NCBI GenBank assembly: GCA_903923135.1
Contig: CAIXWN010000174.1
Location: 1 to 62,015 of the forward strand
Length of the DNA: 62,015 bases
Origin: an uncultured Caulobacteraceae bacterium
GTDB taxonomy: Bacteria; Pseudomonadota; Alphaproteobacteria; Caulobacterales; Caulobacteraceae
Direction: 5' to 3'
How positions within the stretch are numbered: position 1 is the first letter of the stretch; each line of letters starts with the position of its first letter. The translations under genes and the position numbers were made by a program. Shown in pieces: positions 1 through 62,015 of this stretch. The notes beneath the pieces were generated by a model. That model was given only the letters and a program-made list of their open reading frames with translations. It was not told where the DNA came from and did not search any database.

Positions 1-389
1 TGCATCTCCTTGGCCACGTTGGGGCCGCCGTAGTCGACCAGCACCCGTCGCTGCGCGGCCACCGGCGCGGCGCCCGCGCGGGGATCGGCCGCCAGGGCGT
101 CGGCGCGCGCCGACAGCGCCGCGGCGCTCACCTTGAGGTTGATGAACCCCGGTCCGGCGATTTCCACCGAGGCGATGTCGGGATTGTCGCCGAGGGCCCC
201 GGCCACCGCCGCGGCGATCTCGCGCGGGTTGCGCCGCGCGGCCTTCGCCGCGGCCAGGGCGCCGTTGCACTGGAAATCGGCCAGGTCTGGCCGGGCGGAG
301 GACGTGACCCGGCCATTTTCGCCGGGCAGCCCTAGCGAGACGAAAGCGGCGGCCACCGCTTCGCCCAGGCCCGAGGCCAGATCGCTCAT
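1..389 (-). CDS. argS: Arginyl-tRNA synthetase, N-terminal part (cut by window edge)
   Basis: Class I aminoacyl-tRNA synthetase that charges tRNA-Arg in the cytoplasm. Only the first 129 codons plus two bases are present; the rest lies beyond the left edge. The visible part is the ArgS-specific N-terminal tRNA-binding domain, and the last residues read [12 protein letters not shown], which in this family directly precedes the HVGHLRS ATP-binding signature; the trailing CA fits that His. The ATG at 387-389 overlaps the stop of the upstream secreted-protein gene as ATGA, so the two are probably translationally coupled. Identification rests on the conserved segment and domain order and is firm despite the truncation. 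Confidence 0.93.
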
Positions 390-1078
390 GGCTGGGCGGT
401 TGAGGCCTGGGGCGTCTGCCCGGCGTTGGGACGGAACCGCTTTCCGTCACGGTTGAAGGCGGCGAGCTCTGGCGTCACCTCGAAACCCACCAGAATCTCG
501 AAATTCGCCCCGCTCACATTGGCGTCCTTGCGGGGGATGACGATCCTGGAGATGTTCTCGGTCGCATAGACACGGTCCTGTCCGGCCGGGAACGACACGG
601 GCAGGTCGAAGGTGGTCTTTTCCAGCACCGCATGGTTGCGGTCGGTCACCGCCACCCAGTAGCGATAGGTGCGGCTGCGCCCCTCCGCCTGCGGCCCGCG
701 ACCCAGTTCGAACAGCACCCGCGCCTGCACGGTGATCGGCTGGTCGGACTTGTAGGCGCAGACCGACGAGATGTTCTGAATCTCGCCGCTGTAGCGCACG
801 GCGGCCGAGCCCTGGACGTTGTCCTTGAAGTCGATGTAGCGCGCCGCGTCGTAGAGGACCTTCACATAGGGGCAGGGCCCGGCGTTCTTCAGCTGCGGCA
901 GGGGCGTATTGAGGTTGCCGAACTCCTGCTCCCGCTTCCGGCGCTTGGCGTCGTCCTGGTCCTGCTCCTGACCGCCGCCGCCGCCCCGGCCGCCGCCCAT
1001 CTGGGCGTGGGTGGGCAGGGCGTACAGCAGCGAGAGGCTGGCGCAGGCGGTGAAGAGCAGGGAACGGATACGGGGCAT
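386..1078 (-). CDS. Small secreted protein of unknown function
   Basis: A 230-residue protein. The chosen ATG opens directly onto a signal peptide (MPRIR basic start, hydrophobic core, THA cleavage site before Q26). An upstream in-frame start at 1159 would bury that signal, so it was rejected. The mature N-terminus is a Gly-rich run followed by an acidic and then basic stretch (about residues 27-50). The remainder looks like one beta-rich periplasmic domain with two Cys, one in GPCPYV and one in SVCAYK, which could form a disulfide. I do not recognise a characterised family. It precedes argS with a 4-base overlap, an arrangement plausible for a conserved caulobacterial gene. Function unknown. 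Confidence 0.75.
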
Positions 1079-1204
1079 GGACTGTCCGGGGCGGGGCCGG
1101 CCGGGATCGGGCCTGGGCCATCTAGGCAGCGTGATAGCGGCATATCCGGGGCGCCGCAACGAAGGGCTGCTTGACGGTGGGCCCGGCCTCGCGGATCAGG
1201 GGGG

Positions 1205-2164
1205 ATGGCCGTCTACACCGACATCACCGACGCGGAGCTCGAGGCCTTTCTCGGCGACTATGACGTCGGGACGCCCCTGGCCTTCAAGGGCATCGCCGAA
1301 GGGGTGGAGAACTCCAACTTCATGCTGGAGACCACCGCCGGGCGGTTCATCCTCACCGTGTATGAGCGGCGGGTGAAGGCCGAGGACCTGCCCTTCTTCC
1401 TGGGCCTGATGCAGTGGCTGGCGGCGCAGGGCTATCCCAGCGCCGCGCCGATCGCCGACCGGTCCGGGGCCCTGCTGCGTACCCTGCGCGGCAAGCCCGC
1501 GGCCCTGGTCGCCTTCCTGCCCGGCCTGTCGGTGCGCCGCCCCACCGTCGCCCACTGCCTGGAGGCCGGGGAGGGCCTGGCCTGGCTGCATCTGGCCGCG
1601 AACGGCTTCCCGGGCCGCCGGGTCAACCGCCTGGGGCACGCGGCCTGGGGCGAGCTCTTCGCCCCCCTCGGCCCCGCCGCCGACGCCCTCAAGCCCGGCC
1701 TGGCCGAGGTCATCCGCAGCGACCTGGCCCGGTTCGCCGAACGTTGGCCCTCCAGCCTGCCCGAAGGCATCGTCCACGCAGACTATTTCCCCGACAACGT
1801 CTTCTTCATCGACGGGCGGTTCGGGGCCACTATCGACTTCTACTTCGCCGCCTGGGACCAGTTGGCCTATGACATCGGCGCAGCGGTGAACGCCTGGTGC
1901 TTCGAGGCCGACGGGAGCTTCAACCTCACCCGCGCCCAGGCCTTCCTGGAGGGCTACGAGCGGCGACGCAAGCTGTCGGCCGCCGAAAAGGCGGCCCTGC
2001 CCGTACTGGCCCACGGCGCGGCCCTGCGCTTCTTCCTCACCCGCCTGCACGACTGGGACGCCACCCCGGCCGGCGCCCTGGTCCGGCCGAAGGACCCCCT
2101 GGAGTACGAACGCAAGATGGCCGTCCACCGCGAGGGCCTGCCGGGCTTCGGATCCTGGTCATGA
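1205..2164 (+). CDS. thrB: Homoserine kinase, aminoglycoside-phosphotransferase type
   Basis: Phosphorylates homoserine to O-phosphohomoserine in threonine synthesis. At 319 residues it matches the alpha- and gammaproteobacterial ThrB2 form, which has the APH/choline-kinase fold rather than the GHMP fold. Visible motifs are the catalytic loop HADYFPDN (residues 191-198, with D193 as the likely base) and the metal-binding IDFYFAAWD (D211). The ATG follows an AGGGGGG purine run with almost no spacer. Its stop overlaps the rnhA start as ATGA, so thrB-rnhA form an operon. Generic APH kinases are the alternative, but length, N-terminus and the rnhA neighbour favour ThrB. Confidence 0.9.
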
Positions 2165-2616
2165 CGACGGCGGTGGTCATCTACACCGACGGGTCCTGCC
2201 GCGGGAATCCGGGCCCGGGCGGCTGGGGCGCGATCCTGATGACGGGCGCCCATGAACGTGAGATCTGGGGCGGCGAGCCGGCCACCACCAACAACCGCAT
2301 GGAGCTGACCGCCGCCATCGAGGCGCTGGACGCCCTCAAGCGTCCCTGTCACGTCGAGCTGCACACCGACAGCCAGTACGTCAGGAACGGCATCACCCAG
2401 TGGCTGTCATTGTGGAAGGCCCGCGGCTGGCGGACCATGTCTAAGGGCGCGGTGAAGAACGAGGACCTGTGGCGGCGGCTGGACGAGGCCCGCCTGCGCC
2501 ACACTGTCGACTGGCGGTGGGTGAAGGGCCATGCTGGCCATGAAATGAACGAACGCGCTGACAGATTGGCGCGTCGTGGCCTGGAAGAGACCGAGGCGGC
2601 GCTCAGGCGGTCCTGA
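2161..2616 (+). CDS. rnhA: Ribonuclease HI
   Basis: Cleaves the RNA strand of RNA-DNA hybrids in the cytoplasm. The 151-residue length is typical of a single-domain bacterial enzyme. All residues of the active site fall at E. coli numbering: D10 (YTDGS), E48 (NNRMEL), D70 (HTDSQY), H124 (VKGHAGH) and D134 (ERADRLA). Translation starts inside the thrB stop (ATGA), so the two genes are coupled. Downstream it converges on the RND efflux operon with only 33 bases between stop codons and no strong terminator visible. Confidence 0.97.
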
Positions 2617-2649
2617 AAGCGCCGCCTGATGTCCGGGCTTGTCCGGCTG

Positions 2650-5600
2650 CTACTCCGCGGCGGCCGGCGTCGGCTCACGCGGCGTGACCAGCCGTCCGAG
2701 CCTCGGCATGATCCACTGCTCGAAGTCGTCGATGAACTCATAGACGACCGGCACCAGCAGCAGCGACAGAACCGTCGAGGTCATCAGCCCGCCAATGACC
2801 GCCACGGCCATGGGCTGGCGGAACTCCGAACCCTTGCCCAGCGTCAGGGCGGTGGGCAGCATGCCCGCCGCCATGGCCATGGTGGTCATCACGATCGGCC
2901 TGGCCCGCTCTCGGCACGCCTCCAGAAGAGAGGCGCGTTGCGACGCGCCGGCCCGCTCGCGCTCGATGGCGTATTCCACCAGCAGGATAGAGTTCTTCGC
3001 CGCCAGACCCATCAGCATCAGGAAGCCGATCAGCGAGGGAATCGACAGGGACAGATCGGAGACCAGCAGGGCCAGCAGGGCGCCGCCGATAGCCGTCGGC
3101 AGGGCCGACAAGATGACGAACGGTTTGAAAAAGCTGCCAAAAAGCAGGACCATGACCGCGTAGACCAGCCCTACGGCCGAAAGGATCGCGATGGCGAACC
3201 CGCCGAAAAGCTGGGCGTAGGCCTTCTCCTGGCCCTGGTTGGCAATGCCCACGCCCGGCGGCAGCTTCTGCATGATCGACAGCTTGTGGACCCGGGCGAT
3301 GGCGTCGCCGACCTGGGTGTCACCGGTGGTGTCGGCCATCATGGTGATGTTGCGCTTGCGATCGAAGCGGTTGATCTGGCCGGGACCGGCCTGGAAATAG
3401 ACGTCGGCGACGCTGTCGAGCGTGGTGACCCCGCCGCTGGCCGTGGGCAGGCGCATGTTGCGGATCACCGAGAGGTCCGTTCGGTCAGGCGCCGCGAGCC
3501 GCACGCGGATGGGAATCCGCCGCTCCCCGTCGTCCATCTTGGAGACGTTGGCATCGATGTCGCCGAGCGTGGCGATCCGTGCGGCCTGGGAGATCGTCGT
3601 CACCGCGACGCCGAGGCGGGCCGCCTCGTCCGCCCGCGGCTTGACCACAAGTTCGGGGCTGCTCGGCGGCGTGGCCGGCCTTGGGTCGGCCAGCCCCTCG
3701 ACGGTTCGCATCTGCCTCTGGAGTTCCAGGGCCGTGTTCTCCAACCCCACGCCGGTCTCGCTGGTCAGGATGACCTGCACGCCGCCGGCCCCGAAACCGG
3801 AGATGTCGAAGGAGAGGCGCGCGTCGGGGATCGCCCTCAGCAGGGGCCGCAGGCGATCGCGAATCTGCGTCGCCTTGGCCTTGTGGTCCGGCTTCATGAC
3901 CACGACCACGGCGCCGTTGGTCACCCCCGAGGTGTTGACGAATCCGCCAGGTCCGCCTGAAATTCCACCGCCGCCCACCTGGGCGAACACCGTGGCGGTT
4001 TCCGGCTGCTGTTTCAGCAGGGCGTCAACCCGGTCGATCGTCTTGCGCATATCGGCCAGCGTCGAGCCGGGCGGCCCCTCGATGTTGATGTAGTAGTAGT
4101 TCGGGTTGGCCTCCGGCTGGACGCCCTTCTTGAGCGGCACCGCCAGGGAGACCGAAAGGACGAAAATTACGCCGCCGATGATCACCGACAGGATCCGGTG
4201 ATCCAGGGCCCAGGTCAGGGATGTCGTATAGAATCGAGGAAGCGGCGGCCGTTCGCGGGCCACCTTTGGCGTCAGGAAATAGGCCGCCATGAGGGGGGTG
4301 AGCAGACGGGCCACGACCAGCGAGAACAGCACCGCCACCGACACCGTCAGGCCGAACTCCCGGAAGAACTGACCGGGTATGCCAGCCATGAAGCCGACCG
4401 GCAGGAACACCGCGACGATGGCGCCAGTGGTGGCCACCACCGCCAGGCCGATCTGGTCGGCGCCCTCGATGGCGGCCTCGAATGGACGAATACCGGTGTA
4501 GACACGCTTTTCGATGTTCTCGATCTCGACGATGGCGTCATCCACCAGGATGCCGATCACCAGAGTCAGACCCAGCAGGGTCACCGTGTTCAGGCTGAAG
4601 CCGTTGAGGTTCATGAACGCGAATGTCGGGATCAACGACACGGGCATCGCGATCGCGGTGATCGCCGTGGCGCGCCAGTCACGCAGGAACAGCCAGACCA
4701 CCAGGGCGGCCAGGGCCATGCCCTCGAGGAGTGTGTGCAGGGTGGCAGAGAAGGCGTCCCGGGTCTGATCGACCTGCGAGACGATCTTGTGGATCTTCAC
4801 CTCGGGATGCTCGGTCTCGAGGCGACGGATCGCGGCGTCGACGTTGTCCTCGGTGGACACCTCGCTGGCGAGCTTCGTCTTGCTGACCTCGAAACCCACC
4901 ACTGGCCGGTCGTCAAGCAGGGCGAAACCACGCTCTTCGGCCGACCCGTCGCCCACGTCGGCGACGTCGGAGAGACGCACGAAGCGCCCGCCTCCGGTGG
5001 GGATGGTGAGCTTGCGGATCTGGTCGACCGACAGAGCGGCGCCAAGGACGCGCATGGTCTGTTCACGCCCGCCTATGGCGACCCGCCCGCCGGGAGCATC
5101 GATATTGGCGGCGGACAGAGCCTCGTTGACCTGAGCCGCCGTCAGCCCCTGGGCGGCAAGTCGGTCAGGGTTGACCAGAACGTTGATTTCTCGATCCGCC
5201 CCGCCCAGGCGATTGATCTTGGAGACGCCGCTTTCTGCCTGAAGGGTTCGGGAGATGGTGTTGTCGATGAACCACGACAGTTCCGTGGTCGACATCGACG
5301 GCGCGGTCACCGCGTAGGTGATGATCGGCTGGTCGTCGAAATCGAGATGCTGAACGATGGGCGGGTCGATTTCGCGCGGCAGATCATTGCGGATCTGGTC
5401 GACCTTCGACCGGACGTCGTCGGTGGCCTTCTGAAGGTTCACGCCGAGTTCGAAGCGGATGAAGGTCGATGAGACGCCCTGGGAGATGGAGGTGCTGATG
5501 CCCTCGACGTTGGCCAGGCCCGAAAGCGCGTTCTCCACCGGACGGGAGACCTGGTTTTCCATCTCGGACGGCGCCGCGCCGTTGCGGGTGACCTGCACAA

Positions 5601-5754
5601 GCACGGCGGGGAATTCGATGTTCGGATAGTTCTTGATCGGCAGGGCGAAATAGGAAATCAGCCCCGCCAGGACCGCCACGATGAAGAGTACGGCGATCGG
5701 AATCGGATTGCGGATCGCCCATTCGGAGATCCGGAAGTGTCTGGAGCCGTTCAT
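2650..5754 (-). CDS. RND efflux pump inner-membrane permease (HAE1 family)
   Basis: Proton-driven drug/proton antiporter forming the inner-membrane trimer of a tripartite pump. The 1034 residues show the AcrB-type plan: a first membrane segment near residues 12-32 (NPIPIAVLFIVAVLAGLISY), a large periplasmic loop, a helix bundle carrying the proton-relay pair in GILVDDAIVEIENIEKRV, a second hydrophobic start near residue 530, a second loop and the final bundle. It is the last gene of the operon, and its ATG overlaps the adaptor stop by four bases. Substrate cannot be read from sequence. RND heavy-metal (CzcA) types usually carry different relay motifs, so the hydrophobe/amphiphile class is preferred. 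Confidence 0.93.
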   Translation of the reverse strand: MNGSRHFRISEWAIRNPIPIAVLFIVAVLAGLISYFALPIKNYPNIEFPAVLVQVTRNGAAPSEMENQVSRPVENALSGLANVEGISTSISQGVSSTFIRFELGVNLQKATDDVRSKVDQIRNDLPREIDPPIVQHLDFDDQPIITYAVTAPSMSTTELSWFIDNTISRTLQAESGVSKINRLGGADREINVLVNPDRLAAQGLTAAQVNEALSAANIDAPGGRVAIGGREQTMRVLGAALSVDQIRKLTIPTGGGRFVRLSDVADVGDGSAEERGFALLDDRPVVGFEVSKTKLASEVSTEDNVDAAIRRLETEHPEVKIHKIVSQVDQTRDAFSATLHTLLEGMALAALVVWLFLRDWRATAITAIAMPVSLIPTFAFMNLNGFSLNTVTLLGLTLVIGILVDDAIVEIENIEKRVYTGIRPFEAAIEGADQIGLAVVATTGAIVAVFLPVGFMAGIPGQFFREFGLTVSVAVLFSLVVARLLTPLMAAYFLTPKVARERPPLPRFYTTSLTWALDHRILSVIIGGVIFVLSVSLAVPLKKGVQPEANPNYYYINIEGPPGSTLADMRKTIDRVDALLKQQPETATVFAQVGGGGISGGPGGFVNTSGVTNGAVVVVMKPDHKAKATQIRDRLRPLLRAIPDARLSFDISGFGAGGVQVILTSETGVGLENTALELQRQMRTVEGLADPRPATPPSSPELVVKPRADEAARLGVAVTTISQAARIATLGDIDANVSKMDDGERRIPIRVRLAAPDRTDLSVIRNMRLPTASGGVTTLDSVADVYFQAGPGQINRFDRKRNITMMADTTGDTQVGDAIARVHKLSIMQKLPPGVGIANQGQEKAYAQLFGGFAIAILSAVGLVYAVMVLLFGSFFKPFVILSALPTAIGGALLALLVSDLSLSIPSLIGFLMLMGLAAKNSILLVEYAIERERAGASQRASLLEACRERARPIVMTTMAMAAGMLPTALTLGKGSEFRQPMAVAVIGGLMTSTVLSLLLVPVVYEFIDDFEQWIMPRLGRLVTPREPTPAAAE

Positions 5755-6845
5755 GAGGGATTGGTCGGGCGGATCACGTCGCCGGGCACCAGCATGGCCC
5801 CGGCCCGCTGGACAACACGCGTCCCGGCGGGTGGTCCGGTGATCAGTTCGACATAGCCGCCGCCGCGCTGGCCGGTGGTGACCGGGGCGCGGGTGACCCT
5901 GTCGTCGGACCCGACCACCATCACCGCCGCCCCGTCGGCGTCATAGCGCACGGCCGTCTCGGGCACCGCCGGCGCCGACCGGCTGGCGCCGGTGAAGGAG
6001 GCGCTGGCGAATCCGCCGGCCCGGATGTCAGCGCGGACCGGCAGGCTTATCCGGACATGGCCCAGCTTGGTGTTCGCATCCACGCGGGGGCTGATCAGGC
6101 GGACCCGCCCCTCGACCCTGGCGCCGTCGGCGAGGGTCACTTGTACCGGCGCCCCGACCGTCATCTTGCCCAGGGCGTCCTCACCGACATCGGCCGACAG
6201 CTCGATCTGGCTGTCCTTGGCGATGCGGAACCACGGACTGGCGCCGGCGGCCTGGTCCCCTGGCCGGACGGTGCGTTCGATGACCAGGCCATTATAGGGC
6301 GCCCGCAGGACCATGAGGCTCTCGCGGGTCTTCACGTCGTTCACCGCCGCCGCCTGGGCGGTGGCCTGCGCGCGGGCGCTGAGGGCGGCGAACCGCCGCG
6401 CGTCGATCTGTTCCTGCGAGAGAATGCCTTTGGTGTCGAGGCCCCTGACACGGGCCGCCTCGGTCTCGGCCCGTTCAGCCACGATGTTCTGCTGATTGGC
6501 CAGGGCGACCTGCTGGGCCAGTTGGGCGCGCAGCAGGGTGTCGTCCAGCCTGGCCAGCGGTTGCCCGGCCCTGACCGTCGCGCCTTCGTCAACCAGAACC
6601 TCGGCGACGCGGTAGCCACTGATCTGTGGAAAGACCGCGGTGTCCTCACGCGGGATGAGCGCCCCCGAGGCAACCAGACCGCCCTGGATTTCCCGAGCGT
6701 CGATGGTGACCACGCTGACCGTGCGCGCCTGGCTCTTCACTGGCTCGGCGATCTTCTTTTCGCACCCTGCGAGAACCGCTGAGGCGGCAAGAGCCAACGC
6801 GATGGCGATCGGGACTCTGAACTTCGTCATCGAGGAGTGTCTCAT
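5751..6845 (-). CDS. RND efflux periplasmic adaptor subunit
   Basis: Membrane fusion protein linking the permease to the outer-membrane channel. It opens with a lipoprotein signal ending in the lipobox LAGC, so the mature protein is probably lipid-anchored to the inner membrane. A lipoyl/barrel-sandwich half-motif (DEGATVRAGQPLARLD, about residues 90-105), a coiled-coil hairpin and a second lipoyl half (LRAPYNGLVIERTVRPGD) follow in the usual order, then beta-barrel and membrane-proximal domains. The first ATG overlaps the upstream stop (ATGA); an internal ATG five codons later is an alternative. It is the middle gene of the three-gene operon. Confidence 0.92.
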   Translation of the reverse strand: MRHSSMTKFRVPIAIALALAASAVLAGCEKKIAEPVKSQARTVSVVTIDAREIQGGLVASGALIPREDTAVFPQISGYRVAEVLVDEGATVRAGQPLARLDDTLLRAQLAQQVALANQQNIVAERAETEAARVRGLDTKGILSQEQIDARRFAALSARAQATAQAAAVNDVKTRESLMVLRAPYNGLVIERTVRPGDQAAGASPWFRIAKDSQIELSADVGEDALGKMTVGAPVQVTLADGARVEGRVRLISPRVDANTKLGHVRISLPVRADIRAGGFASASFTGASRSAPAVPETAVRYDADGAAVMVVGSDDRVTRAPVTTGQRGGGYVELITGPPAGTRVVQRAGAMLVPGDVIRPTNPS

Positions 6846-8311
6846 CGGGCTTTCGCCAGGTTTGCAAAGGACCAGCCACCGCCGAGCGCCTTGTAGGTGG
6901 CCACCGCCCGTCGCAACGCCTGCACGCGCTCGGCCGTCAACGCGGCCCGCGTGCCACGCCAGGCCTGTTCCGCCGACAGCGCCGTCGTGAGATCGTCGAG
7001 CCCCATGGCGTAGCGGGTCTTGGCGGCGTCCGACGCACGGTGCGCGCGCACCTCCCCGTCGGCCAGCAGCACCGCGGCGCGTTTACCGGCCGCGAGACTG
7101 ACCAGCGCGTTCTCTGCCTCGCCATAGGCGACCTGCACGGTCTTCTCGTATGCGACGGCTGCCTGTTGGGTGCGGGCGTCCTCGGCCTTGGCGTCGAACA
7201 ATAACTGCGGAATGTTGAAGACGGGCACGGTGACGCCGCCGCCCCAGCTCCACAGACCCAGACTGGTGGTCTGCTGGTACGGAGACAGCGTGTTCGTGGA
7301 GGGATTGTAGGCGACGCTCGGCTGCACGCTGCGCGACAGGCCCAGCTGCGGAAGGATGGTGAAGGTGGGGTAGATCGCCAGATGGCGTAACCGGGCGGTC
7401 CCGGCTTCCGACCTGAGCCGCGCCTCGGCCTCACGAACGTCAGGACGACGCGCGAGCAGTTCGCCAGGCAGGGCCGCCGGCGGCGGCGGCGCCTCAGCGG
7501 CCTCAGCGGCCAGGTTGAGGCTGTCGGCCGGAGCGCCGGCGCGACCGATGAGGATCAGCAGTTGCCGTTCGGCCGCATGCCGCTGCGACTGCAGGTCTTC
7601 GAGTTGCGCGCGGGCCTGGGCAAGATCCCCGGCCACACGGTCGGCGTCCGAGGTCGCGGCCAAGCCGAGGTCGGCCTTTTCCTGGGCGATGCGCTGCAGT
7701 TCCGTCTCGATGCGGACGGTCTCGCGGGCGTCGGCGATCTGGATGGTCAGGCCTGTGGCGAGGAAATAGTTGTCGGCGACTCCGGCCGCGAGACTGGCGC
7801 GGGCGCCTTCCACATTGAACCGGGTCGCGGCGAGGTTGGCCTTGGCGACCTTTCGGGCCTCGCTGAGCCTCCCGAACAGATCGATCTCCCAGGACACCTT
7901 CAGATTCGCGGTCTCGCTTTCGATATCGCCGCCGATGGGGAACAGCGAGCCGCCGCTGCCGCCGATGTTCGATTCGTGCTGCCGGCTGGCGTTGCCCGCG
8001 ATGGAACCCGTGGGCAGGGTCTGGGCGACGAGACTGCTACGGGTGGCGCGCGCCTCCAGCACGCGGGCCGCCGCGGTGCGCGCATCCGGACCGGTCCTGA
8101 AAGCTTCGTCCTCGAGCGCATTGAGCCGAGGATCGTTGAACAGCAGCCACCAGCGATCGAGTTCGGCGACCGGCAACGGGGTCCCGCCGGACGGCGTGTC
8201 ATAGGCCAGAGGAAGGCGGGCGTCGGGGATCACCGTCTTCGCGTCCGCGGCCCAGGCGAACGCCGTCGCGAGCACGATCATCGGAACCATCACTGGCGCG
8301 AGGTGTCTCAT
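6842..8311 (-). CDS. RND efflux outer-membrane channel protein (TolC/NodT-like)
   Basis: Outer-membrane factor completing the tripartite pump. The protein has two outer-membrane-efflux repeats with the helical periplasmic barrel pattern (for example the ARAQLEDLQSQRHAAERQLL segment). I chose the ATG at 8309-8311 because GGAAC lies a proper distance upstream; a start three codons earlier is possible. The N-terminus is a Sec signal (MRHLAPVMVPMIVLATAFAWA). Unlike most NodT lipoproteins, no Cys follows the signal, so it is probably not lipidated. It is the first gene of the operon, overlapping the adaptor start by four bases. Confidence 0.9.
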   Translation of the reverse strand: MRHLAPVMVPMIVLATAFAWAADAKTVIPDARLPLAYDTPSGGTPLPVAELDRWWLLFNDPRLNALEDEAFRTGPDARTAAARVLEARATRSSLVAQTLPTGSIAGNASRQHESNIGGSGGSLFPIGGDIESETANLKVSWEIDLFGRLSEARKVAKANLAATRFNVEGARASLAAGVADNYFLATGLTIQIADARETVRIETELQRIAQEKADLGLAATSDADRVAGDLAQARAQLEDLQSQRHAAERQLLILIGRAGAPADSLNLAAEAAEAPPPPAALPGELLARRPDVREAEARLRSEAGTARLRHLAIYPTFTILPQLGLSRSVQPSVAYNPSTNTLSPYQQTTSLGLWSWGGGVTVPVFNIPQLLFDAKAEDARTQQAAVAYEKTVQVAYGEAENALVSLAAGKRAAVLLADGEVRAHRASDAAKTRYAMGLDDLTTALSAEQAWRGTRAALTAERVQALRRAVATYKALGGGWSFANLAKAR

Positions 8312-8318
8312 GCGTTCC

Positions 8319-8334
8319 ATAACAGTGCGGTTAT
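8319..8334. promoter_or_regulatory. Inverted repeat, candidate repressor operator of the efflux operon
   Basis: ATAAC-N6-GTTAT is a perfect inverted repeat with five-base arms. It lies in the leader of the efflux operon, just upstream of the preferred start of the outer-membrane gene. Size and spacing resemble TetR/MarR operators of RND pumps. A TetR gene lies about 1 kb away at 9344. Binding is inferred, not shown, and a 5+5 repeat can occur by chance. Confidence 0.35.
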
Positions 8335-8451
8335 CCCCCGGCGAAAGGCTTTCTTAGCCGTGTTCCACCGACTCTGTCACCAACGCCTCGCTGCAGCGCG
8401 GCATACAAGTTAAACATCGTTCACATTGAAAGGCGATGGACGGGCAACGCC

Positions 8452-9246
8452 ATGACTGGGGTCATACGCACGGGAGTGGGGGGTTGGATCCATCCGCCCT
8501 GGCGCGACGTGTTCTTTCCGACGGGGCTGCGACAGGCGGACGAGCTCGCCTATGCCAGCCGGAACCTGGGCGTCATCGAGATCAACGTCACCTATCACGG
8601 CTTCCAGAAACCCGAGACTTTCGCACGCTGGGCGGCCCAGACACCGGAAGACTTCCTGTTCACCGTCAAGGCGTCGCGCCTGTGCACCAACCGGCGCAGC
8701 CTCGCGGACGCGGGCGAATGGGTGACGCGCTTTCTCGGCCAGGGCCTGACCAGGCTCGGCGACCGGCTGGGGCCAATTCTCTGGCAGTTCATGCCGAACA
8801 AGACGTTTGACGCCACGGATTTCGCCGCCTTCCTCGCCATGCTCCCGACCACCCTGGACGGACAGACGCTGCGTCATTGCGTGGAGGTCCGGCATGCTAG
8901 CTTCGCCGATCCTGCGTTCGTCGACCTCTGCGCGGCCCACGGGGTCGCCATCTGTTTGGTCGACAGCCCCGATTACCCGATGATCGACGCCGTGACGGCG
9001 GATTTCACCTACGCCAGACTGATGCGGGGAGAGGATGACATCGACACCGGCTACCCCGCCGATCAGCTGGACATCTGGGCTCGCCGACTGGGCGCCTGCG
9101 CGTGGCCCGGCGTCGCCGGCCGCGGTCGCGACGTCTTAGCGCTATTCATAAACACCGGAAAGCTGCGGGCGCCGGCCGCCGCTTGCGTCCTGGCGGCGCG
9201 CCTGGAGACACTGGCGGCGAGCAAGACACTGGCTGCGACCCGATGA
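8452..9246 (+). CDS. DUF72 (YecE-like) family protein
   Basis: A 264-residue protein of the DUF72/YecE family, a TIM-barrel-like fold of unknown biochemical role. Typical features are the opening RTGVGGWIHPPWRDVFFP, the NVTYHGFQKPETFARWA segment, KASR near residue 78, and FMPNKTF, which takes the place of the LPP-type turn seen in many relatives. It is transcribed away from the RND operon. The ATG lacks an obvious Shine-Dalgarno sequence, but family alignment supports it because the conserved glycine-rich strand starts within ten residues. No function is assigned. Confidence 0.85.
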   Translation: MTGVIRTGVGGWIHPPWRDVFFPTGLRQADELAYASRNLGVIEINVTYHGFQKPETFARWAAQTPEDFLFTVKASRLCTNRRSLADAGEWVTRFLGQGLTRLGDRLGPILWQFMPNKTFDATDFAAFLAMLPTTLDGQTLRHCVEVRHASFADPAFVDLCAAHGVAICLVDSPDYPMIDAVTADFTYARLMRGEDDIDTGYPADQLDIWARRLGACAWPGVAGRGRDVLALFINTGKLRAPAAACVLAARLETLAASKTLAATR

Positions 9247-9343
9247 CATCAAGAGGCGGGTGGACTTCACCCGGCCGGTGTCCGATCCTAGGGCCCTATC
9301 CTCATCCGACGGCCGCGCCGCGCGACGCTCACAACTGGTAAGA

Positions 9344-9964
9344 ATGTCACAGGTCGTCCTCTACGCCCCCGGCAAACGCGAACAGACCAAGGCCGCCAAT
9401 CGCCTGGCCATCCTCGACGCCGCCCGGGAAGTCTTCGGAGAACTTGGCTTCGAGACCGCCACGGTGCGCGACATCGTTCGCCGGTCCGGTCTCTCGGTGG
9501 GGGCCTTCTACAACTACTACCGTTCGAAGGAGGAGGTGTTCGACGCCCTTGCCGACGACGGCGCGCGGCGCTTCAAACCCATACTGCAGGCCCAGTCGGC
9601 CAAGGCCACCGACTTCGAATCCTATCTGCGCGCGGCGGTCAGGGCCTATTTCGACTTCATCGCCGCTGAACAGCAATCGTGGCTCGTCGACCTACCCGAG
9701 GCCGAGACGCTGGCGAGCGTTCGCAACACCCCCGAGATTCTGGCGGTCTTCGAGGAGGTGCGCCGGGTGTTCGCCGGCATCATGGACCGGGACCTCTCGG
9801 CCAAGGTCGATATCGATTATCTGGCGGCCAGCTGCATCGCCGTGGCGCGCGAAATCGGCGACCGGATGATCGAGCGCCAGCCGGTGGATGTGCCGGCCGC
9901 TACGGACTTCGTCGTCCGCCTGATCCTTGGCGGCCTGCCCAACCTGCCCCGGCTGTCGCCCTGA
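9344..9964 (+). CDS. TetR/AcrR family transcriptional regulator
   Basis: A 206-residue TetR-type repressor. The N-terminal DNA-binding domain is clear: helix 1 NRLAILDAAREVFGELGF, then the helix-turn-helix at about residues 39-58 (TVRDIVRRSGLSVGAFYNYY), followed by FDALADDG entering the ligand-binding domain. The ATG at 9344 begins the usual short arm; an upstream in-frame start adds 28 residues that look non-coding. Candidate targets are the nearby RND pump and the downstream quinone oxidoreductase, which lies 87 bases after its stop on the same strand. Neither link is proven. Confidence 0.9.
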   Translation: MSQVVLYAPGKREQTKAANRLAILDAAREVFGELGFETATVRDIVRRSGLSVGAFYNYYRSKEEVFDALADDGARRFKPILQAQSAKATDFESYLRAAVRAYFDFIAAEQQSWLVDLPEAETLASVRNTPEILAVFEEVRRVFAGIMDRDLSAKVDIDYLAASCIAVAREIGDRMIERQPVDVPAATDFVVRLILGGLPNLPRLSP

Positions 9965-10051
9965 ACACGGCAACGGCCTCCGACACCATCAGGCCGTGGC
10001 GCTCTGGCGCGGCGCTCGTTCGCGACACCTTTGCCGAAAGGACCGGCTGAC

Positions 10052-11035
10052 ATGCGCGCCCTCATCGTGGACCACCTTTCCACGGATTATTCGGGATGCA
10101 CTGTGCGCGAGATTTCCGAACCGTCGGTCGGACCCGGTGAAGTCAAGATTCGCGTTCGCGCCGCGGCGGTGAACTTCCCCGACCTGCTGATGACCCGGGG
10201 CGAGTACCAGCATAAGCCGCCCCTTCCATTCACGCCGGGGATGGAGCTTTCGGGCGAGGTGGCGGCCGTCGGCGAGGGCGTCACCCGCTGGGTGGTGGGC
10301 GATGCGGTCGTCGGCGGGGCCAAGACCGGCGGCTTTTCCGAATATGCTCTCGCCGCCGCAGCCGCCATCCGGCCCAAGCCCGAGCGGCTCTCCTTCGCCG
10401 AGGCTTCCGCCTACAACGCCGCCTACATCACCGCCTATGTGGCGCTGGTCCGCCGGGCGCAGGTTCAACCGGGCGAATGGGTGCTGGTGCATGGCGCCGC
10501 GGGCGGGGTGGGGCTGGCCTGCGTCGACCTGGCCAAGACCTTGGGGTGCCGGGTGATTGCGGCGTCCGCGTCGGACGAGAAGCTGGCGGTCATCGCCAAG
10601 GAATACGCTCCGGACGCGTGTGTGAATGTCACCGGCGGGTTTCGAGAACAGGTGAAAGCGATCACCGGAGGGCGTGGCGCCGACGTCGTCTATGACCCGG
10701 TGGGCGGAGATGTCTTCGACGAGAGTGTCCGCTGCATCGCCTTCGACGGCCGATTGCTGGTGGTGGGTTTCACCTCGGGCCGGATTCCGTCCATTTCGGT
10801 GAATATGCCCCTGATCAAGGGATTCGCCGTGATCGGCGTGCGCGCCGGCGAATACGGTCGACGGTTCCCGGAAAAAGGCGCCGAAAACCTCGCGGCCGTT
10901 TGGGCGCTGGCGTCCGAAGGGCGCATACGTCCGAGGGTGCATGCCGAATTCCCCCTGGCCGAGTGGCAATCGGCCTTCGACCTGCTGGGGCATCGACAGG
11001 TCGTCGGCAAGGCTGTCGTTCGCCCGGACCAGTAG
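10052..11035 (+). CDS. NADPH:quinone oxidoreductase family (zinc-free MDR) protein
   Basis: Medium-chain dehydrogenase/reductase acting on quinones or enones with NADPH. It has the N-terminal GroES-like domain (PGMELSGEVAAVGEGV) and a Rossmann domain with the zinc-free QOR signature LVHGAAGGVGLACVDLAKTLG. The Cys/His ligands of zinc alcohol dehydrogenases are absent from the expected positions. The start ATG has AAAGGA upstream; a start seven codons earlier was rejected. Its position after the TetR gene suggests co-regulation, a common pairing for detoxifying reductases. Confidence 0.9.
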   Translation: MRALIVDHLSTDYSGCTVREISEPSVGPGEVKIRVRAAAVNFPDLLMTRGEYQHKPPLPFTPGMELSGEVAAVGEGVTRWVVGDAVVGGAKTGGFSEYALAAAAAIRPKPERLSFAEASAYNAAYITAYVALVRRAQVQPGEWVLVHGAAGGVGLACVDLAKTLGCRVIAASASDEKLAVIAKEYAPDACVNVTGGFREQVKAITGGRGADVVYDPVGGDVFDESVRCIAFDGRLLVVGFTSGRIPSISVNMPLIKGFAVIGVRAGEYGRRFPEKGAENLAAVWALASEGRIRPRVHAEFPLAEWQSAFDLLGHRQVVGKAVVRPDQ

Positions 11036-11107
11036 CCAGAGACCGGAATTGCACGACCGTCGGGCGCCCGCCCGCGCCGCTGGGTGGCGCTGGCCCGCTC
11101 GCTCGCG

Positions 11108-11136
11108 ATTGACTCCGGCCGCCGCATCCCCTATCA
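11108..11136 (+). promoter_or_regulatory. Candidate promoter for rpmH-rnpA-yidC
   Basis: TTGACT at 11108-11113 and TATCAG at 11131-11136 are separated by exactly 17 bases and lie about 65 bases upstream of rpmH, facing it. The -35 element contains GACTC at 11110-11114, a GANTC site for CcrM adenine methylation in Caulobacter relatives. The call is by inspection only; the -10 hexamer is a weak match. Confidence 0.42.
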
Positions 11137-11199
11137 GCCCGCCCTCTCGCGCTCTGGTCCGTTCCAGAGCCAATACCCTATTCGCCCTGGAGCCTCGCC

Positions 11200-11334
11200 G
11201 TGAAGCGGACCTATCAACCGTCCAGACTGGTGCGTAAGCGCCGTCACGGGTTTCGTTCGCGGATGGCCACCAAGAACGGCCAGAAGATCGTCGCCCGCCG
11301 CCGCGCCCGCGGCCGCAAGAACCTGACGGCCTAG
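11200..11334 (+). CDS. rpmH: 50S ribosomal protein L34
   Basis: Small basic protein of the large ribosomal subunit. The 44 codons encode [18 protein letters not shown] at the N-terminus and end in [10 protein letters not shown], the canonical bacterial L34 pattern. The start is GTG, with GGAG at 11189-11192 upstream at suitable spacing. It is followed after 52 bases by rnpA, the near-universal bacterial pairing, and then yidC. dnaA is not adjacent, as is usual in Caulobacterales. Confidence 0.98.
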
Positions 11335-11386
11335 AATTCCGACGGGATCTCCGGCCCCGGCGGACATCCCTGTTTCTGGCGGGGTC

Positions 11387-11815
11387 ATGCCTCAGGGGCC
11401 AGTTCCAGAGCCTAAACCGCAACGGCCGGAGATCACCCGGCTGAAGGTCCGGCCCGACTTTCTGGCTGCCGCCCGGGCGCTGCACTGCGCCCGCGGGGCG
11501 GTTGTCGCTCAGGCTCGGAACCGCGGGGATGGCTCGCCTGCGATCCGGATCGGCTTCACCGCGACCCGCCGGATCGGCGGCTCTGTGGTTCGCAACCGCG
11601 CCAAACGTCGCCTGCGGGAAGCGGCGAGGATCATCGCCCCCCTTCATGCGCGAGCAGGCTGTGACTATGTATTCATCGCCAGGGGGGGGACATCGTCACG
11701 CTCCTGGGACGCCTTGCTTGACGATATGAAAAGCGCGCTGGTAAGGCTCGCCGCCGATCTCAGCGCCAGCCTGGGCGAGCCTCCGCCTCAACGCCTCCTG
11801 ACCAGGCCAGATTAG
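11387..11815 (+). CDS. rnpA: Ribonuclease P protein component
   Basis: Basic protein subunit that helps the RNase P RNA mature tRNA 5' ends. In 142 residues it shows an N-terminal strand region (RLKVRPDFLAAARA), RIGFTATRRIGGSVVRN, and the RNR signature RNRAKRRLREAAR at residues 69-81. The first dozen residues are Pro-rich and poorly conserved, as is common in alphaproteobacteria, so the exact start is slightly uncertain. It sits between rpmH and yidC with only five bases before the yidC ATG. Confidence 0.96.
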   Translation: MPQGPVPEPKPQRPEITRLKVRPDFLAAARALHCARGAVVAQARNRGDGSPAIRIGFTATRRIGGSVVRNRAKRRLREAARIIAPLHARAGCDYVFIARGGTSSRSWDALLDDMKSALVRLAADLSASLGEPPPQRLLTRPD

Positions 11816-11820
11816 CCGCC

Positions 11821-13635
11821 ATGCAGAACGAAACCAAGAATATGATCGCCTTCGCGGTCATCGCGGGACTCCTGATGATGGCCTACCAGGTGTTCATCCT
11901 GGGGCCCCAGGCCAAGCTTGCTGCGGCGCGCGCCAAGGCCCAGCATTCACAGACCCAATTCCAGACCTCGACGGCGACCCCGGTCGGCCCCGCCCAGCCG
12001 AATCTTTCCCGGCCGGTGGCCCTGGCCATCAGTCCCCGCATCCAAATCGACACCCCGACGCTGCGCGGCTCCATCGCCCTGCGCGGCGCGCGCCTGGATG
12101 ATCTCTATCTGAAGGACTATCACGAGACCGTCTCCCGGACCTCGCCGCAGGTCGAACTCCTGCGTCCGGAAGGCATGGCCGCCGCCTACTTCGCCGAACA
12201 GGGCTGGGTCGGCGCGAACCTGCCCGGCGTGCCCACACCTCAGAGCCTGTGGACCCAGACCGCCGGGGGCGTCCTGTCGCCCGGACACCCCGTCGTCCTC
12301 ACCTATGCGACGGTCGGCGGCCTGAGCTTCAGCCGGCGCATCGACGTCGACAGCCAGTCGATGTTCACCTTTACCGACACTGTCAGCAACCTCGGCCCCG
12401 CGCCGGTGACCCTGGCGCCCTATGTTTCGGTGCAACGCCAGGGCCTGCCAGCCGGCCAGGCGCGGTCGAATATCGTCCACGAGGGCGCGATCGGCATCCT
12501 CGGGACCGATGGGCCGAAGCTGCGGCTGGCGGCCTACAAGGACTGGAAGAAGAAGGGCGAGATCGATTGGCAGTCCCGCGGCGGCTGGTTCGGCGTCACG
12601 GACAAGTACTGGATGACCGCCTTCATCCCGGCGCAGTCCGAAACGATCGACGCCAAGGCCCGTGTGACCACCGACGCCACCACCGGCATAGACATCTATG
12701 AGACGACCTACGCCAGCCAGGGCCGCGTCATCGGATCGGGCCGGCAGATCACCGAGGTCAATCATCTGTTTGCCGGCGCCAAGACGGTGCCGATGCTGAA
12801 AGGCTACGCCAAGACCCTCGGCATCCCCCTGTTCGATGACGCTGTCGACTGGGGAAACCTGTGGTTCCTCACCCGACCCATCTTCACACTCATCCAGTTC
12901 TTCTATTCCATCGTCGGCAACTTCGGCGTCGCCATCCTGATGACGACCGTGGTGATCCGCCTCATCACCTTCCCGCTGGCCAACAAGGGCTTCGAGATGG
13001 GGGTGAAGATGAAGAAGATCCAGCCCGAACTTCAGGCCCTCCAGAAACGCCTGAAGGACGATCCTGCGGCGCAGCAGAAGGAGATGATGGCGCTCTACGC
13101 GCGGGAGAAGGTCAATCCGGTCACCGGCTGCCTGCCGATCCTGTTCCAGATTCCGGTGTTTTATTCACTCACCAAGCTGTTCACCGTGACCATCGAGATG
13201 CGTCATGCGCCTTTCTTCGGCTGGATCCACGACCTCTCGGCGCCTGACCCGACGACATTCCTCAATCTGTTCGGCCTGATTCCGTGGGATCCGGCGACGA
13301 CGCCGCTGATCGGCGGCCTGCTCGCCGTCGGCGGCCTGCTGGGCTTTCTGCACGTCGGCGTCTGGCCGCTTCTCTATGGGGCCAGCATGTGGCTGAGCCA
13401 GTCGATGACCCCGCAGACCGGCATCGACCCGACCCAGCAGATGATCTTCAAGCTCATGCCGATCATGTTCACCTTCATCCTGGCGCAGTATTCGGTCGGC
13501 CTGTTGATCTACTGGACCTGGAGCAGCCTGATCACCATCCTTCAGCAGTACGTCATGATGCGTCGCTACAAGGTGGACAATCCTATCGACGACTTCCTGC
13601 ATCGGTTCTCGGCCCGGCCCGGGACAGCCGGGTGA
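11821..13635 (+). CDS. yidC: Membrane protein insertase YidC
   Basis: Inserts and folds inner-membrane proteins with or without SecYEG. The 604 residues follow the Gram-negative plan: an N-terminal anchor (residues 8-27), a large periplasmic P1 beta-sandwich to about residue 340, then five membrane segments with the coiled-coil cytoplasmic loop [20 protein letters not shown] and [20 protein letters not shown] conserved Arg in the hydrophilic groove is present in the [10 protein letters not shown] segment. Its stop overlaps the GTG start of engB (GTGA), giving tight coupling of a membrane-biogenesis and a ribosome-assembly gene. Confidence 0.97.
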
Positions 13636-14312
13636 GCGATCCCGAAGCCGCCCCGCCGCCGTCGCCTTCGACGCCGGGGCCGGTGTTCGACGCGGCGGAG
13701 CTCGAGGCGGCCCGGGTGATCTTCGCCCGACAGGCCGAGTTCATGATGGGCGCAGCAGCCATGGACGGCCTGCCGGCTCCGGACCTGCCCGAAGTGGCCT
13801 TCGCAGGCCGCTCGAACGTCGGCAAGTCATCGCTCATAAACGCCCTGGTCAGTCGTCACCGCCTGGCACGCGCCTCGACGGAACCAGGGCGGACGCGGGA
13901 GGTCAACTTCTTCGTGCTCGACGAACGCTTGCGACTCGTGGACCTGCCCGGTTACGGCTTCGCCAAGGTTTCGCGGGGAACCGCCCGCAAGTTTCAGGAT
14001 CTGGGACGCGCCTATCTACGCGGGCGGCCGAATCTCAAGCGCGTCTATCTGCTGATCGACGCCCGGCACGGCCTGAAGCCGCCCGACGCCGAAGCGCTGG
14101 ACGCCCTGGACAAGGCCGCGGTGTCCTACCAGATCGTTCTCACCAAGGCCGACAAGCTCAAGGCCGGCGAGGCCCGGGCCGCTGCGGACGCCACCCTCGC
14201 CGCCATATCCCGGCGACCCGCCGCCTATCCCCGGGTGCTGGCGACCTCGGCCGAGAAGGGCGACGGCCTGCCCGAACTGCGCGCCGAGATCATCGCCGCC
14301 GCTTTCGCATGA
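13632..14312 (+). CDS. engB: Ribosome biogenesis GTPase YihA/EngB
   Basis: Essential GTPase of large-subunit assembly. G motifs appear in order: G1 GRSNVGKS (residues 59-66), G3 DLPG (104-107), G4 TKAD (171-174), and a G5-like ATSAEKG near the C-terminus. The length is 226 residues with a GTG start overlapping the yidC stop by four bases; the first 40 residues are a Pro-rich extension. An internal ATG near residue 38 would delete conserved sequence before G1 and is less likely. Confidence 0.95.
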
Positions 14313-14370
14313 CAAGCCGCCCGCCGTTCGCTATCTCGCGGCGACCGGCCCCGAAAACCCTGGAAACGCC

Positions 14371-15288
14371 TTGACCGACAGCCCCGAGGAAGCGGGCTGG
14401 GTGACCGCCAAGACCCTGGCCGAAGCCCTGCCCTACATTCAGATTCATGACCGCCAGACGGTGGTGATCAAGTACGGCGGCCACGCCATGGGCGAGGAAG
14501 GGCTGGCGCGTCTCTTCGCCGCCGACGCCGTCCTGCTGCGCCTTCTGGGCGTGCGCCCGGTGGTGGTGCATGGCGGCGGGCCTCAGATATCCCGCATGCT
14601 GGAACGCGCCGGCGTCAAATCGACCTTCATCGACGGGCTGCGGGTGACCGACAAGGCCACCATGGAGGTGGCCGAGATGGTCCTCTCCGGAGCGATAAAC
14701 AAGGAAATCGCCAGCTGGATCACCCAGGCCGGCGCCACGGCGGATGTCCGGGGTGTGGGGCTGTCCGGCAAGGACGCCGGACTGATCCACGTCGAAAAGG
14801 CCACCCGCACCCGTCAGGGGCCTGACGCGGACAGCGAAGAGGTCGTCGACCTCGGCTTCGTGGGCGAACCGACGCGCATCGACCCCAAGTTGATCCGCAG
14901 CCTGATCGACTCCGAGGAAGACGACTACATTCCGGTCATCGCGCCGATAGGGGTGTCCGACGACGGCCAGACCTACAACATCAATGCCGACACCGTGGCT
15001 GGCGCCCTTGCCGGCGCGCTGAAAGCGCGGCGCATGTTGCTTCTCACCGACGTCGCCGGCGTGCTCGGAGCGGATGGTGACCTGATCCGCCAGTTGACGG
15101 TGGCCGAGGCCCGGGCCGCCATCGCCAACGGCGTCGCCACCGGCGGCATGATCCCCAAGCTGGAGACCGCCATCGCCGCGGTTGAGGCGGGTGTGGCGGG
15201 CGTGGTCATCCTGGACGGCCGGCGACCGCACGCGATGCTGGTGGAACTGTTCACCGAACACGGGGCGGGGACCCTGATATGTCCCTAG
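14371..15288 (+). CDS. argB: Acetylglutamate kinase
   Basis: Phosphorylates N-acetylglutamate, the second step of arginine synthesis. The amino-acid-kinase fold is shown by [25 protein letters not shown] and [15 protein letters not shown], with [11 protein letters not shown] and the C-terminal [18 protein letters not shown]. The 305-residue length with an N-terminal helix is the hexameric, arginine-inhibited type. The start is TTG at 14371, fitting the homologous N-terminus; no ATG gives a better one. Its end overlaps the next ORF by ten bases. Confidence 0.96.
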
Positions 15289-15968
15289 GCCGGGAGCCTG
15301 GCGGAGCCGATCTGCGCCACATCGACACCTGGCTCTTCGACCTGGACAACACCCTCTATCCGCTGGAATCGGGGCTCTCCGCGCGCATGTCGCCGCGGAT
15401 CACCGACTTCGTCGAGACCCTGACGGGATTGTCCCGGCCCGACGCCCTCGCCCTGCAGAAGCGCTATCTGGCCGAACATGGCCTGACGCTCCGCGGCCTG
15501 ATGGATCACCATGGGGTCGATCCTGACACCTACCACGCCACCTTCCACGACGTGCCCCTGGATTGCCTTACGCCGGACGAGGCCCTGCGGGCCGCCCTGG
15601 CGCGGCTTCCGGGTCGTCGGCTGATCTTCACCAATTCAGACGCCGTACACACCCGCCGGGTCGTGGAGGCCTTGGGGCTTGCCGGCCTATTCGACGATGT
15701 GTTTCACATCGGCTCGGCCGGCTTCGCGCCCAAGCCCTCGCCCACCGCCTTCGCGCGGATCGTCGACGCCCATGCGCTCCGCCCCTCATCCACCGCCTTC
15801 TTCGAGGACGCCGAACACAACCTGGCGCCCGCCGCCGACCTGGGGATGACCACCGTCCTGGTCGGCGCCCATGCGCCGGCCTCGGTCGCGCCATTCGTCC
15901 ATCACCGCACAACAACCCTGGCGCCGTTCCTGGAGAGCGCCCGGGTCCAGGAGGCCGTTTCCCCATGA
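15279..15968 (+). CDS. HAD-family pyrimidine 5'-nucleotidase-like hydrolase
   Basis: HAD hydrolase of the Sdt1/pyrimidine 5'-nucleotidase subfamily, 229 residues. HAD motif I is FDLDNTLYP with nucleophile D21 and D23. Motif II is LIFTNSD, motif III is the Lys of APKPSPTAF, and motif IV is FFEDAEHNL. The helical cap between motif I and II fits type I HAD enzymes. It overlaps argB by ten bases and dapD by four, so it is embedded in an amino-acid biosynthesis operon. The exact substrate is not determined by the sequence. Confidence 0.88.
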
Positions 15969-16822
15969 CCACGTCCCCAGAACCGACACTGGCCGACCTT
16001 CAGATGGAGATCGAGGCCGGCTGGGAGGCGCGCGACACCCTGGGCGCCGACACCCATGGTCCGATCCGCACGGCCGTGGAGGAATCCCTGCGGCGACTGG
16101 ACAGCGGCGAGGCCCGGGTGGCCGAGAAGATGGACGGGGAGTGGGTCGTACGGCAGTGGCTCAAGCAGGCGATCCTGTTGTCGTTCCGGCTGAACCCCAA
16201 CCGCGTCATGCGCGCCGGCGCCATGGGCGATGGCGTCGGCCCCTGGTGGGACAAGGTCCCGTCGAAGTTCGAGGGCTGGGAGGCGCCGCAGTTCGAGGCG
16301 GCCAGCTTCCGCGCCGTTCCGGGCTCCGTGGTCCGGCGTGGGGCCTTCATCGGCCGCAACGCCGTCCTGATGCCTTCCTTCGTCAACATCGGCGCCCACG
16401 TGGGCGAGAGCACCATGGTCGACACCTGGGCTACGGTCGGTTCCTGCGCCCAGATCGGCCGCAACGTTCACCTCTCCGGGGGGGTGGGAATCGGCGGCGT
16501 GCTTGAGCCCCTGCAGGCCAATCCCACGATCATCGAGGACGACTGTTTCATCGGCGCCCGCTCGGAGGTGGTCGAGGGCGTGATTGTCGGCCAGGGGTCG
16601 GTTCTCTCCATGGGCGTGTTCATCAGCGCCTCGACCAAGATCGTCGACCGAAAGACCGGACAGACCCATCGCGGCTATGTGCCGCCCTATTCCGTGGTCG
16701 TTCCCGGCGCCCTGCCCGACCCGCACGGGGTCGGTCCCAGCCTCGCCTGCGTGGTCATCGTCAAGACCGTCGACGCCCAGACCCGGTCGAAGACCAGCAT
16801 CAACGACCTGCTGCGGGACTGA
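15965..16822 (+). CDS. dapD: 2,3,4,5-tetrahydropyridine-2,6-dicarboxylate N-succinyltransferase
   Basis: Succinylates tetrahydrodipicolinate in the succinylase branch of lysine and meso-diaminopimelate synthesis. The 285 residues contain an alpha-helical N-terminal domain, then a left-handed beta-helix with hexapeptide repeats (for example [20 protein letters not shown]), and a C-terminal segment with [12 protein letters not shown]. The ATG overlaps the preceding stop as ATGA. dapE, acting later in the same pathway, is 570 bases downstream on the same strand beyond a minus-strand cupin gene. Confidence 0.96.
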
Positions 16823-16868
16823 CCGGCGCGTTCAAGGTCCGGGGGCTACATCCTGCACGCGCCCTTTG

Positions 16869-17339
16869 TCAGGCCTCGGTTGGCGGGTAGGGCGATCCGT
16901 CTCGCCGCCGGAAGTGGGCCTCCGCCGGTTCAGCGACCATATCGATGTCGGAGTAGACCGTGCGGTCGCGGTCGGGGGCGTTGTTGCCGACCTCCAGGAC
17001 CACCGCGGTCTCGCCCGACCGGTTGACCAGATGATGGCCATCGGGATCCCCCGCCCGGAAGGCCGCGCAGTCCCCGGCGCGCAGCACCTCCTCGCCGGCG
17101 TCGGTCACCAGAACGACCTCGCCGAAGAGAACCGCCACGAACTCATCCTCGTGACTGTGCCAGTGCCTCTGGCTCGACCAGCAACCGGGCGGCAGGGTGA
17201 GATGATTGACTCCGAAGGCGGTCAGGCCGCCCGCCTCGCCAAGCCGCCGGCGCATCCGGGCCGCCACGGGCGCGCCATGGGGCGGCGGATAGGCCGAGCC
17301 GCGGCGAACCGGCAGGGCGTCGATATCGATCTTCTTCAA
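16869..17339 (-). CDS. Cupin-domain protein
   Basis: A 156-residue single-cupin protein. Cupin motif 1 is visible in RHWHSHEDEFVAVLFGEV (two His and a Glu that usually bind a metal), and motif 2 in GDPDGHHLVNRSGE. The C-terminus SHFRRR-like tail (EAHFRRRDGSPYP) recurs in a family of standalone caulobacterial cupins. The start is TTG at 17339, chosen because GAGGAAA precedes it by eight bases and the protein then opens MKKIDID; sequence upstream of it is antisense to dapE. It lies alone on the minus strand between dapD and dapE. Catalytic or regulatory function is unknown. Confidence 0.82.
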   Translation of the reverse strand: MKKIDIDALPVRRGSAYPPPHGAPVAARMRRRLGEAGGLTAFGVNHLTLPPGCWSSQRHWHSHEDEFVAVLFGEVVLVTDAGEEVLRAGDCAAFRAGDPDGHHLVNRSGETAVVLEVGNNAPDRDRTVYSDIDMVAEPAEAHFRRRDGSPYPPTEA

Positions 17340-17390
17340 GGTGATTTCCTCGCATTTGCGACGCTTCGTCCGGCAGCCTAAGGAAGCCTG

Positions 17391-18548
17391 ATGTCCGACG
17401 CCACCGTTCTCGACCCCATCGCCCTCGCCCGCGACCTGATCCGCCGGCCCTCCGTGACTCCGGACGACGCCGGCGCCCTGGCGGTGCTTACCCGCGCCCT
17501 CGAAACCCTGGGTTTCGCCTGCCGGCCGATGCCGTTCGGCGATATTCAGAATCTCTATGCGCGGCTCGGCACGCGCGGTCCCAACCTCTGCTTCGCGGGA
17601 CACACCGACGTCGTTCCGGTCGGCGATCCCGCCGCATGGTCGCGGCCGCCCTTCGAGGCGGCGCTCGAGGACGGAATCCTGACCGGGCGCGGCGCGGTCG
17701 ACATGAAGGGCGCGATCGCCGCCTTCGTCTGCGCCGTTCGCCGGGTCCTCGCGCGGGGCGCGCCAGCTGGTTCGATCTCGTTCCTGATTACCGGCGACGA
17801 GGAGGGGCTGGCCGAATATGGCACCAAGGCGATGGTGACGGCCCTTGGAGACGAGGGCGAGGTCATCGATCACTGTATCGTGGGCGAACCGACCTCCGGC
17901 GTCGTGCTGGGCGACATGATCAAGATCGGACGGCGCGGAAGCATCGGGGCGGTCATCACTGTCGAGGGGGTCCAGGGCCACGTGGCCTATCCCGACCGCG
18001 CCGCCAATCCCGTGCCGGTGCTGGTGCGCCTGCTGGCGCGACTGCAGGAACGCACGCTGGACCAGGGGTACGAGGCCTTCCAACCGTCCAACCTCGAGAT
18101 CACCTCCATTGATGTTGGCAACGCGGCCAGCAATGTCATTCCGGGCAGGGCCGTCGCCCGGCTCAACATCCGCTTCAATCCCGCCCACACGGGGGCGACC
18201 CTTGCCGCGTGGCTGAAAGCCGAAGGCGCGCGCGCGGCCGAGGGCTTTCGCGGCGCGGTGACCGTCGACATCCGCATAAACGGGGAAGCCTTTCTCACGC
18301 CTCGGGGCGCCTTCACCGATGTCGTGACGCGGGCGGTGGAGGGCGTGACCGGCCGGCCCGCGGAGCTGTCCACGACCGGCGGCACGTCCGATGCCCGCTT
18401 CATCCGCAGTCTGTGCCCGGTCGTCGAGTTCGGCCTGGTCGGCGCAACCATGCACCAGGTGGACGAGCGGGCCCCGGTTGCCGAGATTCTCACCCTGTCA
18501 ACCATCTATGAGCAGCTGATCGAAGGCTATTTCGCCGCCTTCGCCTGA
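17391..18548 (+). CDS. dapE: Succinyl-diaminopimelate desuccinylase
   Basis: Zinc M20 hydrolase producing LL-diaminopimelate for lysine and peptidoglycan. Metal and catalytic residues: H71 and D73 in GHTDVVP, D104 in GRGAVDMKG, E137/E138 in TGDEEG, a further ligand in the VGEPTS segment, and the C-terminal His in GATMHQVDE. The dimerisation (lid) domain lies between about residues 185 and 295. At 385 residues the length is normal. ArgE-like M20 enzymes are the alternative, but GDP..WSRPPF and the pathway neighbour dapD support DapE. Confidence 0.95.
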   Translation: MSDATVLDPIALARDLIRRPSVTPDDAGALAVLTRALETLGFACRPMPFGDIQNLYARLGTRGPNLCFAGHTDVVPVGDPAAWSRPPFEAALEDGILTGRGAVDMKGAIAAFVCAVRRVLARGAPAGSISFLITGDEEGLAEYGTKAMVTALGDEGEVIDHCIVGEPTSGVVLGDMIKIGRRGSIGAVITVEGVQGHVAYPDRAANPVPVLVRLLARLQERTLDQGYEAFQPSNLEITSIDVGNAASNVIPGRAVARLNIRFNPAHTGATLAAWLKAEGARAAEGFRGAVTVDIRINGEAFLTPRGAFTDVVTRAVEGVTGRPAELSTTGGTSDARFIRSLCPVVEFGLVGATMHQVDERAPVAEILTLSTIYEQLIEGYFAAFA

Positions 18549-18558
18549 AACGCCGCGC

Positions 18559-19296
18559 TCAGTAGTCCACCGACATCAGGCAAAGCCCCTGTGGCGGCGC
18601 GACCGGACCGCAGGCGGCGCGGTCACACGCAGCCAGGGCCGCGGCGAGGTCGTCGGCGGCCCAGGCGCCCCGGCCGACCTCCGCCAGGGATCCGACCATG
18701 GAGCGCACCTGCCGGTGCAGGAACGAGCGGGCCGAAAATCTCACTAACAGCACCTCGCCCTCGCACTCCACCCGGGCCTCATCCAGGGTTTTGACCGGGG
18801 ATCTGGCCTGGCAGGCGGCGTCGCGGAAAGTGGTGAAGTCATGCAGCCCGATCAGGCGCTGGGCGGCGGCGTCCATGGCCCCGGCGTCGAGGCGCGCCTT
18901 CACATGCCATACCCGGCCCCGTTCAAGGGCCGGCGGTCCCGGCCGGTTGAGGATGCGGTAGAGATAGCGGCGACCGACCGCGGAGAAGCGGGCGTGGAAG
19001 TCATCGCTCACCGCCTCGGCGTTCAGGACGGCGATGGGCGCGGGGGACAGATGGGCGTTGATCGCCCGCATGACCACGGACGCAGGCCAGTCCTTGGCCA
19101 GATCGACATGCACGACCTGGCCCATGGCGTGGACCCCGGTGTCGGTCCGCCCGGCGGCGTGCACACGCAGGCTCTCGCCGCAAAAGGCCTTCACGGCGCG
19201 CTCGATCTCGCCCTGGACCGTCGGCAGGGCCGCCTGGGCCTGAAAGCCCCGGTATGGGCCGCCGTCATACTCGACGGTGAGGCGGTAACGAGGCAT
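18559..19296 (-). CDS. truA: tRNA pseudouridine synthase A
   Basis: Forms pseudouridine at tRNA positions 38-40. The catalytic Asp is D52 in [14 protein letters not shown], and [12 protein letters not shown] opens the protein as in TruA. The length of 245 residues is standard. Its ATG overlaps the fmt stop by one base (TGATG), so fmt-truA are coupled. It converges on dapE with a ten-base gap and no visible terminator between. Confidence 0.97.
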
Positions 19297-20222
19297 CAGC
19301 CGAGCCTCTGGCCGGCCGCCAGGGGGAAGCCGCGCAGAAAGGCCTCGGCATCCTGCGGTGCGCGACCTTCCCGCTGCGCCCGCAGGATTCGCACCGATCC
19401 GTCGCCGCAGGCGATCAGCAATCCGTTGTCGAGCACCAATCCCGGTTCGCCACGTGCGGCTTCGGTCGTCGACAGCAACGCCTTGACCCGAACCGGTCCG
19501 CGCTCCGAAGGCGCGAGAAACCAGGCGCCGGGAAAGGGCGACAGGCCGCGGATCTGGCGGTCCACCCGGGAGGCGGCGCGATCCCAGCGGACCCGCGCCT
19601 CAGAGGCCCGGACCTTTCGCGCATAGGTGGCGCCGTCAGCCGACTGAGCCACGGGCCGAGCGTCGCCCCGCGCGACGGCGGCCATCGCCGACGCCATGAG
19701 CGCCGCGCCGGCCGGGGCGAGGCGGTCGTGCAGGGTTCCGGCGGTGTCCAGCGCGCCAATGTCGACGCTCACCGAGGCGAGAACCGGACCCTCGTCCAGG
19801 CCCTCGGTCATCCGCATGACCTGGGCGCCAGTCACCCGGTCACCAGCCATGACCGCACGCTGGATCGGCGCGGCGCCGCGCCAGCGCGGCAACAACGAGC
19901 CGTGCAGGTTATAGCAACCCAGACGAGGCGCCTCGAGCACCCCGGCGGTGAGAATCTGACCAAAGGCGACCACCACCGCCGCATCGAGATCGAGGGCGGC
20001 AAAGGCGGCGATCTCGTCGGGAGCCTTCATCGAGACCGGCGTGCGCACCGGAAGCCCGCGGGACTCTGCGAAGGCCTGCACCGGGGAGGGCCGCAGAGCC
20101 TGGCCGCGCCCTCTGGGCGCCGGGGGCTGCGAATAGACGCAGGCGATATCGTGACCGGCCTCGATCAGGGCGGCGAGGGTGGGAACGGCGAAGACGGGGG
20201 TGCCGAGGAAGGCCAGACGCAT
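19296..20222 (-). CDS. fmt: Methionyl-tRNA formyltransferase
   Basis: Formylates initiator Met-tRNA using 10-formyltetrahydrofolate. Catalytic residues sit in [18 protein letters not shown] (N105, H107) and GLDEGPVL (D143). The usual residue after that Asp is Thr; here it is Glu, a small variation. The N-terminal [12 protein letters not shown] and the [10 protein letters not shown] loop are typical. At 308 residues with a C-terminal OB-fold domain it is full length. def lies 51 bases upstream on the same strand. Confidence 0.96.
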
Positions 20223-20273
20223 GGGTGGGTTACCGCCCTCCCCATCGGGAGCATGAGAAAACGTGGAGCCGCC

Positions 20274-20792
20274 CTACGCCTCTGCGCGTGCGGCCTTCTT
20301 GACCTTGCTGACCGCCCGCTCCCGCTTCAGGCGGGAAAGGTGGTCGATAAACAGTACGCCGTTGAGGTGGTCCATCTCGTGCTGGATGCAGACGGCGTAG
20401 AGTTCCTCCGCCTCCTCTTCCACCACGGCGCCGTGATAGTCCAGGTAGCGCAGGCGCACGTGGATCGGACGTTCGACATCATCATAGATGTCGGGCACGG
20501 ACAGGCAGCCCTCTTCCCAGGGGCCGGTCTCTTCGGAAGACCAAAGGATTTCCGGATTGACGAAATAGCGGGGCGCGGGGGGCTGACCCTTGCCGGCGAG
20601 GTCCATGACGATGACCCGTTTGGCCACACCGATCTGGATCGCCGCCAGGCCGATGCCCGGCGCCGCATACATGGTCTCGAGCATGTCGTCCATCAGGCGT
20701 CGCAGATCGTCGTCCACCACGGCCACGGGTTCGGAGACCTGCTTGAGGACCGCCATATCGGCGTCGACGGTGAGGATGCGGCGAAGGCTCAT
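20274..20792 (-). CDS. def: Peptide deformylase
   Basis: Fe(II)/Zn hydrolase removing the N-formyl group from nascent proteins. All three motifs are present: GIGLAAIQ (residues 46-53), EGCLS (94-98, metal ligand C96) and HEMDH (138-142, two His ligands and catalytic Glu). The C-terminus carries a basic helix as in type I enzymes of 170 residues. The ATG overlaps the rmuC stop (ATGA), so rmuC-def-fmt-truA are read as one minus-strand unit. Confidence 0.97.
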
Positions 20793-22012
20793 GACGGGGA
20801 GGTAGGTCCGACGTCAGCAAGCGTCAAGGAGGGGGCAAGCTTGGTCAGCGGCCGCACCGCCACCTCGATTGGAGCGAGTTGGGGGATTTCCTTGCCCTCG
20901 TGATCGACCTTGAGATCCTCGAAGCGGCGGGCCTGGGTGTGAACCTGGGTTTCGAGAGAGCCGACGAACTGGTTGTAACGTCCGACCGCCGTCTCCAGGC
21001 CCTTGCCCATCGCCTGGGCGTGAGCGGCCATTGTGGAAATGCGCTTGTAGAGTTCGCGACCGAGACCGACGATTTCCTTGGCGTTGAGGTTCTGCTCCTC
21101 GATACGCCAGCCATAGACAACCGCCTTGCAGAGGGCGAACAGACTGGAGGGCGTCACCAGGATGACCCGCCGGTCCATACCCTGGGCGTAGAGATCAGGC
21201 ATGCGCTCGGCGGCGGCGGCCAGGAAGGCGTCGCCCGGGACGAACATCACCACGAAGTCGGGCGAGGCGTCGAACTGCTCCCAGTAGGCCTTTGCGGCCA
21301 GGCTCTGCATATGGGCGCGGACGCTCTGGGCGTGGCGCAGGTAGCCTGCTTCACGCGCCGCGTCGTCCGGGGCGTCCTGCGCCTCAAGGAAGGCGTTGAG
21401 CGAACATTTGGCGTCGATCACGAACACCCCGCCGCCAGGCAGGCGCACCACCACATCCGGACGCAGGGCGCCGGAATCTACCGACACCTGCTCTTCGAAA
21501 TCCACCTTGGCTTTCAGGCCGGCCATCTCCAGCACGTTGCGCAGCATCTGCTCACCCCAGCGGCCCTGTACGCCGGCGCCCCGGCGCAGGGCGGCGGAGA
21601 GCTTGCGAGCCTCGTCCTGGGTCGCGGTAGAGGCGAGGAGCAGTTGCTCGATCTGCGCTTTCAGGCCGCCCGTCTCCTCGGCCCTTGCCTTCTCGGCGGC
21701 CGTCACCTGGACCTGGAATTTCTCCAGGGTCTCGGCCACCGGCTTGAGCTGGGCCTCAAGCTTGGCCTGAACCAGTCGGTCCTGGGCGGCGAAGGTTTCT
21801 GTGGCGCGCTTGACCAGTTCCTCGGCCACGGCGTTGGCGGACTGCGCGGCCTGGGCCCGCAGGGTGTCGGCTCCCGACACCGCCTGCTCGCGCAACAGCC
21901 GAAGTTCCAGTTCCGCCCGTCCGGCCCTGGCCCGCTCCGCCATCGCCCAGACCGCCAGGGCCACGGCGGCGGCGGCCAGGACCAGGGGCGTGAGGATGGC
22001 AAGGGCGTTCAT
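20789..22012 (-). CDS. rmuC: DNA recombination protein RmuC homologue
   Basis: RmuC-family protein linked genetically to limiting DNA inversions. It has an N-terminal membrane anchor (about residues 6-25), a long coiled-coil rich in Ala, Glu and Lys to about residue 140, and a PD-(D/E)XK-like nuclease domain with [26 protein letters not shown] and [14 protein letters not shown]. The length of 407 residues is typical. It precedes def with a four-base overlap. Confidence 0.92.
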
Positions 22013-22062
22013 GGTCCGTTCGTATCAGGAGTCGCGCGCCGTCGCCAACGGCCTGGGGCGCC

Positions 22063-22665
22063 TCAGGCCGGCCGCCGCGCCCGCATGGCCTGGGCGATGG
22101 TGCCGTCGTCGAGCCAGTCGAGCTCCCCGCCCACGGGAACGCCCCGGGCGAGGCTCGTCACCTGTACCCCCGCCCCGGCCAGACGGTCGGCCAGGTAGTG
22201 TGCGGTAGTCTGGCCGTCGACGGTGGCCGGCAGGGCCAGAACGACCTCACGGATCGGCTCAGCGGCCGACCGGGTGACCAGGGCGCCCACCCTCAGGGCC
22301 TCGGGGCCGACGCCGTCGAGCGCCGAGAGCAGACCGCCCAGGACGTGGTAGCGGCCCCTGAAGGCGCTGGCCCGCTCCATCGCCCACAGGGCTCCGACCT
22401 CCTCGACCACACAGATGAGCGTCGGGTCCCGGGTGCGGTCGCTGCAGATGGCGCAGGGGTCGCTGGTGTCGAGCGCGCCGCAGACCCCGCAGGTGCGCAC
22501 CCGCGCGGCCGCTTCGGCCAGCGCCTCGCTGAGGGGATACAGCAGCTGGTCGCGTTTCTTCAGCAGGGTCAGGGTGGCGCGGCGCGCCGACCGGGGTCCG
22601 AGCCCGGGAAGCCGCGCGAGCAGGGTGATCAGACGTTCGATCTCGGGTCCGGCGGAGGAGGCCAT
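22063..22665 (-). CDS. recR: Recombination mediator protein RecR
   Basis: RecFOR component that helps load RecA on single-stranded gaps. In 200 residues it shows the N-terminal helix-hairpin-helix ([17 protein letters not shown]), a C4 zinc finger (C59, C62, C71, C74) and a Toprim domain beginning [15 protein letters not shown]. Start ATG is at 22665. dnaX and ybaB, common neighbours, are not adjacent here. It lies 50 bases upstream of rmuC on the same strand. Confidence 0.96.
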
Positions 22666-22674
22666 CGGCGAACT

Positions 22675-23730
22675 CTAGACGAAAGCGTCGGCCAGGTCGC
22701 GCAGCCAGGCCTTCACCGCTGGCTGGGTGGTCGTGGGTGTCGCCCCGTGGCGCACCAGAATCAGGTCGCGCCTCGGACACAGGACGATGTGCTGTCCTTC
22801 GTAGCCGTTGGCGGAGAACGAGCCCGGTCCGGCCAGCCCGAGCCACCACTGGGCGCCATAGGCGCTGTCGGGCTCGACGTCGGCCTGCTGCCAGGTGGGC
22901 GTGCGGGCGTAGTCAACCCAGCCCTCCGGCAGGAGCCGCCACCCGTCCCAGACGCCGTCGCGCAGATACAGCAAGCCGAACCGGGCGAAGTCGCGCGGCG
23001 TGCAGAAGCAGAACGAGGAACCGATAAAGGTCCCGGCGGCGTCGAACCTCGGCGTCGCGCTGGACATGCCGAGAGGGTTGAACAGGCGCTCGCGCATGAA
23101 GGCTTCCAGGGCCGGGCCCTGGGCGTTCAGCGCCCTCGAAAGACAGCGGGCAACGATGTTGGTCGTACCGCTGGAATAGGACCAGAAGCTCCCCGGCGGA
23201 TGAGCCGGGGGCAAGGCTTCAGCGTAGGCGGCTACGTCATCCTGGCCCTCGCCGAACAGCATGGCGATAACGTCGGACGGGTTTTCCGGCGAATAGTCCT
23301 CGATCCAGGCCAGGCCGCTGGACATGCGCAACAGCTGGTCAAGAGTGATTTCGGCCCGCGGATCGCCTGGCCCTCGCCAGGCCGGGACATCGGCGGGGGC
23401 GTGAATGTCGACGCGGCCGTCGCCCACCGCCAGACCCACCAAGGCCTGGGTGATGCTCTTGGCCATCGACCAGGACCGGCAGGTCACATCCGGTCCGTAG
23501 CCGTCGGCGTAGCGTTCGGCCAGCAGCCGGCCGCCTTGGACGATGACCACCGCGTGGGTGCCCCCCAGATCCCCTGCCGGGTCGGCGGTGAAGGCCCCCT
23601 CCAGCAGCGCCTCCACCCGCCGCGCCGTTCCCCCGGCCGGCAGATCCCCTCTGGGCCAGTCCCGCGTCGGCCACGGCGTGTCCGCCGGCTGAACGGGAAG
23701 GGGCGGCAGGAGGGCCGGCGTGTCAGCCAT
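22675..23730 (-). CDS. Serine hydrolase of the class C beta-lactamase fold
   Basis: A 351-residue penicillin-binding-protein-fold hydrolase. The nucleophile motif is SMAK (S88, K91), the second motif is SYSSGT in place of Tyr-x-Asn, and RHGAT near the end stands for the third motif. No signal peptide is present with the chosen ATG, which overlaps the DUF3501 stop by one base (TGATG); a start 26 codons upstream lies inside that gene. The family includes 6-aminohexanoate-dimer hydrolase-like and esterase enzymes rather than true beta-lactamases. The substrate is unknown. Confidence 0.85.
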   Translation of the reverse strand: MADTPALLPPLPVQPADTPWPTRDWPRGDLPAGGTARRVEALLEGAFTADPAGDLGGTHAVVIVQGGRLLAERYADGYGPDVTCRSWSMAKSITQALVGLAVGDGRVDIHAPADVPAWRGPGDPRAEITLDQLLRMSSGLAWIEDYSPENPSDVIAMLFGEGQDDVAAYAEALPPAHPPGSFWSYSSGTTNIVARCLSRALNAQGPALEAFMRERLFNPLGMSSATPRFDAAGTFIGSSFCFCTPRDFARFGLLYLRDGVWDGWRLLPEGWVDYARTPTWQQADVEPDSAYGAQWWLGLAGPGSFSANGYEGQHIVLCPRRDLILVRHGATPTTTQPAVKAWLRDLADAFV

Positions 23731-24320
23731 CAGTCGAGGTCCTTGGCGAGCTCCGTTCGGGTGTCCTGGGCGAGAACGGCGAGGTGACCGTAGCGCGGAT
23801 GATCGCATCCGACCATCACCACCACCGCCGGATCGCGGAACGCCGCAGCCTGGGCGTCTGTCAGCCCAAGGCGAAGGAAATGCACCGCCGAGGTCTTGCC
23901 GTCGCGGGTGCGTTCAACGTCGGTTTCCGGCGCGGCGGCGACGCGCGCTTCGCCGATCTGCAGGAACAGATGGGTTTCGACGCCGCCGAGCTGGCCGAGG
24001 ATGGTGGCGCGCCGCAGGGGATCATCGATCTCGAACATCACCGTGGCCACAAGTTCGCGGCCCTGGGGGATCAGCGGATTGTAGGCGGCCAGTTCGTCCG
24101 CCAGCTGTTCGGGGCCGCCCTTTTCGGTGAGCAGCATCTCCTGGATCTGGAACAGCATGGTCTCATAGCACTCGAAATAGAAGGTGCAGTGCGGACCCAG
24201 CGCGATGCGCCGCAGACGTTTGGCGGGCAGCAGGGCCGCCCGGCGCGCCTTGCGCTGTAAGGCGTAGTCGGAGTGCGGAAGGATATCTTGCGCCGTCACT
24301 TGGCGGGACGATGCGGGCAT
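23730..24320 (-). CDS. DUF3501 family protein
   Basis: A 196-residue protein recognised as DUF3501, opening with VTAQDILPHSDYALQRKARR and containing GPHCTFYFECYETMLFQIQEML and the acidic VMFEIDDPLRR. No catalytic motif is obvious; conserved Cys are few. It lies 45 bases downstream of the GlpC-like Fe-S gene and near rubrerythrin, all on one strand, an association that recurs in alphaproteobacteria. This suggests a redox or peroxide-related role, which is inference. The biochemical function is unknown. Confidence 0.85.
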   Translation of the reverse strand: MPASSRQVTAQDILPHSDYALQRKARRAALLPAKRLRRIALGPHCTFYFECYETMLFQIQEMLLTEKGGPEQLADELAAYNPLIPQGRELVATVMFEIDDPLRRATILGQLGGVETHLFLQIGEARVAAAPETDVERTRDGKTSAVHFLRLGLTDAQAAAFRDPAVVVMVGCDHPRYGHLAVLAQDTRTELAKDLD

Positions 24321-24365
24321 GGGTTTACGCGCTTTCCAGAAAGGGGCCCGGGGGTCAGCCCCGTG

Positions 24366-25736
24366 TCAGAGAAGTCCGTAGGCGCGGGCGAAGACCTCGA
24401 TGGGATGGGCTTCCCGGGGAGGCTTGGTCCCGGCCGGCAGATCCGCCTGCACCAGGTGGCCAAGATGTTTGCAGGCCAGCGGGCAGTCGGAGCACAGGGT
24501 GGCGTTGCCTTTGGCGGCGACCTGTTTGGCCGCGGGCTTGCCCACCTTCACCGCCATGGGCCGGGTAGCCTTCATCACGCCGAAGGTGCCCCCGTGGCCC
24601 GAACACCGTTCCACTACGTCGACCTTGGCGCCGGGGATCAAACGAAGCATCTGCGCCGACATGGCGCCCATGTTCTGGGCTCGCGAGTGGCAGGCCTGAT
24701 GCAGGGTGACGCCGCCCTCCGGCGCCGCCAGGCCGGGCGCAAGGCCATGGGCCTTGTTGATCTCCACCACATACTGGCTGATGTCGCGGGTGGCGGCGGC
24801 CAGACGCCTGACCGCCTCGTTCTCCGGCAGGATCAGCGGCCACTCGAACTTCATCATCAGGCCACAGCTGGCCGTCAGGGTGATGATGTCATGGCCCTGG
24901 TCGATCAGCGGGAGCAGCTCAGCCGAGACGCGTTCCGCCCGGCGGGCGACCTCGGCGATGTCGCCGGCCTCCAATTGGGGCATGCCGCAGCATTCTGGAT
25001 AGGCGAAGCGAGTCTCGACCCCCTGCCTGGCCAGAACGGCCACGGCCGCCACAGCGGTGTCGGGCGCATTGTAGTCGACGAAGCAGGTCGCGTAGATCGC
25101 CGCCTTGCGGAGGCCGAACGCCGGACCGGCCGGGTCCGGGGCCACAGGCTTACGCAGCAGGTCACCAGCCGTCTTGCCGTGGAACAGGGGCAACTCGGCG
25201 TTGCGATCGACTCCGGTCACCTGCTCCATCAGGGCGCGGACCGGAGTGTTGCTCAGACTGGTGGCCCAGTTGGCGAGGCCCGCGATGGGCTTGGCCAGCT
25301 TGCCGTTGCGATCGGTCTCGCCCAGCTGTTCGCGGACGAAGTCACCGCCCTCGGCTTTCCGACGCGCGGCGCGCTGGCGCAGGATCACATGTGGGAAATC
25401 CAGGTTGAACTCGTGTGGCGGCACATAGGGACATTTGGTCATGAAGCACATGTCGCAGAGCGTGCAGGCGTCGGCGACCTGGGCGTAATCGGCCTTGTCA
25501 ACACCGTCGAGTTCGCCAGTGGGTCCGTTGTCGATCAGGTCGAACAGTCTGGGAAAGCTGTCGCAGAGATTGAAACAGCGGCGACAGCCGTGACAGATGT
25601 CGAAGACCCGTTCCATCTCGGCCTCAACGGCGGCCATGTCGTAGAACTCGGGGTCCCGCCAGGCCAGGGCATGGCGGAACGGCGCGTCAAGACTACCCTC
25701 ACGACGGGGATCGGAGGGGGCGGCGGCTTTTGTCAT
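24366..25736 (-). CDS. GlpC/heterodisulfide-reductase-like Fe-S oxidoreductase
   Basis: A 456-residue electron-transfer protein. Two [4Fe-4S] ferredoxin motifs are visible near the N-terminus (C48-C51-C54-C58 and C91-C94-C97-C102). Two CCG-type domains follow ([10 protein letters not shown] with PECCGMP, then HQACHSR with ERCSGHGG), as in GlpC and HdrB. A late Cys pair (LCSDCPLAC) is also present. The ATG has GAGAAGGA upstream. There is no FAD or membrane segment, so it probably passes electrons between a partner dehydrogenase and a soluble acceptor, possibly the rubrerythrin encoded 148 bases upstream; that partnership is inferred. Confidence 0.88.
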
Positions 25737-25884
25737 CGCAAATCCTTCTCCCTCCCGGCGTTGGAACTGGCCGGAGCGGAACGGCGGCCGAGGCGGCGCG
25801 GCGGCTCCCTCGGGGCCGGGGGACGCCGGATGGCGCGCCGCCCGGCCCTCCGGACCGGTCTCCCCTGAACAGGGAGCGGACTCC

Positions 25885-26301
25885 TCAGTCCAGGCTGTCG
25901 AGCGCCCGTTGGAAACGGCCGGCGTGTGACTTCTCGGCCTTCGCCAGGGTTTCGAACCAGTCGGCGATCTCGTCGTGGCCTTCCTCGCGCGCGGTGCGCG
26001 CCATGCCCGGATACATGTCGGTGTATTCGTGGGTCTCGCCAGCGATCGCCGCCTTGAGGTTCAGATCGGTGGCGCCAATGGGCAGGCCGGTGGCCGGATC
26101 GCCCACGCCTTCCATGAACTCGAGGTGGCCGTGCGCGTGACCGGTTTCGCCCTCCGCAGTGGAGCGGAACACTGCGGCGACATCATTATAGCCTTCGACA
26201 TCGGCCTTTTGCGCGAAATAGAGGTAGCGACGGTTCGCCTGGCTCTCGCCGGCGAAGGCGTCCTTCAGATTTTGCAGCGTCTTGCTGTTGGCCAGCGACA
26301 T
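25885..26301 (-). CDS. Rubrerythrin-like diiron protein (no rubredoxin domain)
   Basis: A 138-residue ferritin-like four-helix protein. Diiron ligands appear as E19, E52 with H55 ([11 protein letters not shown]), E92 in the [10 protein letters not shown] helix, and the E123/H126 pair near the C-terminus. The rubredoxin-type Cys4 domain of classical rubrerythrins is missing, so an external electron donor is needed if it acts as a peroxidase. Start ATG at 26301 is preceded by AGAGAAGGAAT, a strong ribosome binding site. Its neighbours DUF3501 and the GlpC-like protein form a plausible oxidative-stress set. Confidence 0.9.
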
Positions 26302-26431
26302 GGGGATTCCTTCTCTCGTTGGGGCGTATCGGCCGGAGGCCTCCGCCGTTCACGAGGCGGGTAAATAGGCCCTCGGTCACGCGGCGTCCAATCGATTGAA
26401 CGCATGCCGGCGATAGAGTGAATCGATAGCC

Positions 26432-27178
26432 TCAGACGGTCGGTTCAGTCGCGAACTCGGCGAGAGCCTCTATCAGTCCGGCGGCGGCGAGCCGGACCAG
26501 CTCCCCGCCTTTTTCCGGTGTCGCCAGGCCCGGATCGGAACCCATCCGCCCGTCCGGATAACGCGCCCGAAAGTCCCTGGCCTCGCGGATCGGGCCGGTG
26601 GGCGCAATCTGAGGCGCATAGTTGGCCGCCTTGATGTGATCAGGATAGGCCCATTGGGTCACCGCGATCTCCGAAGGTGTGGCGTGACTGCCATGACCCA
26701 CCGGAAACTGCTGCTGCGCCAGGCGGCCGACCCCCTTGAGGTCCCACCAGTTCTTCAGCCGGCAGGCGAACCCTGAGCGCCGACCGGCATAGCTGGCTTC
26801 CGCGTACAGTTCCGAGAACGCCGCCTCAATGGTGGCGACATTCCCGCCATGGCCGTTGAGGAAGAGAATTCTTGTGAACCCGTGATGGGTCAGGGACCGG
26901 GTCCAGTCGCCGATCGCCGCCATGAACGTCGAGGGGCGCAGGGCGATGGTGCCGGGAAAATCCAGGTGATGCTGCGCCATGCCGATATTGAACGTCGGAC
27001 CGACCAGAATGTCGGCCGCCTTCTGCGCCTCGTGGGCGATGATTTCCGGACAGAGCCAGTCCGTCCCCAGAAGCCCGGTGGGGCCGTGCTGCTCGTTGGA
27101 GCCTATCGGTACAACGATGGCGGTCGACCGCGCCAGATACGCCTCGATCTCGGACCAGGTGGACAGGTGAAGCAGCAT
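26432..27178 (-). CDS. Creatininase-family amidohydrolase
   Basis: A 248-residue member of the creatininase fold, metal-dependent amidohydrolases that include creatininase, FAPy deformylase-like enzymes and mycofactocin peptidase MftE. Ligand motifs are GSNEQHGPTG (E29, H31) with D40, the FLNGHGGN turn, and HATPSEIA near residue 165. Start ATG at 27178 follows AAGGGGGC; an upstream in-frame start adds 53 residues with no family similarity. It stands alone, divergent from acs. No mycofactocin genes were seen, so MftE is not assigned; the substrate is unknown. Confidence 0.85.
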   Translation of the reverse strand: MLLHLSTWSEIEAYLARSTAIVVPIGSNEQHGPTGLLGTDWLCPEIIAHEAQKAADILVGPTFNIGMAQHHLDFPGTIALRPSTFMAAIGDWTRSLTHHGFTRILFLNGHGGNVATIEAAFSELYAEASYAGRRSGFACRLKNWWDLKGVGRLAQQQFPVGHGSHATPSEIAVTQWAYPDHIKAANYAPQIAPTGPIREARDFRARYPDGRMGSDPGLATPEKGGELVRLAAAGLIEALAEFATEPTV

Positions 27179-27372
27179 GAGGCCCCCTTGCGTTTGAACC
27201 GCCGCGGCGCCGGCCGCAGACGTCGACCGCGCCATACGTCTTTGGACGCCCCCGCAGCAGCGAACAATGGCCATTTCGACGGTCCTCGGGTCCGGATGGG
27301 CCGCCTGCTTCCTTGCCATCGCGCCCGCTCTCCGCATACTCGCCGCAAAATTGACGATCAGGGAGTTGCGGC

Positions 27373-29310
27373 GTGAGCGAAGGTCAGGTGTTTCCGGTTC
27401 CTCAGGCCTGGGCGGCGCGCGCTCATATGGACGCGGCCGGCTATGACGCCGCGGTCAGGCGGGTGGAGTCGGACCCCCAGGGTTTCTGGTCCGACGTCGC
27501 CGCGCGGCTGGACTGGATCAAGCCCTTCACCACCGCCAAGGACGTCTCGTTCGATCGCAACGACTTTCATGTCCGCTGGTATGCTGACGGGGAGCTGAAC
27601 GTCTCGGCCAACTGTCTCGATCGTCACCTGCCCGCCCGGGCCAACGACGTGGCCATCATCTGGGAAGGCGACGATCCAGCCGACAGCCGCAGGATCACCT
27701 ACGCCGAGGCCCACGCCGAAGTGTGCCGCATGGCCAATGTGCTCAAGGCTCACGGTGTGGCCAAGGGCGACCGGGTGACCATCTATCTGCCGATGATTCC
27801 CGAAGCGGCGTTCGCCATGCTGGCCTGCGCGCGCATCGGCGCCGTGCACAGCGTGATCTTCGGCGGCTTCTCGCCCGAATCCATCGCCGGGCGCATCCAG
27901 GACTGCCGGTCCAACATCGTGATCACCGCCGATGAGGGTCTGCGCGGCGGCCGGATCGTGCCCCTGAAACAGAATGTCGACCTGGCCCTGCTGCAATGCC
28001 CGGAGGTGACGACCGTCCTGATGGTCAGGCGCACCGGCGCCAAGGTGCTGATGCACGCGGGCCGGGACTTCGCCTATGAGGACGAGGCGGCCAAGGTGTC
28101 CGCCGACTGCCCCCCCGAACCGATGAACGCGGAGGATCCGCTGTTCATCCTGTACACCTCCGGCTCGACCGGAAAGCCCAAGGGCGTGCTGCACACGACC
28201 GGCGGCTACCTGGTGTGGGCCAGCTACACTCATGAACTCGTTTTCGACTACCGGCCGGGCGAGATTTTCTGGTGCACAGCCGACGTGGGTTGGGTGACCG
28301 GCCACAGCTACATCGTGTACGGCCCGCTGGCCAACGGTGCCACCACCCTGATCTTCGAGGGCGTGCCCAACTATCCGACAGTCTCGCGGTTCTGGCAGGT
28401 GATCGACAAGCATCAGGTCGAGATCTTCTACACGGCCCCGACCGCCCTGCGCGCCCTGATGCGGGACGGCGAGGAGCCTGTGAGGGCCACCTCACGTCAG
28501 TCCCTGCGGCTGCTCGGCACGGTCGGCGAACCGATCAACCCGGAAGCCTGGCTCTGGTATCACCGCGTCGTCGGCGAGGGCCGCTGCCCCATAATCGACA
28601 CCTGGTGGCAGACCGAAACGGGCGCCTGTCTGGTCGCACCGCTGCCCGGCGCCACGGCGCTGAAGCCCGGATCGGCGACCCGGCCGTTGCCGGGCGTGAA
28701 ACTGCAACTGGTGGACGCCGACGGGCAGGTGCTGGAGGGTCCGGTCAGCGGCAACCTCTGCATCACCGACAGCTGGCCGGGTCAGATGCGAACGGTCTAC
28801 GGCGACCACGAACGCTTCATCACCACCTATTTCACCACCTACCCGGGCAAGTATTTCACGGGCGACGGCTGCCGGCGGGATGAGGACGGTTACTACTGGA
28901 TCACCGGTCGCGTAGACGATGTGATCAACGTCTCTGGTCACCGCCTGGGCACCGCCGAGATCGAAAGCGCCCTGGTGGCTCACCACAGCGTGGCGGAGGC
29001 CGCCGTGGTCGGATTTCCGCACGACATCAAGGGCCAGGGCATCTACGCCTTCGTGACGCTGACCGCCAACCAGACGCCCAGTGAATCGCTGCGCAAGGAC
29101 CTGATCACCTGGGTCCGCCGTGAAATTGGCCCGTTCGCCGCGCCCGACGCCATACAGTGGGCGCCGGGCCTGCCCAAGACGCGGTCGGGAAAGATCATGC
29201 GCAGAATCCTCCGGAAAGTTGCCGAGAACGACCTCGCCAGCCTGGGCGACACCAGCACCCTGGCCGACCCGTCGGTGGTCGACGACCTGGTGAAGAACCG
29301 GGCCGGCTGA
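27373..29310 (+). CDS. acs: Acetyl-coenzyme A synthetase
   Basis: Activates acetate to acetyl-CoA through acetyl-AMP. The ANL-family core has [11 protein letters not shown] (about residues 259-269), [39 protein letters not shown] and the C-terminal [13 protein letters not shown], whose Lys (about 607) is the regulatory acetylation site known in Acs. At 645 residues the length is standard. The start is GTG at 27373 with GGGAG seven bases upstream. It is divergent from the creatininase gene with 194 bases between. A hairpin follows the stop. Confidence 0.97.
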
Positions 29311-29319
29311 TCCTGACAA

Positions 29320-29347
29320 GGCGGACGGCCCCGGAGGGCCGTCCGCC
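29320..29347. terminator. Perfect 12-bp hairpin between convergent acs and AI-2E permease genes
   Basis: Bases 29320-29331 pair perfectly with 29336-29347 around a four-base CGGA loop, giving a very stable stem nine bases after the acs stop. No T-run follows on either strand, so it is not a textbook intrinsic terminator. Placement between convergent genes suggests transcript-end or mRNA-stability function in both directions. Confidence 0.5.
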
Positions 29348-29369
29348 GTCGCCGCTGGGAACCGGGCGC

Positions 29370-30446
29370 TCAGGCCTTCCGCTTTTCTCCGTCGAAAGGC
29401 CGACCATCCGCCGACAGCAAAGCCGCGATCGGGCGGGTGGCGCGAAACTCCGCGCAGACGGCCATGACCATGACGGTCAGAGGCGTGGAGAGGAACGCCC
29501 CGGCGACACCGAAGATCACCCCCCAGAACGCCAGGGACAGCAGCACCACGAGAGGGTCCATGTTCAGTCTCTCGCCCTGCATGCGCGGCAAGATCACGTG
29601 GGCGGCGACGAAGTGGACCACTTCCATGGCGATGAAGATCGCCAGCGCCTTCCAGATGGCATCCAGCTCGATGAGGCCAAAAACCGTGGGGATGAGCACG
29701 GCGATCGCCACACCGATGACCGGAATATAGTTGCCCAGGAAAATCAGGAACGCCCAGAACATCACATGGGAAAGCCCCATGATCCACATGATCAGCGCCG
29801 AACCCGCCGCGACCAGCAGCCCCACCACCGTCTGCAGGAAGATATAGCCTTCCACGCCGTTCTGGATCCGGGCCATGACCACCAGGGCCTCGGCCTGGCG
29901 GCCCGCCTCGAACATCTCGTCGAGCTTGCGACCGAACCCGGCCCGCGAGGCGAACAGGAAGCCCAGATAGATCAGCACCAGCACCGCTTTTTCCGCCACA
30001 TCCCCGACGGCGGAAGCGACTGCGGCAATATAGTGTTCGGGATTGAGCTGGTGAAACAGCTGATCGATCGTCGGGGCCGCCTGCAGGCCCGCCCGCCCCG
30101 CGGCGACTTTCAGCATGGCGTCCAGTTTCGCGGTGTAACCGCCCGATTCAGCGACGATATGAGCGCCGTTGTCGGCGATCAGCCAGAGCGCCAGGCCGAA
30201 CAGGGTCACCACCCCGATCATGGCGGCCGGCAGCACCGCGCGGGCCGGCAACCGCGTGCGGGTACGCAGGGACCGCTCGAGGCCACCGATCACCAGAAAC
30301 AGGAACATCGCCAGAATCAGCGGCGTGAGGACGTGTCGCAGAGCCCACAGCGCGAAGGCGGTGAGGATCACGGCTATGACGGCGACGCCCAGCCCGAGGC
30401 CACCCAGAGCATTGGACACGTTTCTAGGGGACGGATCAGACGCCAT
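29370..30446 (-). CDS. AI-2E family transporter (PerM/YdiK-like)
   Basis: A 358-residue inner-membrane protein of the AI-2E exporter family (UPF0118). It begins with paired membrane segments (LGLGVAVIAVILTAFALWAL, then LTPLILAMFLFLVIGGLE), has a soluble segment with the long helix to about residue 210, and ends with several hydrophobic helices including FLSTPLTVMVMAV. The start at 30446 was chosen because GAGGAAAC sits six bases upstream; a start 14 codons earlier lacks a site. Family members carry varied substrates, so autoinducer-2 export is not claimed. It is divergent from sapC. Confidence 0.88.
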   Translation of the reverse strand: MASDPSPRNVSNALGGLGLGVAVIAVILTAFALWALRHVLTPLILAMFLFLVIGGLERSLRTRTRLPARAVLPAAMIGVVTLFGLALWLIADNGAHIVAESGGYTAKLDAMLKVAAGRAGLQAAPTIDQLFHQLNPEHYIAAVASAVGDVAEKAVLVLIYLGFLFASRAGFGRKLDEMFEAGRQAEALVVMARIQNGVEGYIFLQTVVGLLVAAGSALIMWIMGLSHVMFWAFLIFLGNYIPVIGVAIAVLIPTVFGLIELDAIWKALAIFIAMEVVHFVAAHVILPRMQGERLNMDPLVVLLSLAFWGVIFGVAGAFLSTPLTVMVMAVCAEFRATRPIAALLSADGRPFDGEKRKA

Positions 30447-30655
30447 GGGTTTCCTCACTAACGCAGAATCACACGCCGTCGAAGTCATCGCGGGTCCGGG
30501 TCGGCGGCAAGCCTCGCAGTCACGCCGCCTGCGAGTTCGCGGATCGTACGGGCGAGGCCCATGGATTGCCGCCTCCCGGGCAATCGGCTAGAAGCGCGCG
30601 CCGCCCCGGACGCAGCGCGCGCTCGGAGTTCCACCCCTTCCCCTGGATTGACGAC

Positions 30656-31456
30656 ATGGTCACGACTGCACAGCCCGAAAACGGGCAGATCTCCGGCAAT
30701 GTTCTGTTTTATTCGCAGCCCGAGCCGCTGAGCAACGAGACCCATGGCAAGATCGGCCTGCGCCGCATCGACCGGCCTTTCGCGTTCGCCGCCGCCGCCC
30801 AGGCGGTGCCTTTGACGGTGACGGAATTTGGCGTCGCGGCCCTCACCTCACCGATCATCTTCGCCGGCGAACGTCGTCAGGCCCTTGCCGTCATGGGCGT
30901 CAGTGGCGACGCCAACATGTTCGTCCAGCCCAACGGTTTCTTCGAAGTCGGGGTCTATGTGCCCGCCTACATCCGCCGCTATCCCTTCGTGCTGGCCAAT
31001 GACGCGGCCCGGGAACAGCTGGTGGTGTGCATCGATCGCGCCGCCCCGATGCTGGGCGACCTTCCCGACCTGCCCTTCTTCGACCCGTCAGGCCAGCCCA
31101 CCGAATACACCAAGAACTGCATCCAATTCTGCAACGACTATGAGACCGAGGTCCGCCGCACCGAGTCGTTCATCAGCCTGCTGACCGAACTCGACCTCTT
31201 CGAGACCCGAAAGACCACCTATACGCCGGCCAATCCGGACGGCAGCCCGGGCCAGCCACAGGAAATCGCTGAATATTACGCGGTGTCGGAGGAACGTCTG
31301 AAGGCCCTCCCGGACGACAAGATCCGTGCCCTGCTGGACAACGGCGCCCTGAACCAGATCTACGCCCACCTGCACTCACTCGCCGGATGGGACAAGCTGA
31401 TCTCGATCGCCCTGGCCCGCCAGAACGCGGCCCCGCCGGCGGCGAACCTGAACTAG
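30656..31456 (+). CDS. SapC family protein
   Basis: A 266-residue protein with the SapC domain, named after a Campylobacter S-layer secretion locus. Features include the LFYSQPEPLSNETHGKIGLR opening, FAAAAQAVPLTVTEF, and the central NGFFEVGVYVPAYIRRYPFV. There is no signal peptide or membrane segment, so it is probably cytoplasmic. The family is common in Caulobacterales, where an S-layer is made, but its role is not established. The start follows GATTGACGAC without a strong Shine-Dalgarno; an upstream extension of 30 residues was rejected as non-homologous. Confidence 0.83.
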   Translation: MVTTAQPENGQISGNVLFYSQPEPLSNETHGKIGLRRIDRPFAFAAAAQAVPLTVTEFGVAALTSPIIFAGERRQALAVMGVSGDANMFVQPNGFFEVGVYVPAYIRRYPFVLANDAAREQLVVCIDRAAPMLGDLPDLPFFDPSGQPTEYTKNCIQFCNDYETEVRRTESFISLLTELDLFETRKTTYTPANPDGSPGQPQEIAEYYAVSEERLKALPDDKIRALLDNGALNQIYAHLHSLAGWDKLISIALARQNAAPPAANLN

Positions 31457-31510
31457 CCGCGACAGGGCCGGTCTGACGTCCGGCGTCGTTTCGGCCAGGC
31501 GCCTCAGGAG

Positions 31511-31903
31511 CTAACGGGCGAAGACGCTCCGCGTCAGACAGGAGAAGACCAGTCGGCCGGCTTCATCGAGCAGGTCGTGCTGGGCGATGACGATGCCCTT
31601 GCCCTCGCCAACGGGATCCTTGCCCATGATGGTCATCCGGCCCCGCAGCAACTCGCCCACGGGCGGATTGCGCGCCCAGCGCAGGGCGTCGACGCCGACG
31701 CGCTTGGTCTGCGGCCAGTTGGCGGCGGCGTCGGCGTCAAGGCGTGACCAGATGGCGAAGACCATGGCGTCCGGAGCCCCCCGATCGACCGTCCAACCCG
31801 GGGCGAAGGCGTCGATGAAGGCGGCGACCGCCCGCTCATCCACCACCGTGGCGCCCAGGTGTGTGACAAGGCCGATCTGCAGATCATCGAAGGCGGCGGG
31901 CAT
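31511..31903 (-). CDS. MaoC-like hot-dog fold protein
   Basis: A 130-residue single hot-dog protein resembling MaoC-type acyl dehydratases (FDDLQIGLVTHLGATVV opening, DERAVAAFIDAFAPGW, then the long helix and WARNPPVGELLRGRMTI). The typical catalytic Asp/His pair of (R)-hydratases is not clear: the usual DxNPxHxD segment reads DAFAPGWTVD. It may therefore be non-catalytic or act on another thioester. ATG at 31903 has GGAG six bases upstream; an earlier start lacks a site. It is convergent with sapC and stands alone. Confidence 0.68.
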   Translation of the reverse strand: MPAAFDDLQIGLVTHLGATVVDERAVAAFIDAFAPGWTVDRGAPDAMVFAIWSRLDADAAANWPQTKRVGVDALRWARNPPVGELLRGRMTIMGKDPVGEGKGIVIAQHDLLDEAGRLVFSCLTRSVFAR

Positions 31904-32046
31904 GAATGACTCCGTGGAGCCCGGAACGGGCGGGGCGCTGATCATGCGGTGTCTGCATCCGCCGAAGCAAGCACCAGTGTCACCAGACGGGCGCCACGCA
32001 GCAGGCGTCGTTCCCCAAACGCGTTTCGCAGCCTAAAGGGAGGCCT

Positions 32047-34179
32047 ATGACCTTGTTCGCCGCCCGCCTGCTGACCCTGCTCGTCGCCCTCGGCGCGACT
32101 GCGCCGGCCGGCGCGGTTGCGGTCTCTACGCCCCACGCCGCCACCGAACTGGTCGCCGAAACGACTGCGGCCGCTCCGGGCTCGACGATCTGGGTGGCCG
32201 TTACCCAGACCCTGGACAGGGGCTGGCATACCTACTGGCGCAACCCCGGCGACGCCGGCGAACCGACGACCATCAAATGGACCCTGCCGGATGACTGGCG
32301 GGCCGGCGATACCACCTGGCCGACGCCCCATCGCCTGCCTGTCGGGCCGATCATGAACTATGGCTACGAAGGCAAGGTGACCCTGCCGGTGCCGCTGCAG
32401 GTTCCGGCGTCGGCGAAGACCGGCGAGGTGGCCCGGCTGACCGCGGTGGTGGACTATCTGGTCTGCGCCGAGGTCTGCGTTCCCGGAACGGCGACAGTGA
32501 ACCTGAGTCTGCCCGTCACCAATGGGACGCCGACGGCCGACCCGGTCTGGGGTCCGGTGATCGCCGACACCCTGGCAGGCGCGCCCAAACCGGCAGGCCT
32601 CACCGCCGCCTATCAGGTGACTCCGGCAGGCCTTAGGCTGGCGATCGCCGGCGACACGCTGGCCGGCCGCGCTGCCCGCGACGCCTATTTCTATCCGTAT
32701 GACGAGACCCTGATCGACCACGGCAAGCCCGAGGTGGTCGATCGCGGCCCGCGGGGCCTGACCCTGTCGATGACCGCGGGCGCGGCCTTCGCCAAGGGCG
32801 CCAGACCCGCCGCCGCCGTCGGCGTGCTGGCCCTGGATGGCAGGGCCTATGAGGTGAGCGCAGAGCCCGGGCCCTTCCCGCCAGGCTCTGGCGGTCTGGG
32901 CCCGCCGGAGACCAGCGCGTTCCCCGGCGCCCGCCTGTTGCTGGCCGTCGGTGGGGCCTTCCTCGGGGGCCTGATCCTCAATCTGATGCCCTGCGTCTTC
33001 CCGATCCTGTCGATGAAGGCGGCCGCGCTGGCCGGCCATGCGGGAGAGACCCGCCGCGCCCGCGCCCAGGCCCTGGCCTTCCTGGGCGGCGTTCTGACCA
33101 GCTTCCTGGGCCTGGCCGGAGCCCTCATGGCGGCGCGGGCCGCCGGCGCGGCCGTGGGCTGGGGGTTCCAGCTGCAGAGCCCCATGGCCGTGGCCCTGCT
33201 GGGTCTGGTCATGCTGGCCTCGGCGCTGAATCTTTCGGGCCTGTTCGAGATCGGGACCTCGGCACAGGGCCTGGGGACAGGACTGGCCTCACGGAGCGAC
33301 ATGCTCGGCGCGACGTTCACCGGGGTGCTGGCGGTTGTGGTGGCCGCACCGTGCACGGCGCCGTTCATGGGTCCGGCGCTCGGTTTCGCCCTGACCCAGC
33401 CGACGCTGGTCGCCCTGGGCGTATTCCTGGCCCTGGGGCTCGGCTTCGCCGCCCCGTTTACCCTCCTCGCGCTCAGCCCGACCATGATCCGGGCCCTGCC
33501 GCGACCTGGAGCCTGGATGGATCTCTTCAAGAAAGCCCTGGCCTTCCCGATGTACGCCGCCGCGGCCTGGCTCTTGTGGGTCCTGGCTCAGCAGGCGGGG
33601 CCGGCCGGTCTTGCCCGGATGCTGGCTGCTAGCGTGGGGCTGGGCCTCGCCGCGTGGCTCTTCGGCCTGGCCCAGCGGCGAAACACCCTGGGCAGTGACG
33701 CCGGCTCTGTCGCCTTCGGGGCCGCAGCCGGTCTGTCCCTGGCCGGCGCCGTGGCCCTGGTCACCATCGGCGGCTATGGCCCGCCGGCCGCGGCGGCCCA
33801 GACCGCCCAGCCCGCGGCGGAAGGCCCTGTGTCGGAACCGTGGAGCGTGTCGAGGGTCGCCGCCCTCCGAGCCGCCCGCAAGCCGATCCTCGTCAACTTC
33901 ACGGCCGCGTGGTGCGTTACCTGCCAGGTCAACGAGCGCGTGGCCCTGTCCACCCCGGAGGTCGCCGCGGCCCTGAAACGGTCAGGCGCCGCCTATCTGG
34001 TCGGTGACTGGACCAGTCGCGACCCGGCGATCGCCGCGGCCCTGACCGAGCAGGGCCGCATCGGCGTTCCGCTGTACCTCGTCTATCCGGCTGGCGGCGG
34101 CGAACCCCGGGTGCTGCCGCAGTTGTTGACGCCATCCCTAGTGACCGAGGCGCTCGACCGCGCCGCGGCGACGTCATGA
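32047..34179 (+). CDS. DsbD/ScsB-like protein-disulfide reductase
   Basis: Moves reducing power across the inner membrane to periplasmic thiols. The 710 residues contain a signal peptide, a large N-terminal periplasmic domain with a Cys pair (about residues 139-143, VCAEVC), a CcdA/DsbD membrane core of about eight segments with redox Cys in NLMPCVFPIL (about 315) and VVAAPCTAPFMGP (about 435), and a C-terminal thioredoxin domain with AWCVTC (about 622-625). This is the DsbD order, but the enlarged N-terminal domain resembles ScsB. Expected partners are periplasmic isomerases, which are not encoded nearby. Confidence 0.9.
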   Translation: MTLFAARLLTLLVALGATAPAGAVAVSTPHAATELVAETTAAAPGSTIWVAVTQTLDRGWHTYWRNPGDAGEPTTIKWTLPDDWRAGDTTWPTPHRLPVGPIMNYGYEGKVTLPVPLQVPASAKTGEVARLTAVVDYLVCAEVCVPGTATVNLSLPVTNGTPTADPVWGPVIADTLAGAPKPAGLTAAYQVTPAGLRLAIAGDTLAGRAARDAYFYPYDETLIDHGKPEVVDRGPRGLTLSMTAGAAFAKGARPAAAVGVLALDGRAYEVSAEPGPFPPGSGGLGPPETSAFPGARLLLAVGGAFLGGLILNLMPCVFPILSMKAAALAGHAGETRRARAQALAFLGGVLTSFLGLAGALMAARAAGAAVGWGFQLQSPMAVALLGLVMLASALNLSGLFEIGTSAQGLGTGLASRSDMLGATFTGVLAVVVAAPCTAPFMGPALGFALTQPTLVALGVFLALGLGFAAPFTLLALSPTMIRALPRPGAWMDLFKKALAFPMYAAAAWLLWVLAQQAGPAGLARMLAASVGLGLAAWLFGLAQRRNTLGSDAGSVAFGAAAGLSLAGAVALVTIGGYGPPAAAAQTAQPAAEGPVSEPWSVSRVAALRAARKPILVNFTAAWCVTCQVNERVALSTPEVAAALKRSGAAYLVGDWTSRDPAIAAALTEQGRIGVPLYLVYPAGGGEPRVLPQLLTPSLVTEALDRAAATS

Positions 34180-34239
34180 CCGAGATGGCGCGCCCCTTCC
34201 GCCTTGCCCGCCGTCCCTTGAACCGATAAGCGCCCCCTC

Positions 34240-35712
34240 ATGACCACCGACGCTCCACCACGGCCCAAGGCGCGGGCGCCGCGCGGGTTCCAGGACCGGC
34301 GGGCGGACGCTCTCGCCACAGAACGTCGGATCCTGACGGCGGTTTCACGCGTCTATGAGTCCTATGGTTTCGAGCACCTGGACACCGGAGCGTTTGAATA
34401 CGCCGACGCCCTTGGCAAGTTCCTGCCCGATGCCGACCGGCCAAACGAGGGCGTCTTCGCCCTGCAGGACGACGACGAACAGTGGATGGCCCTTCGCTAC
34501 GACCTGACGGCGCCTCTGGCCCGTTTCGCGGCCGAGCAGTGGGATTCCCTTCCCAAGCCGTTCCGCCGCTACGCCTACGGACCGGTGTGGCGCAACGAGA
34601 AGCCGGGGCCCGGTCGCTACCGGGAGTTCCTGCAGTGTGACGCTGATACAGTCGGGTCGGACCGGCCCGAGGCGGACGCCGAGATCATCGCCATGGCCGT
34701 AGAGGGCTACGCCGCGGCGGGCCTGCCACGATCGGCCTACGCCCTGCGGATCAATAACCGGAAGCTTCTGAACGGCCTGCTTTCGGCCGCCGGGGTGAAT
34801 GACGCAGGCCAGAAGCTTGCCGTGCTGCGCGCGGTGGACAAACTGGATCGCCTGGGGCCAGAGGGGGTCACCGCTTTGCTGGGGGCCGGGCGGAAGGATG
34901 AATCGGGGGCTTTCACCCGGGGTGCAGGCATCGGCTCGGCGGCGACGGACGCCGTTCTGGCCTTCGTGGAGGCCGGACGGGACACGCGGGCAGGCACGCT
35001 CGACCGGCTGGCGCAGGTCATCGGCGGCTCGCCGGAAGGCGATGAAGGCCTGCGTGAACTGTCGCTGATCAGCGGGGCGCTCGGCCGCCTCGGCGTGGGT
35101 GAGGACCAGGCGCTGTTCGACCCGTCAATTGTCCGGGGTCTGGAATATTACACGGGCGCGGTGTTCGAGGCGGATATCGCGCTCGAGGCGGTGGGCGAAC
35201 GCGGCGAGCCGGTTCGCTTCGGGTCTATCGGCGGCGGCGGCCGCTATGACGATCTGGTCGCGCGATTCACCGGCCAGAGAACACCGGCGACGGGCTTCTC
35301 TTTCGGCGTATCCCGGCTCGCGGCGGCCCTGGCCGCCGCCGGCGCGACCGGCGAAAGGACGCGTGGGCCGGTGGTGATCATCGCCCTCGATGGCGCCCTG
35401 ATGAGCGAGTATTTCGCCATTGCCGGCGAGCTCCGCGCCGCAGGCGTTCCGGCCGAAGTCTATCTCGGGACCTCAGGCATGAGGGCGCAAATGAAATACG
35501 CCGACCGGCGGCTGTCGCCGGCCGCGGTCATCGTGGGCGGCGATGAACTCGCCGCCGGGACGGTGACGATCAAGGATCTGGATCTTGGGCGGATGCTGGC
35601 CGAAAGCGTCGCCGATAACCGTACCTGGCGGGATGACCGGCCGGGCCAGATCACCACGCCGCGGGGCGAGCTCGTCGCTCAGATCCGGCGGATCGTGGAG
35701 GCGGCGTCATGA
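34240..35712 (+). CDS. hisS: Histidyl-tRNA synthetase
   Basis: Class II synthetase charging tRNA-His. Motif 2 reads FRRYAYGPVWRNEKPGPGRYREFLQCD, the histidine loops are RGLEYYTGAVFEADI and GGGGRYDDLV, and the C-terminal anticodon domain carries YADRRLSPAAVIVGGDEL. At 490 residues it is longer than the E. coli enzyme, as in other alphaproteobacteria. The stop overlaps the hisZ ATG (ATGA), placing it in one operon with hisZ and hisG, which join histidine charging and histidine synthesis. Confidence 0.96.
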   Translation: MTTDAPPRPKARAPRGFQDRRADALATERRILTAVSRVYESYGFEHLDTGAFEYADALGKFLPDADRPNEGVFALQDDDEQWMALRYDLTAPLARFAAEQWDSLPKPFRRYAYGPVWRNEKPGPGRYREFLQCDADTVGSDRPEADAEIIAMAVEGYAAAGLPRSAYALRINNRKLLNGLLSAAGVNDAGQKLAVLRAVDKLDRLGPEGVTALLGAGRKDESGAFTRGAGIGSAATDAVLAFVEAGRDTRAGTLDRLAQVIGGSPEGDEGLRELSLISGALGRLGVGEDQALFDPSIVRGLEYYTGAVFEADIALEAVGERGEPVRFGSIGGGGRYDDLVARFTGQRTPATGFSFGVSRLAAALAAAGATGERTRGPVVIIALDGALMSEYFAIAGELRAAGVPAEVYLGTSGMRAQMKYADRRLSPAAVIVGGDELAAGTVTIKDLDLGRMLAESVADNRTWRDDRPGQITTPRGELVAQIRRIVEAAS

Positions 35713-36842
35713 GGCTGGAGGCCCCCGTCCCGGGAGAGATACTACAGGCCATTCGCGCGCCGTTCCTGGAGACGCCGGCCGAGACTCTGGACGCGCCGAT
35801 TCTTCAGCCGCTGGGCCTTCTGCTCGATCTCGTGGGCGAGACGCTTCGCGAACGGTTGTTCATCGTCCAGGGCGACGGGCCCGAGGCGTGCCTGCGGGCG
35901 GACTTCACCTTGCCGGCCCTGCGTGCCCATATCGCCAGCGGGCGGCCGGCCGGGCGGTATCTCTACGATGGCCACGCCTTTCGCGTCGCTCCCCGGGGCT
36001 CGCAAAGGGCCGAGGAGTTCCTGCAGATCGGCCTGGAGGCGTTTGAGAAAGGCGACCCTGCGTTGGCGGACGCCAGGATGGCCGCACTAGCATGGCGCGC
36101 ATCAATCGCCGGCGGACGCGTCGACCTGAGGCTGCTGCTTGGCGATGTGGGGCTCTTCGGCGATTTCATCGCCGCCCTGGAGGTCGCTCCGCCTCTGGCC
36201 GCTCGGCTAAGGCGCGCCTTCTCGACGCCTCGGCGGTTACGGGCCGAACTCGAGGCGGCGGTTTCCGGCGTCGATGGCCGGGAAAGCGGCGGCAGGCTCG
36301 CGGCTCTGCTGTCGGGCCTGTCCGAGGAAGCGGCGACCGGCGTGCTCGAGGAGATCTGGGCCATGGCCGGCATCGAGCCGGTGGGTGGGCGATCCGCGGC
36401 CGAGATCGTTCACCGTCTGGCCGAAAGATCCGCCCTCGCCGCCGCACCGCGCCTGTCGGTCGAGCAGGCCGAGATGATCCGTCGGTTCCTGGCCATCAGC
36501 GGGGATCCGGCCGAGGCCCTGGCCGAGGTTGCCGCGCTGGTTGGCGGAGCCTCTTCAGGTCTGGCGGCGGCGTGCAAGGCCTGGGAGCGCCGGCTTGACG
36601 CCCTGGTGGACGGCGGCGCGCCGCGCGACCGTATTGAATTCTCGACCGCCTTCGGCAGGGCGCTCGGCTACTACGACGGCGTGCTCTTCGAGGTACGCAG
36701 CGACGCGCTGGGCGATGACGACCCGGTGGCGGCTGGCGGGCGTTATGACAGTCTGCCCGCGCGGCTCGGCGCTAGTCTGAGCACCGGCGCGGTCGGCTGC
36801 ATGGTCAGACCCGGCCTCGCCTGGGCGGGAGCATTACAGTGA
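35709..36842 (+). CDS. hisZ: ATP phosphoribosyltransferase regulatory subunit
   Basis: HisS-like paralogue without aminoacylation activity that activates HisG and confers histidine feedback. The 377 residues show the class II core (LQPLGLLLDLVGE, FTLPALRAHIASGRPAG, YDGHAFR, SQRAEEFLQIGLE) and the late ALGYYDGVLFEVRS and AGGRYDSLPARLG, but no anticodon-binding C-terminal domain. It overlaps hisS and hisG by four bases on either side (ATGA and GTGA). The position between the two is strong support. Confidence 0.95.
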   Translation: MRLEAPVPGEILQAIRAPFLETPAETLDAPILQPLGLLLDLVGETLRERLFIVQGDGPEACLRADFTLPALRAHIASGRPAGRYLYDGHAFRVAPRGSQRAEEFLQIGLEAFEKGDPALADARMAALAWRASIAGGRVDLRLLLGDVGLFGDFIAALEVAPPLAARLRRAFSTPRRLRAELEAAVSGVDGRESGGRLAALLSGLSEEAATGVLEEIWAMAGIEPVGGRSAAEIVHRLAERSALAAAPRLSVEQAEMIRRFLAISGDPAEALAEVAALVGGASSGLAAACKAWERRLDALVDGGAPRDRIEFSTAFGRALGYYDGVLFEVRSDALGDDDPVAAGGRYDSLPARLGASLSTGAVGCMVRPGLAWAGALQ

Positions 36843-37804
36843 CCGAGCCCCTGATCCTGGCGATCCCGTCGAAGGGACGATTGAAAGAACAGGTCGACAG
36901 CTGGCTCAACGACTGCGGGCTCACGCTCCGCACCTCGGGCGGAGTGCGTGGCTATTCGGCGTCGCTGTCCGGTTTCGATGAGGTTCAGGTCCGGCTGGTC
37001 TCCGCCTCAGACATCGCCGTGGCGTTGAACCAGGGCGAAGTCCACCTCGGCGTCACCGGCGAGGACCTCCTGAGGGAGTCCGGCGACAGCCCCGATACCC
37101 AGGTCATGCTGCTGGCGGCGCTGGGCTTCGGTCGCGCCGATCTGGTCGTCGCGGCGCCGAAGAGCTGGGTGGACGTCGAAACCATGGCCGACATTGACGA
37201 CGTGGCTCATCTTTATCTGGCGCGTACGGGCCGCCGGCTTCGCGTCGCCACGAAATACCTGGCCCAGACCCGGAGCTTCTTCGCGCGGCACGGGATCGCG
37301 GACTATCGTCTGGCTGAATCCGGCGGGGCCACCGAGGGTGCGCCGGCCGCCGGCGCGGCCGAACTGGTGGTAGACATCACCACGACAGGCGCGACCCTGG
37401 CGGCAAACGGCCTGAAGATCATTGCCGACGGGCTGATCCTGAAGAGTCAGGCGCATCTGGCGGCCGGCCTGGGGGCGGTCTGGGAGCGGGCCCATCTGGC
37501 GACCTGCCGGCGGCTGCTGACGATCTTCGAGGCTCGGGCGCGGGGGAAATCCGTCGCCGGCCTTACCTGGCCGGCGGCTCAGGACGCCATGGCCCTCACC
37601 GCTCTTGCCCGGCTTGCCGACTTCGATTTTACGCCGCGGACCCACGGCGCCCTGATTCAACGCTCTGGGCTGTTCGACGCGACGGGGGCTCTGGGCGCCG
37701 CTGGGGTAGGCCCGGTGAGCGTGGAGCAGCCGGATTATGTATTCGAGGCGACGTGCGCGGCAGCGGATCGTCTGGCAGGGGTCGTGGCGGGTCCGGCCAG
37801 CTGA
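36839..37804 (+). CDS. hisG: ATP phosphoribosyltransferase catalytic subunit
   Basis: First step of histidine synthesis, joining ATP and PRPP. Core features are LAIPSKGRLKEQV at the start, VRLVSASDIAVALNQGEVHLGVTGEDLL, the RVATKYLAQTRSFF segment and the PRPP loop DITTTGATLAANGLKII. The GTG start overlaps the hisZ stop. The 321 residues exceed the short form that normally pairs with HisZ (about 200-230); the extra C-terminal third seems to resemble forms from close relatives rather than the ACT-like domain of long HisG. Confidence 0.95.
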   Translation: MTEPLILAIPSKGRLKEQVDSWLNDCGLTLRTSGGVRGYSASLSGFDEVQVRLVSASDIAVALNQGEVHLGVTGEDLLRESGDSPDTQVMLLAALGFGRADLVVAAPKSWVDVETMADIDDVAHLYLARTGRRLRVATKYLAQTRSFFARHGIADYRLAESGGATEGAPAAGAAELVVDITTTGATLAANGLKIIADGLILKSQAHLAAGLGAVWERAHLATCRRLLTIFEARARGKSVAGLTWPAAQDAMALTALARLADFDFTPRTHGALIQRSGLFDATGALGAAGVGPVSVEQPDYVFEATCAAADRLAGVVAGPAS

Positions 37805-37924
37805 GGGTCGAATTCACCCGATAGCCGGACGCAGGGTTATTTTTCACCCCCTCGGGGGCTACCGCCCATTGACACGGGGGAAACGTTACCTCTTTGTAAT
37901 ATGGCGACGCATGCAAGGGCCGGG

Positions 37925-37999
37925 ATGACAAGGCCCCGCACCTGCGGCGTACAGGGGAGGAAACGCTCAACAAATATCGCCGGCAAGGCGAACCATTAG
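37925..37999 (+). CDS. Candidate 24-residue basic small protein or leader peptide
   Basis: ATG at 37925 to TAG at 37999 encodes 24 residues, strongly basic, with one Cys and a C-terminal half reading RKRSTNIAGKANH. AAGGG lies just upstream, and the ATG overlaps the TGA of a five-codon ORF, an arrangement compatible with coupling. The stop is one base from the stem of an intrinsic terminator. This tight geometry is the main evidence. It may equally be an untranslated sRNA whose 3' end is the terminator. No family is recognised. Confidence 0.35.
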   Translation: MTRPRTCGVQGRKRSTNIAGKANH

Positions 38000-38000
38000 A

Positions 38001-38032
38001 CCCGCCGCGGCGCCGCCCGCGGCGGGTTTTTT
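38001..38032 (+). terminator. Intrinsic terminator
   Basis: A perfect 10-bp GC stem (CCCGCCGCGG at 38001-38010 with its complement at 38017-38026), a six-base loop and six T residues at 38027-38032. It is the best Rho-independent terminator in the window. It ends either the his operon trailer or a short independent transcript. Confidence 0.92.
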
Positions 38033-38189
38033 CGTGCGCCGGAGTGCAGGTCTTGATCGGCGCCGACGGTCCGGCTTCGACCCGTTCAATTAGGGCCCTG
38101 AGTTGGCTGGCTGGATCGCACAAAGGCCAACGGCGGCGGGCCGACGGCATGGCTATCGCACAGGACGCAGGGCGGGTTATGTTGCGCGC

Positions 38190-38951
38190 ATGTCCACAGC
38201 GAACGGCTATGAGACCGAACTTCGCAGTCTGCAGATCGGGCTGGTGCGCCACCAGATGTGGGCGATCCGGACCGGCGCAAGGGCGCTGGTGATTCTGGAG
38301 GGCCGCGATGGCGCCGGCAAGGACGGGACCATCTCGCGGATCATTGAACATCTCGCTCCGCGCAACACCCGGGTCGTCTCCCTGCCGAAGCCATCAGATC
38401 GAGAGCGGTCGGAGTGGTTCTTCCAGCGTTATGTCCGCCGCCTGCCGGCGGCAGGCGAAATCGTTATTTTCAATCGGTCCTGGTACAATCGCGGGGGCGT
38501 TGAGCCGGTTATGGGTTTCTGTACGCCGCGCGAACATGACGATTTCCTCCGGGATGCGCCGACCTTCGAGCGAATGCTGGAGGATTCGGGAATTCGGGTG
38601 GTCAAGGTCTGGCTGGATATCAGCAAGTCGGAACAGGCCCGCCGGCTGAAGGAAAGGCGTGACGACCCCCTGAAGCAGTTGAAGGTCAGCGACCTGGATC
38701 TGGTCGCTCAGACCAAATGGAAGGCGTATTCCAAGGCCCGCGACGAGATGCTGACCCGCACCCACACGGTGACGTCGCCCTGGATCTGCGTCCGCGCCGA
38801 CGACAAGAAGACGGCGCGGCTCAATGTGATCCGCCACCTGCTGCACGTCCTGGCGACCAATGAGGTCCGGGCGGAAGTGGCGCCGCCGGATCCTGACATT
38901 CTCTTCCCCTTCACGGACTCGGCTGTAAGCGACGGCCGGCTTTCGCCCTAG
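38190..38951 (+). CDS. ppk2: Polyphosphate kinase 2 family protein
   Basis: PPK2 enzymes transfer phosphate between polyphosphate and nucleotides. The 253 residues show a Walker A-like loop EGRDGAGKDGT (residues 37-47), the Walker B/lid region IVIFNRSWYNRGGVEPVMGF, and the lid helix RLKERRDDPLKQLKVSDLDL. It is a single-domain (class I/II size) protein. The start ATG at 38190 gives the usual N-terminus; Shine-Dalgarno is weak. Whether it prefers GDP, ADP or nucleoside monophosphates cannot be read here. Confidence 0.92.
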   Translation: MSTANGYETELRSLQIGLVRHQMWAIRTGARALVILEGRDGAGKDGTISRIIEHLAPRNTRVVSLPKPSDRERSEWFFQRYVRRLPAAGEIVIFNRSWYNRGGVEPVMGFCTPREHDDFLRDAPTFERMLEDSGIRVVKVWLDISKSEQARRLKERRDDPLKQLKVSDLDLVAQTKWKAYSKARDEMLTRTHTVTSPWICVRADDKKTARLNVIRHLLHVLATNEVRAEVAPPDPDILFPFTDSAVSDGRLSP

Positions 38952-39166
38952 ACACAGCGCCCCACCCCGGCGGCAGCGTCATCGGTGGCGCGCCGGTGGG
39001 AATCGGCTCGCGACAGACTGGGCCCGGGCCATCCAGGCTGCGCCAGCACCGCATGGCGCCCGCGGCGGGCGCACCGGCTTGACGTCGTCCGCCAATTGAC
39101 GTTCGGATGCTGGTCAAGGCGCCCGCGGTGCGGACCCGCGCCAGTGGGTAGCTTGGGGCCAGGCGT

Positions 39167-41167
39167 TTGAACAGCACTGACAGACCGCAGGCTAAGGTGG
39201 CCCTTGTCCAGATGCCATTCGCGGTCACCGCATGGCCATCGCTCGGGCTGGGGCTGCTGAAGGCGGGGCTTGCCCAGGCTGGCGTCGCTGCCGAGGTGCT
39301 CTACCTGAACGCGATGTTTGCCGATCAGGTCGGCGACAGCGCCTATGAGCCCCTTTCCATAGGGGCGCCGCAAAATACCGATCTGCTGGGCGAGTGGGTG
39401 TTCGCCGACGCGCTCTGGGGGTCGTCGCCGGAACGGGACGACCGATACTTTGCCGAGATCCTCAAGGGTGGGCAGGCCGCACATCGAAAACACCTGGTCG
39501 ACCCTGATGTCTCCGAGGTCTGGCGCAACGCGATCACCTGTCGGGCTCAGGTGGAACGCTATCTGGACGATTGCGTCGAGAAGTATGACTGGGCGGCATT
39601 CCGGATCGTCGGGTTCACCTCGGTTTTCCAACAGCATCTTGCCTCGCTCGCCCTTGCGAAGCGGTTGAAGGCGCGGTTTCCGAATCTGACGATTGTCTTC
39701 GGCGGCGCCAATTGCGAGGGCCCGATGGGCCTGGCGACCCTGCGAAATTTTCCATTCATCGACGCCGTCTGCGTCGGTGAGGGAGATGTGGCCTTTCCTC
39801 TTTTCGTCCAGAGAACATTGAGTGGGACCGCCCACGAACCCAGCAATATTGTCACCCGCGAGCAGCTGCAGGATATCGACGGCGCAGATGGCGGCGCGCG
39901 TCCGACGCCTGATCTGGTCGATCTCAACGCCCTGCCGTTTCCCGATTTTGACGATTTTTTTGAACAGTGCGGACACAGGCCCGAAAGCGAGTCCATCCCG
40001 GTCCGGATCGTCTTCGAAACCTCCCGCGGCTGCTGGTGGGGTCAGAAGAACCACTGCACGTTCTGCGGCCTGAACGGCACAACAATGGCGTTCCGCTACA
40101 AGGCGCCGCTACGCGCCATTGAGGAGATACAGCACCTTACGCGGCGGTACGGTCGCTTCACCCAGCAACTGTCGGCCTCCGACAACATCATTCCCTACCA
40201 GTATTTCGCGGAATTTTTGCCCGAATTAATAAAATTAGATATGAAATTATCTATTTTTTATGAGACCAAGTCTAACCTCCGTAAGGACCAGCTGACTATT
40301 TATAGAGATGCCGGTCTCATGGAAATACAGCCCGGTATAGAAAGCCTGGACACAAATGTATTGCGCCTTATGAAGAAAGGTGTTTCGGGTATACAAAACA
40401 TTCAGCTTTTGAAGTGGTGCAAAGAACTCGGAATATCTCCCCTATGGAACTATTTGTATGGATTTCCCGGGGAATTATCATCTTCCTATGACGATATAGC
40501 TAAAATTTTACCAGTATTAAGTCATCTCGACCCGCCAACCGGCATGGGTCGCCTTCGCTTCGACCGATTTAGTCCCTATCTCGATCGCCCGGGTGAATTT
40601 GGCGTGACGGGCCTCAAGCCTTATCCGGCTTACGAATACATCTATCCCTATATTGATGCAGATCAAAGGCAATTCCTAGCCTACTATTTTACGGGCGATT
40701 TTGAATCTAGTGATACGGTAGACCGTTATACGGAGACGCTTCGTGCTGGAATAAGGAAATGGCAAGCGATATCACCGGACAGCATGCTTTCGCACGTAGA
40801 AGACGAGAATTCAACAACAGTATTTGATGGGCGAAATGGTGATGATTTCCAATTTATTACATTGAGCGGGCTATACCATAAGGTATTTCTCCAATCCGAC
40901 GGAATAATTTCTGCGTCGCAATTGGATCTGACCAACGAGGAGGGCGAAAGGCTGCCGAGCGTGTTGACAGAGCTTGAAAAACGGGGGCTAATATTTCTTG
41001 AGGGGGACCGGATTTTGAGGCTATCCTTGCCTCTTGTTTCGGACTATGAGCCCCCGCCAAAAGCGATGGCGCGGCTGCGGTCCTTGTTGGTGGAAAAAGA
41101 AGAAGCTGAAACAGCCGAGCGTTTGTTGACCATAGACAGTAAGAACGTCGTCGCTTTGGAAATTTGA
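39167..41167 (+). CDS. B12-binding radical SAM protein, RiPP maturation C-methyltransferase type
   Basis: A 666-residue enzyme with an N-terminal cobalamin-binding Rossmann domain (about 10-215; GGANCEGPMG, VGEGDVAF), a radical SAM core with the cluster motif C289-x7-C297-x2-C300 in RGCWWGQKNHCTFCGLNG, and a C-terminal winged-helix-like region (about 545-625) that may bind a leader peptide. CWWG with a seven-residue spacer is characteristic of the RiPP maturation radical SAM C-methyltransferase family (TIGR03975-like). The start is TTG; the conserved VALVQMPF strand starts at residue 11, so the internal ATG is too late. Codons from about 40215 to 40920 are AT-rich (TTA, ATA, AAA), unlike the 5' half and neighbours. 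The putative precursor gene follows by 18 bases. Confidence 0.9.
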   Translation: MNSTDRPQAKVALVQMPFAVTAWPSLGLGLLKAGLAQAGVAAEVLYLNAMFADQVGDSAYEPLSIGAPQNTDLLGEWVFADALWGSSPERDDRYFAEILKGGQAAHRKHLVDPDVSEVWRNAITCRAQVERYLDDCVEKYDWAAFRIVGFTSVFQQHLASLALAKRLKARFPNLTIVFGGANCEGPMGLATLRNFPFIDAVCVGEGDVAFPLFVQRTLSGTAHEPSNIVTREQLQDIDGADGGARPTPDLVDLNALPFPDFDDFFEQCGHRPESESIPVRIVFETSRGCWWGQKNHCTFCGLNGTTMAFRYKAPLRAIEEIQHLTRRYGRFTQQLSASDNIIPYQYFAEFLPELIKLDMKLSIFYETKSNLRKDQLTIYRDAGLMEIQPGIESLDTNVLRLMKKGVSGIQNIQLLKWCKELGISPLWNYLYGFPGELSSSYDDIAKILPVLSHLDPPTGMGRLRFDRFSPYLDRPGEFGVTGLKPYPAYEYIYPYIDADQRQFLAYYFTGDFESSDTVDRYTETLRAGIRKWQAISPDSMLSHVEDENSTTVFDGRNGDDFQFITLSGLYHKVFLQSDGIISASQLDLTNEEGERLPSVLTELEKRGLIFLEGDRILRLSLPLVSDYEPPPKAMARLRSLLVEKEEAETAERLLTIDSKNVVALEI

Positions 41168-41185
41168 AGGCAACAGGAGAACACC

Positions 41186-41350
41186 ATGCCTACCAAGAAA
41201 ATCGTGATCGACAGGGCCCGGATCGCCGTCGACGAAGACGGTAACCTGCGGATTTCCGCCCCTGAGGTGCTCAAGGCGCTGGCCGAGAAGGGCCTGGGAA
41301 CCCGTGGCCACAAGCCGAAGCCGAGCCCCGGGATCATTCCGGGCGTTTGA
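41186..41350 (+). CDS. Candidate RiPP precursor peptide (54 residues)
   Basis: ATG at 41186 has AGGAGA five bases upstream and lies 18 bases after the radical SAM stop. Residues 1-37 look like a leader: a basic start, a beta-like IVIDRARIAVDEDGN and a helix SAPEVLKALAEKGL. The tail, residues 38-54, is Gly/Pro-rich (GHKPKPSPGIIPGV), with Pro at 44, 46, 48 and 52 and Ile/Val residues as possible methylation targets. There is no Cys, so thioether and lanthionine chemistry is excluded. Codon use is GC-rich like the chromosome, unlike the 3' half of its upstream partner. Precursor assignment is inferred from adjacency, size and composition. Confidence 0.72.
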   Translation: MPTKKIVIDRARIAVDEDGNLRISAPEVLKALAEKGLGTRGHKPKPSPGIIPGV

Positions 41351-41356
41351 AACTCG

Positions 41357-41371
41357 CCCCCCTGCGGGGGG
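41357..41371 (+). terminator. G/C hairpin after the candidate precursor gene
   Basis: CCCCCC at 41357-41362 pairs with GGGGGG at 41366-41371 around TGC, six bases after the precursor stop. Only two T residues follow, so it may act as a stabilising or attenuating 3' stem rather than a full terminator. It would limit read-through from the radical SAM gene into the globin gene. Confidence 0.4.
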
Positions 41372-41568
41372 TTGAACCTGCGACTATGCACCAGGATCTG
41401 CCCGTTTCCGGTTGCCCCGGCGACGGGCGTCTTGCGTTATACGGCAGTCACGATCCAGCACCGTGGTGAAGCAGGGCGGAGCTGCTGCACGATTGGGGGA
41501 AATATGGACGCGGCCATGCTGACCTCACAGCACAGGGGGAAGGCGTCACGTCCGGCGGGAGGGGGCAG

Positions 41569-41991
41569 ATGGACGGCGAAATGATAGAGCGGACGCTCGA
41601 GATCGCGGCCGAACGCATCCCTGACCTGACTCCGCGGGTCTATCAGCGGCTGTTCGCCGCCCATCCCGACATGGAGGCGCTGTTTGTCCGTGACACCAAC
41701 GGCTCGGTAAGAGGAGAGATGCTCGCGCGAGTGTTCGAGATGATCCTCGATTTCATCGACCGTCGCGCCTACGCAGCCCAGATGATTCAATGCGAGGTGG
41801 TGACCCATGAAGGTTATGGCGTACCGCCGGAGGTGTTCGGGATCTTCTTCCAGACTGTGGCCGACACCCTCCGCGATGTCGTGGGCGCCGACTGGACTCC
41901 GGCGGCGGACAGCGCCTGGAAGGCCATGTTGACCGAAATGGGCTGGTTCGCCACGCACCCGGCGCAACTGGCCCCAGCCTCCGTTGACTGA
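41569..41991 (+). CDS. Single-domain globin
   Basis: A 140-residue protein with globin helix signatures: Y25 at the B10-like position (RVYQRLF), the proximal His H80 in VTHEGYGVPPEVF, and FFQTVADTLRDVVGADWTP over the G-H region with W109 and a following AW pair. It lacks reductase domains. The ATG follows GGGAGGGGGCAG, a strong site. It could bind oxygen, NO or serve as a sensor. The globin lies 218 bases after the candidate RiPP precursor, and its last bases overlap the TTG start of the next gene. Confidence 0.85.
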   Translation: MDGEMIERTLEIAAERIPDLTPRVYQRLFAAHPDMEALFVRDTNGSVRGEMLARVFEMILDFIDRRAYAAQMIQCEVVTHEGYGVPPEVFGIFFQTVADTLRDVVGADWTPAADSAWKAMLTEMGWFATHPAQLAPASVD

Positions 41992-43204
41992 ACAGAGCCT
42001 TTCGGCGCGCCAGGCGCGCCGGCTGGCCATCGCCGCCCAGCGGCTGGGCAGGCCGAGAGTGGCCAGCGAAGTCGGTCACGGCCATATCCTCGGACTGATC
42101 GACACTCTCGGGGTCGTTCAGATGGACTCGGTCAATGTGCTTGTCCGCAGTCACTATCTGCCCCTGTTCTCTCGACTGGGTTCCTATCCACGGGACGTGC
42201 TTGAACGCGCCGCCTGGGGTCCGAGACCCCGCCTCTTCGAATACTGGGGGCATGAGGCCTCGTTGCTTCCGGTGACCCTCCAACCGTTGTTCCGATGGAG
42301 AATGGCCCGCGCCCGATCCGGGGAATTGTGGAGCGGCCTGGCCAGGTTCGGGCGCGAGCGCCGGGATTACATAGAAGTGGTTCTGGACCGGATCCGCCGC
42401 GATGGACCGATGACGGGCGGAGACTTCGCCACGGAGCCGAGGCCGGCGGGGTGGTGGAACTGGAGCGAGGGCAAACGCGCCCTTGAGTGGCTGTTCTGGG
42501 CCGGACTGGTCACCACGAAGACACGGCGCGGGTTCGAACGGGTCTATGACCTCACCGAGCGGGTGCTGCCCAGCGCGATCTTGACGGCGCCCACCCCTAC
42601 CGAGGCCGAGGCCCATCGGGGGTTGTTGCGGATCGCCGCCCACGCTCTGGGTGTCGCGACAGCGGCCGACCTGCGGGACTACTTCCGCATGCCAGGCCGG
42701 GGCATATCGGAACGCCTGAACGAAATGGTCGAATCCGGCGAGTTTTCCCCCGTCCGGGTCGAGGGCTGGCGGGACCGGGCCTACATGCCGGCAAACGCCA
42801 GGCGTCCGCGTCTGCAGGGCGACGGCGCTCTGCTCTCGCCTTTCGACAATCTCATCTGGGCGCGAGACCGCGCCGAACGGCTGTTCGGGACGCGGATCCG
42901 GCTGGAAATCTACACACCCGCGCACAAGCGGGAGCACGGCTACTATGTCCTGCCCTTCCTCCTCGGCGACAGCATCGCCGCGCGGGTCGACCTGAAGGCC
43001 GATCGCGCTTCTGGGACGCTCAGGGTCCAGGCGGCGCATCTGGAACCCAACTCCGACCCCGGCGAGACGGCGGCGGCCCTGGCCAGATCGCTGCGCCGCA
43101 TGGCGGAATGGCTGGGTCTGCAGGATATCGAGGTGGCGAAGAAGGGCGACCTCGCCAGCCAACTCACACTGGCGTCGCGCCCGGTGGCGCCCGGTCTGGA
43201 CTGA
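41984..43204 (+). CDS. YcaQ/AlkZ-like DNA glycosylase (HTH_42 winged-helix family)
   Basis: A 406-residue member of the family that unhooks interstrand crosslinks and removes bulky alkylated bases. The catalytic-loop motif is QMD (Q46-D48) in LGVVQMDSVNVLVRSHYLP, matching the Q-x-D pattern of YcaQ-like proteins rather than the Q-x-Q of AlkZ. Winged-helix segments occur near residues 145-200 and 215-265, followed by LLSPFDNLIWARDRAERLFG, a family hallmark. The start is TTG, overlapping the globin stop by eight bases. It was formerly called DUF1006. Substrate inferred from the family only. Confidence 0.88.
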   Translation: MTEQSLSARQARRLAIAAQRLGRPRVASEVGHGHILGLIDTLGVVQMDSVNVLVRSHYLPLFSRLGSYPRDVLERAAWGPRPRLFEYWGHEASLLPVTLQPLFRWRMARARSGELWSGLARFGRERRDYIEVVLDRIRRDGPMTGGDFATEPRPAGWWNWSEGKRALEWLFWAGLVTTKTRRGFERVYDLTERVLPSAILTAPTPTEAEAHRGLLRIAAHALGVATAADLRDYFRMPGRGISERLNEMVESGEFSPVRVEGWRDRAYMPANARRPRLQGDGALLSPFDNLIWARDRAERLFGTRIRLEIYTPAHKREHGYYVLPFLLGDSIAARVDLKADRASGTLRVQAAHLEPNSDPGETAAALARSLRRMAEWLGLQDIEVAKKGDLASQLTLASRPVAPGLD

Positions 43205-43327
43205 TTTCGCCAGCGCAGTCGCAAACGCCCGGCCCAGCAAATCGACGACCTGCGGGAATTACGACCTTTCGGATTTTATCGGCTATTGATTTGATTACCC
43301 GTCGGTGGTCAATTTCAGGCGGGGACG

Positions 43328-43471
43328 ATGTTGAGAATTGAAATCGGGGTCAACGATCACTTCGGGGACGGAACCGTCGTCGTTCTGCGCCACGGCCACT
43401 GCCTGTTCCGGGCGGGCGAACGCGCAGCGCGGGCATGCCAGTGGGATGGCGCGCCGGCTGGGAGACGTTAG
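43328..43471 (+). CDS. Candidate 47-residue small protein coupled to the response regulator
   Basis: ATG at 43328 to TAG at 43471 encodes 47 residues: a short beta-like start (MLRIEIGVNDHFGDGTVVVL), RHGHCLFRAGERAARAC, and a basic end. AGGCGGGG lies upstream of the ATG, and the TAG abuts the ATG of the response regulator directly. The two Cys and two His in residues 22-37 could bind a metal or be coincidental. It may be a real coupled leader gene or simply the regulator's 5' untranslated region. No family recognised. Confidence 0.35.
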   Translation: MLRIEIGVNDHFGDGTVVVLRHGHCLFRAGERAARACQWDGAPAGRR

Positions 43472-44182
43472 ATGAGACGGATTGCGATTGTTGAAGACGA
43501 TCCTGAAGAACTGAGCCGCCTGACGGCCATGCTCAGTGCGCATGGGCAATGTGTGCCCTTTGGCGACGGCCAGTCTTTTCTCAAGGCCATCCACCGAGGC
43601 ACCTTCGATCTGGCCTGTATCGACTGGAATCTTCCTGAGGTGACGGGGGTCGAGTTGGTCAAACGGATCCGGGGCGGCGCCCAGGCGCCAAACATGCCGA
43701 TCATCCTGATCACCGCCCGCAGCACTGACGAAGACATCGTTGCCGGTCTGGTCTCAGGGGCCGACGACTATGTCACCAAGCCGGTGCGCAAACCTGTCCT
43801 GCTCGCGCGGGTGGAGACCCTGCTGCGCCGACTGGCTCCGGTGGCGGACGACCATCTCGAGAGGTTCGGAAACTTCACCTTCGATCGCTCGCGCGACGTT
43901 GTCGCCATTGGCGATCAGGAGCGCGTCCTGACCACCAAGGAGTTCAATCTGGCGCTGCTGCTGTTCCGTAACATGCACCGCCCCCTGGCGCGCAGTTATC
44001 TCATGGAAGAGGTCTGGGGCGCCGCGGCCAATGTCTCGTCCAGGACGCTCGACACCCATGTTTGCCGGCTGAAAACCAAACTGGGACTGACTCCGGCGAA
44101 CGGCTACAACTTTGGTCCCGTCTACGGCTTCGGCTATCGACTGGAGAAGATGGCGCCGGCGGCTGAAATGGCGACGAAATAG
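43472..44182 (+). CDS. OmpR-family response regulator
   Basis: A 236-residue two-component regulator. The receiver domain has the acidic pair D9/D10, phospho-acceptor D51 (CIDWNLPEV), T81 and K103 (VTKPVRK). The C-terminal winged-helix domain shows LTTKEFNLALLLFRN and SSRTLDTHVCRLKTKLGL. The next gene, 17 bases downstream, is a CHASE2 histidine kinase, almost certainly its partner. The target genes are unknown. Confidence 0.93.
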   Translation: MRRIAIVEDDPEELSRLTAMLSAHGQCVPFGDGQSFLKAIHRGTFDLACIDWNLPEVTGVELVKRIRGGAQAPNMPIILITARSTDEDIVAGLVSGADDYVTKPVRKPVLLARVETLLRRLAPVADDHLERFGNFTFDRSRDVVAIGDQERVLTTKEFNLALLLFRNMHRPLARSYLMEEVWGAAANVSSRTLDTHVCRLKTKLGLTPANGYNFGPVYGFGYRLEKMAPAAEMATK

Positions 44183-44199
44183 CCCACCAGGATTCGGAC

Positions 44200-46647
44200 A
44201 TGGTGGAGTTGGACTCGCCGGAGGTCACGACCACGCCTCCCGCCACCCCCGCCCGCGGGCGGCTCGTGGTGGAGTGGTACGCCCTGCTGGTAATATCAAC
44301 GCTGATGCTCAGCGGACTGTTGTTGTCGGGAGCGACGACCCGCCTGGACAACGCCCTCTATGATGTCGCCTTGCGACTTCGGCACCAGCCACCGCCACCG
44401 TCCAACATCGTTGTTGTCGGCATCGATTTCCCCAGCATGACCGCCAAAGGCAACTGGCCGTGGCCACGCGGCCTTCAGGCGGACATGCTTCGCAACATCG
44501 CCCGTGACCATCCCAAGGCGGTAGCGTGGCTGTTCCTCTATCAATCAAAGGGCCTGCCCCAGGACGACCAGAAACTGCACGACGCCATCGCCTCGGCGCC
44601 GGTCTACCTGCCCGAAGCGCTCGAATCGCCTGGCAAGGGGCACGCCGGAATCCTGACCCGCCCGACGCCATTCCTGGCCTCGGCCGCGGCCGGCCTGGGC
44701 CGCGCGACGGGCATACCGGACATCGACGGAATCGTTCGCCGCACATTCCTGTTCGAGCGGCACGACAACGAAATCCTGCCGGAGATGATGCAGGCGGTAG
44801 CGGGTGAGAACGAGGCCAGCCTGACGGCTTACGCAAACCGGAACCGCGGCGCGGCCGGCGTTAGCGCCGTGGATCACCGAGATGAGATCCTCATTCCGTT
44901 TTCCGGCCCTCCCGGCCACTATCTCAACGTCTCGGCCTCAAAAGTGGTCGATGGCGCGATGCCGGCGGGGTTCTTCAAGGACAAATATGTGCTCGTCGGC
45001 GCGACTGCGCCGGGTCTACTGGACAACTATCCGACGCCCGTCTCCCGAGCCGATGGCATGCCCAATATTGAGATCGAGGCGAATATCCTCGACGCGATGC
45101 TGCATCATCACCTTATACGGGCCATGCCCATGGCCGAAAACCTCGCCCTTTCCTTGGGGGTGGTTTGGGTCCTGTTCCTGGGGTTTCTGCAGCTCCAGCC
45201 CAATCAGCTGGTGATCTCCGGCATAGGTGGCAGCCTGTTGTTCCTGGCCGGATCGATCGCCAGCCTGCTTTTCTTCGGCCTCTGGTTCCCGCCGATGTCC
45301 GTGGTCATCACCCGGTCTCTGATCCAGGTGATCTGGTCGTCTCGCCGATTGCAGGCCGCCTCCGACTATTTCGCCAGAGAGCTCTCCGAACTCCAGACCC
45401 GCGCCGGCGGGGCGATCCTCGGGGCCAATCCAGCCGCTGATCGCATGATGGGCGACAGCGTGTCCCGCCAGATGATGCTGATCGATGAGACACGGCAGCG
45501 CGTCCGGGAACTTCGGCGATTCGTCACCGACGTTCTGGCCAACTTTCCGGACCCCGTCATCGTCGCCAGCCCCCGGGGTCGGATTATTGCCGCCAACGGC
45601 GCCGCCACGACCCTGGGACGCCGCCTGGGCCGCTCCACGGATGTCGGGGCCCAGCTGCAACCCATCCTTGAGGATCTCGAGAACGCCGCCGAGAACAGCC
45701 AGAAACTCTGGCCCCCCGACACGACGCCCGGCGCCACGCCGCCCCGCGGCGTCGGTCCAGGCGGACGTATCCTCGAGGCCAGATACACACCCACGGGTTT
45801 CGAAGGCGAACAGGTTCGGGGCTGGACTGTGCATCTTGTCGACGTCACGGATCTCGTCTCCGCCATGCGACAGCGTGAGGAAGTCCTGCAGTTGTTCACC
45901 CACGACATGCGCTCGCCGCAGTCTGCAATCCTGGCGGCGCTCGATCACAAGGACTTCCAGGGCGTGCCGCGCAACCTCCGCGACAGCATCGAGAAGAACG
46001 CCTTGCGGACCTTGAGTCTGGCGGACGGTTTCGTCCGTCTGGCCCAGGCGGAGGCGTCGGAATATGCGTTCGAGCCCATTGATCTGTTCCATGTGGTGAC
46101 CGACGCCGCGGATGCTCTGTGGCCGACCGCCCAGAGCGCCACGGTGGACATCGTCATCGAGGACCCCGGCCGGGAGTATGTTGTCGACGCCGACCGCAGC
46201 CTGCTAGCCCGCGCCCTGATCAACCTCCTGGACAATGCGATCAAGTTCAGCCCGGCGGGCCGCTCGGTCGTCTGTGCCTTCGCTGAAGCGACCCTGCGCG
46301 GTGGCCCGGCCGTAGCGCTTACCATCACCGACCAGGCGTCCGGCATGAGCCAGGAACAGCAGAAAAGTCTGTTCAAGCGCTTCGCCCGATCGCCGGGCAC
46401 GGGCGATCCGGCAGAACTGAAGAAGGTGCGTTCGAACAGCATCGGCCTTGGCCTCGCGGTGGTCCACACCGTTGTGACCCGACATGACGGGCTGATCGAC
46501 TGCCGCAGTGAGATCGGGGAGGGCACCACCTTCACAATCACCCTGCCCCTGCGTGAGGGGGACGAAGACGGAGACGGTGACGATGATGCCGGTGATGTGC
46601 AAAATCCTGAATCGGCCGCCGTGCGGTCGTCCATGATCCAAACCTGA
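44200..46647 (+). CDS. CHASE2-domain sensor histidine kinase
   Basis: An 815-residue membrane sensor. Order: one membrane segment (about 28-46), an extracytoplasmic CHASE2 domain to about 300 (IVVVGIDFPSMTAKGNWPWPR), three close membrane helices (about 315-390), a coiled segment, a PAS-like domain (about 440-550; VLANFPDPVIVASPRG), a HisKA-type dimerisation helix with H568 in LFTHDMRSPQSAIL, and an HATPase domain (NLLDNAIKFSP, IGLGLAVVHTVV). The C-terminus is an unusual Asp/Glu/Gly-rich tail of about 30 residues after TITLPL. It pairs with the upstream regulator. The ligand of the CHASE2 domain is unknown. Confidence 0.92.
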   Translation: MVELDSPEVTTTPPATPARGRLVVEWYALLVISTLMLSGLLLSGATTRLDNALYDVALRLRHQPPPPSNIVVVGIDFPSMTAKGNWPWPRGLQADMLRNIARDHPKAVAWLFLYQSKGLPQDDQKLHDAIASAPVYLPEALESPGKGHAGILTRPTPFLASAAAGLGRATGIPDIDGIVRRTFLFERHDNEILPEMMQAVAGENEASLTAYANRNRGAAGVSAVDHRDEILIPFSGPPGHYLNVSASKVVDGAMPAGFFKDKYVLVGATAPGLLDNYPTPVSRADGMPNIEIEANILDAMLHHHLIRAMPMAENLALSLGVVWVLFLGFLQLQPNQLVISGIGGSLLFLAGSIASLLFFGLWFPPMSVVITRSLIQVIWSSRRLQAASDYFARELSELQTRAGGAILGANPAADRMMGDSVSRQMMLIDETRQRVRELRRFVTDVLANFPDPVIVASPRGRIIAANGAATTLGRRLGRSTDVGAQLQPILEDLENAAENSQKLWPPDTTPGATPPRGVGPGGRILEARYTPTGFEGEQVRGWTVHLVDVTDLVSAMRQREEVLQLFTHDMRSPQSAILAALDHKDFQGVPRNLRDSIEKNALRTLSLADGFVRLAQAEASEYAFEPIDLFHVVTDAADALWPTAQSATVDIVIEDPGREYVVDADRSLLARALINLLDNAIKFSPAGRSVVCAFAEATLRGGPAVALTITDQASGMSQEQQKSLFKRFARSPGTGDPAELKKVRSNSIGLGLAVVHTVVTRHDGLIDCRSEIGEGTTFTITLPLREGDEDGDGDDDAGDVQNPESAAVRSSMIQT

Positions 46648-46661
46648 AAAGAGCATTTTCC

Positions 46662-47555
46662 ATGGCGAGACTCCAGGCTGGCGACCTCTTCCTTGAATAC
46701 GACAGCCACGGCGACGCGGGCGCCGAGGCGATCCTGCTGATCATGGGCCTTGGCGCCCAGATGACCCGCTGGTCACCAGAGTTCGTCTCCAAGCTTGTGG
46801 CCCGCGGATTCCGTGTCATCCGGTTCGACAATCGCGACGTCGGCCTTTCGGACAAGCTTGACGACGCCGGTCCGCCGGACATGGCCGCAATCCTGACCGC
46901 CCTCAGCCAGGGCCGGTCGCCCCCTGTCGCCTACGACCTCGGCGACATGGCCGCCGACGCCGTGGCGCTGCTGGACGCCCTCCAAATCGACAGCGCCCAT
47001 ATCGTCGGCGCCTCCATGGGCGGGATGATCGCCCAGCTCGTCGCCGCCGACTACCCGCGACGCACGCGGTCGCTCACCTCGATAATGTCCACGACCGGCC
47101 ACCCCGATCTGCCGCGTGCGACCCCGGAAGCCATGACGCGCCTCAACACGCCCGCGCCCGACCCCCGGGCGGATCTCGAAGCCTATGTCGCGCATTCCAT
47201 CGCCAGCGCCCGCGTCATGGGCTCGCCAGCCTATCCCGTCCCAGCGGCTGAATTGCGTGAGCAGGCGATCAGCACAGTCGGCCGCAGCTACTACCCTGTC
47301 GGCTTCGCGCGGCAATACGCCGCCATTCTGGCCTCGCCCGATCGGCGGGCCAAACTCGCCGGAGTCACCGCTCCCGCCTTGGTCATTCACGGTCAGGCCG
47401 ACCCACTTGTGCCCGTGGAAGGGGGACGTGACACGGCGGCCTCGATTCCCGGCGCCGAACTGCTGGAAATCCCCGGCATGGGCCACGACCTGCCTGGTCC
47501 CCTGCACGATCAGGTGGTCGATGCGATCGTCGCCATAGCGGCCCGCGCGGGCTGA
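46662..47555 (+). CDS. Alpha/beta hydrolase
   Basis: A 297-residue alpha/beta hydrolase. The nucleophile elbow is GASMGGM near residue 118, the oxyanion region includes LLIMGLGAQMTRW, and the acid and His of the triad lie in VIHGQADPLVPVEGG and GMGHDLPG. The family includes esterases and haloperoxidase-like enzymes, and the substrate is not evident. It follows the histidine kinase by 14 bases and may be co-transcribed, then converges with the aldo/keto reductase. Confidence 0.88.
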   Translation: MARLQAGDLFLEYDSHGDAGAEAILLIMGLGAQMTRWSPEFVSKLVARGFRVIRFDNRDVGLSDKLDDAGPPDMAAILTALSQGRSPPVAYDLGDMAADAVALLDALQIDSAHIVGASMGGMIAQLVAADYPRRTRSLTSIMSTTGHPDLPRATPEAMTRLNTPAPDPRADLEAYVAHSIASARVMGSPAYPVPAAELREQAISTVGRSYYPVGFARQYAAILASPDRRAKLAGVTAPALVIHGQADPLVPVEGGRDTAASIPGAELLEIPGMGHDLPGPLHDQVVDAIVAIAARAG

Positions 47556-47579
47556 GCGCCAGCGCCGCGCGGCTCCCGA

Positions 47580-48629
47580 TCAGGCCTTGCGGCTGAACGG
47601 CGCCGGAACCCGGCTGCCGCCCTGCATGGCGAACATCCACCCCGGATACTCCGCGGGCAGCGCGCTCGCCGCATCGAGTCGGGCGATCTCGTCAACCGTC
47701 AGGGTCAGTTCCGCCGCCGCCAGGTTGTCTTCCAGCTGCTCCACGGTCTTGGCCCCGACGATCACGGTCGTCACCGCCGGTCTGGCGAGCAACCAGGCGA
47801 GGGCCACACGCGCCACGGTGACTCCGTGAGCGTCGCCGATCTCGCGCATCGCCGCCACGCACCTCCAGGCCCGCTCCTTGTCCACAGGGGGGAAGTCGAA
47901 GCTGGCCCGGCGCGCGTCGTCGGGCGTCGATGATCCGGGGCCGAACTTGCCTGACAGCAACCCGCCGGCAAGCGGCGACCAGACCATCAACCCGACCTTC
48001 TCTTCGACCAGAAGGGGCGCCAGCTCCCGCTCAAGGTCGCGTCCGGCGATGGTGTAGTAGGCCTGTAGGCTTTCGAAGCGGGCGTAGCCCTTGCGCTCGC
48101 TGATCCCGAGGGCCTTGGCGATCTTCCAGGCCGCCCAGTTGGAGACGCCCACATAGCGCACGGCGCCTTCCCGGGTCAGATCGTCCAGGGCGCGCAGTGT
48201 CTCCTCGATCGGCGTAACGCTGTCGTTCCCGTGGATCTGGTACAGATCGATGTGGTCGGTCTGCAGGCGGTCCAGGCTTGCGCGGACACTATCCATGATA
48301 TGCCCGCGCGAGGCGCCCCGGTCATTCGGCCCGGGTCCCATCGCCCCGAAGACCTTAGTGGCCACGACCACGTCCTTGCGGGCGACGCCCAGGTTCTTGA
48401 AGGCCTGGCCAAGGCGGCGCTCGGACTCGCCGAACGAATAGACGTCGGCTGTGTCGAAAAAATTCACACCTGCGTTCAGGGCCCGGCCAACGATATCGTC
48501 GACAGCCGGCTGTTCGAGAGCGCCGATCGCCTTCCACATCCCGGCGTCGGCGTTGCCCCCGAAGGTCATGGTCCCAAGGCAGATCTCGGAGACGTAGAGG
48601 CCTGTGCGGCCCAGTTGGTTGTATTTCAT
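47580..48629 (-). CDS. Aldo/keto reductase
   Basis: A 349-residue NADPH-dependent AKR. The tetrad residues are visible: D59 and Y64 in FFDTADVYSFGESE, K92 in VVATKVFGAM, and His in LYQIHGND. C-terminal cofactor-binding sequence TVIVGAKTVEQLEDN is typical. Start at 48629 opens with KYNQLGRTGLYVSEICLGTMTFGG; a longer upstream frame lies inside the DUF445 gene. Family size and motif suit a YghZ/Tas-like general oxidoreductase; the substrate is unknown. Confidence 0.92.
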   Translation of the reverse strand: MKYNQLGRTGLYVSEICLGTMTFGGNADAGMWKAIGALEQPAVDDIVGRALNAGVNFFDTADVYSFGESERRLGQAFKNLGVARKDVVVATKVFGAMGPGPNDRGASRGHIMDSVRASLDRLQTDHIDLYQIHGNDSVTPIEETLRALDDLTREGAVRYVGVSNWAAWKIAKALGISERKGYARFESLQAYYTIAGRDLERELAPLLVEEKVGLMVWSPLAGGLLSGKFGPGSSTPDDARRASFDFPPVDKERAWRCVAAMREIGDAHGVTVARVALAWLLARPAVTTVIVGAKTVEQLEDNLAAAELTLTVDEIARLDAASALPAEYPGWMFAMQGGSRVPAPFSRKA

Positions 48630-48672
48630 GGCAAGGGCTTCCCAGTTGAGGTTCGATAGAGACGGGCCGGCT

Positions 48673-49932
48673 TCACGACAGCCACCGACTGGCGGTGAAT
48701 ATAACCAGCCCCACAAGGCCGCCCACCAGGGCGCCGTTGATGCGGATATACTGCAGGTCGCGGCCGACCTGCAGTTCCAGGCGATCGGCGACCTCGGCGG
48801 CGTCCCAACCGGCGACCACCTGGGCGACGAAGCCGCCGATGGCGTGGCGCTGTGACGACAGCACGCGCCGGGCTGCAATGCGGACCCACCGGTTCAGCCG
48901 TTCACGGGCATCGTCATCGCCCTCGAGCCAACGGCCCAGAGCCCTCAGCGCGCGCGCCAGAATCTCGCCGAGCGCGTCGTCCCGCCCACCGGCTTCGGCG
49001 CCCAGGCGCTGGCCGACCTCCGCCCACAGGCCTTCGAGTCGAGTTGGAAGCTCAGGGTCCGCTAGCCAGCGGGCCTTGAGGGCTTCGCCGCGCTCCAGCA
49101 GGTCCGGGTCGGTCCCCAGGCGTTCGATCAGATCCTCCACCGCTTCGCCCAGCGCCGCACGCCAGGGATGATCAGGGTCGCCCAGGCCGTGGGCTGCACC
49201 CACCAGACCGTCCGCGAAGCGCTCGGCCAGGATCCGGTCCAGCCATTTGGGCATCCACCGCCACGAGGCCACCGTCACCTGCGACTGGATGAAGGATTCC
49301 TGGTCCTCGAGGTAGTGCGCCAGGGCGTCCGCCGCTCGGCTGAACAGTCGCTGGACGCCCGGATCGCGCCAGAGCCAGCCCAGCGCCTTGCCGGCGAGGG
49401 GGGCGAGGGGCCGGGACTGTATCGCGCGGCGGATGACGCCGCCGGCCAGGGCGCGCAGTTCGCCGCCTGCGTCGGCCATGTCCGGCAGCAGCACCGCCAG
49501 GCGCGCGCCGAGCGCCTCGGCGCGATCGCCTTCGCCGAGCCACTCGGCAAGACGTCGGGCCGGGTCGAGGCTGCTCAACCGGGCGTCGAGCACGCCGGCG
49601 GTCAGGAAATTGTTGGCGATGAAATCCCCCAGAGCCTCGCCGATCCGATCCTTGTTTCGCGGGATGATGCCGGTGTGCGGAATCGGCAGGCCCAAGGGGC
49701 GCCGGAACAGGGCCGTGACGGCGAACCAGTCGGCGCAGCCACCGACCATGCCGGCCTCGGCGAATGCGGCCACATAGCCCGTCCAGGTCCATGCCGCCGG
49801 GGCCAGACGGGCGGCGAGGAAGACGGCGGCCATTAGCGCGAGCAGGCCGGTCGCCATGGCGCGCATGCGGCGGAGGTCTGCGCGTCGGGCGTTATCGGAC
49901 AACGTCGACCGGGCGGGCTCGGCTACCTTCAT
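48673..49932 (-). CDS. DUF445 family (YjiN-like) membrane protein
   Basis: A 419-residue protein of the DUF445 family. An N-terminal hydrophobic stretch (MATGLLALMAAVFLAARLAP) is followed by the signature AEAGMVGGCADWFAVTALFRRPLGLPIPHTGIIPRNKDRIG, then a long soluble helical region and a final membrane helix (INGALVGGLVGLVIFTA). The start is ATG at 49932; a GTG two codons earlier is equally possible. No biochemical function is known for the family. Confidence 0.86.
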   Translation of the reverse strand: MKVAEPARSTLSDNARRADLRRMRAMATGLLALMAAVFLAARLAPAAWTWTGYVAAFAEAGMVGGCADWFAVTALFRRPLGLPIPHTGIIPRNKDRIGEALGDFIANNFLTAGVLDARLSSLDPARRLAEWLGEGDRAEALGARLAVLLPDMADAGGELRALAGGVIRRAIQSRPLAPLAGKALGWLWRDPGVQRLFSRAADALAHYLEDQESFIQSQVTVASWRWMPKWLDRILAERFADGLVGAAHGLGDPDHPWRAALGEAVEDLIERLGTDPDLLERGEALKARWLADPELPTRLEGLWAEVGQRLGAEAGGRDDALGEILARALRALGRWLEGDDDARERLNRWVRIAARRVLSSQRHAIGGFVAQVVAGWDAAEVADRLELQVGRDLQYIRINGALVGGLVGLVIFTASRWLS

Positions 49933-50034
49933 GGACACACGGCCATCGCATTGGCGGCGGGATGGGTGTAGGCGGACCGCCCTCGCAGCGGCCGATCCGG
50001 GTCGCCTTGCGCGTTTTTTCCGGAAGGCCTGTTC

Positions 50035-50541
50035 ATGTCCCTGTCGATGTACGACGCATCCGTCCCCGTCTTCGGCCGGATGCTAAACAATCTCGCCGCC
50101 CTGCTGCGCAAGGGCGCTGAATTCGCGGAAGCCCGCAAGATCGATCCACTGGTGCTTACCGGCGCGCGCCTGGCTCCGGACATGTTTCCGCTTTCGCGGC
50201 AGGTGCAGATCGCGTGCGACGCCGCCAAGGGCGGCGGCGCCCGTCTGGCGGGGGTCGATGCGCCGAGCCACCCCGACACCGAGACCACCTTCGATGAACT
50301 CCTGAACCGCATCGACGCCACGATCGCCTTCCTGGACACTCTGAAGCCCGATCAGATGGTCGGGGCCGAGACCCGCTCCGTCACTCTGAAGATGCAGGGT
50401 TCGGAGATCGTTCTGACCGGGCAGGTCTTCCTGCTCAATCTGGCCATGCCGAACTTTTATTTTCATATCAGCACCGCCTACGACATCCTGCGTCACAATG
50501 GCGTGGTGCTGGGCAAGCGGGACTTTCTCGGAGCCCCCTGA
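50035..50541 (+). CDS. DUF1993 family protein
   Basis: A 168-residue protein of the DUF1993 (DinB-like four-helix) family, opening with MSLSMYDASVPVFGRMLNNLAALLRKG-type sequence and showing RLAPDMFPLSRQVQIACDAAKGG and the C-terminal FYFHISTAYDILRHNGV with a His in the position of a DinB metal ligand. GGAAGG lies seven bases before the ATG. The function is unknown; related DinB-fold proteins bind metals and thiols. Confidence 0.85.
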   Translation: MSLSMYDASVPVFGRMLNNLAALLRKGAEFAEARKIDPLVLTGARLAPDMFPLSRQVQIACDAAKGGGARLAGVDAPSHPDTETTFDELLNRIDATIAFLDTLKPDQMVGAETRSVTLKMQGSEIVLTGQVFLLNLAMPNFYFHISTAYDILRHNGVVLGKRDFLGAP

Positions 50542-50563
50542 CCGGCGATCAGCGGCCAGCCCT

Positions 50564-51451
50564 TCAGAGGAAGGCGCGGATTTCCTTCAGGAAGTCATCC
50601 AGACGATCATGATGCACCCAGTGGCCGGCGCGCTCGAAGCTGGCCACGCGGGCGTTGGCGAAATGTCCAAGGCGCCCGTCCTCCTCGGGATTCGACGCCC
50701 AGCTCTCCGTGCCGTTGACCAGCAGCGTGGGGCAGGTGATCCGTGACCAGAGCGCGTGCAGATCGTCCTGGGACAGGTCGACCGGGGTGAACGACCGCAC
50801 ATAGTTGTCGAACTTCCAGCTGTAGGTTCCATCCTCGTTCTGGCTGACCCCGTGGACGGTCAGATAGCGGGCCTGGGCGGGCGTCAGGTGGGTATTTTCC
50901 GCCTGCATGCGGGCGAGGGCCTCGTCGATGGTGGCGTAGCGGCGCGGCTGGCGGGCGGCGAGCGCGCGCTGATCGTCAATCCAGCGCGTCAGCCGGTCGG
51001 CGACGGTGATCTCGGCGCGTTTGGCCTGCAGGGATGGCGATGGCCCCATGCCCTCGATCGCCACAAGCCGGCTGACCGCGTCGGGATACAGGCCCGTGTA
51101 GCGCAGGGCGATGTTGCCGCCCAGGGAGTGGGCGACGATACGGACCGGCGCCAGGGCCTGCTGATGGATCAGCTGGGCCAGGTCGTAGACATAGGCCGAC
51201 ATGGAATAGTCGCCGCTGGGCGAATAGGCGCTGTCACCATGGCCGCGCAGGTCCGGGGCGATGACATGCCAGTCGCGGCGCAGGTCCTGGGCGACCCAGT
51301 CCCAGTTCCGGCAATGGTCGCGGCCGCCGTGGACCAGGATCAGGGGCGGCGCGCCGGCGTTGCCCCAGTCGACATAGTGCAGCCGCAGCCGCTGCGAGAT
51401 GAAGCTGTGCGACGTCGGACCGAGACCGGTCTCGAATCCTTCGGCGGTCAT
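50564..51451 (-). CDS. Alpha/beta hydrolase, probably acting after the Baeyer-Villiger monooxygenase
   Basis: A 295-residue alpha/beta hydrolase. The nucleophile is Ser in AHSLGGN (about residue 112), the oxyanion-hole segment is LVHGGRDHCRNWD, and the triad His is near the C-terminus in RAGHWVHHD. The ATG has no clear Shine-Dalgarno. It is downstream of the monooxygenase on the same strand, 102 bases away, behind a weak terminator-like hairpin. Esters are the products of Baeyer-Villiger oxidation, so ester hydrolysis is a reasonable inference, but the substrate is unproven. Confidence 0.87.
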   Translation of the reverse strand: MTAEGFETGLGPTSHSFISQRLRLHYVDWGNAGAPPLILVHGGRDHCRNWDWVAQDLRRDWHVIAPDLRGHGDSAYSPSGDYSMSAYVYDLAQLIHQQALAPVRIVAHSLGGNIALRYTGLYPDAVSRLVAIEGMGPSPSLQAKRAEITVADRLTRWIDDQRALAARQPRRYATIDEALARMQAENTHLTPAQARYLTVHGVSQNEDGTYSWKFDNYVRSFTPVDLSQDDLHALWSRITCPTLLVNGTESWASNPEEDGRLGHFANARVASFERAGHWVHHDRLDDFLKEIRAFL

Positions 51452-51536
51452 CGGGAGAGGCCCAGGGCGTCGGGAGGGGCGGAGTCTGCAGGCGAAACGG
51501 TCATGCGGCCTTTTACCCCCAACTGAGGGCGCGGGG

Positions 51537-51553
51537 AAACCGGCGGCCCGCCG
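51537..51553 (-). terminator. Weak terminator-like hairpin after the monooxygenase gene
   Basis: On the minus strand, CGGCG-GGC-CGCCG (51553 down to 51541) forms a five-bp stem immediately after the monooxygenase stop, followed by GTTT. The stem is short and the T-run is only three, so partial termination is more likely than complete. Confidence 0.35.
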
Positions 51554-53395
51554 TCAGTCGCGGCGAATCTCCAGGCCGGCCAGGGCGCCGTCCGCCCGCC
51601 AGGCCTCCAGCACCTTGACGAAGGCCAGCGGGCCGGCGCCGTAGGCGCTGTTCTGCACCGCCACCGGATTGGGCTTGCCCTCGTTGTTGTAGTAGCCGGG
51701 CGTGCATTCGGCGGCGAACTTCTCGCGCTGGACAGCCAGGGAGACGATCGTCCTGACCCAGTCGGCCTGGGCCTCCTCGGACACCTCGACGGCGCGGACC
51801 TGACCTTCGAGGCACTGATTGACGATATAGGCCACGTGGCGGGCCTGCTCATTGAGCATGTGCGGATAGTTGACGGTGAAGCCCGACTGGCTGTTGCTGA
51901 TGATGAAGCAGTTGGGGAAGCCGCGGGTGTGGAAACCATGCAGGGTCTTCACCCCGTCGGCCCAGTGCTGGGTCAGGGTGACGCCGTCGCGGCCGTGAAG
52001 CTCGTAACCCGAGCGCCGGGTGTATTCGGTGCCGACCTCGAAGCCGGTGGCGTAGATGAGGCAGTCGACCTTGTACTCCCGGCCGTTGGCCCAAACCGCG
52101 TCGGCGGTGATCCGGTCGACGCCGCGCCCCTCGGTATCCACCAGGGTGACGTTGGGCCGGTTGAAGGTGGCCAGATAGTCGTCGTGGAAGCACGGCCGCT
52201 TGCAGAACTGCCGGTAGTAGGGTTTCAGCGCCTCGGCGGTCGCCTTGTCCTGGACGACGCTCTCCACCCGGGCGCGGATTTGTTCCATCTTCTGGAAATC
52301 CGCCAGTTCCAGGGTCTCGCCGGGATCGCTGGGCGGGGCCTTGCCATCGGCCTGGTCGCGGCGGGCGAGGATCAGCAGGTTGCGGATGATCTCCGTCCAG
52401 CCGTCGTTGACCAGGTCCTCGTCCTGGTAGCCGCCGGAAACCAGCACATTGAAGTTGTCCATCCGCCGCTGCTGCCAGCCGGGGGTGAGACTCGCCGCCC
52501 AGTCCGGATCGGTGGGGCGGTTGTTGCGCACGTCGATCGACGAGGGTGTGCGCTGGAAGACATAGAGCGCCTTGGCGCCGGCCCCGAGGTGCGGCACGCA
52601 CTGCACGGCGGTGGCGCCGGTGCCGATGATGCCGACGACCTTGTCCTTCAGGCCGCCCAGGCCGCCGTTCGAGTCGCCGCCGGTGTATTCATAGTCCCAG
52701 CGGCTGGTGTGGAAGGCGTGGCCGCGGAAGGTCTCGACCCCGGGGATCCCCGGCAGCTTGGGACGGTGCAGCGGGCCGTTGGCCATGATCACGTACCGCG
52801 CCCGGATGGCGTCGTCGCGGTTGGTCTGGACGATCCAGCGCGACGCCGCCTCGTCCCAGCGCATGGCGGTGACCTCGGTCTGCAGGCAGGCGTTGTCGTA
52901 GAGATCGAAGTGCCGGGCGATCGCGCGGCTGTGGGCGAGAATCTCCGGCGCGCGGGTGTACTTCTCGACCGGCAGATAGCCGATCTCCTCGAGCAGGGGC
53001 AGATAGACGTAGGATTCCACGTCGCAGGCCGCGCCGGGATAGCGGTTCCAGTACCAGGTGCCGCCGAAGTCGCCGCCCTTCTCGATGACGCGGATATCCT
53101 TCACGCCGGCCTCCCGCAGCCGCGCGCCGGCCAGCAGACCGCCAAATCCGCCGCCGACCACAACCACGTCCACCTCATCGGTGAGCGGCGCGCGGCTGAA
53201 CCCCGGCGCGACATAGGGATCGTCCAGATAGCGGGCGAAGTCCCCGGCGATCTCGCGGTACTGCTGGTTGCCGTCGGCCCGCAGGCGCTTGTCGCGCTCG
53301 GCCCGGTACTTCGCCCGCAGGGCCTGCGGATCGAAGCCCAGGTCTGCGCGCGCGGCGCCGGTCGCCGTGATCACGGTCTCGCTGCTGTCCGACAA
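51554..53395 (-). CDS. Flavin-containing Baeyer-Villiger-type monooxygenase
   Basis: Class B flavoprotein monooxygenase that inserts oxygen next to a ketone (ester or lactone product) using NADPH and FAD. The 613 residues show the FAD fold [17 protein letters not shown], the Baeyer-Villiger fingerprint [12 protein letters not shown] (consensus FxGxxxHxxxW), and the NADPH fold [18 protein letters not shown]. The start is TTG at 53395, chosen because GGAGGGAGA is six bases upstream; the frame is open further but that part looks like leader. A 16-bp palindrome lies 32 bases upstream. The substrate is unknown; neighbours suggest a ketone-catabolic role. Confidence 0.92.
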
Positions 53396-53426
53396 GATGA
53401 AGTCTCCCTCCCCAGCCCACGGGGGA

Positions 53427-53442
53427 TCAAACGGTTGTTTGA
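53427..53442. promoter_or_regulatory. Perfect inverted repeat, candidate operator of the monooxygenase
   Basis: TCAAAC-GGTT-GTTTGA is a perfect 16-base inverted repeat in the 209-base region between the divergent monooxygenase and aldehyde dehydrogenase genes, nearer the former. Arms of six with a four-base core resemble TetR-type operators. It contains an AT-rich centre in an otherwise GC-rich gap. No regulator gene is adjacent, so the cognate protein is unknown. Confidence 0.55.
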
Positions 53443-53604
53443 ATGCATAGAACACGGCCAGCGCTGCGGGCACAAGCCGCCAGGCGGCGGACAGCTGCGG
53501 CCAACAGGGCCGCGGGGGCCTGACAGCGCGCCCCGACGGGCCTATCCTGGCCGGCAAAGACGCCGCAACGACGGCGCCCGCCCGGAAGCACCAGGAGACC
53601 TTTG

Positions 53605-55122
<1,518 letters not shown>

Positions 55123-55143
55123 ACCGGCGAGGGGGAGCGCGGC

Positions 55144-55521
55144 GTGATGCTGCCTGAACGCGTCACGGCCACGCCCGCCGCCCTGGACCTGATCGGCGTC
55201 CTTGTCGCCGAACACGGCCCGGTGCTGTTCCACCAGTCCGGCGGTTGCTGCGACGGCTCGTCTCCGATGTGCTACCCTCAGGGCGACTTCATCGTCGGCG
55301 ACCAAGACGTGCGGCTGGGCGAGATCGGCGGCGCGCCGGTCTATATCGGCGCGGCCCAGTTCGACCTGTGGCGCCACACCCAGCTGATCATCGATGTCAC
55401 CCCAGGACGCGGTGGCATGTTCTCGCTGGATAACGGCCGGGAGGTCCGCTTCCTCACCCGTTCGCGCCTGTTCAGCGAGGCCGAGCAGGCCAGCCTCGGC
55501 GCGCCGACGGCGGCGGCCTGA
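55144..55521 (+). CDS. DUF779 family protein
   Basis: A 125-residue protein with the DUF779 core HQSGGCCDGSSPMCYP (C35, C36, C43), LGEIGGAPVYIGAAQFDLW and PGRGGMFSLDNG. The three Cys suggest a metal or redox site. The first in-frame start is GTG at 55144; an ATG at the next codon is equally likely, both after GGGGGAG. It is coupled to the aldehyde dehydrogenase by 21 bases, a widespread pairing, so it probably supports that enzyme. The molecular role is unknown. Confidence 0.87.
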   Translation: MMLPERVTATPAALDLIGVLVAEHGPVLFHQSGGCCDGSSPMCYPQGDFIVGDQDVRLGEIGGAPVYIGAAQFDLWRHTQLIIDVTPGRGGMFSLDNGREVRFLTRSRLFSEAEQASLGAPTAAA

Positions 55522-55566
55522 TCTGGATCAAAGCGCGACGGGCCCACTGAGGGACAAGTCGGCGCC

Positions 55567-55986
55567 ATGACCACCACCACCCTGGATTCCGCCACGCCCT
55601 TCACCCTGATCGGGGGTGTCCCCACCGTCGAGGCCTTCGTCGACCGGTTCTACGACCTGATGGACGAGGAGCCCGCCTATATGGCCCTGCGCGCCCTGCA
55701 CGGGCCGGACCTGGGGCCGATGCGCGAATCGCTCAGCAGCTTCCTCACCGCCTGGCTGGGCGGACCGCGCGAGTGGTTCGACCGCCGTCCGGGCGCCTGC
55801 GTGATGTCGGCCCATTCCAGGGTTCCGGTGACGGCGGAGACGGCGGCTCAGTGGACCGAGGCCATGTCGCGGGCCCTCGCCGACACCGGCGTCGATCCGG
55901 CGATCGGGGCGCAGATCAACGCCGCCTTCGCCCGCATGGCCGGCGGCATGGCGGCGCGACCGGCCGCCCGCGCCCTGAACGGCTAG
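55567..55986 (+). CDS. Group II truncated haemoglobin
   Basis: A 139-residue 2/2 haemoglobin. It opens TPFTLIGGVPTVEAFVDRFYDLM, with Y29 at B10, proximal His H83 in CVMSAHSRVPV, and W96 at G8 in AAQWTEAM, the Trp that marks group II. It lies 45 bases after DUF779 on the same strand, perhaps in one transcript. Group II members bind oxygen tightly or handle NO and peroxide; pairing with oxidative metabolism is only suggestive. Confidence 0.88.
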   Translation: MTTTTLDSATPFTLIGGVPTVEAFVDRFYDLMDEEPAYMALRALHGPDLGPMRESLSSFLTAWLGGPREWFDRRPGACVMSAHSRVPVTAETAAQWTEAMSRALADTGVDPAIGAQINAAFARMAGGMAARPAARALNG

Positions 55987-55992
55987 GTCGGA

Positions 55993-56022
55993 CTCCGACC
56001 AGGTGGGAACATCCGGTCGGAG
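55993..56022. terminator. Hairpin between convergent globin and phosphatase-fold genes
   Basis: CTCCGACC at 55993-56000 pairs perfectly with GGTCGGAG at 56015-56022 around a 14-base loop, seven bases after the truncated haemoglobin stop. No T-run follows beyond ATT. It could end transcripts from both sides weakly. Confidence 0.4.
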
Positions 56023-56046
56023 ATTCCAGGCTCTGGATTCCGATAT

Positions 56047-57024
56047 TCAGTCGGCCAGCGCCAGATCCGCCACGATCGGATAGTGGTCCGAGCCCAGGCG
56101 CGGCCCGCGGCGGACAGCGACCGTCCGCCAGGCTGACCCAGCGTAGATGTGGTCGATCGGCAGGATCGCCGGCAGGCTGACGATGTCGCGGCCGAGCCGG
56201 CGCATGACCGGCCAGGAGGCGATGGCGCGGTCGCGGCGCTCCAGTCCGAAGCCCCGGTCGAGCCTCGCCAGGGCGAAGGACCAGGGCGTGAGATTGAGAT
56301 CGCCGACGACGATCAGCCGATCGCGCGGCTGGCGCTCCAGCAGCCGGACAAACGCCGCCGGCTGACCCCAGAATTTGTTCAGGGTGGGCCAGCAGAGGTG
56401 GACCACCACCACGGTGAACCGTCCGTGGCCGCCGGGGGCCAGAAAACTCGCCCGGGCGAAATCGGGAAGAATCGGCCAGTCGCTGCCGGGGATGAGGAAA
56501 TGGGCGGTGGGCGAAAGCCCGCGGCTGAAGACCGCGGTGGTCACCATGCCCTTGGCGTAGACGAACCCGCGCGCCTCGAGAGCGCGGCGCAGCGCCGGGG
56601 TCATCTCCTCTATGGCCACCACATCCGGATGCTGGCCGGCGATCCAGTCGGCCGCCGCGCGCGGATTGGTGTTCTGGTCCCAGGCGTTGAACTGGATCAG
56701 GCGCAGCGTCGGCGACGAGCCGGCCGGGCCGGGGGGCGACGTCGGACGGGTGAGTTCCGGCGCCATCAGCGCCCCCGCGGCCACGCCGCCCAGAACCCCA
56801 AGCACCAGCAACGCCTGTCGCCGTCGACCGGCCCTCAACAGCAGACCGCCGCTCGCCACGACCAGGGAGCCCGCGAACCAGACCGGGGCGAAGTGGGTGA
56901 GGAGATCCAGCCAAGGGTCGAGCCGCCCGGCCTGGGCGATCAGGGCGGCCGCCAGGCAAACCACGCCCAGAGCGCAGGCCAGGACGAAGGTCAGGGCCGC
57001 GAGCGCTCGCCGGATCGTGTTCAT
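56047..57024 (-). CDS. Membrane-anchored endonuclease/exonuclease/phosphatase-family protein
   Basis: A 325-residue protein with three N-terminal hydrophobic segments (about residues 7-28, 38-60 and 68-90), then the EEP catalytic fold. Motifs: LIQFNAWDQNTN, VVAIEEMTP (metal Glu), VVGDLNLTPWS and GSDHYPIVADL (catalytic Asp/His). The catalytic domain therefore probably faces the periplasm. The family covers phosphodiesterases on DNA, lipids and inositol phosphates; the substrate is not identifiable. Confidence 0.87.
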   Translation of the reverse strand: MNTIRRALAALTFVLACALGVVCLAAALIAQAGRLDPWLDLLTHFAPVWFAGSLVVASGGLLLRAGRRRQALLVLGVLGGVAAGALMAPELTRPTSPPGPAGSSPTLRLIQFNAWDQNTNPRAAADWIAGQHPDVVAIEEMTPALRRALEARGFVYAKGMVTTAVFSRGLSPTAHFLIPGSDWPILPDFARASFLAPGGHGRFTVVVVHLCWPTLNKFWGQPAAFVRLLERQPRDRLIVVGDLNLTPWSFALARLDRGFGLERRDRAIASWPVMRRLGRDIVSLPAILPIDHIYAGSAWRTVAVRRGPRLGSDHYPIVADLALAD

Positions 57025-57081
57025 GTCCCGCCTGTAGCCCGCCTGCTAAGGCCTCGCCAGCCCGGGCAAGTCCGCCCCGGG

Positions 57082-58287
57082 CTAGCTCCGGCCGATCAGG
57101 GCCTGGGCAATGACGTTCCTCTGGGTCTCGCTGGAACCCGAGTAGATGGTGGCGGCGCGCACGGCCAGATGCTTGGCCATCGACCGCGCCCCGGCGTCGA
57201 CGGCCTCGCCCGCCAGGCCCAGGGCGGCGAGACTGGCGATGGCCGTCGGTCCGGCGATCTCGAGGGCCAGCTCGGCGACCCGCTGGTGCAGTTCGCTGCC
57301 GATCATCTTCAGCATCGAGGGCCCCAGCTGGTCGCCCAGGCGCGGGCGGCCGGCCGAGAGCGCCGCAAGCTCCAGGTTTTCGAAGGCCTCGAGCTCGATC
57401 ATCAGTCCGGCCAGACGGCGCCGCAGCGCCGGATCCAGATCGGCGCCCTGACCGGCTGCGGCGAGGGCCGCGCGCAGCAGCACCCGGCGAACCATGGCCG
57501 GCGGGGTGTTGTTGGACCGGGCCAGCTGCATCAACCGCTTGGCCACGGACCAGCCGTCGTTCTCCGCGCCGACGCGGTTGGCGGCCGGAACGCGGACCCC
57601 ATCGAAGAACACCTGGTTGAATTCGTGCTCGCCGGCGAGCCCCGGGATCGGCGCGACCGTGAGGCCCGGGCTGCGCATGTCGATGAGCAGGAAGGTCAGG
57701 CCCTGCTGGCGCCGCTCGCCGTCGGCGGTGCGGACGATGGCGAACATCTGGTCGGAGAAATGGGCGCCGGTGGTCCAGATCTTGGCGCCGTTGACCACAT
57801 AGTCGTCCCCTTCGCGAACCGCGCGGGTGGAGATGGCGGCCAGGTCCGAGCCCGCGCCAGGCTCGCTGAAGCCCTGGCACCAGATATCCTGGCCCGAGAG
57901 GATGCGGTGGATGTAGCGGCCCTGCTGTTCGGGGGTTCCCATCTCGATGAGCAGGGGGCCGAGGCTGCGCAGGCCGGTGGCGAACAGGATGGGCGCGTCG
58001 TTACGGGCGCATTCCCGGTCGAAGAGGAAGCGCTGCTGCGCTGTCCAGCCGGTCCCGCCCCACTGCCGCGGCCAGGCCGGCGCGATCCAGCCGCGCTCAT
58101 AGAGCCGCCGGTGCCAGATGCGGCAGGCGGCGATATCGGCGTGCACGCCCAGGGTCTGGCGTCCCGCCTCGCGCAGGTCGGGCGTCAGGGCCCCGGCCAG
58201 AAAGGCGCGCACCTCGGCGACGAACGCCTCTTCGGCGGTCGCCCCGTCGGTGACTTGCGTGAGGTGAGCGGGCGCCGCACCGTCCAT
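57082..58287 (-). CDS. Acyl-CoA dehydrogenase
   Basis: FAD-dependent enzyme introducing an alpha,beta double bond in acyl-CoA, 401 residues. Visible are the N-terminal helical domain (WIAPAWPRQWGGTGWT), FSEPGAGSDLAAISTRAVREGDDYVVNGAKIWTTG (FAD-site strand) and YSGSSETQRNVIAQALIGR at the C-terminus. The usual catalytic Glu region near residue 370-380 is not obvious by eye. Start ATG at 58287 follows AAAGGA; an earlier one was rejected. It is divergent from the GMC gene by 96 bases. Substrate is probably a branched or cyclic acyl-CoA, by family only. Confidence 0.92.
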   Translation of the reverse strand: MDGAAPAHLTQVTDGATAEEAFVAEVRAFLAGALTPDLREAGRQTLGVHADIAACRIWHRRLYERGWIAPAWPRQWGGTGWTAQQRFLFDRECARNDAPILFATGLRSLGPLLIEMGTPEQQGRYIHRILSGQDIWCQGFSEPGAGSDLAAISTRAVREGDDYVVNGAKIWTTGAHFSDQMFAIVRTADGERRQQGLTFLLIDMRSPGLTVAPIPGLAGEHEFNQVFFDGVRVPAANRVGAENDGWSVAKRLMQLARSNNTPPAMVRRVLLRAALAAAGQGADLDPALRRRLAGLMIELEAFENLELAALSAGRPRLGDQLGPSMLKMIGSELHQRVAELALEIAGPTAIASLAALGLAGEAVDAGARSMAKHLAVRAATIYSGSSETQRNVIAQALIGRS

Positions 58288-58383
58288 GTTGAAATCCTTT
58301 GCGCCGGCTATGCGGCGAAGCGGCAAACTGGTCATGCCGGGCGGCAAGGGCGTTGATTCATGTCAAGAGGGGGGTCGGCCGCC

Positions 58384-59928
58384 ATGGACTACGACTATGT
58401 CATCATCGGCGCGGGCTCGGCGGGGGCGGTGCTGGCGGCCCGGCTGTCGGCGCGGACAGGGGTGCGCGTCGCCCTGATCGAGGCCGGCCCGGATTATGGC
58501 GCGACGCAGACGCCGGCGGCCATGCGCAGCCCCAATCCGCACGAGATCATCACCGGCGAGGCCCATGCGGCGTTCCGCTGGGACACGCTGAAGGCCCGCC
58601 GGACGACGGGGCAGGAGCCGCGCACCTACTGGCGCGGCCGCGGCCTGGGCGGAAGCTCGGCGATCAACGGCCAGATCGCCATCCGCGGCGTTGTCGAGGA
58701 CTACGACGGCTGGGCGGCGGCGGGTTGCCGGGGCTGGTCGCACGACGAGGTGCTGCCGGCGTTCCGCCGCCTGGAGACCGATCTGCGGTACGGCGAGGCG
58801 CCCTGGCACGGCGACGGCGGGCCGATCCCGATCTACCGGGCGCCGGTCTCCCTGTGGGGCGCGGTGGACCAGGCCTTCGCCGAGGCGGCCCTGGACGAGG
58901 GCTACGCCTGGGCGCCGGACCACAACGCCCCCGGGGCGACCGGGGTCTCGCCCTACGCCATCAACAGCCGCGACGGGGTTAGGGTCAGCGTCAACGACGG
59001 CTACATCGAGCCGGCGCGCAGCCGCAACACCCTGGCCGTGTTCGGCGATTCGCACGTGGACCGGGTGCTGTTCGACGGCGACCGGGCCGTCGGCGTGCGC
59101 CTTCACCGGGGCGGCGGCTGGCGGGAAATCCGCGGCGGCGAGATCATACTCTCGGCCGGGGCGGCGCACAGCCCGGCGATCCTGATGCGGTCCGGGGTCG
59201 GCCCGGCGGACCATCTGCGCGGCCTGGAGATCCCGGTGCGGGCCGCCCTGCCGGTGGGCGAGGGCTTCCAGGACCATCCGGCCATCTTCCTGCCGATCCG
59301 CCTCGCCCCGACCGCGCAGCCCCCCGCGGGCTTCCGCCATACCAACGCCTGCCTGAGGTACAGTTCCGATCTCGCCGGCGCCGGCCCCAACGACATGATG
59401 ATGGTGGCCATGAACCGCTTCGGCGACAGCCTCGGCCACCACGTGGCGGGTCCGGAGGGCGAGGCGGTCTTCGGGCTGCTGGGAGTTTGGGTCAACCAGT
59501 GCGTCTCGCGCGGGACCGTGCGGCTGAACTCGACCGATCCGTTCGACCAGCCGCTGATCGAGGAGAACATGCTGGACGACGCCTCCGACCGCGAACGGAT
59601 GCGCGACGGGGTGCGGCGGCTGATGGCCCTGGCCCGCCGCGGGGCCGTCTCGGCGATCGGCCAGCCGGTGATCGATCTGGCCGACGACGCCGACGACGGG
59701 ACGGTGGACGCCTTCGCCCTGCGCAACGCCGGCGACACCCAGCACGCCACCAGCACCTGCCGGATGGGCGATCCGGCCGACCCGGCCACGGTGGTCGACA
59801 GCGACGGCCGGGTGCTGGGCCTGCGCGGGCTGCGGGTGATCGACGCCTCGGTCATGCCGTCCACGCCCCGCGCCAACACCCACCTCACCACGGTGATGAT
59901 CGCCGAGCACCTGGCCGAAAGGCTGTAG
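58384..59928 (+). CDS. GMC-family FAD oxidoreductase
   Basis: Glucose-methanol-choline oxidoreductase, 514 residues, oxidising an alcohol. FAD-binding DYVIIGAGSAGAVLAARLS is at the N-terminus. The GMC signature 1 is WRGRGLGGSSAINGQIAIRG, and the C-terminal active-site His lies in TQHATSTCRMGDP, with RVIDASVMPSTPRANTHLTT following. The start at 58384 opens directly at the FAD motif; an in-frame ATG eight codons earlier is an alternative. Choline dehydrogenase-like and MftG-like groups are possible; substrate unknown. With the divergent acyl-CoA dehydrogenase it could serve alkanol catabolism. Confidence 0.9.
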   Translation: MDYDYVIIGAGSAGAVLAARLSARTGVRVALIEAGPDYGATQTPAAMRSPNPHEIITGEAHAAFRWDTLKARRTTGQEPRTYWRGRGLGGSSAINGQIAIRGVVEDYDGWAAAGCRGWSHDEVLPAFRRLETDLRYGEAPWHGDGGPIPIYRAPVSLWGAVDQAFAEAALDEGYAWAPDHNAPGATGVSPYAINSRDGVRVSVNDGYIEPARSRNTLAVFGDSHVDRVLFDGDRAVGVRLHRGGGWREIRGGEIILSAGAAHSPAILMRSGVGPADHLRGLEIPVRAALPVGEGFQDHPAIFLPIRLAPTAQPPAGFRHTNACLRYSSDLAGAGPNDMMMVAMNRFGDSLGHHVAGPEGEAVFGLLGVWVNQCVSRGTVRLNSTDPFDQPLIEENMLDDASDRERMRDGVRRLMALARRGAVSAIGQPVIDLADDADDGTVDAFALRNAGDTQHATSTCRMGDPADPATVVDSDGRVLGLRGLRVIDASVMPSTPRANTHLTTVMIAEHLAERL

Positions 59929-60056
59929 CCGGGTGGCTGACGGCTCCTCGTCCATGGGCCCGGACTGTCACAATCTCTTCACTTGATCGGGCCGGGGCCG
60001 GGTTGTGCAAGGGACCGAAGGCCCCCGAAACGGTGGCGCCGATCCGGAGCCCGCCC

Positions 60057-60815
60057 ATGACCGTTTCTCTCAGGAGCGCCGCCGCCGTGGCCTTGGGGCT
60101 GGCCATCATGGCCGGCGGGTTCGCCCGCGCGGACCAGCCGGCGGCGCCCGCCGCGGTCATGGCGCACCCCGCCAAGGCCTTCCAGATCCTGGACGCCGCG
60201 GCGTTCGATCCGGCCCGCCTGCTGCCCCCGCCGCCGGCAGAGGGCGGCGAACGCCAGAAGGCCGAGCTGGCCGAGGTGCTGCGCGCCTATGGCATGCCCG
60301 ACCCCGGGCGCAGGGCCCTGGCCCAGTGGGACAACGACCACGAGGATCCGAGCCTGTTCGCGCCGGTGCTGGGCTTCCGGTTCGACATGGCCGGCCTCCC
60401 GGCGACCGCGGCCTTGCTGGCCTTGGTGCAGAACGAGGCCTCGGTGGCCTCGGGCGCGGGAAAACGCTATTTCAAGCGCATCCGTCCCTGGGCCGAGGAC
60501 AAGACCATCCTCGCCTGCGACGCGGCCGACAGCGACAAGCCCAACACTTCCTATCCGAGCGGCCACGCCACGATCGGCTACGCCCTGGCCCTGGTGCTGG
60601 TCGAGCTGATCCCGGAAAGGGCCCAGGCGATTCTCGAACGGGCGTCGGACTACGCCTACAGCCGCGAGATCTGCGGCGACCACTATCCCTCCGACACGGA
60701 GGCAAGCCATGTTCTGGGTTCGCTGGTGGCGACGCGCCTGCTGGCCGATCCGCGCCTGACCGATCGCCTGGCCGCGGCGCGCGCCGAACTGCGAGCGGCC
60801 GGACTGACGAAATAA
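60057..60815 (+). CDS. Class A acid phosphatase (PAP2 superfamily), secreted
   Basis: A 252-residue periplasmic phosphatase of the PhoN/PAP2 type. It has a signal peptide (MTVSLRSAAAVALGLAIMAG, cleavage likely after FARA) and the three catalytic motifs: KRYFKRIRPW (K-x6-RP), YPSGH and SREICGDHYPSD (the His and Asp pair). The ATG is at 60057 after GGAGCC. It releases phosphate from phosphomonoesters in the periplasm. It converges with the YiiX-like gene, 18 bases away. Confidence 0.93.
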   Translation: MTVSLRSAAAVALGLAIMAGGFARADQPAAPAAVMAHPAKAFQILDAAAFDPARLLPPPPAEGGERQKAELAEVLRAYGMPDPGRRALAQWDNDHEDPSLFAPVLGFRFDMAGLPATAALLALVQNEASVASGAGKRYFKRIRPWAEDKTILACDAADSDKPNTSYPSGHATIGYALALVLVELIPERAQAILERASDYAYSREICGDHYPSDTEASHVLGSLVATRLLADPRLTDRLAAARAELRAAGLTK

Positions 60816-60833
60816 CCCGCTCCAGCGCGGCCG

Positions 60834-61469
60834 TCAGGCCGGTGCGTCAGGGCGGATAGCAATGACCGCCTCGACGTCGGGGTCGCGGGCGATATCGGCC
60901 GGAGCCATGTAGCCTTCGATGTCGGGCGCGAGGTCGACGCCGACCGCCTCGAAGCACTTGGCGACGAACTCCGAGCAGATGTAGGCGTTGGTCGGCTCCA
61001 GTCGCCCGGGCAGCTTCACGTCGGCGAGCCCCAGGGCGATCCGGGTGGCGATCCTGGCCAGTTCGAGGGGGTTGTAGGGATAGCCCAGGTGATCGACCCC
61101 GAAGCGCATCATGTCGGTCACCTGCGCCGGGGCGAGCGGCGCGGGCAGGCGGTTGTGACGGGCGACCAGAACATGGCCGTCATAGGGCCTGGGCGCCGCG
61201 GCCGTGCCGTTGAGGCGGTTGCTGGCCGACACAGCGCGGATGCCCACATCCTCCAGGCTCTCCAGGATCAGAACCCGGTCGAAACCCTCGTCGCCTACCC
61301 GCCAGACGAGGCCGACGTGGCTCCACAGGCTGTTGGTGAAGTGCTCGATGATCAGTGAGAACGGGCCGGTGGACGAGAACAGCAGGATGTCGCCGGTCTG
61401 CAGCTGACTGCGCGCCTGGGAATAGGGGACCGGTGTCAGGGCCTCGAACTGCGCCGTGGTGATGGTCAT
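60834..61469 (-). CDS. YiiX/YebB-like papain-fold (NlpC/P60-related) hydrolase
   Basis: A 211-residue protein of the YiiX-like/C92 peptidase family, a permuted papain fold. The His-containing segment is SLWSHVGLVWR with a following acidic strand, and the catalytic Cys is in NAYICSEFVAKCFEAVGVD. A permuted order (His before Cys) is normal for this family. There is no signal peptide. Family members include peptidases and lipid-acting enzymes; the substrate is unknown. Confidence 0.83.
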   Translation of the reverse strand: MTITTAQFEALTPVPYSQARSQLQTGDILLFSSTGPFSLIIEHFTNSLWSHVGLVWRVGDEGFDRVLILESLEDVGIRAVSASNRLNGTAAAPRPYDGHVLVARHNRLPAPLAPAQVTDMMRFGVDHLGYPYNPLELARIATRIALGLADVKLPGRLEPTNAYICSEFVAKCFEAVGVDLAPDIEGYMAPADIARDPDVEAVIAIRPDAPA

Positions 61470-61585
61470 GGTCTGCGCCCGCCGTTCATGAAGTCCGCCG
61501 GCATAGGATCACGCCGCGCCCTGGCCAAGGGGACCATAGTCGCATCGGCCTTTCAATCGGCGGCGCGGATGACGCTGGCGATCGG

Positions 61586-62015
61586 TCAGAACCGCAACTG
61601 GACCGTGCGGTCGGCGCCATCGCGCGTCACCAACACCTCGACGGACGCTCCCGGCGGGATGCGCCTGACGGCGGCGGCGAGATCGGGCGGCGTGAAGACC
61701 GGCCGACCGGCCAGAGACCGGATCACGTCTCCGGGGGCCAGTCCGCCGAGGTCGGCCACCGACCCCGGGGCGACGTCGCCGACAATGACCGCCTCGATAT
61801 CGGCCGGCGGCGCTCGCAGCGTCACGCCCAGCATCCGCCGGGACGGCGGCGGCGGCTGGACAGGCGCGGCGACGGGGGGGTGACTGACCACGACGGGGGG
61901 CGCGGGGCTGCGCGGCGGCGGCGGGGCCGGGACAGGCGCGGCGACGGGCGGTGGCGCTTTCCACGGAACCGCCGGCGGCGGCGCAGGCGGCGGACGGCGC
62001 GGCGGCGGGGGAACA
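61586..62015 (-). CDS. Proline-rich PDZ-domain protein, C-terminal part (cut by window edge)
   Basis: The frame is open to the right edge, so this is the C-terminal 142 or so codons of a longer protein. The visible part is a long Pro/Ala-rich segment with repeated PPVAAPV units and many polyproline runs, then a C-terminal PDZ domain (VIVGDVAPGSVADLGGLAPGDVIRSLAGRPV, then VEVLVTRDG). Such architecture fits a periplasmic or membrane-tethered scaffold or the export machinery's GspC-like PDZ proteins. Family cannot be set without the missing N-terminus. Confidence 0.78.
   Translation of the reverse strand, partial: VPPPPRRPPPAPPPAVPWKAPPPVAAPVPAPPPPRSPAPPVVVSHPPVAAPVQPPPPSRRMLGVTLRAPPADIEAVIVGDVAPGSVADLGGLAPGDVIRSLAGRPVFTPPDLAAAVRRIPPGASVEVLVTRDGADRTVQLRF

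Follow-up and report, generated by a model that had tools for sequence, protein, structure and literature searches.

In the 62,015-nt stretch of Caulobacteraceae DNA considered here (the window), a radical SAM enzyme gene is followed directly by a short reading frame. Does this frame encode the substrate of the enzyme, and if so, what would be done to it? The answer we favor, and hold to be probable, is that the two genes form a RiPP cassette in which the 54-aa peptide is the substrate, its head recognized by the enzyme and its hydrophobic tail methylated at Cβ.

A radical SAM enzyme of the TIGR03975 family

The first gene and its cluster motif are placed as follows.
39167–41167, forward strand: B12-dependent radical SAM gene (TIGR03975), 666 aa, TTG start
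40031–40066, forward strand: CX7CX2C [4Fe-4S]-binding motif, C289-WWGQKNH-C297-TF-C300, located by alignment

The encoded protein matches TIGR03975 (623.7 bits against a cut-off of 281.85, E = 3.3e-187) over profile positions 1–605 of 606; this family, also named rSAM_ocin_1, comprises the RiPP maturation radical SAM C-methyltransferases. Pfam assigns the protein a radical SAM domain (PF04055, 50.1 bits); its B12-binding match (PF02310, 26.4 bits) falls under the cut-off of 32.1. A reading of the letters alone (the sequence-only reading) had already named a B12-dependent radical SAM enzyme, an assignment that the full-length family match bears out. The host further encodes a BtuB-like receptor (286.7 bits, under the family cut-off).

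The cysteine triad is invariant in an 18-row alignment, and every residue invariant across the 18 relatives is present in the window enzyme. The seven-residue cysteine spacer, singled out at first reading, is indeed present (C289-x7-C297-x2-C300), but it is not distinctive: CX7CX2C occurs in 36 of 37 enzyme rows, the exception having an eight-residue spacer, and we rejected it as a special trait of this enzyme.

An AlphaFold2 model of the enzyme (mean pLDDT 83.6) was compared with solved structures using Foldseek, and the top matches were the cobalamin-radical SAM enzymes OxsB, TokK, CysS and TsrM, which among them carry out several different reactions. The pair might thus be a RiPP system with chemistry other than Cβ-methylation, for example radical cyclization or methylation at another position. 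Passages of PMC11117315 likewise credit B12-dependent radical SAM enzymes as a group with C–S and C–P bond formation, ring contraction and C–C cyclization. A match to TIGR03975 over the full length, together with Cx7Cx2C, favors instead the type represented by PoyC and the bottromycin enzymes, and we consider other chemistry unlikely.

A 54-codon gene without a named family

The elements downstream of the enzyme gene are listed below.
41175–41180, forward strand: ribosome-binding site AGGAGA, five bases 5' of the ATG, by direct reading
41186–41350, forward strand: precursor peptide gene, 54 aa, assigned from held-out profiles, adjacency to a six-enzyme clade, and codons
41186–41299, forward strand: leader part, about residues 1–38, with a motif of approximately DxxGxhxIxxPxhhxxL (h, hydrophobic), from the alignment of six precursors; the leader/core border is putative
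41318–41347, forward strand: C-terminal tail K-P-S-P-G-I-I-P-G-V, presumed core, its end shared with the peptides of loci L034 and L035
41357–41371, forward strand: GC hairpin CCCCCC-TGC-GGGGGG 3' of the precursor gene, possible transcript end, by direct reading

The two genes are separated by 18 nt (41168–41185). Both genes lie where the sequence-only reading placed them, and the gap, the AGGAGA site, the length of the peptide, the lack of cysteine and the Gly/Pro-rich tail are as it described. The small ORF starts with ATG and its product ends in KPSPGIIPGV. The GC3 of the small gene is 0.80. Promoter and terminator scans of the locus gave results at chance level; the scan for terminators requires a T run, and the GC hairpin is missing from its sites.

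When the peptide was compared with curated families, including NHLP, Nif11, pheganomycin and CefA, there were no NCBIfam matches at E ≤ 1 and no Pfam matches at E ≤ 10, in keeping with the earlier statement that it bears no recognizable bacteriocin leader of the NHLP or Nif11 type. The five related precursors described below gave Pfam and NCBIfam matches to unrelated families only, all under cut-off, and we recognized no published description of the precursor family in the open-licence literature. Because no scanned model matches the window peptide, its precursor type has no name that we found, while the enzyme family is known and the architecture is minimal. Judged by sequence, the precursor type, nameless in Pfam and NCBIfam, appears to be new.

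Related short genes follow related enzymes

Related short ORFs directly 3' of the enzyme gene were found at six distinct loci spanning two phyla. Besides the window, these are L034 and L035 (genomes G002 and G015, two other species of the window's genus in the Caulobacteraceae), L036 (a Rhizobiales MAG), L028 (genome G280, from the same class as the window) and L056, a plasmid of Niallia (Bacillota) on which the small ORF is annotated as 'hypothetical protein' (WP_338473323.1). Relative to the last base of the enzyme gene, the small ORF begins 3 nt earlier in L036 and 33 nt later in L028. The loci were chosen before the trees were built, from ORFs right 3' of the enzyme and a motif scan. The scan caught five of the six precursors; that of L035 failed it and was admitted for its tail and its match to the window peptide. 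Six further ORFs caught by the scan were set aside: five located 5' of enzyme genes, in L031, L039 (two), L049 and L056, and one at 41372–41584 of the window.

In a tree of 45 enzymes, the six with a precursor form one clade (support 96/91; 98% of 200 bootstrap trees). The precursor trait requires a single change on this tree, and as few changes were seen in 0 of 500 label shuffles. A 37-row tree recovers the same clade (support 91/44; 93% of bootstrap trees). The 37-row tree omitted L001, L006, L030, L051 and L052, which repeat the window, L034 and L035, as well as the fragment L032; the 45-enzyme tree omitted the same rows plus L066 (a repeat of L036) and the repeats L072, L075 and L077. The fragment L033 is not among the tree rows.

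The small ORF could be a frame that arose by chance in GC-rich sequence, and the window has many spurious ORFs of similar length. As the relatives' own matches to the six-precursor profile arise by construction, the independent tests are those with held-out profiles. Searched with a profile built from the other five sequences, the window peptide ranked first of 1674–1679 ORFs of 40–80 aa (E = 7e-6). The peptides of L036 (3.7e-4), L028 (0.0032) and L035 (0.24) also ranked first, while those of L056 and L034 came second (2.2) and fifth (4.7), so that two of the six give a weak signal. Against the whole 4.64-Mb genome of the window, the held-out profile again placed the window ORF first (E = 0.0021; next match 0.82). 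A single-sequence search with the window peptide in 99 genomes (its own and 98 relatives) recovered the peptide of L035, listed as L006, with E = 8.6e-4; in G002, which holds the L034 peptide, nothing reached E ≤ 1. Run on 1598 small ORFs near 44 other enzymes, the six-precursor profile picked up no further precursor at E < 0.5 (next best 0.61), and tblastn of the precursor against plasmids gave chance matches only (17 records, none with 80% coverage).

The codons of the three Caulobacteraceae precursors were also compared. Between the window and L034, 19 of 52 aligned residues are identical, 13 of them with different codons, and the nucleotide differences at codon positions 1, 2 and 3 number 26, 20 and 35. 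The corresponding values are 15 of 54 identical residues, 8 with different codons and differences of 27, 24 and 35 for the window and L035, and 12 of 53, 6 with different codons and differences of 30, 20 and 34 for L034 and L035. Identical residues written in different codons point to conservation of the protein rather than of the DNA. Together with the held-out profiles and the fixed place after six enzymes, this strongly disfavors a chance frame, which we regard as very improbable. We hold with high confidence that the small ORF truly codes for a protein paired with the enzyme. Looking for it beside related radical SAM genes, the check proposed with the sequence-only reading, thus upheld the pairing, with six loci in two phyla and one enzyme clade.

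A head of about 38 residues can be aligned in all six precursors; its G19 is invariant and belongs to a turn resembling D-x-x-G, after which the sequence alternates in hydrophobicity. The three Caulobacteraceae peptides share the ending P-x-P-x-x-x-P-G-V (PSPGIIPGV in the window, PTPRILPGV in L034, PAPLMVPGV in L035). The other tails read VGVVVGKSF (L036), PIVKVMM (L028) and LLAAIWQDII (L056), and by eye all six have Val or Ile within the last seven residues. As the tails outside the Caulobacteraceae differ, the modified residue cannot be read from conservation.

A candidate recognition element in the enzyme

If the head is a leader, the enzyme would need a means of recognizing it, and one region is a candidate.
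40787–41020, forward strand: C-terminal domain, about residues 541–618, candidate fused RiPP recognition element (RRE), from AlphaFold2 and weak profile matches

AlphaFold2 builds this domain from strands, two helices and a hairpin (block pLDDT 83–97); a PqqD-like RRE would have three helices and three strands. A PqqD profile weakly matches the region in 2 of 16 enzyme relatives (best E = 0.02) and not in the window enzyme; other weak winged-helix matches are to a DtxR-type profile (E = 0.015) and to 2g9w (E = 0.081). In passages of their article, the RRE-Finder authors describe RREs as resembling DNA-binding domains such as 2G9W, and proteusin RREs as C-terminal fusions (PMC7470986). A tethered model of the C-terminal domain and the precursor gave nothing at E ≤ 0.001 in Foldseek; the peptide in it is of low confidence (block pLDDT 31–53), a β-hairpin and helix being weakly suggested for its N-terminal part. 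The earlier suggestion of a C-terminal recognition element is in this way weakly supported by winged-helix and PqqD profile matches, in some relatives, but not by structure comparison. We consider a fused recognition element plausible as a candidate assignment.

Beyond this domain, a C-terminal extension (41021–41164 in the window) is common to the four closest enzymes, those of the window, L034, L035 and L036. It ends in approximately N/R-V-V/I-x-L-E-I/F in three of the four, with a looser form in L037, and AlphaFold2 confidence is low across it. In 3 of 16 enzymes the C-terminal region has a weak match to Pfam DUF5825 (E = 0.004 at best), and a DUF5825 gene (L070, 5129–5794) comes after the TIGR03975 gene in Streptomyces clavuligerus; the two may be related, with DUF5825 as the free-standing form.

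Distribution and genomic setting

Enzyme relatives were collected from genome contigs (17 loci), whole genomes and plasmids. TIGR03975 occurs in 8 of 385 genomes of the class, 8 of 398 of the phylum and 6 of 397 of the order of G455, counts that include the window's genome wherever it is listed; a second class draw found it in 5 of 308 genomes, all five already known. The enzyme is present in 3 of 16 genomes of the window's genus. We had considered the pair as typical of Caulobacteraceae and rejected this, TIGR03975 being found in 6 of 390 genomes of the family and the precursor in three of those six. The enzyme had no match in phage records, and none of 119 pattern matches in viral contigs was a relative.

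Among plasmids, 72 records matched the enzyme and ten stretches were opened. In the nine other opened records, an annotated RiPP precursor lies near the TIGR03975 gene in five; three of the records have no annotation at all, and one shows no precursor. An unannotated Paracoccus denitrificans plasmid stretch has, directly upstream of its TIGR03975 gene, a Cys-rich ORF with a Gly-rich tail (L057, 2556–2948) that resembles the annotated CefA peptide of L087. A 191-aa ORF lies directly upstream of the enzyme in L029, and L041 (Defluviicoccus) has tandem TIGR03975-type matches at 2922–4928 and 5001–6893.

In the window, the pair sits between ppk2 and a globin gene, within the run hisS-like, hisZ-like, hisG, ppk2, the pair, globin, alkZ, response regulator, CHASE2 kinase and alpha/beta hydrolase. 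L034 and L035 carry the pair at the same site, inverted relative to the neighbors. In G009 (L074) the site is empty, with 118 nt between ppk2 and globin, and in G014 (L073) it is occupied by an aldo/keto reductase gene. The ppk2–globin interval is an intergenic hot spot that holds the cassette either way round, nothing, or other genes. The variable site extends over 38951–41569 in the window, 4373–7964 in L034 and 4375–9357 in L035. No pair of inverted repeats flanking the cassette, a possible cause of the flip, was found.

The GC3 of the enzyme gene is 0.61, against 0.75–0.81 in six neighboring genes. Along the gene, GC falls from 0.58–0.67 in the first part to 0.38–0.55 at 40201–41100 of the window; the dip at codons 301–480 is also seen in L034 (0.34–0.53) and L035 (0.45–0.49) and is much weaker in L036 (0.50–0.57). 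This dip suggests a foreign origin with uneven adjustment, and the patchy occurrence, variable site, inversion and enzyme GC3 together suggest a gained, movable unit. The rarity within the genus and the low enzyme GC3 would also fit a cassette that is silent, or was gained recently, and yields no product in the window strain. Against this stand two intact frames, the full set of residues invariant in 18 relatives, a good ribosome-binding site and the precursor GC3, and we give silence only a slight probability.

Genes for processing or export were looked for around the pair. Pfam scanning of the window genes at 30.6–49.9 kb revealed no ABC exporter, and neither a peptidase gene nor an exporter gene is common to the scanned flanks of the precursor loci. 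In L035, a locus with no ppk2 match, a gene for an M13 peptidase lies between the cassette and hisG and begins 109 nt downstream of the precursor, and a family-5 solute-binding-protein gene follows the L036 precursor; neither has a counterpart at the window. The alpha/beta hydrolase of the window (46662–47555) has a further match, to the S33 'serine aminopeptidase' model, and an RND-type efflux set lies at 2650–8320, about 31 kb from the pair.

This lack of a shared cleavage or export gene would be expected if the small protein were a partner of the enzyme, such as a scaffold, chaperone or regulator, and the methylated peptide or protein were encoded elsewhere. The better conservation of the N-terminal part across phyla and the β-hairpin and helix that the model weakly suggests for it could be read in the same way. 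Yet a conserved head and a variable hydrophobic tail are the usual precursor layout, annotated RiPP precursors accompany TIGR03975 genes in the five plasmid records noted above, and the window's genome holds no second precursor copy (remaining matches E = 0.045 or worse). On balance, we think a partner role quite unlikely, and return to the peptide as substrate.

Proposed function

In the mechanism we propose, the enzyme would act on the 54-aa peptide whose gene lies directly 3' of its own. The N-terminal part of the peptide, about 38 residues, would be recognized by the enzyme, probably through the winged-helix-like C-terminal domain acting as a fused recognition element, and the Pro/Gly-rich tail (...PSPGIIPGV) would enter the active site. 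There, the 5'-deoxyadenosyl radical would abstract a hydrogen from an unactivated Cβ, to which methylcobalamin would donate a methyl group. The likeliest targets would be Val, Ile or Pro in the tail, and the single best guess is conversion of the C-terminal Val to tert-leucine.

These steps differ in strength. That the peptide is the substrate can be put forward with good confidence. Cβ-methylation of the product, argued by analogy, merits moderate confidence, and confidence in the identity of the modified residue is low. The C-methylated RiPP product of the sequence-only reading accordingly finds support in the enzyme family and the co-conserved small ORF, while methylation itself is carried over from the family. 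As the peptide gene recurs beside related enzymes, the pair is probably a minimal methylated-peptide system.

A wider reading, which we offer tentatively as a possibility, is that a new RiPP precursor class and one enzyme clade make up a complete, one-enzyme, movable two-gene system in Pseudomonadota and Bacillota. Methyl groups would be placed at the very C-terminus of the tail, as in tert-leucine formed from the final Val. With no dedicated export or cleavage, the product would perhaps be cell-internal or processed by housekeeping enzymes, and not a classical antibiotic.

TIGR03975-type enzymes methylate carbons that are chemically hard to reach, and the well-known cases belong to clusters with several tailoring enzymes. 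One peptide and one enzyme offer a very simple set for studying how B12-radical SAM enzymes recognize peptides and select the sites that they methylate, with six diverse leader/tail pairs as natural variants. The precursor profile, in turn, lets annotation find precursors now missed or labelled hypothetical.

Comparison with known systems

The window enzyme resembles the TIGR03975 family from end to end and has the same CX7CX2C motif. Annotated precursors of the family elsewhere are of the NHLP (Os1348-family), Nif11, pheganomycin and CefA types, whereas the window precursor matches none of these. Pheganomycin-type loci are alike in having a TIGR03975 gene beside a short precursor gene, as in Streptomyces globosus. 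They differ in that the precursor precedes the enzyme and is accompanied by peptide ligase and Dpg genes, which the window locus does not have.

ApyD of the aminopyruvatide pathway is described in part of PMC11117315 as an RRE-containing B12-dependent radical SAM enzyme that methylates a Tyr Cβ near the precursor C-terminus. The window enzyme is of the same B12-dependent radical SAM type, and it may likewise contain an RRE and methylate Cβ close to the C-terminus of its precursor. ApyD, however, has a separate model, NF050148, against which the window enzyme scores 44 bits (cut-off 750), and its partners are a P450, an MNIO and a methyltransferase.

Polytheonamide and bottromycin clusters have several tailoring enzymes, and precursors with either an NHLP leader or a C-terminal follower. 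Compared with these multi-enzyme clusters, the window locus consists of one enzyme and one short peptide. The C-methyltransferases themselves are closer, judged by review descriptions, and the window enzyme has the Cx7Cx2C motif of Class B (PoyC-like) Cβ-methyltransferases: PoyC, PoyB and the bottromycin enzymes are also B12-dependent radical SAM enzymes with Cx7Cx2C that act on peptides bearing Val, Ile or Pro. The review PMC11285071 reports that PoyC methylates Ile3 and Val5, 10 and 21, and the bottromycin enzymes Phe, two Val and Pro; action at Cβ has been proposed for both groups, together with the unconventional Cx7Cx2C motif, in part of PMC5682303. Since the window enzyme shares this motif with PoyC and the bottromycin enzymes, we infer that its likeliest activity is Cβ-methylation within the hydrophobic tail of the peptide.
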